A stretch of DNA of 42,204 bases from Candidatus Wildermuthbacteria bacterium RIFCSPHIGHO2_02_FULL_45_25 (GTDB taxonomy: Bacteria > Patescibacteriota > Minisyncoccia > Minisyncoccales > UBA10102). Of the stretch, positions 1 to 42,204 are shown piece by piece. The translations under genes and the position numbers were made by a program. Within the stretch, counting starts at the first letter, position 1. Every line of letters begins with the position of its first letter. The stretch is from NCBI GenBank assembly GCA_001823215.1, contig MHTV01000001.1:1-42204 (forward strand), read 5' to 3'. The notes beneath the pieces were generated by a model. It was given only the letters and a program-made list of their open reading frames with translations. It had not been told where the DNA came from and ran no database searches.

Positions 1-1874
1 CGGTCCGCTAAAATTTGAGATTCATCATTTGAGAGTTCTTGCCCGTCTTTTACTTTTTTCACCAACGGCTCGGCTTGCGCAAGCTCCTGCACCTGCCGCT
101 CCCATGCCGTTTGATAATCATCAGAGTCAATTTTTTCTCCCTCGGCTCCAATTTCAATATAGGCGCGTTTTATAACGACATCGGTATTTTCTTGAGCGGT
201 CTCTGCAACCTGAATAAAACCAGCCGGTACCTCAATATTTTCCTCGACAAAATCCTTAATTTCTGTTCCCCACGGGATACCAGCTTTGGCTTTGGCGATT
301 TCTGAATATGGATTATAACTTTCGTCATTAAAATACTTAGTAACGCCGGCAAAATCATAAATCCTAAATGATTTTTTATTAATTCGAGAATCAAGACGAC
401 TGCCACGGCCACGCATCTGCTGGTATAAGATTGGCGATCGTGTCGGCCGAACCATGATTATATTTTCAACCGCCGGCGCGTCAATGCCGGTATCCATCAT
501 ACCTACAGAAACAGCAATCGCTGGCATTTCTTCCAGCTTAAAGCGGCGAATAGCCCCGCGAGGGTCTTCGGTATCGGAAGTGATGACCTCGGCAAACCTA
601 CCTTTATACTCCGGCTTGGCTTGATTGAAGTAATACGCAAGCTGTGCGGCGTGGCGTTTTGTAACAGCGTAAACAATGGCTTTGCGTATCTTCTTTGGCT
701 CTCGCTTTTCTTCCTCGGCAAAATAAGCTTGGACAACCTGCTCATTCCTGGCCGGTATGTTTATCTTTCTTTCCAAATCTTCCGAACTGTAGTCTTCACC
801 CTCAAAATTCACGCCTTCAAGCGATACTTTTGTATCTATCTGAACAATGTCATAACCGGCAAGGAAACCATCTTTGACTCCCCGACGAATGCTGTACACG
901 AAAGTCGGTTTACCTTTCTGTTCCGTCTCATTCCAACAACCAAAAAGTTTATAGGTATTGCGATCAACATATCCGCTGGGAGTTGCTGTCATCCCGATGC
1001 GGATAGCATCAAAATGCGAGAGAACAGAATTGTAAACACCGAAGATTGCTCTATGCGCCTCATCTGAAATCACAACATCAAAATAGCCGCTAGTGATATT
1101 TGATAATTGAGAATGAAGAGTTTGCAATGTAGAAATAACAATCGTTGATTCTTTCCTCTGACTACCTCCATAAAGCAATTCCGATGGATAACCCTCAAGT
1201 ATTTCATCAAACACTTCTTTCGTTTGAACGCCAAGCTGAATACGATCTACTAGAAATAAAACTCGATTGGCAAGTCCGGCTTCAAATAACCGCTTGAGAT
1301 AGAGAGCTATTGTGTCGGTCTTACCGGTGCCTGTTGCCATAACCAAGAGCATCTTGCGTTTGCCTCCCTCAATAGCTTTATCCATAATCTGCATCGCTTC
1401 TTTTTGATATGGCCTCGGCATTCGCCATTCACTGCCTTTGTAATACTTTTCTGGAATAGGGACGACTGACAACGGTTTTTGTTCAAGCCGGAGAGTTTGA
1501 ATTTTTTCAAGATCGCGTTGAGAGAAAAAAGTGGCGACTTTTTGTTCCGGCCGATATTTATAATCCCAGAAATAAATTTCTTCGCCATTTGATAAGAAAA
1601 TAAAACCGGCATTGATAGATTCCGCGTATGAAAGAGCTTGTTGCTTGGCGGAAGCCGGATCAACAGCAAAACGCTTTGCCTCAATAACCGCTATGGCGCG
1701 ACCCCTTGAGTCTTTAAGAATATAATCAGCGCGGCCGCTCTGTGAAGTCTCCTCGGTTGAGACCTGATTCTTCTCTTCTATATCCCAATCGGCTTCGCGA
1801 AGTCTGCGGTCAATAAGAATCCGCGCGTCAGTCTCGCGCATGAACTTTTTTCCGGTTGTGTCTTGTGTAGCCAT
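1..1874 (-). CDS. hsdR: Type I restriction endonuclease R subunit (HsdR, DEAD/DEAH helicase), C-terminus runs off the window
   Basis: Minus-strand reading from ATG at 1874 gives MATQDTTGKKFMRETDARILIDRRLREADWDIEEKNQVSTEE...GRADYILKDSRGRAIAVIEAKR (nuclease D-ExK-like), ...MLLVMATGTGKTDTIALYLKRL (Walker A), ...VVISDEAHR (DEAH), ...IRIGMTATP. The frame is open to the window edge; this ORF is not in the supplied ORF track. Confidence 0.9.
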   Translation of the reverse strand, partial: MATQDTTGKKFMRETDARILIDRRLREADWDIEEKNQVSTEETSQSGRADYILKDSRGRAIAVIEAKRFAVDPASAKQQALSYAESINAGFIFLSNGEEIYFWDYKYRPEQKVATFFSQRDLEKIQTLRLEQKPLSVVPIPEKYYKGSEWRMPRPYQKEAMQIMDKAIEGGKRKMLLVMATGTGKTDTIALYLKRLFEAGLANRVLFLVDRIQLGVQTKEVFDEILEGYPSELLYGGSQRKESTIVISTLQTLHSQLSNITSGYFDVVISDEAHRAIFGVYNSVLSHFDAIRIGMTATPSGYVDRNTYKLFGCWNETEQKGKPTFVYSIRRGVKDGFLAGYDIVQIDTKVSLEGVNFEGEDYSSEDLERKINIPARNEQVVQAYFAEEEKREPKKIRKAIVYAVTKRHAAQLAYYFNQAKPEYKGRFAEVITSDTEDPRGAIRRFKLEEMPAIAVSVGMMDTGIDAPAVENIIMVRPTRSPILYQQMRGRGSRLDSRINKKSFRIYDFAGVTKYFNDESYNPYSEIAKAKAGIPWGTEIKDFVEENIEVPAGFIQVAETAQENTDVVIKRAYIEIGAEGEKIDSDDYQTAWERQVQELAQAEPLVKKVKDGQELSNDESQILAD

Positions 1875-1879
1875 AATAT

Positions 1880-2557
1880 TTAAATCAATTTGTGCTCTTT
1901 GAAGCTGAAATAATTCGCCTTACTTACAATTACATGGTCTTTTACCTCAATGCCGAGAAGTTTACCGGCATCAACCAACTGTTTTGTGCTTTCCGAATCC
2001 TCCTGCGATGGAGACGGATCACCGGCCGGATGATTATGAGCGATAATTACTTGGGCGGCCAAATGCCGGACAGCCGGCTCAAAAACTTCGCGCGGATGGA
2101 CAAGGTTGGCATTAAGCGAACCGATTGAAACTACCTCGCGTTTGATTTCCTGATTTCTGGAATTCAAAAAGAAAATCACGAAATGTTCTTTTTTATGATC
2201 ACGAATGTCTTTGAGCTCATCCCAAACGTCTTTAGGTGATAAAAGCAGAACCGACTGCTTGTTTTGCAGATGCCGGCGGCCAAGTTCATAGCAGGCGACG
2301 ATTTCGCACGCTTTCGCACTTCCAAGACCAAATGTATTTTTTAATTCCTTAACCGACGCCTTTGCCAAACCGGCGACTCTGAATTTTCTTAAAATCTTGC
2401 CTGATAGCTCAACGACATTGATACCCTCGCTTCCAGTCCGTAAAAGAATCGCCAAAAGTTCAGAATCTGAAAGTCGCTCGGGTCCGTATTTTTCGAGCTT
2501 CTCTCGCGGTCTATCAACTTTTGGCAAATCTTTTATTTTCATATCCCGATTTTCCAA
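1880..2557 (-). CDS. radC: RadC-like JAB/MPN domain protein
   Basis: HhH-like N-terminus (ERLSDSELLAILLRTG) and JAMM motif HNHPAGDPSPSQED. Confidence 0.9.
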   Translation of the reverse strand: MENRDMKIKDLPKVDRPREKLEKYGPERLSDSELLAILLRTGSEGINVVELSGKILRKFRVAGLAKASVKELKNTFGLGSAKACEIVACYELGRRHLQNKQSVLLLSPKDVWDELKDIRDHKKEHFVIFFLNSRNQEIKREVVSIGSLNANLVHPREVFEPAVRHLAAQVIIAHNHPAGDPSPSQEDSESTKQLVDAGKLLGIEVKDHVIVSKANYFSFKEHKLI

Positions 2558-3411
2558 TCGCCTTTCTCGATAAATGCTTCGATAGTCTGACGTTTGGCTT
2601 TATTGAGCGCGTTCGAATGAGAGAGACGACTCTCTTTGGCATATTCGGAAAGCGGAACGATTTTCTTATGTTCCAAATACGCTAGCCGCTTGTGATAGCT
2701 GTTAGCAAGCGCGCGGCCGACTATTTCTTCCATAACCGACGTTTTGTTATTTGTTTCAAACTCTTTGAACGCGTCATAGTATCTGGCGCGATCAATGAAT
2801 TTGATGTTGATGGGCACATAACCTTCACGGATAAGCAAATAATTATTGATCGCCCTGCCGATCCGGCCGTTGCCATCAATAAATGGATGCGTCCATTCGA
2901 AGGCTAGGTGCAGACGGGCGATCCTCCGCACGATATGTTCATGGCTTGAGGCATTGTATTCCGCGATCATCTTTTTCATGAGTTCGGGAATTTCGGATGC
3001 ATGAGGCGCAATATGCGTACCTACGCGTACACGCTCCTCGCCTTGGCGGAATCTTCCGGAGATTTCATCGCGGATATTGGAAATTAGCATTTTATGTAAA
3101 AACAAAATGACCTCTTCAGTAAGCTCCTGCTCTTTCGCTCGTTTGTCGATATATTCGACCACGCGTGCAAGATTTTTCGCTTCAAATAGTTCACGCTCGG
3201 AAACGAACCGATCAAGATCAATCTGAAGAAGGATTTTTTCCGTCTCTTCCAGCGAGAGCGTACTACTCTCGATAGCGTTGGAGTTGTACACCTGCTCCGG
3301 AATTTCCGCCTCAGAGATCATCTTGAGCAATGACTCTTTCCCTGGTACGGCTCGATAATAGCGCTCGCGAAGTTCGATTACTTTTTTGTATATATTTAGC
3401 GTTCTAGCCAT
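2539..3411 (-). CDS. Fic family protein (AMPylase-like)
   Basis: Fic motif HPFIDGNGRIGRAINNYLL. ATG at 3411 (MARTLNIYKK); the ORF-track start at 3420 is a TTG. Confidence 0.9.
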   Translation of the reverse strand: MARTLNIYKKVIELRERYYRAVPGKESLLKMISEAEIPEQVYNSNAIESSTLSLEETEKILLQIDLDRFVSERELFEAKNLARVVEYIDKRAKEQELTEEVILFLHKMLISNIRDEISGRFRQGEERVRVGTHIAPHASEIPELMKKMIAEYNASSHEHIVRRIARLHLAFEWTHPFIDGNGRIGRAINNYLLIREGYVPINIKFIDRARYYDAFKEFETNNKTSVMEEIVGRALANSYHKRLAYLEHKKIVPLSEYAKESRLSHSNALNKAKRQTIEAFIEKGDWKIGI

Positions 3412-3419
3412 ATAAGCCA

Positions 3420-3448
3420 AGTATAGTAAAGTTAACTTTTATTGTCAA
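3420..3448 (-). promoter_or_regulatory. Promoter of the fic-radC-hsdR operon (TTGACA-N17-TATACT) with palindrome AAAGTTAACTTT in the spacer
   Basis: Minus strand TTGACA ATAAAAGTTAACTTTAC TATACT. The predicted start site is only ~2 nt from the fic ATG, so the mRNA may be leaderless. Confidence 0.7.
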
Positions 3449-3734
3449 ATAACCGTGAATTACACAAAAAAATCTAGTTATTTCACGATATTACGTTGCT
3501 AAAAGTCCTTTTTTGCATAGTACAGCATGTAAACTATGCATAATCGGTGCTGTATTCTGCGTTTCTCGAATAGTACAAAAGTGTACCATTCGCGAAATTT
3601 GCTTAAGTTAAGCAAATCGTTCCAGACTCTCAAATTTGGTCTTACGGCTGGGACCGGGTGCAACAGGTGGCAAACTCTTACCCTCGACACAAAGCTCGCC
3701 ACAGGGGCAACGAACGACAAATTCGGGGTAACGT

Positions 3735-3763
3735 AAAAACCGCCTTTGGGGCGGTCTTGGTTT
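3735..3763. terminator. Bidirectional intrinsic terminator-like hairpin
   Basis: aaaaACCGCCtttggGGCGGTcttggttt. Confidence 0.55.
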
Positions 3764-3856
3764 AAATCGTGGCAACTGGGGTTTTTCGGGATGTATAATC
3801 TCCCCCTCTCTTACTTCGCTCGGATTTCAGCGGACCGATATGATCATTCAAAACTT

Positions 3857-3889
3857 AAAAGCTCCAGATTCTATAAACCTGGAGCTTTT
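3857..3889. terminator. Intrinsic terminator downstream of the SPFH remnant
   Basis: Perfect AAAAGCTCCAG...CTGGAGCTTTT inverted repeat. Confidence 0.7.
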
Positions 3890-3915
3890 CTTTATCTCTT
3901 ACAGAGAGACTTTCA

Positions 3916-4623
3916 TTACGGGGTGATATTTATGAATGGCACCACTCCACTCTCCCCCATCATAAAGTTTGGAACAGTACCATTCCATTGCTCGGTCTTT
4001 TGGTATTCGAGATACGCAGCAGAAGAAGAAGCGAGCGCATCTTGAACCTTCCTGATTCCTTCATCCCCTGCTTCCGCCTTCGCTTTAATTGCATACGCAT
4101 CAGCGCTTGCAATCGCCTGCTTTGCTCTCCTCTCGCCATCCGCACGAGCTTCTTCCGTGTTTGCGTCTTTCTGCGCAACATTGAAGCGAGTATCTGCGGC
4201 TGTTTGTTCAGCCTTCTGCAAAGCAAGATTTACCGCATTTTGTTCTTCCGCCTGTTGTTTTTTAAATTGGACCTCCTGCACCTCCTTGAGGAATGCCTCA
4301 ATTTCTGGAGGATAGCTGAAACTTACAATTGTGACCTGCTGGACAAATACTATTGGGTTGCCATTTTCGTCTAGCAGTTCACTTTGCAGAGCATCTTCCA
4401 CCAAATTTTGAAACTTCACGCGCTCATTCCCGACATAATCGTAACTGTGCGCTCCCTGAACAGACTTGAGAGCGGAGATATACACTCGCTCGATCCACTC
4501 ATTGATGTACCGAGAGCCGTACCTCCGATGCAATTCAATGATCCTGTCAGGATTCGGAGAAGCCCACGTTCGCGCCCAGAAATAGACAGCAGGACGACCA
4601 TGTGAGTTCGAATCCGCTTGCTT
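3916..4623 (-). pseudogene. 5'-truncated SPFH/prohibitin (band 7)-like protein
   Basis: The frame reads ...SNSHGRPAVYFWARTWASPNPDRIIELHRRYGSRYINEWIERVYISALKSVQG...YLEYQKTEQWNGTVPNFMMGESGVVPFINITP*. It stays open upstream of the annotated ATG (4533) to a TAA at 4624-4626. The N-terminal TM/SPFH part is absent and the CRISPR array begins 26 bp further on. Confidence 0.65.
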
Positions 4624-4651
4624 TTACTGCACGCAGCCGCCATGTCGCCGC

Positions 4652-6047
4652 ATCTACAAAAGTAGAAATTTTATATGGGTATTAGACTTTCCAGAGGTGA
4701 ATTATACTGTGGATCTACAAAAGTAGAAATTTTATATGGGTATTAGACCCGAACAAAAACAATAAAACCATGAATATCTACAAAAGTAGAAATTTTATAT
4801 GGGTATTAGACCCTTGTGGTAGGAGGAGATGGAGTATATCTACAAAAGTAGAAATTTTATATGGGTATTAGACTGCGAAGAAGAATAATGTACCTTACTC
4901 ATCTACAAAAGTAGAAATTTTATATGGGTATTAGACGCGATGTCCTGCTTGTCGATCCTATAATCTACAAAAGTAGAAATTTTATATGGGTATTAGACGG
5001 AATTGAATAGCCATAAGGGCAAGCGATCTACAAAAGTAGAAATTTTATATGGGTATTAGACGGATGGAATTCCGAATCAGTGTTTGATCTACAAAAGTAG
5101 AAATTTTATATGGGTATTAGACCTATTTACAGGCGCAACACCCGGGCATCTACAAAAGTAGAAATTTTATATGGGTATTAGACCAATAATTAACTGTTCG
5201 TAGGGTATGATCTACAAAAGTAGAAATTTTATATGGGTATTAGACGGGGATGGTTCAATCAAATATCTTTATCTACAAAAGTAGAAATTTTATATGGGTA
5301 TTAGACATTGGAAGAGTAGAACGAAGTATTGCTATCTACAAAAGTAGAAATTTTATATGGGTATTAGACAAATTATAATCAAGCCGATTGTAGAAATCTA
5401 CAAAAGTAGAAATTTTATATGGGTATTAGACAAAATATACAAGTAATAAACCCAGAGATCTACAAAAGTAGAAATTTTATATGGGTATTAGACAAGTATG
5501 GACGCTCTCATCCTGTCTGATCTACAAAAGTAGAAATTTTATATGGGTATTAGACGGTGGTATTGCTGGATTCGATTCTTATCTACAAAAGTAGAAATTT
5601 TATATGGGTATTAGACTATTCCACGGAATGTTGCCCTTTTTATCTACAAAAGTAGAAATTTTATATGGGTATTAGACATTTCAAAAGGTTAAATCTCTTC
5701 CTATCTACAAAAGTAGAAATTTTATATGGGTATTAGACGACAAAACAGAACGTACTTCTGTTACATCTACAAAAGTAGAAATTTTATATGGGTATTAGAC
5801 AATTGGGGGCATGACGTACCCCTATATCTACAAAAGTAGAAATTTTATATGGGTATTAGACTAAAACAATGAATGTTATCCCTTATGAATCTACAAAAGT
5901 AGAAATTTTATATGGGTATTAGACCCTAGAAGAAGAAATGTTTTCTTTCCATCTACAAAAGTAGAAATTTTATATGGGTATTAGACAAAGAAATTGCAGA
6001 GAAGAACAATGATCTACAAAAGTAGAAATTTTATATGGGTATTAGAC
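4652..6047 (-). CRISPR. Type V-A CRISPR array: 23 repeats of 36 nt, 22 spacers of ~25-27 nt
   Basis: Plus-strand repeat ATCTACAAAAGTAGAAATTTTATATGGGTATTAGAC. The minus-strand (crRNA) sense GTCTAATACCCATATAAAATTTCTACTTTTGTAGAT carries the Cas12a handle hairpin UCUAC-UUUU-GUAGA. All 23 copies were read as identical. Confidence 0.98.
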
Positions 6048-6050
6048 AGT

Positions 6051-6131
6051 AGAAATGGCTTTGTTAAGCGGAAAAGATACAAAGATCTCAAAAATGAGTA
6101 ATCCGACTTTTGGCTTAACAAAGCCATTTCT
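6051..6131. repeat. 19-bp perfect inverted repeat in the leader, abutting the first repeat
   Basis: AGAAATGGCTTTGTTAAGC (6051-6069) / GCTTAACAAAGCCATTTCT (6113-6131), with a small nested CTCAaaaaTGAG. Confidence 0.85.
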
Positions 6132-6262
6132 CCCTAGAGTGTTTTTATAAAGGCAAAGGTTTTCCACCGTTATATATTGAGTCTAAATTAATATCCACAC
6201 GCAATTTATACTTTATGCTTCAGTATAAGTTGTCAACGAACATCCATCAACATCTAATCTAC

Positions 6263-6296
6263 TCTACAAAAGTAGAAATTTTATATGGTATTAGAC
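6263..6296 (-). repeat. Solitary degenerate CRISPR repeat between cas2 and the array leader
   Basis: Plus strand TCTACAAAAGTAGAAATTTTATATGGTATTAGAC. It differs from the array repeat by loss of one G and of the terminal A (C instead). The crRNA handle stem is intact. Confidence 0.9.
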
Positions 6297-6316
6297 AAGA
6301 ATGTCCGGACCCGCCA

Positions 6317-6598
6317 TCAGCTAAAAATCACGACCTCCGCTTCTTCATTCTTGGCATATCCATACCGTTTGATTTTCCCTCTATCCCCCGCGCACACCTG
6401 AAATATGAGAATACTATCAGCTCCGGTAAATTTCTTTCTATACACTAATTCTACTTCATTGAGAATGTTTTGCAATACCCGCGAGCTGTCCCTTACTTCA
6501 TAAATGGAATACTGAACTTTCCTTCCATATTTATCAAGGAATCGGGAAAACTTCGCTCTCGTTCTGTCATTTGAAAAATCGTACGCAACAATAATCAT
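6317..6598 (-). CDS. cas2: CRISPR-associated endonuclease Cas2
   Basis: MIIVAYDFSNDRTRAKFSRFLDKYGRKVQYSIYEV, followed by the array. Confidence 0.95.
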   Translation of the reverse strand: MIIVAYDFSNDRTRAKFSRFLDKYGRKVQYSIYEVRDSSRVLQNILNEVELVYRKKFTGADSILIFQVCAGDRGKIKRYGYAKNEEAEVVIFS

Positions 6599-7572
6599 TT
6601 TACATCAAACTTCTTCTTTAGCTTTATCCTATACTCGGGAAACTCATTTTTCTCATCCATAATAAAGCGATAAAATCCCTGCACAAAGCTAAAAATATCT
6701 TCTTTATTATCCATAAGCGCCTGCAAAAATATCTGCGCATATTTTTGGTTATTTTGAAATGGCAAAGAGTATTTCCCCTTTGAGAAAATAAAATCGGGGT
6801 GAACGATTTGCTTTAAGTTATAGGACTTTACAAGTTGATGCTCAATAATGCAGCGAAACGGCTCTGTAAGATCGCAAGCCAATGACCTCCGGCTGAAAAA
6901 TAGTTTATGATAGCACCCCTTAAATGTATCGAATCCATGAAGCCGCAATAAGGAGTCCACAAAGTTGAAGAGAAATGTATAACCCATATCCAGCAGAAAA
7001 TTTTGGATATCTTCTTTTGTTCGAGGCGCGCGTCTTCGCCAGCAGATTTCAGCAAAATATTGCTGAAAAAAAGATTTTGAAAAGTTACCTTCCAATCCAA
7101 GAAGCGACTGATTATCTTTTGCGCTTTCTATCTTCTGGAGAATCTCCTGCTTTTCTTGTTTGCTATACAATGTTCCGATACTTCCCAAAAGCTCCATTTG
7201 ATTTATCACTTTTGCTTTCACAATATTTTTGGCAATCCACAATTCTTTATCACCACTCATGCCATATTGCTTCATTCGCAGCAACCAATTACCATCTGCC
7301 TGCGAGCGAAAGCTCGCATACACTTCAAAATTTGGCTTGAGAAAGAAAAAAGATACTCCAAGCTCTGCCGCTCTTTGAATCAATTTTGTGGTTACCGCAA
7401 TATCTCCCATTACGAAAACAGCAAATGCTTTATGGCAAGAAGTTCTATTGATAACTTTGCCGTCTTTCAAAAAAACGATATGGTCATTCAAAAAACGCAG
7501 AGTGGACTTCTCTCCCCATTCTGCACGCACAAACACAATTTGTTTTTCCTTAAAATCAGGCAGTGAAATCAT
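6595..7572 (-). CDS. cas1: CRISPR-associated endonuclease Cas1
   Basis: LLGLEGNFSK (Glu), HGFDTFKGCYHK (His), SLACDLTEPFR (Asp). Overlaps cas2. Confidence 0.95.
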   Translation of the reverse strand: MISLPDFKEKQIVFVRAEWGEKSTLRFLNDHIVFLKDGKVINRTSCHKAFAVFVMGDIAVTTKLIQRAAELGVSFFFLKPNFEVYASFRSQADGNWLLRMKQYGMSGDKELWIAKNIVKAKVINQMELLGSIGTLYSKQEKQEILQKIESAKDNQSLLGLEGNFSKSFFQQYFAEICWRRRAPRTKEDIQNFLLDMGYTFLFNFVDSLLRLHGFDTFKGCYHKLFFSRRSLACDLTEPFRCIIEHQLVKSYNLKQIVHPDFIFSKGKYSLPFQNNQKYAQIFLQALMDNKEDIFSFVQGFYRFIMDEKNEFPEYRIKLKKKFDVK

Positions 7573-7573
7573 A

Positions 7574-8113
7574 TTACCAGCTTAGATTTGAATAGATATT
7601 CCCGCGGCACTGGGAGCATGAATGATCCAAAAGAGATTGTGGCGTAAAACTTCGCATTGCGTCTAAAATACTTTGAAATTTTGACTCTTCGTACTCCCCT
7701 GGCACATTCACTTCATATCGCTTGTTATCTTCCAATGAATGAATAAATAACTTTTCTACAGGATATCCCATTTCTTTCAGACAAAAATATTGAGCATAGA
7801 GCTGACATTTATACCCATCATGAATTCTCTTTATTCTTGTTTTTCGCTCGATAAGGGCTTTTGATTCTCGATCGTATACGTCAATTTTACCCATAATGTG
7901 GTATTTTTCGCTTGATACTTCCAGCCCCATAATAAAGCGGCGCGCAGTGGAATACGTTCCCGTTTCAATATTTTCATGCCTAATCTTCCCCACAGTTTGC
8001 GGTGTTTCATGGTAGATTTTTGTATTAAACTTCTCATAAATTGAATGGAGATATAACGACATCGGACAGTACAAAAAGTCGTTAATCTTGGATATTTGAA
8101 TATATTGCTCCAT
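7574..8113 (-). CDS. cas4: CRISPR-associated exonuclease Cas4
   Basis: ISKINDFLYCPMSLYLH N-terminus, IMGKIDVYDRESKALIERKT nuclease core, C-terminal CSQC. Directly upstream of cas1. Confidence 0.92.
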   Translation of the reverse strand: MEQYIQISKINDFLYCPMSLYLHSIYEKFNTKIYHETPQTVGKIRHENIETGTYSTARRFIMGLEVSSEKYHIMGKIDVYDRESKALIERKTRIKRIHDGYKCQLYAQYFCLKEMGYPVEKLFIHSLEDNKRYEVNVPGEYEESKFQSILDAMRSFTPQSLLDHSCSQCRGNIYSNLSW

Positions 8114-8168
8114 AAGAAAACAGCCATCTCGGCTGTTTTCTTATAGCATATCTTTGACAGGAAGTCAA
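8112..8168 (-). promoter_or_regulatory. Promoter of cas4-cas1-cas2 (TTGACT-N17-TATAAG) overlapped by a 14-bp palindrome
   Basis: -35 at 8163-8168, -10 at 8140-8145, palindrome ATAAGAAAACAGCC/GGCTGTTTTCTTAT at 8112-8144, start codon at 8111-8113. Confidence 0.7.
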
Positions 8169-8184
8169 TAAATACTAGCATGGA

Positions 8185-8430
8185 TCATTTCGGGTGTTGC
8201 ATAATATCTATACAGTAATACATATCATCTTTAATAACAAAGTAGAACCTCCAATCCCTATTTACCCTCGCCTGCCAAATATTATGCGCCTCGTTATATT
8301 TCTTGGCATGAAGTGAGGGATGCCGCAAATCTTTGAGCAAGCAACGAATCTGTTTCTCGAAATCTTTTTGCACACGAGCTGGCGCAAAATGATACGATTT
8401 TCTAAAACGGTTTGTGTATAACGCCTTCAT
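8185..8430 (-). CDS. RelE/ParE superfamily toxin
   Basis: MKALYTNRFRKSYHFAPARVQKDFEKQIRCLLKD...NIWQARVNRDWRFYFVIKDDMYYCIDIMQHPK. Overlaps the upstream AbrB-like antitoxin. Confidence 0.8.
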   Translation of the reverse strand: MKALYTNRFRKSYHFAPARVQKDFEKQIRCLLKDLRHPSLHAKKYNEAHNIWQARVNRDWRFYFVIKDDMYYCIDIMQHPK

Positions 8431-8702
8431 TCAGAGTGAAGCGAGTTAATCATATCTTGCGCATTATCAAACGGTCCAGATACTTTTCCCTCATCAATAT
8501 CTTTTAATCCTTCTGCCAGTCGCTTTTCCATAAATGTGTACGGAGTCAAAACAAGCTTTTCTCTCTCTACCTTTATTTCAAGATAATCGCCCGCACCCAA
8601 ACGAAGCGCATCATAGAGCTTTTTTGGAATAGCTACCTGTCTACTTGATCCTATTTTTACCATACGAGAAACAACTTTGTTTTGAGAAGTTTTTGTTTTC
8701 AT
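8427..8702 (-). CDS. AbrB/MazE-like antitoxin (SpoVT-AbrB fold)
   Basis: MVKIGSSRQVAIPKKLYDALRLGAGDYLEIKVEREKLVLTP. Confidence 0.85.
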   Translation of the reverse strand: MKTKTSQNKVVSRMVKIGSSRQVAIPKKLYDALRLGAGDYLEIKVEREKLVLTPYTFMEKRLAEGLKDIDEGKVSGPFDNAQDMINSLHSE

Positions 8703-8729
8703 ATAATTATACTATATGATTGTTGAATC

Positions 8730-8831
8730 TTAGTCAATTATCTGTAGCTGATCTTCAACAAGTTGCATTGCCCGCTCTTTCCCCCGCAAATAGTCAATAA
8801 TCACAGGGGTCTCGATCAGATATTTCTTCAT
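8730..8831 (-). pseudogene. Truncated VapC-like PIN-domain toxin (33 aa stub)
   Basis: ATGA overlap with the upstream Phd-like gene. Translation MKKYLIETPVIIDYLRGKERAMQLVEDQLQIID*, which is PIN N-terminal motif I only. Confidence 0.7.
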
Positions 8832-9091
8832 AAATCTATTAGTGTCTTGCGTGATTTTTTCTTTTGCGCTTCCCGCCAGATATCACCATTGTCGAGAGAT
8901 GTGTCTTTCCAAGCGCCGGCAGATTTTTTCAAGCGTTTCTTTTTCTCTTCGGGAGACGCTTTGAGAATAGCGAAGGGCTCTCCTCCTTTTGTGAGAATCA
9001 AAGAATCTATTTCCGCAAGTTTTGCGGTAATCGCGCCAAAGTTGCGGCGAAGCTCTGTAATAGGGATAATCTTTTTTGAGGATGTCTTCAT
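8828..9091 (-). CDS. Phd/YefM-like antitoxin
   Basis: MKTSSKKIIPITELRRNFGAITAKLAEIDSLILTKGGEPFAIL. Confidence 0.8.
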   Translation of the reverse strand: MKTSSKKIIPITELRRNFGAITAKLAEIDSLILTKGGEPFAILKASPEEKKKRLKKSAGAWKDTSLDNGDIWREAQKKKSRKTLIDL

Positions 9092-9165
9092 ACTTTATGA
9101 ACAGCTTATCGAACTATCGGCACAATATCTGTCAAGTATTTTTCTGCACATTATTGCGCATGAAT

Positions 9166-12100
9166 TTATTCTTTTTGAGTGAATTTATCCCATTCTTCAA
9201 TACTGATGCTCAAATCTCCCCATCCCATTTTTTCCAAATTGCCATCGTTGTCCTTTTTAAACTGCTTAATCTTTTCTAGAATCATGATCCCTTTTCTAGC
9301 GATATTATAAGCTCCGTTAGCATCCCCATTGAATTCCTTTATATCCTTAAATCCTTTGCGTGAGTCAAATTCGCATTCCGGACACTGAATGTAATCGGTA
9401 TTTCTCCCAGAAATTGAATGCCGCGTTTCGGTAAGCAAAAACAACGCATATAAGAAATCTTTATAAAATTCTCTTCCGCGTGCAACAGATAAAATCTGCT
9501 CTCTTATGCCTCCATGCTCATAATCAATCTCATAGGTCTTTAATAATCCTTTTAGATACTCTGTGAGATTAAACTCTTTAACAACGCCCTTTTTTGTTTC
9601 GCTTTCATTTACTTCGCCCTTGTATTCATCAATACCGCGCTTTGCAACTTTTGCTTTTTCCGAGTACCGATCGTACCATTTGTAACGCAATGCGTTTTTT
9701 GTAGTCAGAATAAAAATATCTTTTTTTAGTGTTTTTGCATACAACTCGTTTGATACCTTCTTCTCTTTCTTTTGATCTTTACTAGATAACTTTTCTAAAG
9801 AGTAGCTGATTTGAAACACATCCTCTTTCTTATTATAATTAATAGACTCAAGATTTTCTATGAGTGTCTTTGCTTGTTCTATATTCTCAAATAGACATTT
9901 GATATTTCGTCTATAACCACACTCGGGACATGTTTTTGATGTATACCCAGCTTGAGTATAGAAAATGAGACCCGTTTGTTTCCCCATATCCTTAAAAGCA
10001 ATAACTGGCGCCGCCAATTGGTATGCTCTCAAGATATGACCTGTTTGTTTTGGATCTTCTTCTCCCTTTTTTACTAAGAAACTCAATTTATCTATAAGAG
10101 CGCGCTCCAATTGCTGATACGCACTTTTCTCAATACCACCTCGTATTTGTTTGAAACGCATATTCAAATCTTCAAACACGATAATGGCATTATGTTTAAT
10201 GATAAGATCAGCGAGGTTCCGTATCACCTGTGAAATATAACCTTTTTTGAGGTCTTTTATCGCTTCTACTTCTTCCCAATCTCGCCGTGAAGCTTCCCGC
10301 TCCTGCGCCCTTTTTTCCAATTTAGACGCATACTCAACTGGCTTGCCCCTGCCATCTTTCCCAATGGAATTGAGAGTATCTGTCTCAATGATTTTCCCAT
10401 TTTGATCAATTACAGAGTAATAGGCAAGATGCTTTTCTCCACGATCAACACCAATAATATGTACCCCGGGAGTACTACTTAGCACCTCTCGTATTTCAAC
10501 ATCCATTTCACGCTTTGTCTTACTTTCAGAAACACGATTGAGAGTAATCGGACAATGAAATAGAATAATGTCCTTAGCATAGCGTTTTCGATCTATAACC
10601 GCCCCGTCCTCTTTCTCCTTTGCCTTAACCCACTTCTTTTCGCCTGCGTCCCATACCTTATACCCAAGCCTTTTTTCTTCAGTTTTTGGCCGAAAGAATA
10701 ATTCAGCTTCACCGTTCAACTGAAATAAAAAGTTTTCTTGCTCGTTTTCCTTGCTGAATAATTGCTCAAAGTACAGCGTGTGCAGATTCTTTGTTCTTTT
10801 TCGATTTTTATCCATGGGACCCAAACTCCAATCTTTATTGTATATTTCAAAAAGAAATAATTCCCCATTATCATTTTTTTCTTTTATGTACTGCTCTGAA
10901 ATCGGAACAAAAGAAATATTATATGTAAGCGCATTGATGTCCTGATAGAAAGCGTCCAAAGATTCATATTCTTTTGCTTCTCTCAACCTAGAGTAATCAA
11001 AGATAGTCGTACTCTTATATGCCTTTAGGAAACGAATACAAAACTCTATCCACTGCGCCAGAGCTTGCTTGTATCCATTGTTATCTCGGCTTATCTCCAA
11101 ATACTGCCTTTGGAACTTCTTGACGCCAAGTTTCTTTTCGAAGTCATTCTTAGGGACAAACGATTCTTCAATATTATCCTTGCGATAGAAGACATTATTC
11201 AGTTCATATATATTCTTTGTGATTGCCACAGAAATTTTATAATCTTTCTCATGAAAAAGATTATAATCAGATGAAGACTTTCTAAAATGCTCCTTCACAT
11301 TTTTAGTTTGTGTTGAGCATTTTGGGATCATCTTTGACGCCTCCGGGAAAAATTTGTAGGCCATCTTCTGAAACGATCCGCTCTCTATACCCTCCGACAT
11401 CTCTTTTGAATAGCGATCGGCAAAAAGACTCTTACAATCTTCTTTTATTATCCCAAGATAATACCGGCCATCTTTTCTTAAAATGACCGCAGCGTTTGTT
11501 TTTTCTTTATTCTTGTCCCATCCATCCGCAAGAGTCGGATTTTCAAAACTTAATACCCACTTATTAGTATTGTATGGCTTCTTAGTAAGATAATTACGAA
11601 ATAAATTGTATGGGCGAACAATTTGTTCAAATGCATCGCGATAAAAATTCAAATATCCTATATCTGAAGATTTATAAAATCGATCGTCTAGATCATAGTT
11701 ATCCAACCAACCCCTTCTTTTCTCAACAGCAAAATACTTCGCTATTTGATAAATCAATAGCGTCGCATCTGCAAAATTTTTAATGGCTATCTTCTCTTCC
11801 AAATCAATAACTGGATTCTCGCGAGTAATTAACTCATTGATCTTTGTTACAAATATCTCATATCCAATTTTTGTTTGTTCTCCAGTTTGCGCGCTCGTGG
11901 TTTTACGAAAGAATTGCTGTTCAAGTTCAAACTTAAAAACGCACAAAAATTGCGTAAACACATCCTTAATCTTTTCGAAATCTACTATATCTTCATAATA
12001 TTCCCCTTTCCATATCCTCCCTTCCTGCTTTTCAAGAGCTCGCTTTATATGTGAACACTTTATAAAGTCAGGAAAAGAAAACTTGCCATCTTTATCGCTT

Positions 12101-13338
12101 ATCTTGGAGTCGTTTTTGTGTGTTCGTAATAATTCGTATACGAGTTTATTTTGCTTCTCTGCAACAACCGCAAACAAATCTCGTTCGAATGATTCAAAAC
12201 TTGCGAACCAACGGCTCGCATTATGACTGACTGCTTCCTTGGTTAAATAAATCTTATCAATATCATACCCGGAATAATCAGTTACAATATCTGCGATTAG
12301 ATTCCTAAAAGATTGGATCTTTACTTCTGCATTCTCATAGAATGTTTTTAATTTCCCTACAAGTTCCTTATTAGTCTCAATGCTCTCAATAAATGCCTCC
12401 TTCGCGCTATGAATCTGCTTATCGAGTTGCTTCAAAAATGGTATCTTTTCTCCGGAATTATCCTGACGATATTTATTTATCAGCTCATTTATACCTGGTA
12501 TTTTTTTATCTTTCTCGTCCACTTCGCCGCCGATGATTTTGTTATATGTGTCAATCCCACCCTGAAGAAGACATGCATTGTAGTATGCTAAAGAAAATAT
12601 GCCAGCGCATGAGATATCAAAGCTCTTCTCGACTTCAGAGAACTCAATTTTTTCTGATATTTTTTCGAATATCTGAATATTTTCACAAAATCGGCGGAGA
12701 TTTTGATTGATAACACGATAGGCAATTGCTGTTGAAGTATCGTCTGACTTGTAGAAGTTCTTCCGCGTTTCAAAAAATTTCTTGAAATAACCGGTCCATC
12801 TAGTCCATTCGTCAAAAATGTTATTTCCATCAACAGTTGTATCTTTTTCATTCTTAAATCGTTCTTTAAGAAGCCGGAATACACCAGCTTCAAACAGCAT
12901 ACCGAGACCCTCCTTTTTTATGCCGAGTAACTTGTATTGTTCACTCCTCACCCATATATTAGCAACCTCTTCAAAACGCCTCACAATCTCTTCGCGCAAA
13001 CCAACCTCTATCTTAACGAGTGTATCTTTCTTTTGCTTTGATTTTCTATCTTTTTGCCATGTCTGAAAAGTATCTTGATAGATTGCTAAATTTTTGAACT
13101 TAAAACTTTTTAGAGCATCTTCAATAAACTCACGGTGCAGTTGATCAAACCATGGTTTTACTGCTTCATATTTTTTTCGGCGCGTTTCGTCATTCTTTAT
13201 TACCTGTTCATCGTCCAACATCTTCGGTGTATTCAAAATTGGACGCAACTCAAACCGTAATGTTTTTGAAAGCTGATATTTCCTTGTAAAACCATCAAAG
13301 ACACTCCCCTCTTTCTTCTCTTTTGTATTATCTATCAT
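9166..13338 (-). CDS. cas12a: CRISPR-associated effector nuclease Cas12a (Cpf1), 1390 aa
   Basis: N-terminus YQLSKTLRFELRPI; PI-region SFENPTLADGWDKNKE; RuvC-I GVDRGEKHLAYYSVID; RuvC-II IVFEDLNMRFK; RuvC-III NGDANGAYNIARKG; CPECG...CPEC pair in the Nuc region. Confidence 0.98.
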   Translation of the reverse strand: MIDNTKEKKEGSVFDGFTRKYQLSKTLRFELRPILNTPKMLDDEQVIKNDETRRKKYEAVKPWFDQLHREFIEDALKSFKFKNLAIYQDTFQTWQKDRKSKQKKDTLVKIEVGLREEIVRRFEEVANIWVRSEQYKLLGIKKEGLGMLFEAGVFRLLKERFKNEKDTTVDGNNIFDEWTRWTGYFKKFFETRKNFYKSDDTSTAIAYRVINQNLRRFCENIQIFEKISEKIEFSEVEKSFDISCAGIFSLAYYNACLLQGGIDTYNKIIGGEVDEKDKKIPGINELINKYRQDNSGEKIPFLKQLDKQIHSAKEAFIESIETNKELVGKLKTFYENAEVKIQSFRNLIADIVTDYSGYDIDKIYLTKEAVSHNASRWFASFESFERDLFAVVAEKQNKLVYELLRTHKNDSKISDKDGKFSFPDFIKCSHIKRALEKQEGRIWKGEYYEDIVDFEKIKDVFTQFLCVFKFELEQQFFRKTTSAQTGEQTKIGYEIFVTKINELITRENPVIDLEEKIAIKNFADATLLIYQIAKYFAVEKRRGWLDNYDLDDRFYKSSDIGYLNFYRDAFEQIVRPYNLFRNYLTKKPYNTNKWVLSFENPTLADGWDKNKEKTNAAVILRKDGRYYLGIIKEDCKSLFADRYSKEMSEGIESGSFQKMAYKFFPEASKMIPKCSTQTKNVKEHFRKSSSDYNLFHEKDYKISVAITKNIYELNNVFYRKDNIEESFVPKNDFEKKLGVKKFQRQYLEISRDNNGYKQALAQWIEFCIRFLKAYKSTTIFDYSRLREAKEYESLDAFYQDINALTYNISFVPISEQYIKEKNDNGELFLFEIYNKDWSLGPMDKNRKRTKNLHTLYFEQLFSKENEQENFLFQLNGEAELFFRPKTEEKRLGYKVWDAGEKKWVKAKEKEDGAVIDRKRYAKDIILFHCPITLNRVSESKTKREMDVEIREVLSSTPGVHIIGVDRGEKHLAYYSVIDQNGKIIETDTLNSIGKDGRGKPVEYASKLEKRAQEREASRRDWEEVEAIKDLKKGYISQVIRNLADLIIKHNAIIVFEDLNMRFKQIRGGIEKSAYQQLERALIDKLSFLVKKGEEDPKQTGHILRAYQLAAPVIAFKDMGKQTGLIFYTQAGYTSKTCPECGYRRNIKCLFENIEQAKTLIENLESINYNKKEDVFQISYSLEKLSSKDQKKEKKVSNELYAKTLKKDIFILTTKNALRYKWYDRYSEKAKVAKRGIDEYKGEVNESETKKGVVKEFNLTEYLKGLLKTYEIDYEHGGIREQILSVARGREFYKDFLYALFLLTETRHSISGRNTDYIQCPECEFDSRKGFKDIKEFNGDANGAYNIARKGIMILEKIKQFKKDNDGNLEKMGWGDLSISIEEWDKFTQKE

Positions 13339-13383
13339 GACAATGAATTATTCTTATTATCCCCTTCCCCGATTTTGAATATC

Positions 13384-13501
13384 AAAAAAGGACGACGGTG
13401 ATCGCCCAATAGAAGAATGCTTACCAAACGGTTAAGCGCTACTGGCACCGTCGTCCTTTTTTAATCTCAAAGACGAGGTAAGCATATTCTATTTGGGCGA
13501 T
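13384..13501 (-). ncRNA. Putative structured leader/attenuator RNA upstream of cas12a (interlocking inverted repeats, ends in a T-run)
   Basis: Minus strand: ATCGCCCAAATAGAATATGCTTACC-N14-AAAAAAGGACGACGGTG-N20-GGTAAGCATTCTTCTATTGGGCGAT-CACCGTCGTCCTTTTTT. Preceded by promoter TTGCAT-N17-TATATT. Confidence 0.6.
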
Positions 13502-13507
13502 AAAATC

Positions 13508-13536
13508 AATATATCACATCAAACTCACTCATGCAA
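13508..13536 (-). promoter_or_regulatory. Predicted sigma70-type promoter of cas12a / leader RNA
   Basis: TTGCAT (13531-13536), N17, TATATT (13508-13513). Predicted start site ~13501. Confidence 0.55.
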
Positions 13537-13588
13537 ATTTATCATTCTTTCTCCAATAAATTCTTAGCCATCTTTGTTCAATAATAAC

Positions 13589-13618
13589 AAAACCCCGCAC
13601 AAGCATTCATGCGGAGTT
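13589..13618 (-). terminator. Terminator of tpiA
   Basis: Minus strand AACTCCGCATGAATGCTTGTGCGGGGTTTTGTT. Confidence 0.65.
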
Positions 13619-13637
13619 AATTGTCTTAAAAGTATGT

Positions 13638-14396
13638 TCATTTTATAAGGTTGCCAACGAGTTTAATAAACTCCTCTGCTTCCAAAGACGCGAATCCCAC
13701 CAGCGCGCCTTGGGCGTTTCCTTCGAGAAGAAATTCTTTGATATTGGAGCTATTTACGCTTCCGCCGTAGAGAATTGTCATGTTTTTCGCAATCGTCTCA
13801 TCCCAAAGTCCTTTGAGCGCATCTCGCATAAAGGAGATGGTTTCTTTGCAGTCTTGAGGTGTAGCAGGTTGAGCATGCACTTGAGAACTTATCGCCCATT
13901 CTGGCTCATACGCAAGCACAATTTTTGAGATCGCGGAGCTTGGAATATCCTTGAAGATACCCTTCATCTGCCATTCTAATTCCGCTCGAATCGCTCCCTT
14001 CAGACGCTTTTTCTCCCCAATGCAAACCACAGGAATAAGTTTTGCCGCCAATACTGCGCGGACTTTTTGATTGATCATTTCCGGTGTTTCTCCAAGAAAA
14101 TTTTTGCGCTCTGAATGCCCCAAGATCACATAGGAGCATCCAAGTTTCTTGAGCATCGCAGGAGATATTTCTCCGGTATACGCGCCTTCTTGCTCCCAAA
14201 ACGTATTTTGAGCTCCCAAACTCGCCTTTGCCAAATGTTTCTTGATCTCTATCAAATACACAAATGGCGGACACAGCGCCACCTCCACTCCTTCCACATT
14301 CTTGATCCCCTGCTCCACCTTCGTGGCAAGCTCAACAGCCACGTCTTCGTCAAGCGGATACATCTTCCAGTTCGCAACGATAAGTGTTTTTTTCAT
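13638..14396 (-). CDS. tpiA: Triosephosphate isomerase
   Basis: MKKTLIVANWKMYP...VILGHSERK...LAYEPEWAIS...ILYGGSV. Confidence 0.97.
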   Translation of the reverse strand: MKKTLIVANWKMYPLDEDVAVELATKVEQGIKNVEGVEVALCPPFVYLIEIKKHLAKASLGAQNTFWEQEGAYTGEISPAMLKKLGCSYVILGHSERKNFLGETPEMINQKVRAVLAAKLIPVVCIGEKKRLKGAIRAELEWQMKGIFKDIPSSAISKIVLAYEPEWAISSQVHAQPATPQDCKETISFMRDALKGLWDETIAKNMTILYGGSVNSSNIKEFLLEGNAQGALVGFASLEAEEFIKLVGNLIK

Positions 14397-14415
14397 ATAC
14401 ATTTCAAAAACATCG

Positions 14416-15045
14416 CTATCTCTTATTTTCCCCGCGCAATAGCTTGATATGCCTCCACACCCACCAAACTCCGCCCGCAATAATCAATCCCGCTATCGCC
14501 CAATCAAACGTATGGAAATACTCTCTCAACGAATCCCAATTTTCACCCATTTTAACTCCAATATACGCCAGCGCAAAGCTCCACAACAGCGATCCCGCAA
14601 ATGTGTAGAGCGAAAACTTCCATATATTCATGCGGGCAATTCCAGCCGGCACCGAAATAAATGTTCTCACAATAGGCAAAAGGCGGGAAACAAACGCAAT
14701 GGCGTTGCCATATTTGGCAAACCATTTGTCCGCCAAGTTCAGATCGTGCTTGGTAATTAGGAAAAACTTTCCGTATTTCTCCAAAAACGGCCGGCCGCCA
14801 ATATATCCAATATAATATCCGATGATCGAACCCGCCAAGTTTCCGACAGCTCCCCAAAATACCGCCCAATACAAATTAAATACACCCGTAGATACCAGAT
14901 ACCCCGAGAACGGCATAATCACCTCCGAAGGAATGGGCACATTGGCGCTTTCCAAAGCCATCAGGAGCATAATCCCTCCATATCCCATACTTTCAATCGT
15001 TTGAATTACAAACGTGGCCAAAAGCGTTAAAATATGCTCAATCAT
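14416..15045 (-). CDS. DedA family membrane protein
   Basis: ESANVPIPSEVIMPFSGYL...GNLAGSIIGYYIGYIGGR...RLLPIVRTFISVPAGIARM. Confidence 0.93.
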   Translation of the reverse strand: MIEHILTLLATFVIQTIESMGYGGIMLLMALESANVPIPSEVIMPFSGYLVSTGVFNLYWAVFWGAVGNLAGSIIGYYIGYIGGRPFLEKYGKFFLITKHDLNLADKWFAKYGNAIAFVSRLLPIVRTFISVPAGIARMNIWKFSLYTFAGSLLWSFALAYIGVKMGENWDSLREYFHTFDWAIAGLIIAGGVWWVWRHIKLLRGENKR

Positions 15046-15049
15046 AGTC

Positions 15050-16078
15050 TTATTGTTTTCTCAAGAAAGCGGCGGCTTTTTCAGGTTCAATCGTGGAAAT
15101 CTCAATCCCCGTTCCCAATTCAAAACCAGCTGGCACGGACGTCTTTGGCAAAATTTCTATATGCCAATGATAATGCCCATAATCACTCCCTCCACCAACC
15201 GGAGCCGTATGCAAAAAGTAATTATAATCCGGGTCATTCAGCCCTTTAGAGAGTTTTTTCAACGCCATTTGCAAAGCTTCCGCTAATCCTTCCCGTTGAC
15301 TCTCATCTGTTTTTTCAAAATAAGGCAAATGCCCTTTAGGATAAATGCGCATTTCAAACGAGACCCGCGATGCGAAAGGACAAACCACCGCGTACAAACT
15401 GTTTTCAAAAACAATCCGTTTTTTGTCTTTCCGATCCCATTCCAACATCATGCAATGAATGCAGTCTTTGTGCTCCATGAAATACGCGTAGGAACCGCTC
15501 AAACTTCTTTGGATATCCGGATCGGTCATGGGAATGGCGATCAACTGGGAATGGGGATGAGCAATGGAAGCCCCAGCTTGCAGCCCTTTGTTCTTAAAAA
15601 TCGAAATGTAATGCACGTGATCCTCATCTTTCAGATCAACGTATCGAGCATGGTACAAGTCAATCATTTCTTTGACCTGCATCAAAGAAAACTGCGGGAT
15701 ATCCTTCTTGTGATCTTTCGTAATAATCACCTCGTGGAACCCGACCCCATCCATTACCGGGTAGGGCCCTACATACCGCTTTCGCAAAGATTTGCTCGGG
15801 GCGAACGCGGGATATTTATTCGCCACCGAAATTGTCGTCCATTCTGACGGAATACAAACTTTCCCGCGCGAGAAATCCACTCGCTTCCCTTTATTGTACG
15901 CGATCGTAGCACATTCTTGTTTTGCTAATGCGTCGAACGGACACGTCTTTCCGGTTTTGACTTCTTGCCGCTTTTCCGCGCCAAAGGTTTCCGGCCTTCT
16001 CGCGCGGCCTGTTGCAATCAAAACCCAATCTTGAGATACAAGATCATACCGCAATTCTGATGGAAATTTTTTTTGCAT
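15050..16078 (-). CDS. galT: Galactose-1-phosphate uridylyltransferase
   Basis: FPSELRYDLVSQDWVLIATGRARRP, SIAHPHSQLIAIP (HxH), DYGHYHWHIEILP. Confidence 0.93.
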   Translation of the reverse strand: MQKKFPSELRYDLVSQDWVLIATGRARRPETFGAEKRQEVKTGKTCPFDALAKQECATIAYNKGKRVDFSRGKVCIPSEWTTISVANKYPAFAPSKSLRKRYVGPYPVMDGVGFHEVIITKDHKKDIPQFSLMQVKEMIDLYHARYVDLKDEDHVHYISIFKNKGLQAGASIAHPHSQLIAIPMTDPDIQRSLSGSYAYFMEHKDCIHCMMLEWDRKDKKRIVFENSLYAVVCPFASRVSFEMRIYPKGHLPYFEKTDESQREGLAEALQMALKKLSKGLNDPDYNYFLHTAPVGGGSDYGHYHWHIEILPKTSVPAGFELGTGIEISTIEPEKAAAFLRKQ

Positions 16079-16094
16079 AAAAGGCAATCGCGTG

Positions 16095-16225
16095 AAGAGT
16101 AAAATGGTTTTTTCGGCATCTGCTTGAAGAACCTTGCGAGCTTGACTGAAGCGAGCACGAGGAATTTTCTAGTAAGAAAATATCCGTGTTCTTCAAGCAG
16201 ATGCCGAAAAAACCATTTTACTCTT
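16095..16225. repeat. Foldback element, copy D (variant): perfect 38-bp inverted arms around a ~55-bp core
   Basis: Arms AAGAGTAAAATGGTTTTTTCGGCATCTGCTTGAAGAAC at 16095-16132 and 16188-16225 (perfect). The core shares TTGxGAGCxxGACTGxxGCGAGC...GAGGAA...ATATCCGTGTTCT with copies A-C. Confidence 0.85.
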
Positions 16226-16230
16226 TACAT

Positions 16231-16959
16231 TCATTTATACTTTCCCTTCCACATATTCAACCGAATCTGCCCAATTTCCAACAACATATTAATCATCCCG
16301 GACAACTTCACTTTGCTATTGGCGTCATTAATCCATGTTACAGGAATTTCTTTGACCTTATAACCATGTTTTTTGGCGATTACCAGCAATTCCACGTCAA
16401 AAGCCCAGCGATTGACCGTGGCCTTACTGAAAATTTCTTGCGTGGCTTTTGCCGAGAACCCCTTAAATCCGCATTGCGTATCCCAAATCCCCCACAATTC
16501 AGAAAGAACTTGAACCATCAGATTAAATACATCTCCCAAGCGCCGGCGCAACCAAGACTGGGGTACTGGAATAACCGCTCCTTTTATATCACGAGAACCA
16601 ATGATCACCTCAAACCCTTGATCTTTTTCTAACCACATACGATGGATGTGATCAATAGACGTGGAGTTGTCCGCGTCCATAAACACCCGCCACTCCCCTT
16701 TTGCCGCCAGCATACCCTGACGCACCACAAATCCTTTTCCGTGATTTTCCTGATTATCCAGCAACCGAAGCGAAGGAATGTTCTTCGCTAATTCGCGCAC
16801 AATAGTTGCAGTGCCATCTTTGGAACCGTCATTTACCACCAAAACCTCCGATTGGTACGTTTGTTTAGCCAAATACGAGATAACAGATTCCAATGTCTTG
16901 GGTAAACGTTTTTCTTCGTTATACGCGGGAATGATAACTGATAACTTTGGAATAGACAT
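16231..16959 (-). CDS. Family 2 glycosyltransferase (dolichyl-phosphate mannosyltransferase-like)
   Basis: MSIPKLSVIIPAYNEEKRLPKTLESVISYL...VVNDGSKDGT...VFMDADNST. Confidence 0.93.
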   Translation of the reverse strand: MSIPKLSVIIPAYNEEKRLPKTLESVISYLAKQTYQSEVLVVNDGSKDGTATIVRELAKNIPSLRLLDNQENHGKGFVVRQGMLAAKGEWRVFMDADNSTSIDHIHRMWLEKDQGFEVIIGSRDIKGAVIPVPQSWLRRRLGDVFNLMVQVLSELWGIWDTQCGFKGFSAKATQEIFSKATVNRWAFDVELLVIAKKHGYKVKEIPVTWINDANSKVKLSGMINMLLEIGQIRLNMWKGKYK

Positions 16960-17022
16960 TTTTCTATTATACCATATTTTCTTTAAGCAAAAAACTGCGC
17001 GTACGCAGTTGTTCTTTAGATA

Positions 17023-17185
17023 CTTTGAATTACGAAACAAATAACATATAAGGTTCAGAGAACGTTGGGAGCGCGACTGGCGCGAGCCCCTCACCGCAAG
17101 GTGGAAGGGGGAGCACCAGGAATTTTTCAGCAGAAACATATCCGTGTTCTCAAAACCTTGTATGTGCTGGTTTCGCAATTCAAAA
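17023..17185. repeat. Foldback element, copy A (~163 bp)
   Basis: CTTTGAATTACGAAAC...GAGAACGTTGGGAGCGCGACTGGCGCGAGCCCCTCACCGCAAGGTGGAAGGGGGAGCACCAGGAATTTTTCAGCAGAAACATATCCGTGTTCTC...GTTTCGCAATTCAAAA. Confidence 0.9.
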
Positions 17186-17935
17186 TTAGATATGCGTGAG
17201 CGCTTCATATCCATTCTCGATAACCGCAATGGTATCTTCAAAATGCGCGGAGAGCGAGCCGTCTTTGGTTACAAATGTTTGGCCATCTTTCGCAAGCTGC
17301 ACCTGCCAGCCGCCAAGGGTTATCATGGGCTCGATACAAATGACCATACCCTCTTTGAGTGTTTCGCCTGCATGACGTTCTCCATAATTTGGAATTTGCG
17401 GCTCCTCGTGCAGCTCCTTTCCGATGCCATGCCCGCATAACTCCCGCACAATACCGTACCCTACAGGGCCAATAGCCCGCTCAATGGTATTCCCCAAATC
17501 TCCTATGGTTACACCGGGCCGCACTTTTTTTGTCCCTACCTTGAGAGCTTTCCATGCAACCCGAAGCAAACGGGCGGCATCCGGAGAAATTTCTCCCACC
17601 GGAACCGTGCGAGCCATATCCAAATAATAACCTTTCCAAATAAGGCCAATATCCAACGTGAGAATATCCCCCGCTTGCAAGATTTTCTCGAGAGACGGAA
17701 TGGCATGGACAACTTCTTCATTAACAGAAGTACAAATGGAAGCTGGGAATCCATTATAATTTTTAAAAGCCGGCTTTGCTCCGGCTTCTCGTATCTTTCG
17801 TTCCGCGGATTGATCCAATGCTTTTGTCGTTACTCCCGGCCGAACCTCTTTTTTCAACTCCTCCATGATCTGCGCGAGCATACGTCCTCCTTCGCGCATA
17901 AGCGCGATCTCTTCTGGAATTTTGATAGGGATCAT
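17186..17935 (-). CDS. map: Methionine aminopeptidase type I
   Basis: GGRMLAQIMEELKKEVRPGVTTKALD...SVNEEVVHAIP...TLDIGLI...CGHGIGKELHEEP. Confidence 0.96.
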   Translation of the reverse strand: MIPIKIPEEIALMREGGRMLAQIMEELKKEVRPGVTTKALDQSAERKIREAGAKPAFKNYNGFPASICTSVNEEVVHAIPSLEKILQAGDILTLDIGLIWKGYYLDMARTVPVGEISPDAARLLRVAWKALKVGTKKVRPGVTIGDLGNTIERAIGPVGYGIVRELCGHGIGKELHEEPQIPNYGERHAGETLKEGMVICIEPMITLGGWQVQLAKDGQTFVTKDGSLSAHFEDTIAVIENGYEALTHI

Positions 17936-18522
17936 TTTTCAAAAAATGAATGTACCTTTTCGAGAATCTCTTTATGCACATTCTCGATTGCCTGTTCGCC
18001 TTGGATGTGAATAAGTTTTCCTTCTGCTTGATAAAAATCAATCACAGGCATTACCTCTTTTTGATACCATCCCAATCGTTTGCGAATTGCCTGCTCTTCG
18101 TCATCATTGCGTCCGCGCGCGAGCAAGCGTTTCAAGGATTCCTGATCTGAAATATCCAAATGCAGCGCCATCGTATTGCCGGCCAGCTGATAAAATTCCA
18201 TGGTTTCGTTCAGCATATACGCTTCATACAGCTTTCGCGGGCTTCCCTCAAAAATAATTCCGGACGCGTTTTCATCTTCCCTTAAACGCTCTAACTCATG
18301 GAGCCACAGATGAAAAATGATTGGAGTTGCAACAAGCCCTCCCTTGTCAATAATTTCCGAAATTCTGCGTCCGACAAAATCATCCTGCTTTTTTCGCTCA
18401 CGCAAAAGATTGCCAGAGCTGATAATCCGAAGATTATATTTCTGCGCCAATAACTCCACTTGAGTTCCCTTTCCAGAACCAGACTTACCCAAAAATACAA
18501 GGATTTTAAAATTGTCTTTCAT
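17932..18522 (-). CDS. adk: Adenylate kinase
   Basis: ILVFLGKSGSGKGTQVELLAQKYNLRIISSGNLLRE. Confidence 0.93.
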   Translation of the reverse strand: MKDNFKILVFLGKSGSGKGTQVELLAQKYNLRIISSGNLLRERKKQDDFVGRRISEIIDKGGLVATPIIFHLWLHELERLREDENASGIIFEGSPRKLYEAYMLNETMEFYQLAGNTMALHLDISDQESLKRLLARGRNDDEEQAIRKRLGWYQKEVMPVIDFYQAEGKLIHIQGEQAIENVHKEILEKVHSFFEK

Positions 18523-18544
18523 AGGAAAATAAACGCTTTTCCCT

Positions 18545-19819
18545 TTAGAACTTATCGTAATCGCGCATTTCCAATTGCGCGCGCAATTGCCGCATCGTTT
18601 CCAACACCACGTTTACGATAATAAGAAGCGCAGTTCCTCCCACCAGAAAAGAGAACGCTTGAATGGCAGTTACTTTCTGCACGAGAAACGGCATTACCGC
18701 GATAAAACCGAGGAAGAACGCGCCAATAAATAAAATCCTGTTTAAAATATAAGAGATAAAATGGGCTGTGGATTGCCCGGGACGAACTCCGGGAATAAAT
18801 CCTCCCATCTTTTGAAGATTGGTCGCAATGGACTTGGGATCAAAAGTAACGGCAGTATAGAAATAGGTAAATGCCGCGACCAATACAAAATAGATAACCA
18901 AATAGAGCCAAGCTGTGGGATCCAAAGATTGGATTATTTTTCTCGCAACATCGCCAGCTACTCCGCTCGCATTTTGGAAAAATGACCCCACCATGGTGGG
19001 AAAAGTCATTAAAGATAAAGCAAAAATAATCGGAATCACTCCTGCAGGATTCAGATTGAGAGGCAAATAGGTGGAAACTCCCCCAAATACTTTATTCCCT
19101 CTCACGCGTTTGGCATAAGAAACAGCGATATTTCTTCTTGCTTGCGTTACAAATACCACGGAAGCGATAATCGCGACCGCCAGAGCCAAGAATTTTCCTA
19201 AGTTCAGTAATTCATCACCCGTACCGCCTTGCGTGTTGGTATAAAGCTGCCAAATATTTGCGGGAAAATCCGCCACAATCCCGGCAAAAATAAGTAGCGA
19301 CACCCCGTTTCCAATTCCTTTTTCCGTGATCAATTCTCCCAGCCACATGAGCAAAACGGTACCTGCGGTAATTGTCGCAAGCGTGGTTACCATGCCCAAA
19401 GGATCCATAGGAGAAATAATTCCCTGTCTCGTGAATAATGTCAGAAACGCGTATCCCTGAAGAAGCGCAAAAGGCACCGTCAGAATTCTTCCGTACTGAT
19501 TAAACTTTTGCCGGCCCGCATCGCCTTCTTCCTTGTACATCTTCTCCAATTGCGGGAAGATCATCGTAAGAAGCTGCATGATAATGGTAGCGGTAATATA
19601 AGGGCCCAAACCCAGCATCACGATCGAAAAACGTTCCCCTCCCGTGAATAAGCTCACGAGCTCAAGAAACGCGTTTCCGCCCGCGTTATCCTGAAGAACA
19701 TTGACGTTAATAACCACATTCGCCATCAAACGATACACCAAAAAAACACCGAGAACAAAAAGAATCCGATTTCGCAGGTCGTGCAACTTAAAAATTTGAA
19801 AAATGCGTTGAAGCCACAT
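18545..19819 (-). CDS. secY: Preprotein translocase subunit SecY
   Basis: Multi-TM SecY signature; position after rplO. Confidence 0.97.
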   Translation of the reverse strand: MWLQRIFQIFKLHDLRNRILFVLGVFLVYRLMANVVINVNVLQDNAGGNAFLELVSLFTGGERFSIVMLGLGPYITATIIMQLLTMIFPQLEKMYKEEGDAGRQKFNQYGRILTVPFALLQGYAFLTLFTRQGIISPMDPLGMVTTLATITAGTVLLMWLGELITEKGIGNGVSLLIFAGIVADFPANIWQLYTNTQGGTGDELLNLGKFLALAVAIIASVVFVTQARRNIAVSYAKRVRGNKVFGGVSTYLPLNLNPAGVIPIIFALSLMTFPTMVGSFFQNASGVAGDVARKIIQSLDPTAWLYLVIYFVLVAAFTYFYTAVTFDPKSIATNLQKMGGFIPGVRPGQSTAHFISYILNRILFIGAFFLGFIAVMPFLVQKVTAIQAFSFLVGGTALLIIVNVVLETMRQLRAQLEMRDYDKF

Positions 19820-19821
19820 TG

Positions 19822-20253
19822 TTATTTAATAGTACCGCCCACTGCTTCAATTTTCGTCTTCGCTCCAGCTGAAACGACACAAGATTCAATGGAAAGGGTT
19901 TTTGTTAATTTTCCTGTTCCCAATATCTTTACGGCTGGGGTTCGCTTTCCCGTGATTTTGATCAATCTTTTCTCCCGAAGCGCAGAAGGTGTAATATGCG
20001 CTCCTTTCTCGAAGTTTTTTTCTAATATGCCCACGTTCAAAGTAACTGGTTTTGCTTTCACAATACCAAATTTATATCCGCGCAATTTCGGATAACGCTT
20101 AATAAGTTCGCGAATCCGCGGCTGCATCTTTCTGCCGGAACGCGCTCCCTGCCCCTTAATCCCCCGGCCAGAATACGTACCGCGCTTTCCGCCGCGTCCG
20201 ATTCGTTTTCCCCGATGCGTTTTATGTATAGGTTGAATTTCGTGAGTCTGCAT
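19822..20253 (-). CDS. rplO: 50S ribosomal protein L15 (uL15)
   Basis: KTHRGKRIGRGGKRGTYSGRGIKGQGARSG. Confidence 0.96.
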   Translation of the reverse strand: MQTHEIQPIHKTHRGKRIGRGGKRGTYSGRGIKGQGARSGRKMQPRIRELIKRYPKLRGYKFGIVKAKPVTLNVGILEKNFEKGAHITPSALREKRLIKITGKRTPAVKILGTGKLTKTLSIESCVVSAGAKTKIEAVGGTIK

Positions 20254-20257
20254 ACAA

Positions 20258-20854
20258 TTATTCTGAAGCTTGTGTCGTTGTATCCACCGGCTCCGCTTTC
20301 TGTTCTTCTTTTTTATCTACTTTCTCCGCTTCCTTTTCTCTTACATGAAGCTTTTTCAGAGCTTCCAAAGTTACCAGTGCATTGTTTAATTTATTATGCG
20401 TTTTGGAGATAAATTTCGCGGAAATATCCTTAATTCCAGCCAATTCACAAATGATTCTTGCGGGGCCGCCGGCTACTAAACCTCGGCCAGTCAATTGGGG
20501 CTTTAGCATTATGCGGGACGCTCCAAACTTCGCTGTAACCATATATGGAATGGTATTCCCCTGAATAGGCAACGCAATCATGCTTTTCTGCGCTTTGCGA
20601 GTTGCTTTATCCATTGCTTGGGCAACATCAGATCCCTTGGCAACTCCTACGCCTATTTTCCCTTTTCGATTCCCGGCAATTACGGTTGCGCGAAAACTAA
20701 ATCGGCGGCCTCCGGCTCGGACTCTTGTTACGCGAGCCAAATCCAAAAGCTTGGTGTCAAATTCCGATTTTATCGCAGGAGCAGATCCCCGCCGTCTGGG
20801 CGATCTTTGAGGTTGCTTGGAGGTACCAGATGATTTTTGTTTCTTGTCGTTCAT
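20258..20854 (-). CDS. rpsE: 30S ribosomal protein S5 (uS5)
   Basis: DLARVTRVRAGGRRFSFRATVIAGNRKGKIGVGVAKG. Start chosen at MNDKKQ. Confidence 0.96.
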   Translation of the reverse strand: MNDKKQKSSGTSKQPQRSPRRRGSAPAIKSEFDTKLLDLARVTRVRAGGRRFSFRATVIAGNRKGKIGVGVAKGSDVAQAMDKATRKAQKSMIALPIQGNTIPYMVTAKFGASRIMLKPQLTGRGLVAGGPARIICELAGIKDISAKFISKTHNKLNNALVTLEALKKLHVREKEAEKVDKKEEQKAEPVDTTTQASE

Positions 20855-20858
20855 ATCG

Positions 20859-21209
20859 TTAAAATGAAAGTCCGCCTTCCCGCGCACCTTCCGCTATTGC
20901 CTTTACGTTTCCGTGATACATGTACCCGCTTCGATCAAAAATTGCTTTTTCAATCTTTTTATCTTTTGCCATTTGAGCGATCTTTTTCCCCAATTCCTTT
21001 GCTCTTTCTTGGCGTTTTGCGGGAAGGGTCTCTTTAAGGTCGGAAACAGAAGCAATGACTCTCCCTTCGAGATCATCAATCAATTGCGCGTACAGATGCT
21101 TATTGGAACGAAAAACCGTCAAACGAGGTTTTATCGCTGTTCCTTGCATTTTTCCGCGAATGCGTAATTTGCGCTTCTGCCGCTGTAATTGTTTATCTTG
21201 AATATTCAT
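20859..21209 (-). CDS. rplR: 50S ribosomal protein L18 (uL18)
   Basis: PRLTVFRSNKHLYAQLIDD...FDRSGYMYHGNVKAIAEGAREGGL. Confidence 0.96.
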   Translation of the reverse strand: MNIQDKQLQRQKRKLRIRGKMQGTAIKPRLTVFRSNKHLYAQLIDDLEGRVIASVSDLKETLPAKRQERAKELGKKIAQMAKDKKIEKAIFDRSGYMYHGNVKAIAEGAREGGLSF

Positions 21210-21215
21210 ACATTG

Positions 21216-21761
21216 CTATTTTCCGGCGCCCGCCGCTCGTTTTCCAAGTTTGCGTCGAACTACTTCGCCCTCGTATCGAATACCTTTTCCTTTATATGGT
21301 TCCACAGGACGTATTGCTCGAATACGAGCGGCAATCTCCCCTACTTTCTCTTTATCAATACCGCTCACGGTAATTATATTCTTCTCTACCGAAAAGGCAA
21401 TAAACTCCGGAGCTTGCATCACGATAGGATGACTGAATCCCACAGTCATATTGAGCACCTTCCCTTCAGTGGAAGCGCGATATCCCACTCCTTCAAGTTC
21501 TAGTTTCTTTACATAGCCCTGCGTTACTCCAATAATCATGTTTGCGAGCAGTGTTCGAGTAAGACCCCATAATTCCTTTCCTTTCTTGGAATTCGTATGA
21601 GGCGTTACTGTAAGAACATTCTCTTCATGGATGATTCCCATCTCATGGGGAAAAACGCGGCACAATTCGCCCTTTGGCCCTTTCAACTGGACCGTTTGCC
21701 CCTCAATTTGCACTTGCACGCCTGTCGGTATTTCAATTGGTTTTTTTCCTATTCGAGACAT
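21216..21761 (-). CDS. rplF: 50S ribosomal protein L6 (uL6)
   Basis: MSRIGKKPIEIPTGVQV...EPYKGKGIRYEGEVVRRKLGK. Confidence 0.97.
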   Translation of the reverse strand: MSRIGKKPIEIPTGVQVQIEGQTVQLKGPKGELCRVFPHEMGIIHEENVLTVTPHTNSKKGKELWGLTRTLLANMIIGVTQGYVKKLELEGVGYRASTEGKVLNMTVGFSHPIVMQAPEFIAFSVEKNIITVSGIDKEKVGEIAARIRAIRPVEPYKGKGIRYEGEVVRRKLGKRAAGAGK

Positions 21762-21791
21762 ACCACGTGTAAAAAAATTACCGCTTTCTTT

Positions 21792-22181
21792 TTACCACAC
21801 CTCGCAAAGCACTTCTCCTCCCACATTACTTTTCTTTGCGTCTTCATTTGTCATAATCCCCTTTGAAGTCGAAATAATTGTCACTCCATACCCGCCTCGA
21901 ACTCTCTTTATCTCGTTGGCGGGTTGGTAAATGCGTTGGCCCGGCTTGGAGATGCGCTTTACTCCCGAAATTCTTGGGGCTCCTTCTTCATATTTCAATT
22001 TCAGTTCAATCAGCTTGCGAGTTTTCTTCCCCTTGAAATCAACCGCTTTAATAAATCCTTTGCGCTCTAAGATTTTCGCAATGGCATATTTCATTCTGGA
22101 AAATGGAAGCTCTACCGTCTCTTTATTGACGGCTTGCGCATTACGGATTCTTGTAAGCATGTCTGAAATTGGATCTATCAT
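21792..22181 (-). CDS. rpsH: 30S ribosomal protein S8 (uS8)
   Basis: DPISDMLTRIRNAQAV...GVTIISTSKGIMTNEDAKKSNVGGEVLCEVW. Confidence 0.97.
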   Translation of the reverse strand: MIDPISDMLTRIRNAQAVNKETVELPFSRMKYAIAKILERKGFIKAVDFKGKKTRKLIELKLKYEEGAPRISGVKRISKPGQRIYQPANEIKRVRGGYGVTIISTSKGIMTNEDAKKSNVGGEVLCEVW

Positions 22182-22196
22182 AAAATTCGTGTGAAA

Positions 22197-22382
22197 TTAC
22201 CAGCTCGATTTCGTTATTCCAGGGATTAAACATTTATTTGCCATTTCCCGAAAACAAATCCTGCATAAGTTAAAATCTCCTAAATATCCGCGCTTTCGTC
22301 CGCATCGAAAACAACGATTTGTTTTCCGCGTTGAAAATTTTGGTTTTTTGCTTGCTTTTGATATTTGAGCTTTACTCGCCAT
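22197..22382 (-). CDS. rpsN: 30S ribosomal protein S14 type Z (uS14)
   Basis: [26 protein letters not shown], zinc CxxC pair. Confidence 0.96.
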
Positions 22383-22392
22383 ACTCTATGTT

Positions 22393-22980
22393 CTATTTCT
22401 TATCTTTTATTTCTTTCAATGGGAATCCCAATTGCTTCAATAATTCCAGTCCTTCTGCCTTATTGTGAGCACTTGTGGTAACCACCACCTGCAATCCAAA
22501 GATATTGCGCACTTTTTCAGGAGAAATTTCCGGGAAGAAAATATGTTCTTTGATACCGATTGATAAATTTCCTTGCTGATCAATCGCTGTGGCGTTCAAA
22601 CCCTGAAAGTCGCGCGAACGAGGCAACGCAATAAGAATCAATCTCTCCAAAAAGTCGTACATGCGTTTCCCTCGAAGCGTTATCTTTGCTCCCACTGGAG
22701 ATCCTTGCCGCAATTTAAATCCCGCGATGGATTTTTTTGCTTTCGTTACCACGGCCTTCTGTCCGCAAATTCTGCTCAAGTCATCCACAATGGCTTCAAT
22801 AGTTTTTTTCTGATCATCTCCTGTTTTTCCCGCAACCAAACGCGCAAACCCGGTATTCACCACCACGCTCTTCAAACGAGGAATCGCGTTCCGATTTTCA
22901 TATCCGAATTTCTCAATCAAGGCAGGCATTGCTTGTGTTGTATACATTTCCTGTAGCATATCTATACTTGGGCTCCGCAT
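22393..22980 (-). CDS. rplE: 50S ribosomal protein L5 (uL5)
   Basis: Conserved L5 core SIAGFKLRQGSPVGAKITLRGKRMYDFLERL. Confidence 0.97.
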   Translation of the reverse strand: MRSPSIDMLQEMYTTQAMPALIEKFGYENRNAIPRLKSVVVNTGFARLVAGKTGDDQKKTIEAIVDDLSRICGQKAVVTKAKKSIAGFKLRQGSPVGAKITLRGKRMYDFLERLILIALPRSRDFQGLNATAIDQQGNLSIGIKEHIFFPEISPEKVRNIFGLQVVVTTSAHNKAEGLELLKQLGFPLKEIKDKK

Positions 22981-23267
22981 TTTTTGCAGATTCGATATTT
23001 ATTCTCTTCTTCCACCCGATAACCAACTCGCACAGCTTTTCCGCATTTTTCACAAATAAGCTTCACGTTCGAAATAGCAAAGGCCGCTGGCTTTTCCACG
23101 ATTTGTCCTTTTTGTCCTTGCCGGCGGGGCTTTGTATGGCGTTTTCGCATATTCATTCCTTCAACCACAACTCTTTGCTCTTTTGGAAGAGCTTGCAATA
23201 CTTTGCCTTTTCTGCCTCTATCTTTCCCGGCAATCACTAATACGTTGTCGCCTTTCTTGATTTTCAT
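22962..23267 (-). CDS. rplX: 50S ribosomal protein L24 (uL24)
   Basis: MKIKKGDNVLVIAGKDRGRKGKVLQ KOW motif; C-terminal zinc cysteines. Confidence 0.96.
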   Translation of the reverse strand: MKIKKGDNVLVIAGKDRGRKGKVLQALPKEQRVVVEGMNMRKRHTKPRRQGQKGQIVEKPAAFAISNVKLICEKCGKAVRVGYRVEEENKYRICKKCGAQV

Positions 23268-23298
23268 AACTTTTCTGCTGTATTACCTGCAAGAGTTC

Positions 23299-23667
23299 CT
23301 AAATAACCTCCGGAGCCAATGCCGCAATTCTGGTATATCCTTTTTCTCGAATTTCTCTTGGAATAGGCCCAAAGATACGTCCACCTTTCGGCTCTTTATC
23401 TTTTTCCAAAATCACTGCCGCATTTTCGTCAAATCTGATATATGATCCGTCTGCCCGGCGGAATTCCTTTTTCTGGCGCACCACAACCGCTTTTACCACA
23501 TCATGCTTTTTGACCAGACGGCGGGGTTCGGCATCTTTTACCGCAGCCACGATAATATCGCCAATCTGCGCATAGCGATGCTTGGATCCTCCAAGTATCT
23601 GAAAGCATTGGATCACTTTTGCTCCCGTGTTATCTGCAACTACTAATTTTGTTTGATGCTGGATCAT
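23299..23667 (-). CDS. rplN: 50S ribosomal protein L14 (uL14)
   Basis: [27 protein letters not shown]. Confidence 0.97.
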
Positions 23668-23690
23668 ACAATAAGCTGTCAGCTTATGGC

Positions 23691-23924
23691 TTAACGCTTT
23701 CCTACAACTAGCCATCTCTTATCTTTGCTTATGGGTCTCGTCTCTTCGATGATTACTTTATCGCCTGCTTTGTACTCTCCTTTTTCATCATGCGCCTTGT
23801 ATTTTTTGTGAGACCGAAATCTTCGCAAATACTTGGGATGTTCCTTCATTGTTTCCACCTGAACCACTACGGTCTTCTGCATTTTATCTGATACCACAAT
23901 TCCGGTAAGTTGTCTTTTGGGCAT
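23691..23924 (-). CDS. rpsQ: 30S ribosomal protein S17 (uS17)
   Basis: [20 protein letters not shown]...[16 protein letters not shown]. Confidence 0.96.
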
Positions 23925-23932
23925 AAATATAT

Positions 23933-24121
23933 CTATTTACTGATCATGCGCATCGCAGTTAAAATCTGTGCGATGTTTTTTCTCCCAGTTCGCAATTCTT
24001 TCACGCTCGCATTCTTCCCGGCAGCAACGTCAAACCGAAACTGCTGCATTTTACCTTTTTGCTCTGCAAGCATTTTCTCTAAATCTTCTCGCGATTTCTT
24101 TTGTAAATCTGTCATTTTCAT
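23933..24121 (-). CDS. rpmC: 50S ribosomal protein L29 (uL29)
   Basis: [35 protein letters not shown]; position between rplP and rpsQ. Confidence 0.9.
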
Positions 24122-24128
24122 ATCACAT

Positions 24129-24536
24129 TTATTCCGATTTGACAAATTTGGTCTTTATCGGCAATTTTGCCGCGGCTTTGCGCAACGCATCTCTTGCCTG
24201 ATCTTCCTTAATTCCTTCCAATTCAAATAAAATTCTTCCTGGTTTTAATGAAACCACATAATGATCTACCGCTCCCTTTCCGCCGCCCATAGGAGTTTCA
24301 GCTCCCTTCTTGGTAACAGGTTTGTCCGGGAATACCCGAATCCAAAGCCGTCCTCCTTTGCGAAGATATCTAATAATCGCTCTTCTCGCAGCTTCAATCT
24401 GACGGGCGCTCACCCATTTTGTCCCTTCGCATTTGAGGCCATAGGTTCCAAAAGAAAGTTCCGTTCCTCTTGTTTCCAAACCCTTTGCATGGCCCTTCAT
24501 CTGTTTTCGATATTTTACTTTTTTGGGAGTCAACAT
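24129..24536 (-). CDS. rplP: 50S ribosomal protein L16 (uL16)
   Basis: MLTPKKVKYRKQMKGHAKGLETRGTELSFG. Confidence 0.97.
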   Translation of the reverse strand: MLTPKKVKYRKQMKGHAKGLETRGTELSFGTYGLKCEGTKWVSARQIEAARRAIIRYLRKGGRLWIRVFPDKPVTKKGAETPMGGGKGAVDHYVVSLKPGRILFELEGIKEDQARDALRKAAAKLPIKTKFVKSE

Positions 24537-24541
24537 AGCTT

Positions 24542-25201
24542 TTATTCAAATTTTTCTCCGCGATAAATCCATACTTTTACTCCAATAACTCCGTATGTCG
24601 TATGCGCTTCCTCCACCGCGTAGTCAATATCCGCGCGAATAGTTTGCAATGGCAGTCGTCCTACGCGCAATTTTTCTCTTCGTGCGATTTCAGCTCCATC
24701 CAAACGTCCCGATATCTCAATCTTTGCTCCTTGAATACCTTTATTCAGCATGATTTTTCCTATTCCCTGTTTGAGCACTCTTCGAAAGGGCATACGCCGC
24801 TCAATCTGCTGCACAACCCATTGCGCTGAAAGCGTCGCTGATTCCCACGGATTTTTAATTTCTCGAATTTCCATTTTCAGTTGCGTTTTTTTCTTGGACA
24901 CGCTCCCTGCGGGCCCAAAAAGCTTTCGCTCTAATCCCTTGCGTAATTCTTCAATACCGGCTCCCCCGCGGCCGATAATCAATCCCGGTCGCGCGCTTGA
25001 AATAATCACGTTTACTCTTCCGGAAGATCGTTCAATTTCAACTTTCTCTACCCCCATATCTTTTAGCTTCTTCCCTATAAACTGACGAATCAAAAAGTCT
25101 TCCCGCAAAAGGAATGCGTAGTTTTTCTTCGAAAACCAGCGCGATCGCCAGTCTTCCATCTTATGCAATCTGAATGATAATGGGTGAACTTTATGAGACA
25201 T
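24542..25201 (-). CDS. rpsC: 30S ribosomal protein S3 (uS3)
   Basis: MSHKVHPLSFRLHKMEDWRSRWF, KH domain GLIIGRGGAGIEELRKGLE. Confidence 0.97.
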   Translation of the reverse strand: MSHKVHPLSFRLHKMEDWRSRWFSKKNYAFLLREDFLIRQFIGKKLKDMGVEKVEIERSSGRVNVIISSARPGLIIGRGGAGIEELRKGLERKLFGPAGSVSKKKTQLKMEIREIKNPWESATLSAQWVVQQIERRMPFRRVLKQGIGKIMLNKGIQGAKIEISGRLDGAEIARREKLRVGRLPLQTIRADIDYAVEEAHTTYGVIGVKVWIYRGEKFE

Positions 25202-25217
25202 ACGAGGATATTAATCT

Positions 25218-25763
25218 TTATCCTGTTTTTCTTCTAAAAATTTTCTTCGCGACTTGCTTTGATTTTTCTGCTTGTTCCCGATATCCATGATTCATGACAT
25301 TTTTCGCTCCGGAGCCGCGAATCTTTTTCACCTTCTTGGCGGTTGATTCCTGCCCTTCCGCCCCGGCATTTGCAATTGTGCTTGCTTCCTCCGTTTTCTT
25401 TCTTTGCTCTTTGTCTGCCCCAGACGGCAGAGTTATTTCCGCCAGAACAACAGAGATATGAGAAGTTTTTTTCTGAATGGGAAACGCTTTTCCGCGCGCT
25501 CGCGGACGGATACGCTTGAGTTTCGGCCCTTCATTCACGATAATTTTGGAAATATACAATTGAGTTTCCTCTACGCCAAAATTATGTTGAGCGGAAGCCA
25601 CGGCTGATTCGATAAGCTTCAAAAGCGATTCCGTGCTTTTATTCGGAGTAAATTTCAAAATCATCCGCGCGCGAGCGAGTTTTTTCCCTCGAATCAAATT
25701 GGCGACAAGACGCATTTTTCGAGGAGCTATTCTGATATATCGCAAATGGGCTGTTGATTCCAT
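25218..25763 (-). CDS. rplV: 50S ribosomal protein L22 (uL22)
   Basis: IRIAPRKMRLVANLIRGKK...GPKLKRIRPRARGKAFPIQKKTSHISVVL; long charged C-terminal extension. Confidence 0.96.
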   Translation of the reverse strand: MESTAHLRYIRIAPRKMRLVANLIRGKKLARARMILKFTPNKSTESLLKLIESAVASAQHNFGVEETQLYISKIIVNEGPKLKRIRPRARGKAFPIQKKTSHISVVLAEITLPSGADKEQRKKTEEASTIANAGAEGQESTAKKVKKIRGSGAKNVMNHGYREQAEKSKQVAKKIFRRKTG

Positions 25764-25782
25764 ACCGTTTCAAAAATCTGAT

Positions 25783-26121
25783 TTATTTTTTGGCTGATTT
25801 TGCCGGCGCCGCAGCTACGGGCGCGGCAGGTTTTCCCTTTTCAATTTCTTTCTGCATTTTTCCTCCATGCCGGACAAACTTTGTCGTAGGAGAAAATTCT
25901 CCCAGTCGGTGCCCTACCATCTCCTCTACTACAAGCACAGAGATAAATAGCTTCCCGTTATGCACGCCAAAAGTAAATCCGATCATTTCAGGAGTAATTG
26001 TCGCAGCCCGAGACCATGTCTTGATGATTGTGCGATCTCCGGCTTTCATACCAGAGAGCTTTTTCATCAATCTCTCGTCAATATAGGGACCTTTTTTCAG
26101 ACTTCTTGCCATAGATATCAA
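25783..26121 (-). CDS. rpsS: 30S ribosomal protein S19 (uS19)
   Basis: [18 protein letters not shown]...[24 protein letters not shown]. Confidence 0.97.
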
Positions 26122-26124
26122 AAT

Positions 26125-26910
26125 TTATTTCTTCTTTTTCTTTTTTCTTCGCTGAATAATGAATTTATCGGTAAATTTCCTCCTTCTTGTTTTTACTCCG
26201 CGCGCGGGCTTTCCCCATGGAGTTTTCGGCGCCTTCATTCCAATGGGAGCACGCCCCTCTCCTCCTCCATGCGGATGGTCCACCGGATTCATTGCTTTCC
26301 CGCGAACATTCGGTCTTTTTCCCTTTAATCGCGCGCTTCCCGCATTTTTCACTCGCTCATACATAAATTCAGGTCGAGATACCATTCCGATAGAAGCGTA
26401 GCATTCGCTCAACACTTTGCGTATTTCAGAAGACGGCAATGTAACCAATGTGTATTTTCCTTCATGCGCCTCTATTTTCGCCCATGTCCCCGCCCCCCGG
26501 ATCATTTTGCCGCCCGCATTCGGATTAATTTCCACATTATGAACAAGTTCTCCTGTTGGGATATTTTTCAATTTCATCCGGTTCCCTTTCTTCGCGTCTG
26601 CTTTCTCGTCGCACCGGATAACATCTCCAACTTTCACGTCATGGGGAGCCAATACGTAAGCCATTTCTCCTCCTTCATATTCCACCAGCAGAATCCACGC
26701 ATTACGGTTTGGATCGTACTCAATCGCGGTAACTGTACCGTTCTTTCCAAGATATTTTTGGCCGAACTCAACCAGTCGGTACTTTTTTCTGGTTCCTCCT
26801 CCTCGTTGCCATGCAGTAATTCGTCCTTGATTATTCCGGCCTGCGGTTGTTGGAATCCGCACCATCAAATTCTTTTCAGGACGTTTTTTTGTAAGAATTC
26901 CCCGTTTCAT
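26125..26910 (-). CDS. rplB: 50S ribosomal protein L2 (uL2)
   Basis: GRNNQGRITAWQRGGGTRKKYR...VRGKAMNPVDHPHGGGEGR. Confidence 0.98.
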   Translation of the reverse strand: MKRGILTKKRPEKNLMVRIPTTAGRNNQGRITAWQRGGGTRKKYRLVEFGQKYLGKNGTVTAIEYDPNRNAWILLVEYEGGEMAYVLAPHDVKVGDVIRCDEKADAKKGNRMKLKNIPTGELVHNVEINPNAGGKMIRGAGTWAKIEAHEGKYTLVTLPSSEIRKVLSECYASIGMVSRPEFMYERVKNAGSARLKGKRPNVRGKAMNPVDHPHGGGEGRAPIGMKAPKTPWGKPARGVKTRRRKFTDKFIIQRRKKKKKK

Positions 26911-27344
26911 TATGTTGGCAATATATCAATCTTTTGTCCTTCTGGCAATTGAACAATCGCTTTCTTATATCCCTTCTTGATTCCTGCGCGTCTTCCAACC
27001 CGAATTTTCTTGGCTGGGATATTCACAATATTCACATGAACAGGACTCACTCCATACGTTGCCCTCACTGCTTCTTTGATATTTCCCTTGGTCGCGGCCG
27101 CAGAAACAACAAAAACATACCTATTTCTTTCCGCAAGCATACTTGCTTTTTCAGTTACATGGGGTTTGCGCAGGATACCCGACACACCAAAAGGAACACT
27201 CTTATGCTCTTTGCTTTCCTTTTTACCGGTATCAGAAGCAGTCCGCGTTTTTATTTTTTTCGCAGTCTTTCTTGGAGTTTTCTTCTCCTCTTTCTCAAGC
27301 TTCTCTTGCCCTTTTGTTTCTTTGTTGAAAATCTTCAGCGCCAT
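26910..27344 (-). CDS. rplW: 50S ribosomal protein L23 (uL23) with charged N-terminal extension
   Basis: GILRKPHVTEKASMLAERNRYVFVVSAAATKGNIKEAVRATYGVSPVHVNIVNIP. Confidence 0.95.
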   Translation of the reverse strand: MALKIFNKETKGQEKLEKEEKKTPRKTAKKIKTRTASDTGKKESKEHKSVPFGVSGILRKPHVTEKASMLAERNRYVFVVSAAATKGNIKEAVRATYGVSPVHVNIVNIPAKKIRVGRRAGIKKGYKKAIVQLPEGQKIDILPT

Positions 27345-27356
27345 GCAAATTCGATA

Positions 27357-27998
27357 TTATTTAGATTTCCGTCCGGTAAATTTCTCCTCCAAAACTTTTA
27401 CGGCCTCGCGCGGCATAAGGATATAATGCGCATTCAATAAATCCAGCGCACTCAAATCGGCCGCCTGCATTGTTCGGGCATTTTCAATATTTCTTCCTGC
27501 AAGAATCAAGTTTCTGTTCATATCCGCAAGCGCGATCAGCATACTCTTTTTTTCTATGGGAAGTTTTGCTAACATGCGGGAAAATTCCTTTGTCTTTGGT
27601 TTTTCCATCTTGAGTTCTTCGATTACAATCACAGAATTTTTCCGAGCTTTTTCTGAAAGCACCATTAGCAAAGCTTTCCTGCGCATGAGCGTACTGATTT
27701 TCTTCTTAAAATTCTTTTCCTTTGTAGGACCGGTCGAAATTCCTCCACCAATCCAAATGGGAGAACGGATTGATCCATGCCGCGCGTTTCCTGTATGTTT
27801 CTGCGCCCACGGCTTTTTACCTCCGCCGGATACTTCCCCTCTCCCCTTTGTATTTGCGGATACCTGTCTGCGATTCGACATCTGCATCACTGCAACTTGA
27901 TGCACCAAATCCGAATTTAATTTCACATCAAAAACAGAAGCTGGCAAATCCATCTTTCCCACCTCTTTTCCTTCTTGATTGTACACAGTAGCTTGCAT
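27357..27998 (-). CDS. rplD: 50S ribosomal protein L4 (uL4)
   Basis: RRQVSANTKGRGEVSGGGKKPWAQKHTGNARHGSIRSPIWIGGG. Confidence 0.97.
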   Translation of the reverse strand: MQATVYNQEGKEVGKMDLPASVFDVKLNSDLVHQVAVMQMSNRRQVSANTKGRGEVSGGGKKPWAQKHTGNARHGSIRSPIWIGGGISTGPTKEKNFKKKISTLMRRKALLMVLSEKARKNSVIVIEELKMEKPKTKEFSRMLAKLPIEKKSMLIALADMNRNLILAGRNIENARTMQAADLSALDLLNAHYILMPREAVKVLEEKFTGRKSK

Positions 27999-28018
27999 AA
28001 ATCGTAATATCCAATGGT

Positions 28019-28609
28019 TTATCCGCGGATTTCCAACAGCGTCCCCTTACGCCCCGGGACTGCTCCCCGAATGGCAAGGATATGATTTTCTTGGTCAATT
28101 TTTGCAATTTGCAAATTCTTCACACTAATACGATCGGTGCCCATACGACCTGGCATTCTTCGTCCCTTAATCACGTGCTGGGGAAATCTGCTTCCCGTTG
28201 AACCGATTGTCCGTTCTTCATGCTTTACCCCATGGGTCGCATTTCTGCCGGAAAATCCGTGGCGCTTCACACCTCCCTGAAATCCTTTCCCTTTCGAAAT
28301 CCCAGAAACTTTTACTGTATCTCCTTCCGAGAAAATCGTAACATCCACCATATTGCCTAATGCAAGATCTTCTGCGCCCTCCCGAAATTCTTTGATATGG
28401 CGCATTTCTTTTCCTTTCTGGCTTTTTCCGATCAGATGTTTCTTTGTAATTTCTTCAAACCCAAGCTGAACAGCCGAATATCCGTCTTTTTCTTTTGTCT
28501 TGATCTGTAGCACTTTGCAAGGGCCAGCTTGCACCAAAGTTACTGGCACCACGCTCCCCTCTCGGTAAATTTGCGTCATTCCTATTTTTTTCCCTAGAAT
28601 TGCTTTCAT
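28019..28609 (-). CDS. rplC: 50S ribosomal protein L3 (uL3)
   Basis: MKAILGKKIGMTQIYREGSVVPVTLVQAGP...GKGFQGGVKRHGFSG. Confidence 0.97.
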   Translation of the reverse strand: MKAILGKKIGMTQIYREGSVVPVTLVQAGPCKVLQIKTKEKDGYSAVQLGFEEITKKHLIGKSQKGKEMRHIKEFREGAEDLALGNMVDVTIFSEGDTVKVSGISKGKGFQGGVKRHGFSGRNATHGVKHEERTIGSTGSRFPQHVIKGRRMPGRMGTDRISVKNLQIAKIDQENHILAIRGAVPGRKGTLLEIRG

Positions 28610-28639
28610 GAATCAATAAATCTTCACAGTTTTCTATAC

Positions 28640-28688
28640 AAAAACCCCTGCTAACCCAGGGGCATCCAAATCCTCGTTTTCAGGTTAG
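28640..28688 (-). promoter_or_regulatory. Terminator/antiterminator-like element in the rplC leader
   Basis: Minus strand CTAACC (28683-28688) can pair with GGTTAG (28651-28656), which lies in the loop of the terminator hairpin GCCCCTGggttagCAGGGGTTTTT. Confidence 0.5.
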
Positions 28689-28738
28689 TCTATACCTTAC
28701 ATTGTCGAAGCAGACAATGACTTTTTCGCATCGCAAAA

Positions 28739-28767
28739 GATATAATACTCTTATTCTCAATTGTCAA
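28739..28767 (-). promoter_or_regulatory. Promoter between rpsJ and rplC
   Basis: TTGACA (28762-28767)-N17-TATATC (28739-28744). Confidence 0.55.
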
Positions 28768-28785
28768 AATAAACAGCTAACATTC

Positions 28786-29142
28786 CTACATCTTCATTTC
28801 AATATCCACTCCCGCCGGCAGATTCAAGCTTGTTAATGCTTCGATGCTTTTAGGAGTCGGATTCACGATATCAATCAAGCGTTTATGCGTACGCATCTCA
28901 AACTGCTCTCTGGCATCCTTATGCACAAAGGATGATCTATTCACCGTATATTTTCGGATTTCAGTCGGAAGCGGCACAGGCCCGATCACTTCTCCTCCCT
29001 GCCGGATTACGGTATCAATAATTTGACGACAGCTTGTGTCAATCACCTTATGATCATACGCGCTAATTTTAATACGCAACCTTGCCTGCGTATTTGCGGC
29101 TTTCGATGCTCCTGTTGTTGTGCTTGCGGTTTTAGCTGGCAT
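28786..29142 (-). CDS. rpsJ: 30S ribosomal protein S10 (uS10)
   Basis: [73 protein letters not shown]. Confidence 0.97.
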
Positions 29143-29196
29143 ATACATCCACAATGAAGAGCGAAAGGCGGTGAAGCCCGTCGCTCTTCAAAATTT

Positions 29197-30390
29197 CTAA
29201 GCAATTATCTTGGTGACAACTCCTGCTCCAACTGTTTTTCCACCTTCACGGATGGCAAATCTCTGCTGATCCTCCATGGCAATCGGAACCAAAAGTTTTA
29301 CTTTCAAATTCACGGTATCTCCTGGCATTACCATTTCTGCGCCTTCCGGCAATTCAACCTCACCGGTTACATCAGTGGTTCGGAAATAGAATTGGGGTTT
29401 ATATCCCTTAAAGAAAGGCGTATGACGTCCTCCTTCTTCTTTAGACAAGATATACACTTCAGTTTCAAAGTCGGTATGTGGCGTTACCGATCCCGGTTTT
29501 ACCAAAACCTGTCCACGTTCCACATCTTCTTTTTTCAATCCGCGAAGCAAAATTCCAACGTTGTCGCCGGCACGGCCTTCATCGAGAAATTTTTTGAACA
29601 TTTCCACGCTTACCGCAACTGTCTTAGCAGTTGGCTTAATTCCCACCATTTCCACTTCATCGTTCGGCTTGATTACGCCGCGTTCAATACGTCCGGTTGC
29701 TACGGTACCGCGTCCTTCGATGGAGAACACGTCTTCGATTGCCATCAAGAACGGCTTATCGGTCTCGCGAACGGGTTCTGCAATATTGGTATCCACCGCG
29801 TTCATTAAATCAAGAATTGGCTTTACAGCTTCGTCGTCAACAGATTTCGCTTCTAATGCCTTCAACGCAGAACCTCGAATAACCGGTACGGTATCTCCAG
29901 CATAGTTATATTTGGTGAGAAGTTCCCGAACTTCGGATTCTACCAAATCAATAATTTCAGGATCGTCCACCATATCGCATTTGTTCAAGAAAACAACGAT
30001 ATATGGAAGGCCCACCTGACGCGCTAAAAGAATATGCTCTCTCGTTTGAGGCATGGGCCCGTCTGGAGCAGATACCACAAGAATGGCGCCATCCATTTGA
30101 GCAGCTCCCGTAATCATGTTTTTGATGTAGTCGGCATGCCCGGGAGCATCAATATGCGCGTAGTGCCGTTTCTCTGTTTCGTATTCCAAGTGAGAAAGAG
30201 AAATAGTGATTCCTCTCTGCTTCTCTTCTGGAGCAGAGTCAATCTGATCCACGCTTTTTTCGCTTACCTTCATTCCCTTCAATTTCAACACATGAAGAAT
30301 AGCCGCGGAAAGAGTGGTTTTCCCGTGGTCTACATGACCAATTGTTCCGACGTTGACATGAGGCTTGGAGCGCTCAAATTTTTCTGCCAT
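29197..30390 (-). CDS. tuf: Elongation factor Tu
   Basis: [23 protein letters not shown]. Confidence 0.99.
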
Positions 30391-30466
30391 AGTGTTCGTC
30401 TTATGATTTATAATTTGTTACACAATAAATTATGGGAAAAATAAACTCTCAAATTCACACAAATGT

Positions 30467-30494
30467 ATTATACGCTTCGCTGAAAAAAAGTCAA
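30467..30494 (-). promoter_or_regulatory. Promoter of tuf
   Basis: TTGACT-N16-TATAAT on the minus strand. Confidence 0.65.
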
Positions 30495-30498
30495 CTTT

Positions 30499-30768
30499 CT
30501 ACACCGGCAAGTCGTCAATCGTCAGATCTTCTTCCCTCCCTCCACGCTGGCGTTCTGGCAAAGCCCCAACGGGACGATCTCCCACAGACCGGTTATATAG
30601 AGGAGAAGACTCTTCCTTACGCGGCATACGCGCTTCCTGTTTGATCGGAGTCTTCTGATACTCATCAAAAGACATTACAATCAAAGTCGGTTTTTCCTGT
30701 TCTACAATCACAATCTTTCCGCCCTCCCTATCTAAAATTTCTTTGAGTTCGCGAATATTCATATTCAA
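30499..30768 (-). CDS. Small Phd/YefM-like N-terminal protein with charged tail, unknown function
   Basis: MNIRELKEILDREGGKIVIVEQEKPTLIVMSFDEYQK; lies between fusA and tuf. Confidence 0.6.
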   Translation of the reverse strand: MNMNIRELKEILDREGGKIVIVEQEKPTLIVMSFDEYQKTPIKQEARMPRKEESSPLYNRSVGDRPVGALPERQRGGREEDLTIDDLPV

Positions 30769-30779
30769 TCTTTCCTTTA

Positions 30780-32885
30780 CTATTTTGTTCTTCCCGCGAC
30801 AATCTCTTGCGTGATATTCGCAGGCACCGGATCGTATCTGTCGAATTCCATCGTAAATGTTCCTCGGCCCTCTGTCAATGAACGCAAATTCGTTGCATAC
30901 CCAAACATTTGGGCAAGAGGCACTTTTACATGAATGACTTTCATTTGAATGCGGTCTTCAGTTTCTTCAATCCGTCCGCGGCGGGAAGACAAATCGCCAA
31001 TAACGTCTCCCAAGAAATCCGGAGGGATAACAACTTCCATTTTCATAATGGGTTCGAGCAAAACGATTCCTGATTTTCGCGCACCTTCCTGCAAGGCAGA
31101 AGAAGCCGCAATTTTAAACGCCATTTCAGACGAGTCCACCTCGTGATAAGAACCATCGAATAACGTTACCTCCACATCAACCATGGGATACCCGGCTAAC
31201 ACTCCTTTGGCCATTGCTTCTTTGGTTCCCTTTTCCACGGCGGGAATATATTCTCTCGGAATCGCTCCTCCTTTCACTTCATCTACAAATTTGAAGCCGG
31301 ATCCGCGCTCCAATGGCTTCAAGCGAAGCAACACATGTCCATATTGTCCGCGTCCTCCGGACTGGCGAACATACTTGGATTCCGCCTGGCCATCTTTTGT
31401 AATAGTTTCTTTGTACGCCACTTGCGGCTGACCCACGTTTGCTTCCACGCCAAATTCGCGTTTCATGCGATCCACAATAATATCCAAGTGCAATTCTCCC
31501 ATTCCCGAGATAAGCGTTTCCCCTGTTTCAAAATCACTCGTTACTTTAAATGTGGGATCTTCATCGCAAAGACGCTTGAGGGAAAGGCCCATTTTTTCCT
31601 GGTCTGCTTTGGTTTTAGGTTCAATTCGAATAGAGATAACCGGCTCCGGGAAGGTAATTTGTTCCAAAAGAATCGGATTATTTTCCGCGCATAAGGTATG
31701 CCCGGTGCTTGTTCCTTTCAAGCCGACGGTAGCAGCAATATCCCCTGCGAATAACTCATCCACCTCTTCGCGTTCAGCTGCGTGCATACGCAAGATACGG
31801 CTGATTCGCTCTTTTTCTCCGTTTGTCGCATTCAACACATAAGAACCCTTCTGCAACATCCCTGAATACACGCGAAAATAGGTCAGCGTTCCCACATACG
31901 GGTCAGACGCCACCTTAAACGCAAGCGCGGAAAAAGGATCGCCATCAGATGGCTTGCGAGTCATTACTTCTCCGGTTTTCAGATTTGTCCCCTGAATTGC
32001 TTCCACGTCCACCGGGCTTGGCAAGAAATCCACCACACCATCAAGCATCAATTGAACCCCTTTATTCTTTAACGATGAGCCGCAAAATACCGGCACCAAA
32101 GACCCTTCCAATGAGGCCTTTCGAAGAACTTTTTTATATTCTTCGTTGCTTACGGTCTTTCCTTCCAAATACGCAGTCATGAGTGTTTCATCTTCCGCGG
32201 CGATTTTCTCAATAAGTTTCTCCCGCCATTCTTTTGCCTTTTGTTGAAACTCCGCAGGAATGTCTTCCCTCACGATTGTCTGTCCAAAGTCGCCATCGAA
32301 ACGCACCGCCTTCATATCCAATAAATCAATCACGCCTCTCATCTGCTCTTCCTCGCCGAGAGGAATTTGCAATGCAACGGCATTCGGTGTAAGTTTCTGC
32401 CAGATAGAACCTAAACTTTTTTCAAAGGATGCTCCCAAACGATCAAGCTTATTGATAAAACAAATGCGAGGCACTTTGAATTTATCAGCTTGCCGCCACA
32501 CTGTTTCAGATTGCGGTTCAACTCCGGCAACTCCGTCAAAAAGCACAATCGCGCCATCCAGCACGCGAAGAGAGCGCTGCACTTCTGCCGTAAAGTCAAT
32601 ATGGCCAGGGGTATCAATGAGGTTAAAACGATATTTGTTTTCTGGAGATACGGGAAGATATGTAGGATTCCAGAAACAAGTAGTCGCGGCCGCAGTAATG
32701 GTAATCCCCCTCTCCCGCTCTTGCACCATCCAGTCCATAATCGCGGCTCCCTCATGAACTTCTCCTATTTTATGAGAAATTCCGGTGTAAAATAAAATGC
32801 GCTCGCTTGTCGTGGTTTTGCCAGCGTCAATATGCGCGATAATTCCGATATTTCGGTATTTTTCGATAGGAAAAGCTCGAGCCAT
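30780..32885 (-). CDS. fusA: Elongation factor G
   Basis: [25 protein letters not shown]. Confidence 0.99.
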
Positions 32886-32974
32886 AAAATAATAGTAATC
32901 TACTCACAACCGGCGAGACATTTCTCTTAGTTCTCTTTAGCTATTCACCCAACCGGATTCGTCTGTATGTGCTC

Positions 32975-33442
32975 TTACCATGCGAAATGAGCAAACGCGC
33001 GGTTCGCTTCTGCCATGCGATGAGTATCTTCTTTCTTTTTAACGGCAGAACCTTCATTTTTATACGCCGCAATTAATTCTTCCGCTAATTTCGCTTGCAT
33101 CGCGCGCCCCTTCTTCGCACGGGCGGCATTCAAAATCCAGCGAGAAGCCAAGCCGATTTTCCGATTTCCCTTTACCTCCACCGGTACTTGATATGTAGCT
33201 CCTCCCACACGCTTGGAACGGACTTCCAGCAAAGGAGCCGCATTTTCGATTGCTTTTTCAAAAACTTCCAAGGGATTTTGCTTTGTTTCTTTTTCGATAA
33301 TTGAAAAAGCGCCGTACACGATTTTTCTTGCTACGGATTTTTTCCCCTTGCGCATCACGTAATTCGTGAATTTCGAAACCAGCTCGCTATTATACAAAGC
33401 GTCTGGATCTACCGGATGCCGTGAAATTTTTCCTCGTGCCAT
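32975..33442 (-). CDS. rpsG: 30S ribosomal protein S7 (uS7)
   Basis: [26 protein letters not shown]...[18 protein letters not shown]. Confidence 0.98.
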
Positions 33443-33462
33443 AGTGAGCTTTCAATAATTCT

Positions 33463-33876
33463 TTATTTTTTCTCTCGTTTCGTTCCGTACTTCGATCGTT
33501 CCTGTTTTCGTCCTTCCACACCAGAGGCATCAAGGACCCCCCGGACAATATGGTATCTGACGCCAGGTAGGTCTTTGACTCTTCCTCCTCGAATCATCAC
33601 AACCGAGTGCTCTTGAAGTTTATGTCCTACCCCTGGGATATATGCCGTTACTTCCATGCCGTTGCTCAAGCGCACTCTCGCTACTTTCCGCAAAGCAGAG
33701 TTCGGCTTTTTGGGTGTCATAGTAAATACCCGCAAACATACGCCTCTCTTGAAAGGAGCTTCGTAGCGGACAATACGATTTTTTTGCGCGCGAAACCCAA
33801 ATGCTAAAGCAGGAGTTTTATCCTTCTTCTTTACTCGAGTCCGTCCTTTCTTTATAAGTTGTCGAATTGTTGGCAT
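33463..33876 (-). CDS. rpsL: 30S ribosomal protein S12 (uS12)
   Basis: [24 protein letters not shown]...[32 protein letters not shown]. Confidence 0.98.
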
Positions 33877-33942
33877 AAGAAAATACTGTAAACTCTATCA
33901 CAACGTATAATCTATCAAATAAAAAAAACAATGTCAACGCTC

Positions 33943-34584
33943 TCATGGCACACCGACAAGAAAGTCCACGAGAGGGCGCTCTATTCCTTTGAAAAAAATA
34001 TCCAGCACAGCGCCATTCAAAACCAAATTCAGAAGGATAAGCCCCATCACCAGGAACATACCATACTGCAGGAGAAATACTTTCATGTGCTCAAGAGATG
34101 TTGGGAGAAACGTAAAAAGGATATGAGAGCCATCAAGCGGCGGCAGAGGAAGAAGATTAAACAGACCTAGCGTCACATTCACCAAAACGATCCAGACAAG
34201 GATTTGGACAAAATTCTCGTTCACCGCATCCAATTGAAGAGCAATCCTGGTAAAAGCGGCAAACACAATCGCAATCGCGAAATTGGAAGCAGGCCCCGCA
34301 ATGCTCACGAGGGCCGAAGCATATTTGCCGCGTAAATTAGAAGGATTCACCGGAACTGGCTTTGCCCACCCAAAGAATCCTCCAGTGGCAAAGAAAAATG
34401 TAAGAGGCACAATAAATGATCCAACTACATCTACATGAGAAATTGGATTCAGAGTAAGTCTTCCAGCATTCCGTGCGGTAGGATCCCCAAGCATATTCGC
34501 CACCAAACCATGAGACACCTCGTGAAGCACAACCGAAGGCAAAAGAAGAATAAGGAGAATAAAAAATTCAAAAAAATCCGGCAT
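33943..34584 (-). CDS. Site-2 protease family (M50) membrane metalloprotease
   Basis: VVLHEVSHGLVANMLGDPTAR (HExxH), NLLPLPPLDGSH. Confidence 0.93.
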   Translation of the reverse strand: MPDFFEFFILLILLLPSVVLHEVSHGLVANMLGDPTARNAGRLTLNPISHVDVVGSFIVPLTFFFATGGFFGWAKPVPVNPSNLRGKYASALVSIAGPASNFAIAIVFAAFTRIALQLDAVNENFVQILVWIVLVNVTLGLFNLLPLPPLDGSHILFTFLPTSLEHMKVFLLQYGMFLVMGLILLNLVLNGAVLDIFFKGIERPLVDFLVGVP

Positions 34585-34624
34585 TTGTTTACTATATCAT
34601 GTTTCTCTGAAGAGCTCAAACATA

Positions 34625-34786
34625 CTTTGAATTACGAAACCAGCACATACAAGGTTTGGAGAACATTGGGAGCGCGACTGGCGCGAGCCCCTCACCGTAA
34701 GGTGATAGGGGGAGCACTAGAAATTTTTCAGCAGAAACATATCCGTATTCTCAAAACCTTGTATGTGCTAGTTTCGTAATTCAAAG
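34625..34786. repeat. Foldback element, copy B (162 bp)
   Basis: CTTTGAATTACGAAACCAGCACATACAAGGTTTGGAGAAC / GTATTCTCAAAACCTTGTATGTGCTAGTTTCGTAATTCAAAG arms flanking the conserved core. Confidence 0.92.
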
Positions 34787-34847
34787 AAACATAGGTATGA
34801 AGCCATCCGATTTTGACTTTTGCTTTTTATCTGCTACACTGTAACGT

Positions 34848-35036
34848 ATGGCACAAATATGTGAAAAATGTGGAAAAGGAATTACACGCGTATGGCGCCA
34901 CGTAAAATTACGAGGGAAATACAATCCCACGATTAAACGTGTTCAAAAACCTAATCTTCAGCGGATGAAATTAGCCACTGGTGAAAGGATCCATGCCTGC
35001 ACCAAATGCATGAAAGCGGTTGGAAAAGCGAGATAA
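34848..35036 (+). CDS. rpmB: 50S ribosomal protein L28 (bL28)
   Basis: MAQICEKCGKGITRVWRHVKLRGKYNPTIKRVQKPNLQ. Confidence 0.93.
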   Translation: MAQICEKCGKGITRVWRHVKLRGKYNPTIKRVQKPNLQRMKLATGERIHACTKCMKAVGKAR

Positions 35037-35088
35037 TCCCTTGCTTCTCCTTGTCTATTGCTGCAAGTTCTTCCAAAGTCTGCAAACA

Positions 35089-35159
35089 CGGGCCATCGTA
35101 TAACGGCAGTACATGCCCTTGGGGTGGGCAAGGCGGCAGTTCAATTCTGCCTGGCCCGA
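35089..35159 (+). tRNA. tRNA-Pro (anticodon GGG)
   Basis: CGGGCCA/TGGCCCG acceptor with C1-G72 and A73; anticodon arm TGCCC-TTGGGGT-GGGCA; T arm GGCAG-TTCAATT-CTGCC. No encoded CCA. Confidence 0.88.
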
Positions 35160-35206
35160 CTATGTATCCTCAAGTGAAATAATTCTCATCGCATTCTTTA
35201 GAACAG

Positions 35207-35236
35207 AAAAACCAGCTTTACCAAAAGCTGGTTTTT
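35207..35236. terminator. Bidirectional terminator between tRNA-Pro and HU
   Basis: AAAAACCAGCTTTaccAAAAGCTGGTTTTT. Confidence 0.75.
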
Positions 35237-35256
35237 CTGTTGAAAAGCAACACCGT

Positions 35257-35529
35257 CTATCTTACTGCGTCTTTTAAGGATTTTCCCGGCTTAAATTTGG
35301 GCACTGTCATCGCAGGAATATTGATCTTAGCTCCCGTGCTTGGATTTACTCCCTGCCGTGCCTTGCGATTGGAAACTTGAAACGTGCCAAATCCCGTTAA
35401 TGCTACAGAGTTTCCTTGCTTCAAAGCACCTTCAATGGCGTCTATGAATGCGGCCAATGCATCCCCAGCCGCCTTTTTTGAAATCCCGGCCTTTGAAGAC
35501 ATCGCCTCTAAAAGCTGCTCTTTATTCAT
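35257..35529 (-). CDS. HU family DNA-binding protein
   Basis: MNKEQLLEAMSSKAGISKKAAGDALAAFIDAIEGALKQGNSVALTGFGTFQVSNRKARQGVNPSTG. Confidence 0.96.
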   Translation of the reverse strand: MNKEQLLEAMSSKAGISKKAAGDALAAFIDAIEGALKQGNSVALTGFGTFQVSNRKARQGVNPSTGAKINIPAMTVPKFKPGKSLKDAVR

Positions 35530-35672
35530 ATACAAGTATGCTTTCTTTGTTCTTTCTCTTGACCTTTAAACTGCTTTGATAAGCGTGTGGATTTGCGAGA
35601 GTCGCAAGCACGCCGCGCAAGTTCCCTTTTATTATACGCATCCCACTACGCAACGCAAGCTTTTGTATGGTC

Positions 35673-36083
35673 TCATGAGCTTGGAACAATTTTTACGTAT
35701 GATCCGGATACCCAGCCATCTTTTCCTCCGGGAAGTATAATATGATACCAGCCGTTTTTGACTTCCGTAAATTCGTATTGCTCTTTGGGAAGGACTTGAC
35801 CCGTTCGCGATCCCTGCACTGACGGGGCATTGCGCACATTCAAGTACCCTGTTGAGTTGCTCAAGACCTCAATCTTAGGCAAAGCAGATTTCGCAGGACT
35901 TCCCGTGGGTAACGCAAAATTCGTCTGACTGGGGGAAACACCCGGCGAAAGAGCAAGCCCAGTAAGTGAAGAGTTATAAATAATTACTGTTCTTGTCGCT
36001 TGAAAAGCGAAAAAAACGCCTACTGCTCCTGCCAGTGCCAGAAAAACCCACACGAGAATTTTACCGTTCATGCGTTGTTCCAT
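35673..36083 (-). CDS. SH3-domain (SH3_3) membrane-anchored protein
   Basis: N-terminal TM; C-terminal STGYLNVRNAPSVQGSRTGQVLPKEQYEFTEVKNGWYHIILPGGKDGWVSGSYVKIV. Confidence 0.85.
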   Translation of the reverse strand: MEQRMNGKILVWVFLALAGAVGVFFAFQATRTVIIYNSSLTGLALSPGVSPSQTNFALPTGSPAKSALPKIEVLSNSTGYLNVRNAPSVQGSRTGQVLPKEQYEFTEVKNGWYHIILPGGKDGWVSGSYVKIVPSS

Positions 36084-36154
36084 AAAATTATACAATAATT
36101 GACAAAAGTGAAAGGCGGAGTCAAAATAGAGAAAATTTCATACTTAATTTCATT

Positions 36155-36460
36155 ATGCGTTTTCAAATCTCTCTTGGCAACCAAACACTTTCAAACTTTA
36201 TGCGATCTTGCGGATATGCTCCTGAAGGAACAGACCCTAAAACAGGTGAGCTGAAATTTTATCGTTCAATCAGAGGAAGAGATTACCCCAAATTCCATAT
36301 TTACTGTAAAGAATCAGCTCATCAATCCTCTGCTTCTCTTAACTTGCATCTCGATCAAAAACAACCAACCTACCGAGGATCCTCTGCGCACAGCGGAGAA
36401 TATGACGGGGATATTATTGAACAGGAAGCTGGCCGGATTCAATCTGCCTCGCGCTTATAA
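36155..36460 (+). CDS. Conserved-looking hypothetical protein
   Basis: 101-aa ORF followed by a terminator; no family recognised. Confidence 0.6.
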   Translation: MRFQISLGNQTLSNFMRSCGYAPEGTDPKTGELKFYRSIRGRDYPKFHIYCKESAHQSSASLNLHLDQKQPTYRGSSAHSGEYDGDIIEQEAGRIQSASRL

Positions 36461-36504
36461 TTATTATACTCCACTTCTGTAAATTCCAAAACGGACGCGT
36501 TAAA

Positions 36505-36537
36505 TAAAAACAGCCCTTCGAAAAGGGCGGTTTTTAT
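36505..36537. terminator. Bidirectional terminator (hypothetical ORF / 6S-like RNA)
   Basis: AAAAACaGCCCTTcgaaAAGGGCgGTTTTT. Confidence 0.75.
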
Positions 36538-36538
36538 T

Positions 36539-36667
36539 GCCCAACAATCCCTTATAAGGATCCCGGAAAGTTCCAGGTGGGTGCCGTAGCTGTTCGCCAC
36601 GGCGAACAGATCATATCCGGCTCCCATTCAAAACGTAATGCGGACCTTATAATGGGATCGTCTGGGC
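36539..36667 (-). ncRNA. 6S RNA-like long imperfect hairpin (candidate SsrS)
   Basis: Closing stem GCCCAGACGATCCCATTATAAGG / CCTTATAAGGGATTGTTGGGC; central bubble containing CCTGGAACTTTCCGGG hairpin; terminal stem GGGAGCCG...CTGTTCGCC/GGCGAACAG...CGGCACCC. Promoter TTGACG-N18-TATAAT (36674-36703) places the start site at ~36667; terminator directly downstream. Confidence 0.55.
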
Positions 36668-36673
36668 AAATGT

Positions 36674-36703
36674 ATTATACCGCACAACAACAATGAGCGT
36701 CAA
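36674..36703 (-). promoter_or_regulatory. Promoter of the 6S-like RNA
   Basis: TTGACG-N18-TATAAT. Confidence 0.65.
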
Positions 36704-36715
36704 AAAGTTATAAAA

Positions 36716-36877
36716 CTTTGAATTAGGAAACTACTACACACAAGGTTTTGAGAACGTTGGGAGCGCGACTGGCGCGAGCCCCTCACCACGAGGTGGAAGG
36801 GGGAGCACCAGGAATGTTTCAGCAGAAAAATATCCGTGTTCTCCAAACCTTGTGTGTAGTAGTTTCCTAATTCAAAG
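36716..36877. repeat. Foldback element, copy C (162 bp)
   Basis: CTTTGAATTAGGAAACTACTACACACAAGGTTTTGAGAAC / GTGTTCTCCAAACCTTGTGTGTAGTAGTTTCCTAATTCAAAG arms flanking the conserved core. Confidence 0.92.
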
Positions 36878-36918
36878 TTCGTAATTCACTATCCTAGAAC
36901 ATTGATAGACAAACAAAA

Positions 36919-36946
36919 GAGGCGCCGCTCTGCAAAGCGGCGCCTC
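36919..36946. terminator. Terminator downstream of ndk
   Basis: GAGGCGCCGCTctgcaAAGCGGCGCCTC, T-rich on the minus side. Confidence 0.75.
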
Positions 36947-36960
36947 TCGATCAAATTCCT

Positions 36961-37566
36961 CTAATCCAAAATTCCGTCTAAATTCACGTCGTAGAAAATC
37001 TTCTCCTGAACAATGTTATATTTGATAAGCTCCTTCTCATCAAACCAATGGGGAATTTCCATTTGAGCTTCTTCTACAGAACCTGACGCATGAATAAGGT
37101 TTCTCACCGCGCGCCTGTCAATATCTGCCATTTGATAAGAATCCAACACATAATCTCCCCTGATTGTGCCGACATCGGAACTTAACGGCTCTGTGCTTCC
37201 GGTAAGCTTGCGAATAATTTGCACCGCATGAGCTCCCTGCCAAACCATGGCAATAACAGGACCTGCGGAAAGATATCTCTTTAAACCGTCTAAAATACGG
37301 GCAGTGATTTCCAAAGGATCCATCGAAGGCGGAGTTAATCCCCTTTTTTGATATCCCGCAATCGTTTTTTCCCCTGTCACTCTGCGCCAGTTTGGGTCTA
37401 ACGTGTAATGCTTTTCAATATGATCCACGGTGGGAACAAGCATTTTCACGCCCACCAGTTTCAAACCGGCTCGCTCATAACGGCCGAGAATCTCCCCTAC
37501 CAGCGACCGCTGAATTCCATCTGGCTTGATCAGCACAAGCGTTCGTTCTTCTTTAAGGTGTGCCAT
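36961..37566 (-). CDS. ndk: Nucleoside-diphosphate kinase with internal insertion
   Basis: EERTLVLIKPDGIQRSLVGEILGRYERAGLKLVGVKML...IRGDYVLDS...NLIHASGSVEEAQ. Confidence 0.92.
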   Translation of the reverse strand: MAHLKEERTLVLIKPDGIQRSLVGEILGRYERAGLKLVGVKMLVPTVDHIEKHYTLDPNWRRVTGEKTIAGYQKRGLTPPSMDPLEITARILDGLKRYLSAGPVIAMVWQGAHAVQIIRKLTGSTEPLSSDVGTIRGDYVLDSYQMADIDRRAVRNLIHASGSVEEAQMEIPHWFDEKELIKYNIVQEKIFYDVNLDGILD

Positions 37567-37617
37567 AATTTCTTTCTTTTTACTTTTTATTTCCAAAAAT
37601 TCCATCGAGCATTTTCA

Positions 37618-38481
37618 TTATTGCGTACGATCCGAGACTCGCCAACTCCGACCATCGCTTTGAATAAAAATACCACGATTCTTATCGGTTCGCAATAAAG
37701 GAATTCCCAAACGAGAGAGCCGCGCAAGGACTTCTTCGTGAGGATGCCCATAACGGTTATTTTCCCCCACTTGGATAATCCCAAGCGAAGGCGCAATTGC
37801 CTTTATAAATTCTTCTGAACTTGAAGATTTACTTCCATGATGAGGAATTTTTACAATATCCGCTCTTAAATCCACTCCATCGTTCAGCAATTCCTGTTCT
37901 GCGCTCGATGAGATATCTCCCGTCAACAAAAGCTCGGTATCGTGATAGACAAACTTGGCAACAATTGACGTATCATTTACTGGTTTTCCCGCCTTCTGCG
38001 CTTCAGACGGATACAAAATATCCAGAAATTCATCCGGGCGCTCTGACCACTTCACAATTTGCGGCGCGCTCGCACGAAATTTCTTCGCCGGCTCTTTTGC
38101 AATCGCTTCCTTCCAGACGCCAAACACGCCTGTTTCCTTCTCCACGCCAGTCCACAAGATATTCTCCAGATGATATCTTTCTAATACTCCTGGAAGCCCG
38201 CCGATATGATCGTTGTCAGGATGAGTAAGAATAACCAGATCGAGCGATTTATCCCAAAAGGGCATCACTTCCCCTAACTCCTCCAATACCGCCTTATCAG
38301 GCCCGCCATCTATGAGAATTTGATGTCCCTGGGGAGTTTGGATGAAAATGGCGTCCCCTTGTCCCACATCGAGAAACACCATCTGCAAAGACAGAGACGT
38401 TACAATCTCTTTCCAAGTAAAAAAGTTTGCTACTCCAAGGAAAAGAAATATTCCGATTATGAGTTCCCGCCATTGATGCAT
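37618..38481 (-). CDS. ComEC/Rec2-like metallo-beta-lactamase-fold hydrolase
   Basis: MVFLDVGQGDAIFIQTPQGHQILIDGGPDKAVL...LTHPDNDHIGG. Confidence 0.9.
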   Translation of the reverse strand: MHQWRELIIGIFLFLGVANFFTWKEIVTSLSLQMVFLDVGQGDAIFIQTPQGHQILIDGGPDKAVLEELGEVMPFWDKSLDLVILTHPDNDHIGGLPGVLERYHLENILWTGVEKETGVFGVWKEAIAKEPAKKFRASAPQIVKWSERPDEFLDILYPSEAQKAGKPVNDTSIVAKFVYHDTELLLTGDISSSAEQELLNDGVDLRADIVKIPHHGSKSSSSEEFIKAIAPSLGIIQVGENNRYGHPHEEVLARLSRLGIPLLRTDKNRGIFIQSDGRSWRVSDRTQ

Positions 38482-38486
38482 ACGAA

Positions 38487-38512
38487 AATCCCCACCCGTG
38501 AAGGGTGGGGAT
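38487..38512. terminator. Terminator-like hairpin
   Basis: AATCCCCACCCgtgaAGGGTGGGGAT. Confidence 0.65.
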
Positions 38513-38517
38513 CAGAG

Positions 38518-38688
38518 TTATACTGCTTTCGCCGGTTTTGGTAAGATTCGAAACATTCCTGTCTTACAAACTGGACATTCACCCTTCATTGCCGGTCGAG
38601 TGCCTCCGCCCTTTGCTTGCATTTCGACCTGCTGGGCATTCGCCATTTCTCTTTTCGCTTTACACTTTACACAATATGCTTCTGCCAT
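38518..38688 (-). CDS. Small zinc-ribbon-like protein (DUF5679-like)
   Basis: MAEAYCVKCKAKREMANAQQVEMQAKGGGTRPAMKGECPVCKTGMFRIL. Confidence 0.75.
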   Translation of the reverse strand: MAEAYCVKCKAKREMANAQQVEMQAKGGGTRPAMKGECPVCKTGMFRILPKPAKAV

Positions 38689-38871
38689 AAGATAAAAAAT
38701 TAATAGTGGTAAAAGACCTTTCATGCGACTACTTCAGACAACATCCTCTTATTTGGCTTATTATTATACGCTAGAACAAAGCCAATGGCTTCGTCAAGTG
38801 CGGAACGGCAATCAGCCATAAGGAAGCACGGCACTTATGCCTATCTCTTTTGTCTGCTATAATAAGAAAAT

Positions 38872-40233
38872 ATGGCTACACTTACCTTTCACGGAGGCGC
38901 GAGAAAAGTTACCGGCGCCAATTATCTTGTAGAGGATCAGGGAACGAAAATTTTAATTGACTGCGGACTTCCCCAAGAACATGAGGATAAAAGCAATAAC
39001 GAGCTTGAAGAATTTCCCTATAACCCAAAAGACATTGACGCGGTATTCATTACTCATGCGCATATTGATCATACGGGCCGCATTCCCCAGCTCTATAAGG
39101 CCGGCTTTCGAGGCGTGATTTACTCAACTGCTCCCACGAAAGATTTTGCCGAGGAACTCCTTATTGATTCTGAAGGCATCATGCGCCAAGAAGCGGAACA
39201 ACAAGGCAAGACACCCCTTTACAACCTCGATGACATTCATAACATCCTTCATCTCTGGCAAAAAGTCGGCTATCACGAGGTTATAAACGTCAAAGGGTTC
39301 CAAGTCGAATTTTTCGACGCCGGACACATTTTGGGATCTGCTTTCATTTTAGTTACGACTCCCCGAGCAAAACGAGTCGTATTCTCGGGAGACCTTGGCA
39401 ATATGCCAAATCCCCTACTCAAGGATACCGAACACATTCCGGATGCTGATTATGTGCTTATCGAATCCACCTATGGCGGACGCCTGCATGAAAACGAGCA
39501 GCAAAGACGCACAATTCTCAAGCAAGCAATTAGGGAAACAATCCATAGAAAAAGTGTTTTGCTCATTCCCGCGTTCGCGATGGAACGCACCCAACAGCTT
39601 CTTTACGAAATCAATGAGCTCAAAGAACACGAACATCTTTCCCCTTTTCCGGTGTACATGGATAGCCCTCTTGCTATCCGTCTAACGGAAATCTATCAAA
39701 GGTATTCCAAAGATCCCCAATACTTCGACCCTCAAACCATCGCGCATATTCAGTCGGGCGATTCTATTTTTGATTTTCCAGGTCTTCATATTACCCGCAC
39801 GTCCCGTCAATCAAAAGAAATCAACAAAAAACCAAATCCCAAAGTAATCCTCGCGGGCTCTGGAATGTCCGAAGGAGGCCGAGTCCTTCACCATGAAGAA
39901 AGATACCTCGCGGAACCAAAAAATATACTCCTCTTCGTAGGATACCAAGCAAAAGACACATTGGGACGACACATCCAGGATGGCGCCGCATTGGTACAAA
40001 TCTTTAATACCAAAGTGCCTATTAGGTGCGCTCGCAAATCCATCAGTGGATATTCAGCGCACGCGGATCAACGAGAACTTCTCAATTGGATTCAGCCGTT
40101 AAAAGGAAGCAACACAACATGCTTTATCGTTCAAGGGGAGATTGAGCAAGCACAAGCATTGTCAGAGAAAATTTCGCAGGAATTTCATATCCAAAACTCT
40201 ATTCCAGAACAGGGAGAAACGGTAGAATTGTAA
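38872..40233 (+). CDS. MBL-fold beta-CASP ribonuclease (RNA exonuclease / CPSF-like)
   Basis: VFITHAHIDHTGRIPQLYKAGF; beta-CASP SGMSEGGRVLHH; SGYSAHADQRELLNWI. Confidence 0.93.
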   Translation: MATLTFHGGARKVTGANYLVEDQGTKILIDCGLPQEHEDKSNNELEEFPYNPKDIDAVFITHAHIDHTGRIPQLYKAGFRGVIYSTAPTKDFAEELLIDSEGIMRQEAEQQGKTPLYNLDDIHNILHLWQKVGYHEVINVKGFQVEFFDAGHILGSAFILVTTPRAKRVVFSGDLGNMPNPLLKDTEHIPDADYVLIESTYGGRLHENEQQRRTILKQAIRETIHRKSVLLIPAFAMERTQQLLYEINELKEHEHLSPFPVYMDSPLAIRLTEIYQRYSKDPQYFDPQTIAHIQSGDSIFDFPGLHITRTSRQSKEINKKPNPKVILAGSGMSEGGRVLHHEERYLAEPKNILLFVGYQAKDTLGRHIQDGAALVQIFNTKVPIRCARKSISGYSAHADQRELLNWIQPLKGSNTTCFIVQGEIEQAQALSEKISQEFHIQNSIPEQGETVEL

Positions 40234-40236
40234 AAA

Positions 40237-40259
40237 CGCAGTAGTTTCGTAATTCAAAG
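40237..40259. repeat. Partial foldback element (right-end remnant)
   Basis: cgcaGTAGTTTCGTAATTCAAAG matches the terminal arm of copies B/C. Confidence 0.7.
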
Positions 40260-40277
40260 GAGGGTATTCCTTTACGT

Positions 40278-41165
40278 CTATAATACAAACAATTGCGCGG
40301 CCGCCGCAATCAGAAGCAATCCTCCAAATCCTACGACAAACCATGCGAAATTAAGTTTTTGAGCGGTTTTGAGAAGCAGATGAATGGTCAGCAAGCCAAA
40401 GATAAACGAACCAAGAAGTCCCCAGAGAGCAACGGGAGTTATGGTAAAATCTCTTGCCGAAAGCAAGATATTTCCTCCTAGAACCGCAGGCAAACTCATG
40501 AGAAAACTCACTCGCAACGCCGCGATATCTCCAAATCCGCGCAACAAAAGACCAGAAACTGTAAACCCAGATCGCGAGAACCCCGGGAGTGCGGCTAATC
40601 CTTGCAGAATCCCCAACAACCACGCATCTCCCATCGAAAGCTGATCAATCCCCTTCCCCCCATCGCGTGATTTCCGTTTTCGCGCTCGCAGTTGAAGCAT
40701 TCCCGTACCGATAAGCAAAAATCCCACCATCGCGGTAATAATTTGCGTACTTGATTGAAGATGCGCTTTGAGATATTCATCCGTGTATGCCAAGACAATC
40801 TCAAGCAAGGTAAATCCCACCACGCCGCTAACGAATGTCGCAACAACCAAAAACCTTACCAGCGCCACAACTTCTTTATTATGCTTTTGTTCTTTGCGAT
40901 GAAAAATATGCCACGAGATAATGAAAAATGGCCGCTCTCTGCGCACTTCAAATAACACTCGCAACACATCCAAAACATCTTTTCTGAAATACCACAAAGC
41001 GGCTAAAAATGTTCCCAAATGTAAAAACAAAGCGAGCTCAATGCCATCCGTAATGCTTTTCTCGTGGAAGAAATTTGTCTGCACAAGCAAAAGCATTCCT
41101 TTTGAACTGATGGGAAGCCACTCGGTAATCCCCTGCGCAACTCCTAAAATAATCCCCTCAAACAT
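40278..41165 (-). CDS. uppP: Undecaprenyl-diphosphatase
   Basis: MFEGIILGVAQGITEWLPISSKGMLLL...GILQGLAALPGFSRSGFTVS. Confidence 0.95.
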   Translation of the reverse strand: MFEGIILGVAQGITEWLPISSKGMLLLVQTNFFHEKSITDGIELALFLHLGTFLAALWYFRKDVLDVLRVLFEVRRERPFFIISWHIFHRKEQKHNKEVVALVRFLVVATFVSGVVGFTLLEIVLAYTDEYLKAHLQSSTQIITAMVGFLLIGTGMLQLRARKRKSRDGGKGIDQLSMGDAWLLGILQGLAALPGFSRSGFTVSGLLLRGFGDIAALRVSFLMSLPAVLGGNILLSARDFTITPVALWGLLGSFIFGLLTIHLLLKTAQKLNFAWFVVGFGGLLLIAAAAQLFVL

Positions 41166-41185
41166 AATTACATTATTGCATACTT

Positions 41186-41223
41186 GATACAAATGCTCCA
41201 AACTTGTTTGGAGCATTTGTATC
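41186..41223. repeat. Perfect 18-bp inverted repeat with 2-nt centre
   Basis: GATACAAATGCTCCAAAC-tt-GTTTGGAGCATTTGTATC. Confidence 0.9.
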
Positions 41224-41245
41224 TCTATCATTGTTGCGGATTTCT

Positions 41246-42031
41246 TTATCGAATTTCTTTTCCCGAACCAAGATTTAACTCCTTTGCCGCGTTTCCACCT
41301 TGCGCTACAATTTCCACAAACCGATCCTCTCCAATCCCCGAACTTCCGATTACCAATGCAATTTCCCCGTCTGGCACATCTTTTAATCGTGAATACATAG
41401 GCAGGTTTCCAAATTTTGTTTGGCAAAATTTGCCAGCTTCAAAATTTATTTCTTCAGGCAAAATTGTTGTTTTGCAATTTCCAAAGTTATCCACCCACCA
41501 CACCGACTTGGGCGCATCCGGCACCTCACTCATTGGCATGCTTTCAAATGGCAAATCATATCCTTCTTCAATCCATTGCACGGCTTTTGGCAGAAAATCA
41601 AAACTCCTGAATTGACTATTCTGGATTCGCGCCATTTCCTTTTGTCCGAGCAATCTCCTCTCCTTCGCAAACCGCAGGACAGTCGAAATATCCAGAACAC
41701 GAATATCTTGCGCAATCTTAAACTTTTTTGCCAAAGAAAGCGTCAATCCATCCACCGAAGCTAACACCAGCGCATCTTTATGCCAAAAGTACCCAAAGGG
41801 AGTCCCATTGGGCCATTTTTTTGCTCTTCCCGACCTCGGAGCCACATTTGCCATCACAACTCCCCTTTTGCTTTCTGCAGCGTCTAGTGCGTCAATAAGA
41901 TTTCCTGCCGCTTCAAGGTCATTTTGCACTCCGATAATCGTTGCTTGCCCCCGCAAAAAGGTTACTGCTCTTGTGATTTGCCGTCCTGCGGCATTCGCAT
42001 CCTGACAATCATTGATAATAACAATAAACAT
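41246..42031 (-). CDS. SAM hydroxide adenosyltransferase / DUF62 family protein
   Basis: NDCQDANAAGRQ...WWVDNFGNCKTTI...SSGIGEDRFVEIVAQGGNAAKELNL. Confidence 0.8.
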   Translation of the reverse strand: MFIVIINDCQDANAAGRQITRAVTFLRGQATIIGVQNDLEAAGNLIDALDAAESKRGVVMANVAPRSGRAKKWPNGTPFGYFWHKDALVLASVDGLTLSLAKKFKIAQDIRVLDISTVLRFAKERRLLGQKEMARIQNSQFRSFDFLPKAVQWIEEGYDLPFESMPMSEVPDAPKSVWWVDNFGNCKTTILPEEINFEAGKFCQTKFGNLPMYSRLKDVPDGEIALVIGSSGIGEDRFVEIVAQGGNAAKELNLGSGKEIR

Positions 42032-42069
42032 ACAAAGAAAAGTTATCAGATTGAGCCCTTTGTAAAAAA

Positions 42070-42089
42070 CCTTCGGAGTTTTCCGAAGG
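42070..42089. terminator. Terminator-like hairpin
   Basis: CCTTCGGAgtttTCCGAAGG with flanking A/T runs. Confidence 0.6.
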
Positions 42090-42204
42090 ATGTGCGCGAT
42101 GTTTCTTTCTTAGCTTTTTTCTACACAGCAAACCTCCGACCCTTTCGCGGGAACAAGTTCGTCATGCCCATTATCATAAACATTTGCTGTCTCATAATTC
42201 GTCG

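Follow-up and report, generated by a model that had tools for sequence, protein, structure and literature searches.

Intrinsic transcription attenuators that work with an antiterminator include the trp, pyr and ribosomal-protein leaders, the expression platforms of riboswitches and the leaders of pT181-type plasmids. CRISPR-linked RNA controls include long-form tracrRNA and crRNA-like self-repressors; we know of no RNA attenuator for cas12a. The control of CRISPR nucleases and integrases in CPR bacteria is largely unknown. In a type I-F system, PhrS acts in trans on the array, through termination in the CRISPR leader (PMC6700203). Here we analyse the window, the whole 42,204-nucleotide stretch of DNA given above, and propose that the leader of its cas12a gene is likely to be a bistable transcription attenuator. 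The proposal rests on sequence comparison: there are no RNA data, and the trigger, ligand and binding protein are unidentified.

Two crossing inverted repeats precede cas12a

The presumed controlled gene, cas12a (9166–13338, minus strand; 1,390 aa, with Pfam REC1, RuvC_1, NUC and Cpf1 PI domains), shares its locus with cas4, cas1 and, in the position of cas2, a short ORF. The locus also has a 23-repeat array, and the 3′ end of the repeat is of the Cas12a type. The upstream tpiA gene has its own terminator-like hairpin, seen directly near 13615–13590. All parts of the leader lie on the minus strand. Putative −35 and −10 hexamers, TTGCAT (13531–13536) and TATATT (13508–13513), are spaced by 17 nt and followed by the B arm (13477–13501), whose first base would be the transcript 5′ end (+1 at 13501). 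Next come E5 (TCGTCTTT, 13469–13476), whose partner in the predicted read-through fold is the terminator-stem 5′ strand AAAGGACGA (13459–13451), and the A arm (13446–13462), which supplies that 5′ strand. D5 (CCAGTA, 13440–13445) has its partner TATTGG (13411–13406) within B′, and the C hairpin (GCTTAACC-GTTT-GGTAAGC, 13419–13437) forms the apical part of the predicted terminator fold. Last come the B′ arm (13401–13425), contested by B, C and D, and the A′ arm with T6 (13384–13400), the 3′ strand of the terminator stem.

The preliminary description, drawn from the letters alone, had reported two inverted repeats: a perfect one of 17 bp that ends in T6 (A/A′) and, crossing it, a near-perfect one of 25 bp (B/B′). 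Both were verified at their coordinates; in B/B′ about 23 of the 25 bases pair, with one bulge per strand and one mismatch (76% ungapped). The cas12a ATG, at 13338, is 45 nt from the T-run and not 46 nt as given there. The leader is single-copy in the genome of the window.

Several other features of the window were recorded alongside the leader. On the minus strand at 6051–6131, a perfect 19-bp inverted repeat (AGAAATGGCTTTGTTAAGC / GCTTAACAAAGCCATTTCT) lies in the array leader and abuts the first CRISPR repeat. A lone degenerate CRISPR repeat (6262–6300, minus strand) sits between the ORF at the cas2 position and the array leader, and the spacer-like stretch that follows it has no match in the cas12a leader. 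The region between cas12a and cas4 (8185–9091, minus strand) encodes a MazE-like antitoxin and a weak, below-cut-off match to a ParE-like toxin, with a Phd-like ORF recognized by eye at 8828–9091 (minus strand). At 16092–16228, the arms of a 41-nt inverted repeat (98% complementary) are 55 nt apart and do not match the RNA model of the leader; a 40-nt stretch at 16153–16192 is repeated at 17111–17150 (83%).

The leader recurs before genes for DNA-acting enzymes

Cas12a relatives were gathered by scans of genome contigs and of the order, and comparative searches found the crossing arrangement at 33 other Patescibacteria loci. The downstream genes are cas12a at 12 of these, large serine recombinases at 15, restriction–modification (R-M) methylases at 3, a nuclease at 1 and other genes at 2. 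The preliminary description had suggested looking for the arrangement upstream of cas12a in relatives; it is present there at 13 loci, the window included. That description had treated the leader as one of cas12a. On the comparative evidence the element is not cas12a-specific, as genes for large serine recombinases and for R-M methylases also have it upstream.

Five loci (L024, L028, L017, L018 and L019) carry the same element 5′ of cas12a, with the common core GACGGTTCCA..GCTTAACCGTTTGGTAAGC..TTGGGCGAC..CCGTCGTCC-T5. R1, a covariance model that describes the terminator fold and was used to find further genomes, gave matches directly before cas12a in G510, G344, G363, G451, G539, G445 and G780. 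Four weaker R1 matches (L053, L062, L063 and L064) have the same crossing architecture and stand before serine-recombinase-like proteins; of their short N-terminal stretches, three have a Pfam Resolvase domain and the fourth, L064, was too short to score and is called by its sequence. R2, a covariance model built from 17 loci without B, added nine loci from the order to which G852 belongs. Downstream of these are serine recombinases (L068, L070 and L074, the last by sequence likeness only), N6_N4 DNA methylases of the type III Mod kind (L071 and L072, the latter again by likeness only), an N6_Mtase/VRR-NUC protein (L069), an SNase, which is a secreted SNase-like protein (L075), and two other genes (L073 and L076).

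In a class sample of 384 genomes, 16 carry the leader; it stands 5′ of cas12a in 7 of them and 5′ of a serine recombinase in the other 9. These counts describe the sample, not prevalence. Serine-recombinase and methylase assignments throughout rest on Pfam or sequence likeness, and the recombinases of L084–L091 were named by likeness except that of L085. The leader is always directly 5′ of a same-strand gene, its T-run 3–109 nt before the start codon. Cas12a was absent from the 24 other genomes of the window's family. Phage and plasmid DNA had no similarity to the leader beyond chance, and viral contigs contained no cas12a relative, no exact match to the core and no relative of a large serine recombinase from a leader locus.

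Distribution of the leader among cas12a loci

Eighteen genomes of the class sample have cas12a, of which 17 could be tested for the leader; G032 was left out because its sequence begins 43 nt before the match. The leader is present in 7 and absent in 10 of the 17; type V-A function can thus do without it. Apart from this sample, 17 genomes behind other cas12a loci gave no match at E ≤ 0.01. At two of the ten loci without this leader (L103 in G255 and L111 in G551), cas12a is preceded by a crossing B-A-B′-A′ leader of unrelated sequence; both of its helices are significant (p = 0.002), and its B arm duplicates the opening codons of cas12a (ATGACCACACA). On a Cas12a tree built on the N-terminal 470 residues, which has some long branches, well-supported branches force at least four changes in leader presence. 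The leader has been gained or lost repeatedly, and this patchiness suggests a portable cassette.

Comparison supports selection on RNA pairing

Shuffling done locus by locus gives p ≤ 0.01 for each of the two crossing helices in the 17-locus set. R2 does not include B, and B:B′ pairing in the loci found with it is therefore an independent check; here p = 0.005 in each of the 17 later loci. Given the recurrence at 33 loci and these shuffle tests, the crossing arrangement is not due to chance.

Across the 17-locus alignment, 96.3% of the 491 cells of helices A, D and C are paired and 13 pairs have two-sided changes; the covariation score is 0.323 versus 0.194 for shuffled alignments (none of 500 shuffles scored as high), and slid versions lower the paired fraction to 33–57%. 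Helix A is paired in 98.6% of cells over the 17 loci, with two-sided changes in six pairs, and helix D in 95%, with such changes in three pairs. Helix C is paired in 91.7%, and its sequence is highly conserved within the cas12a group. Among the same 491 cells, 50 are G-U and none is A-C; DNA would accept both mismatches equally, so it is the sense-strand RNA that is under selection.

The B arm is kept in 34 of 34 loci. In B1, 293 of 306 pairs are standard over the 34 loci, and two-sided changes occur at all nine positions, affecting 74 cells versus a shuffled maximum of 33; B1 registers were picked for best pairing, which somewhat inflates the pairing figure. At L050, B′ is altered to TATCGAGCGAC, and both of its partners, D (TCGATA, pairing with TATCGA) and B (GTCGCTTGATA), are altered to match. 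Support for hairpin E, which lies over the A arm, falls short of that for the other helices: by shuffling it is significant in the window leader and in only about 7 of 17 loci. Comparison shows that the helices exist and are conserved, and the compensatory changes proposed as a test in the preliminary description do maintain both crossing helices.

A promoter is held in register with the B arm

Across the 34-locus set, a −10 hexamer of the sigma70 type begins at −12 from B: the mean match to TATAAT there is 4.53 of 6, versus 1–2.6 at other offsets from the first base of B. The mean match to TTGACA peaks at −35, and in most of the 34 loci the −35 element starts 35 nt 5′ of B. We infer that transcription would start at B's first base or no more than about 2 nt from it, a tolerance set by six loci in which the B helix starts 1–2 bases inside the excised sequence. 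The TTGCAT-N17-TATATT promoter noted in the preliminary description is present, and the start site that it had placed at 13501 gains support from this fixed register, a matter of sequence only.

The leader may adopt two mutually exclusive folds

For 32 of 34 leaders, a lower energy is predicted for the B:B′ fold than for the terminator fold (median difference, 8.8 kcal/mol); in the window leader the predicted difference is only 2.7 kcal/mol. These are equilibrium values, not co-transcriptional kinetics. Pairing of the 5′ strand often extends beyond B1′ to the apical loop, even where loop sequences are unrelated. On sequence evidence the leader has three properties of an intrinsic attenuator: an upstream promoter with its putative start before the structure (the −10 in fixed register), a GC-rich hairpin with a U-run after it and ahead of the start codon, and a conserved alternative fold that excludes the terminator. 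Termination and read-through in the cell, changed by a signal, would be the fourth and are inferred only.

As an attenuator, the leader would be transcribed from 13501, or from within 2 nt of it according to the promoter, and the emerging RNA would take one of two exclusive folds. In the ON fold, B (often extended) would pair with B′ and the apical loop region, and the A arm would be taken up in the small hairpin E; A′ would be left single-stranded and polymerase would continue into cas12a. In the OFF fold, the A:A′ stem, with D and C in its apex, would form directly 5′ of T6 and the transcript would end after about 118 nt. Helix switching, termination and an outcome that sets the Cas12a level are inferred. 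Since the ON fold is predicted to be stabler and could form before A′ is made, a factor able to hold on to the C/D hairpin or to sequester B would turn the gene off. Candidate contact sites, inferred only and without binding data, are a recurring YUUUGG-like apical loop and, in the cas12a group, the conserved C hairpin; were the leader a riboswitch, this hairpin would be the candidate place for a small-ligand aptamer. The terminator/antiterminator interpretation put forward in the preliminary description is supported to this extent, transcription and termination themselves being inferences.

Alternative explanations

Conservation of both crossing helices would also be expected if B:B′ and A:A′ formed together in a stable pseudoknot, the other possibility raised in the preliminary description, and A:A′ with B1 alone (about 10 bp) is sterically possible. 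However, 8 of 9 loci checked have an A-to-B′ linker that does not reach far enough for the full B helix to lie alongside A:A′, and B1 contends for the same bases with D, which is itself conserved. For these reasons exclusive folds are preferred: the competing-helices part of the earlier suggestion stands, and the complete two-helix pseudoknot, sterically unlikely, has very little to recommend it. Still less credible is a role for the repeats in DNA, whether as an attachment site for a recombinase or as a small mobile element with inverted repeats. Such a role would suit the many copies that adjoin serine recombinases and the patchy occurrence on the Cas12a tree, but it leaves the G-U bias of the helices and the promoter in register with B unaccounted for; the single copy in the window's genome, where an inverted-repeat mobile element should have several, also speaks against it.

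Two further readings accept a transcribed RNA. A stand-alone small RNA of about 118–166 nt with its own terminator could act in trans, for example on Cas12a, the recombinase or other RNAs, with the downstream gene transcribed mainly by leak or from another promoter. The defined start and terminator are in keeping with this, as is the strong conservation, within the cas12a group, of the C-hairpin primary sequence. We nevertheless consider it unlikely: the leader never strays from its position directly before a same-strand gene (a second promoter between terminator and ATG was not systematically sought), and a simple small RNA needs no two conserved exclusive folds. We give slightly less credence again to a constitutive damper, in which a fixed fraction of transcripts terminates and potentially harmful DNA-acting enzymes are kept at a low basal level without sensing. 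The presence of the element before nucleases, recombinases and methylases alike, and the lack of a conserved leader ORF or identified ligand site, would fit a damper. A plain weak terminator would be enough for that purpose, however, and the long compensating 5′ strand and the competition of D and B1 for the same nucleotides would be superfluous.

The bistable attenuator remains the reading that we favour. Its occurrence before large serine recombinases and R-M methylases as well as cas12a would make it a portable cassette by which Patescibacteria control DNA-acting genes, and one transferable RNA cassette in these positions suggests common control of genome-altering enzymes. It is possible, though we doubt it, that the leader is a shared Patescibacteria-wide RNA sensor through which one factor or signal is read before CRISPR nucleases, recombinases and R-M genes; the cue might be, for example, entry of foreign DNA, the cell cycle or host contact. 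If so, immunity and DNA rearrangement would be switched together. The leader is in any case a concrete, testable RNA, and as a compact natural switch it is a possible object for studying the control of Cas12a expression.

Comparison with known RNA regulators

The window leader and those of 13 other loci, recombinase and R-M ones among them, have no match at gathering score in Rfam release 15, and at a relaxed threshold only chance-level matches appeared. No earlier description of such a leader RNA was found in the open-access literature, a coverage that mostly excludes subscription journals and preprints. From its predicted features, we conclude that the leader is a previously undescribed RNA class of a known kind, which probably decides whether the downstream genes are transcribed.

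Two known types of control were considered and set aside. A leader-peptide attenuator should have a conserved short ORF, and the 34 leaders do not: 12 have no ATG, and ORF positions are not common among leaders. With no leader ORF shared, attenuation of this type is disfavoured. Nor does the leader qualify as a crRNA-like self-repressing RNA. It is unlike the CRISPR repeat, and no spacer of the window's array, including the one after the degenerate repeat, matches it beyond chance, which disfavours crRNA-type self-repression.

With the CRISPR-linked RNA controls the leader would share regulation of CRISPR–Cas at the RNA level, and with PhrS a route through termination (PMC6700203). Unlike them, it is not repeat-like and would act in cis on the effector gene, not on the array. 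Its closest likeness is to intrinsic attenuators, which in general have a promoter, mutually exclusive leader folds and a hairpin with a U-run before the start codon. It differs from those listed at the outset in that it has no conserved leader-peptide ORF and no known ligand or protein, that its B arm would begin at +1 or no more than 2 nt away, and that its predicted antiterminator strand spans to the terminator loop and flank.
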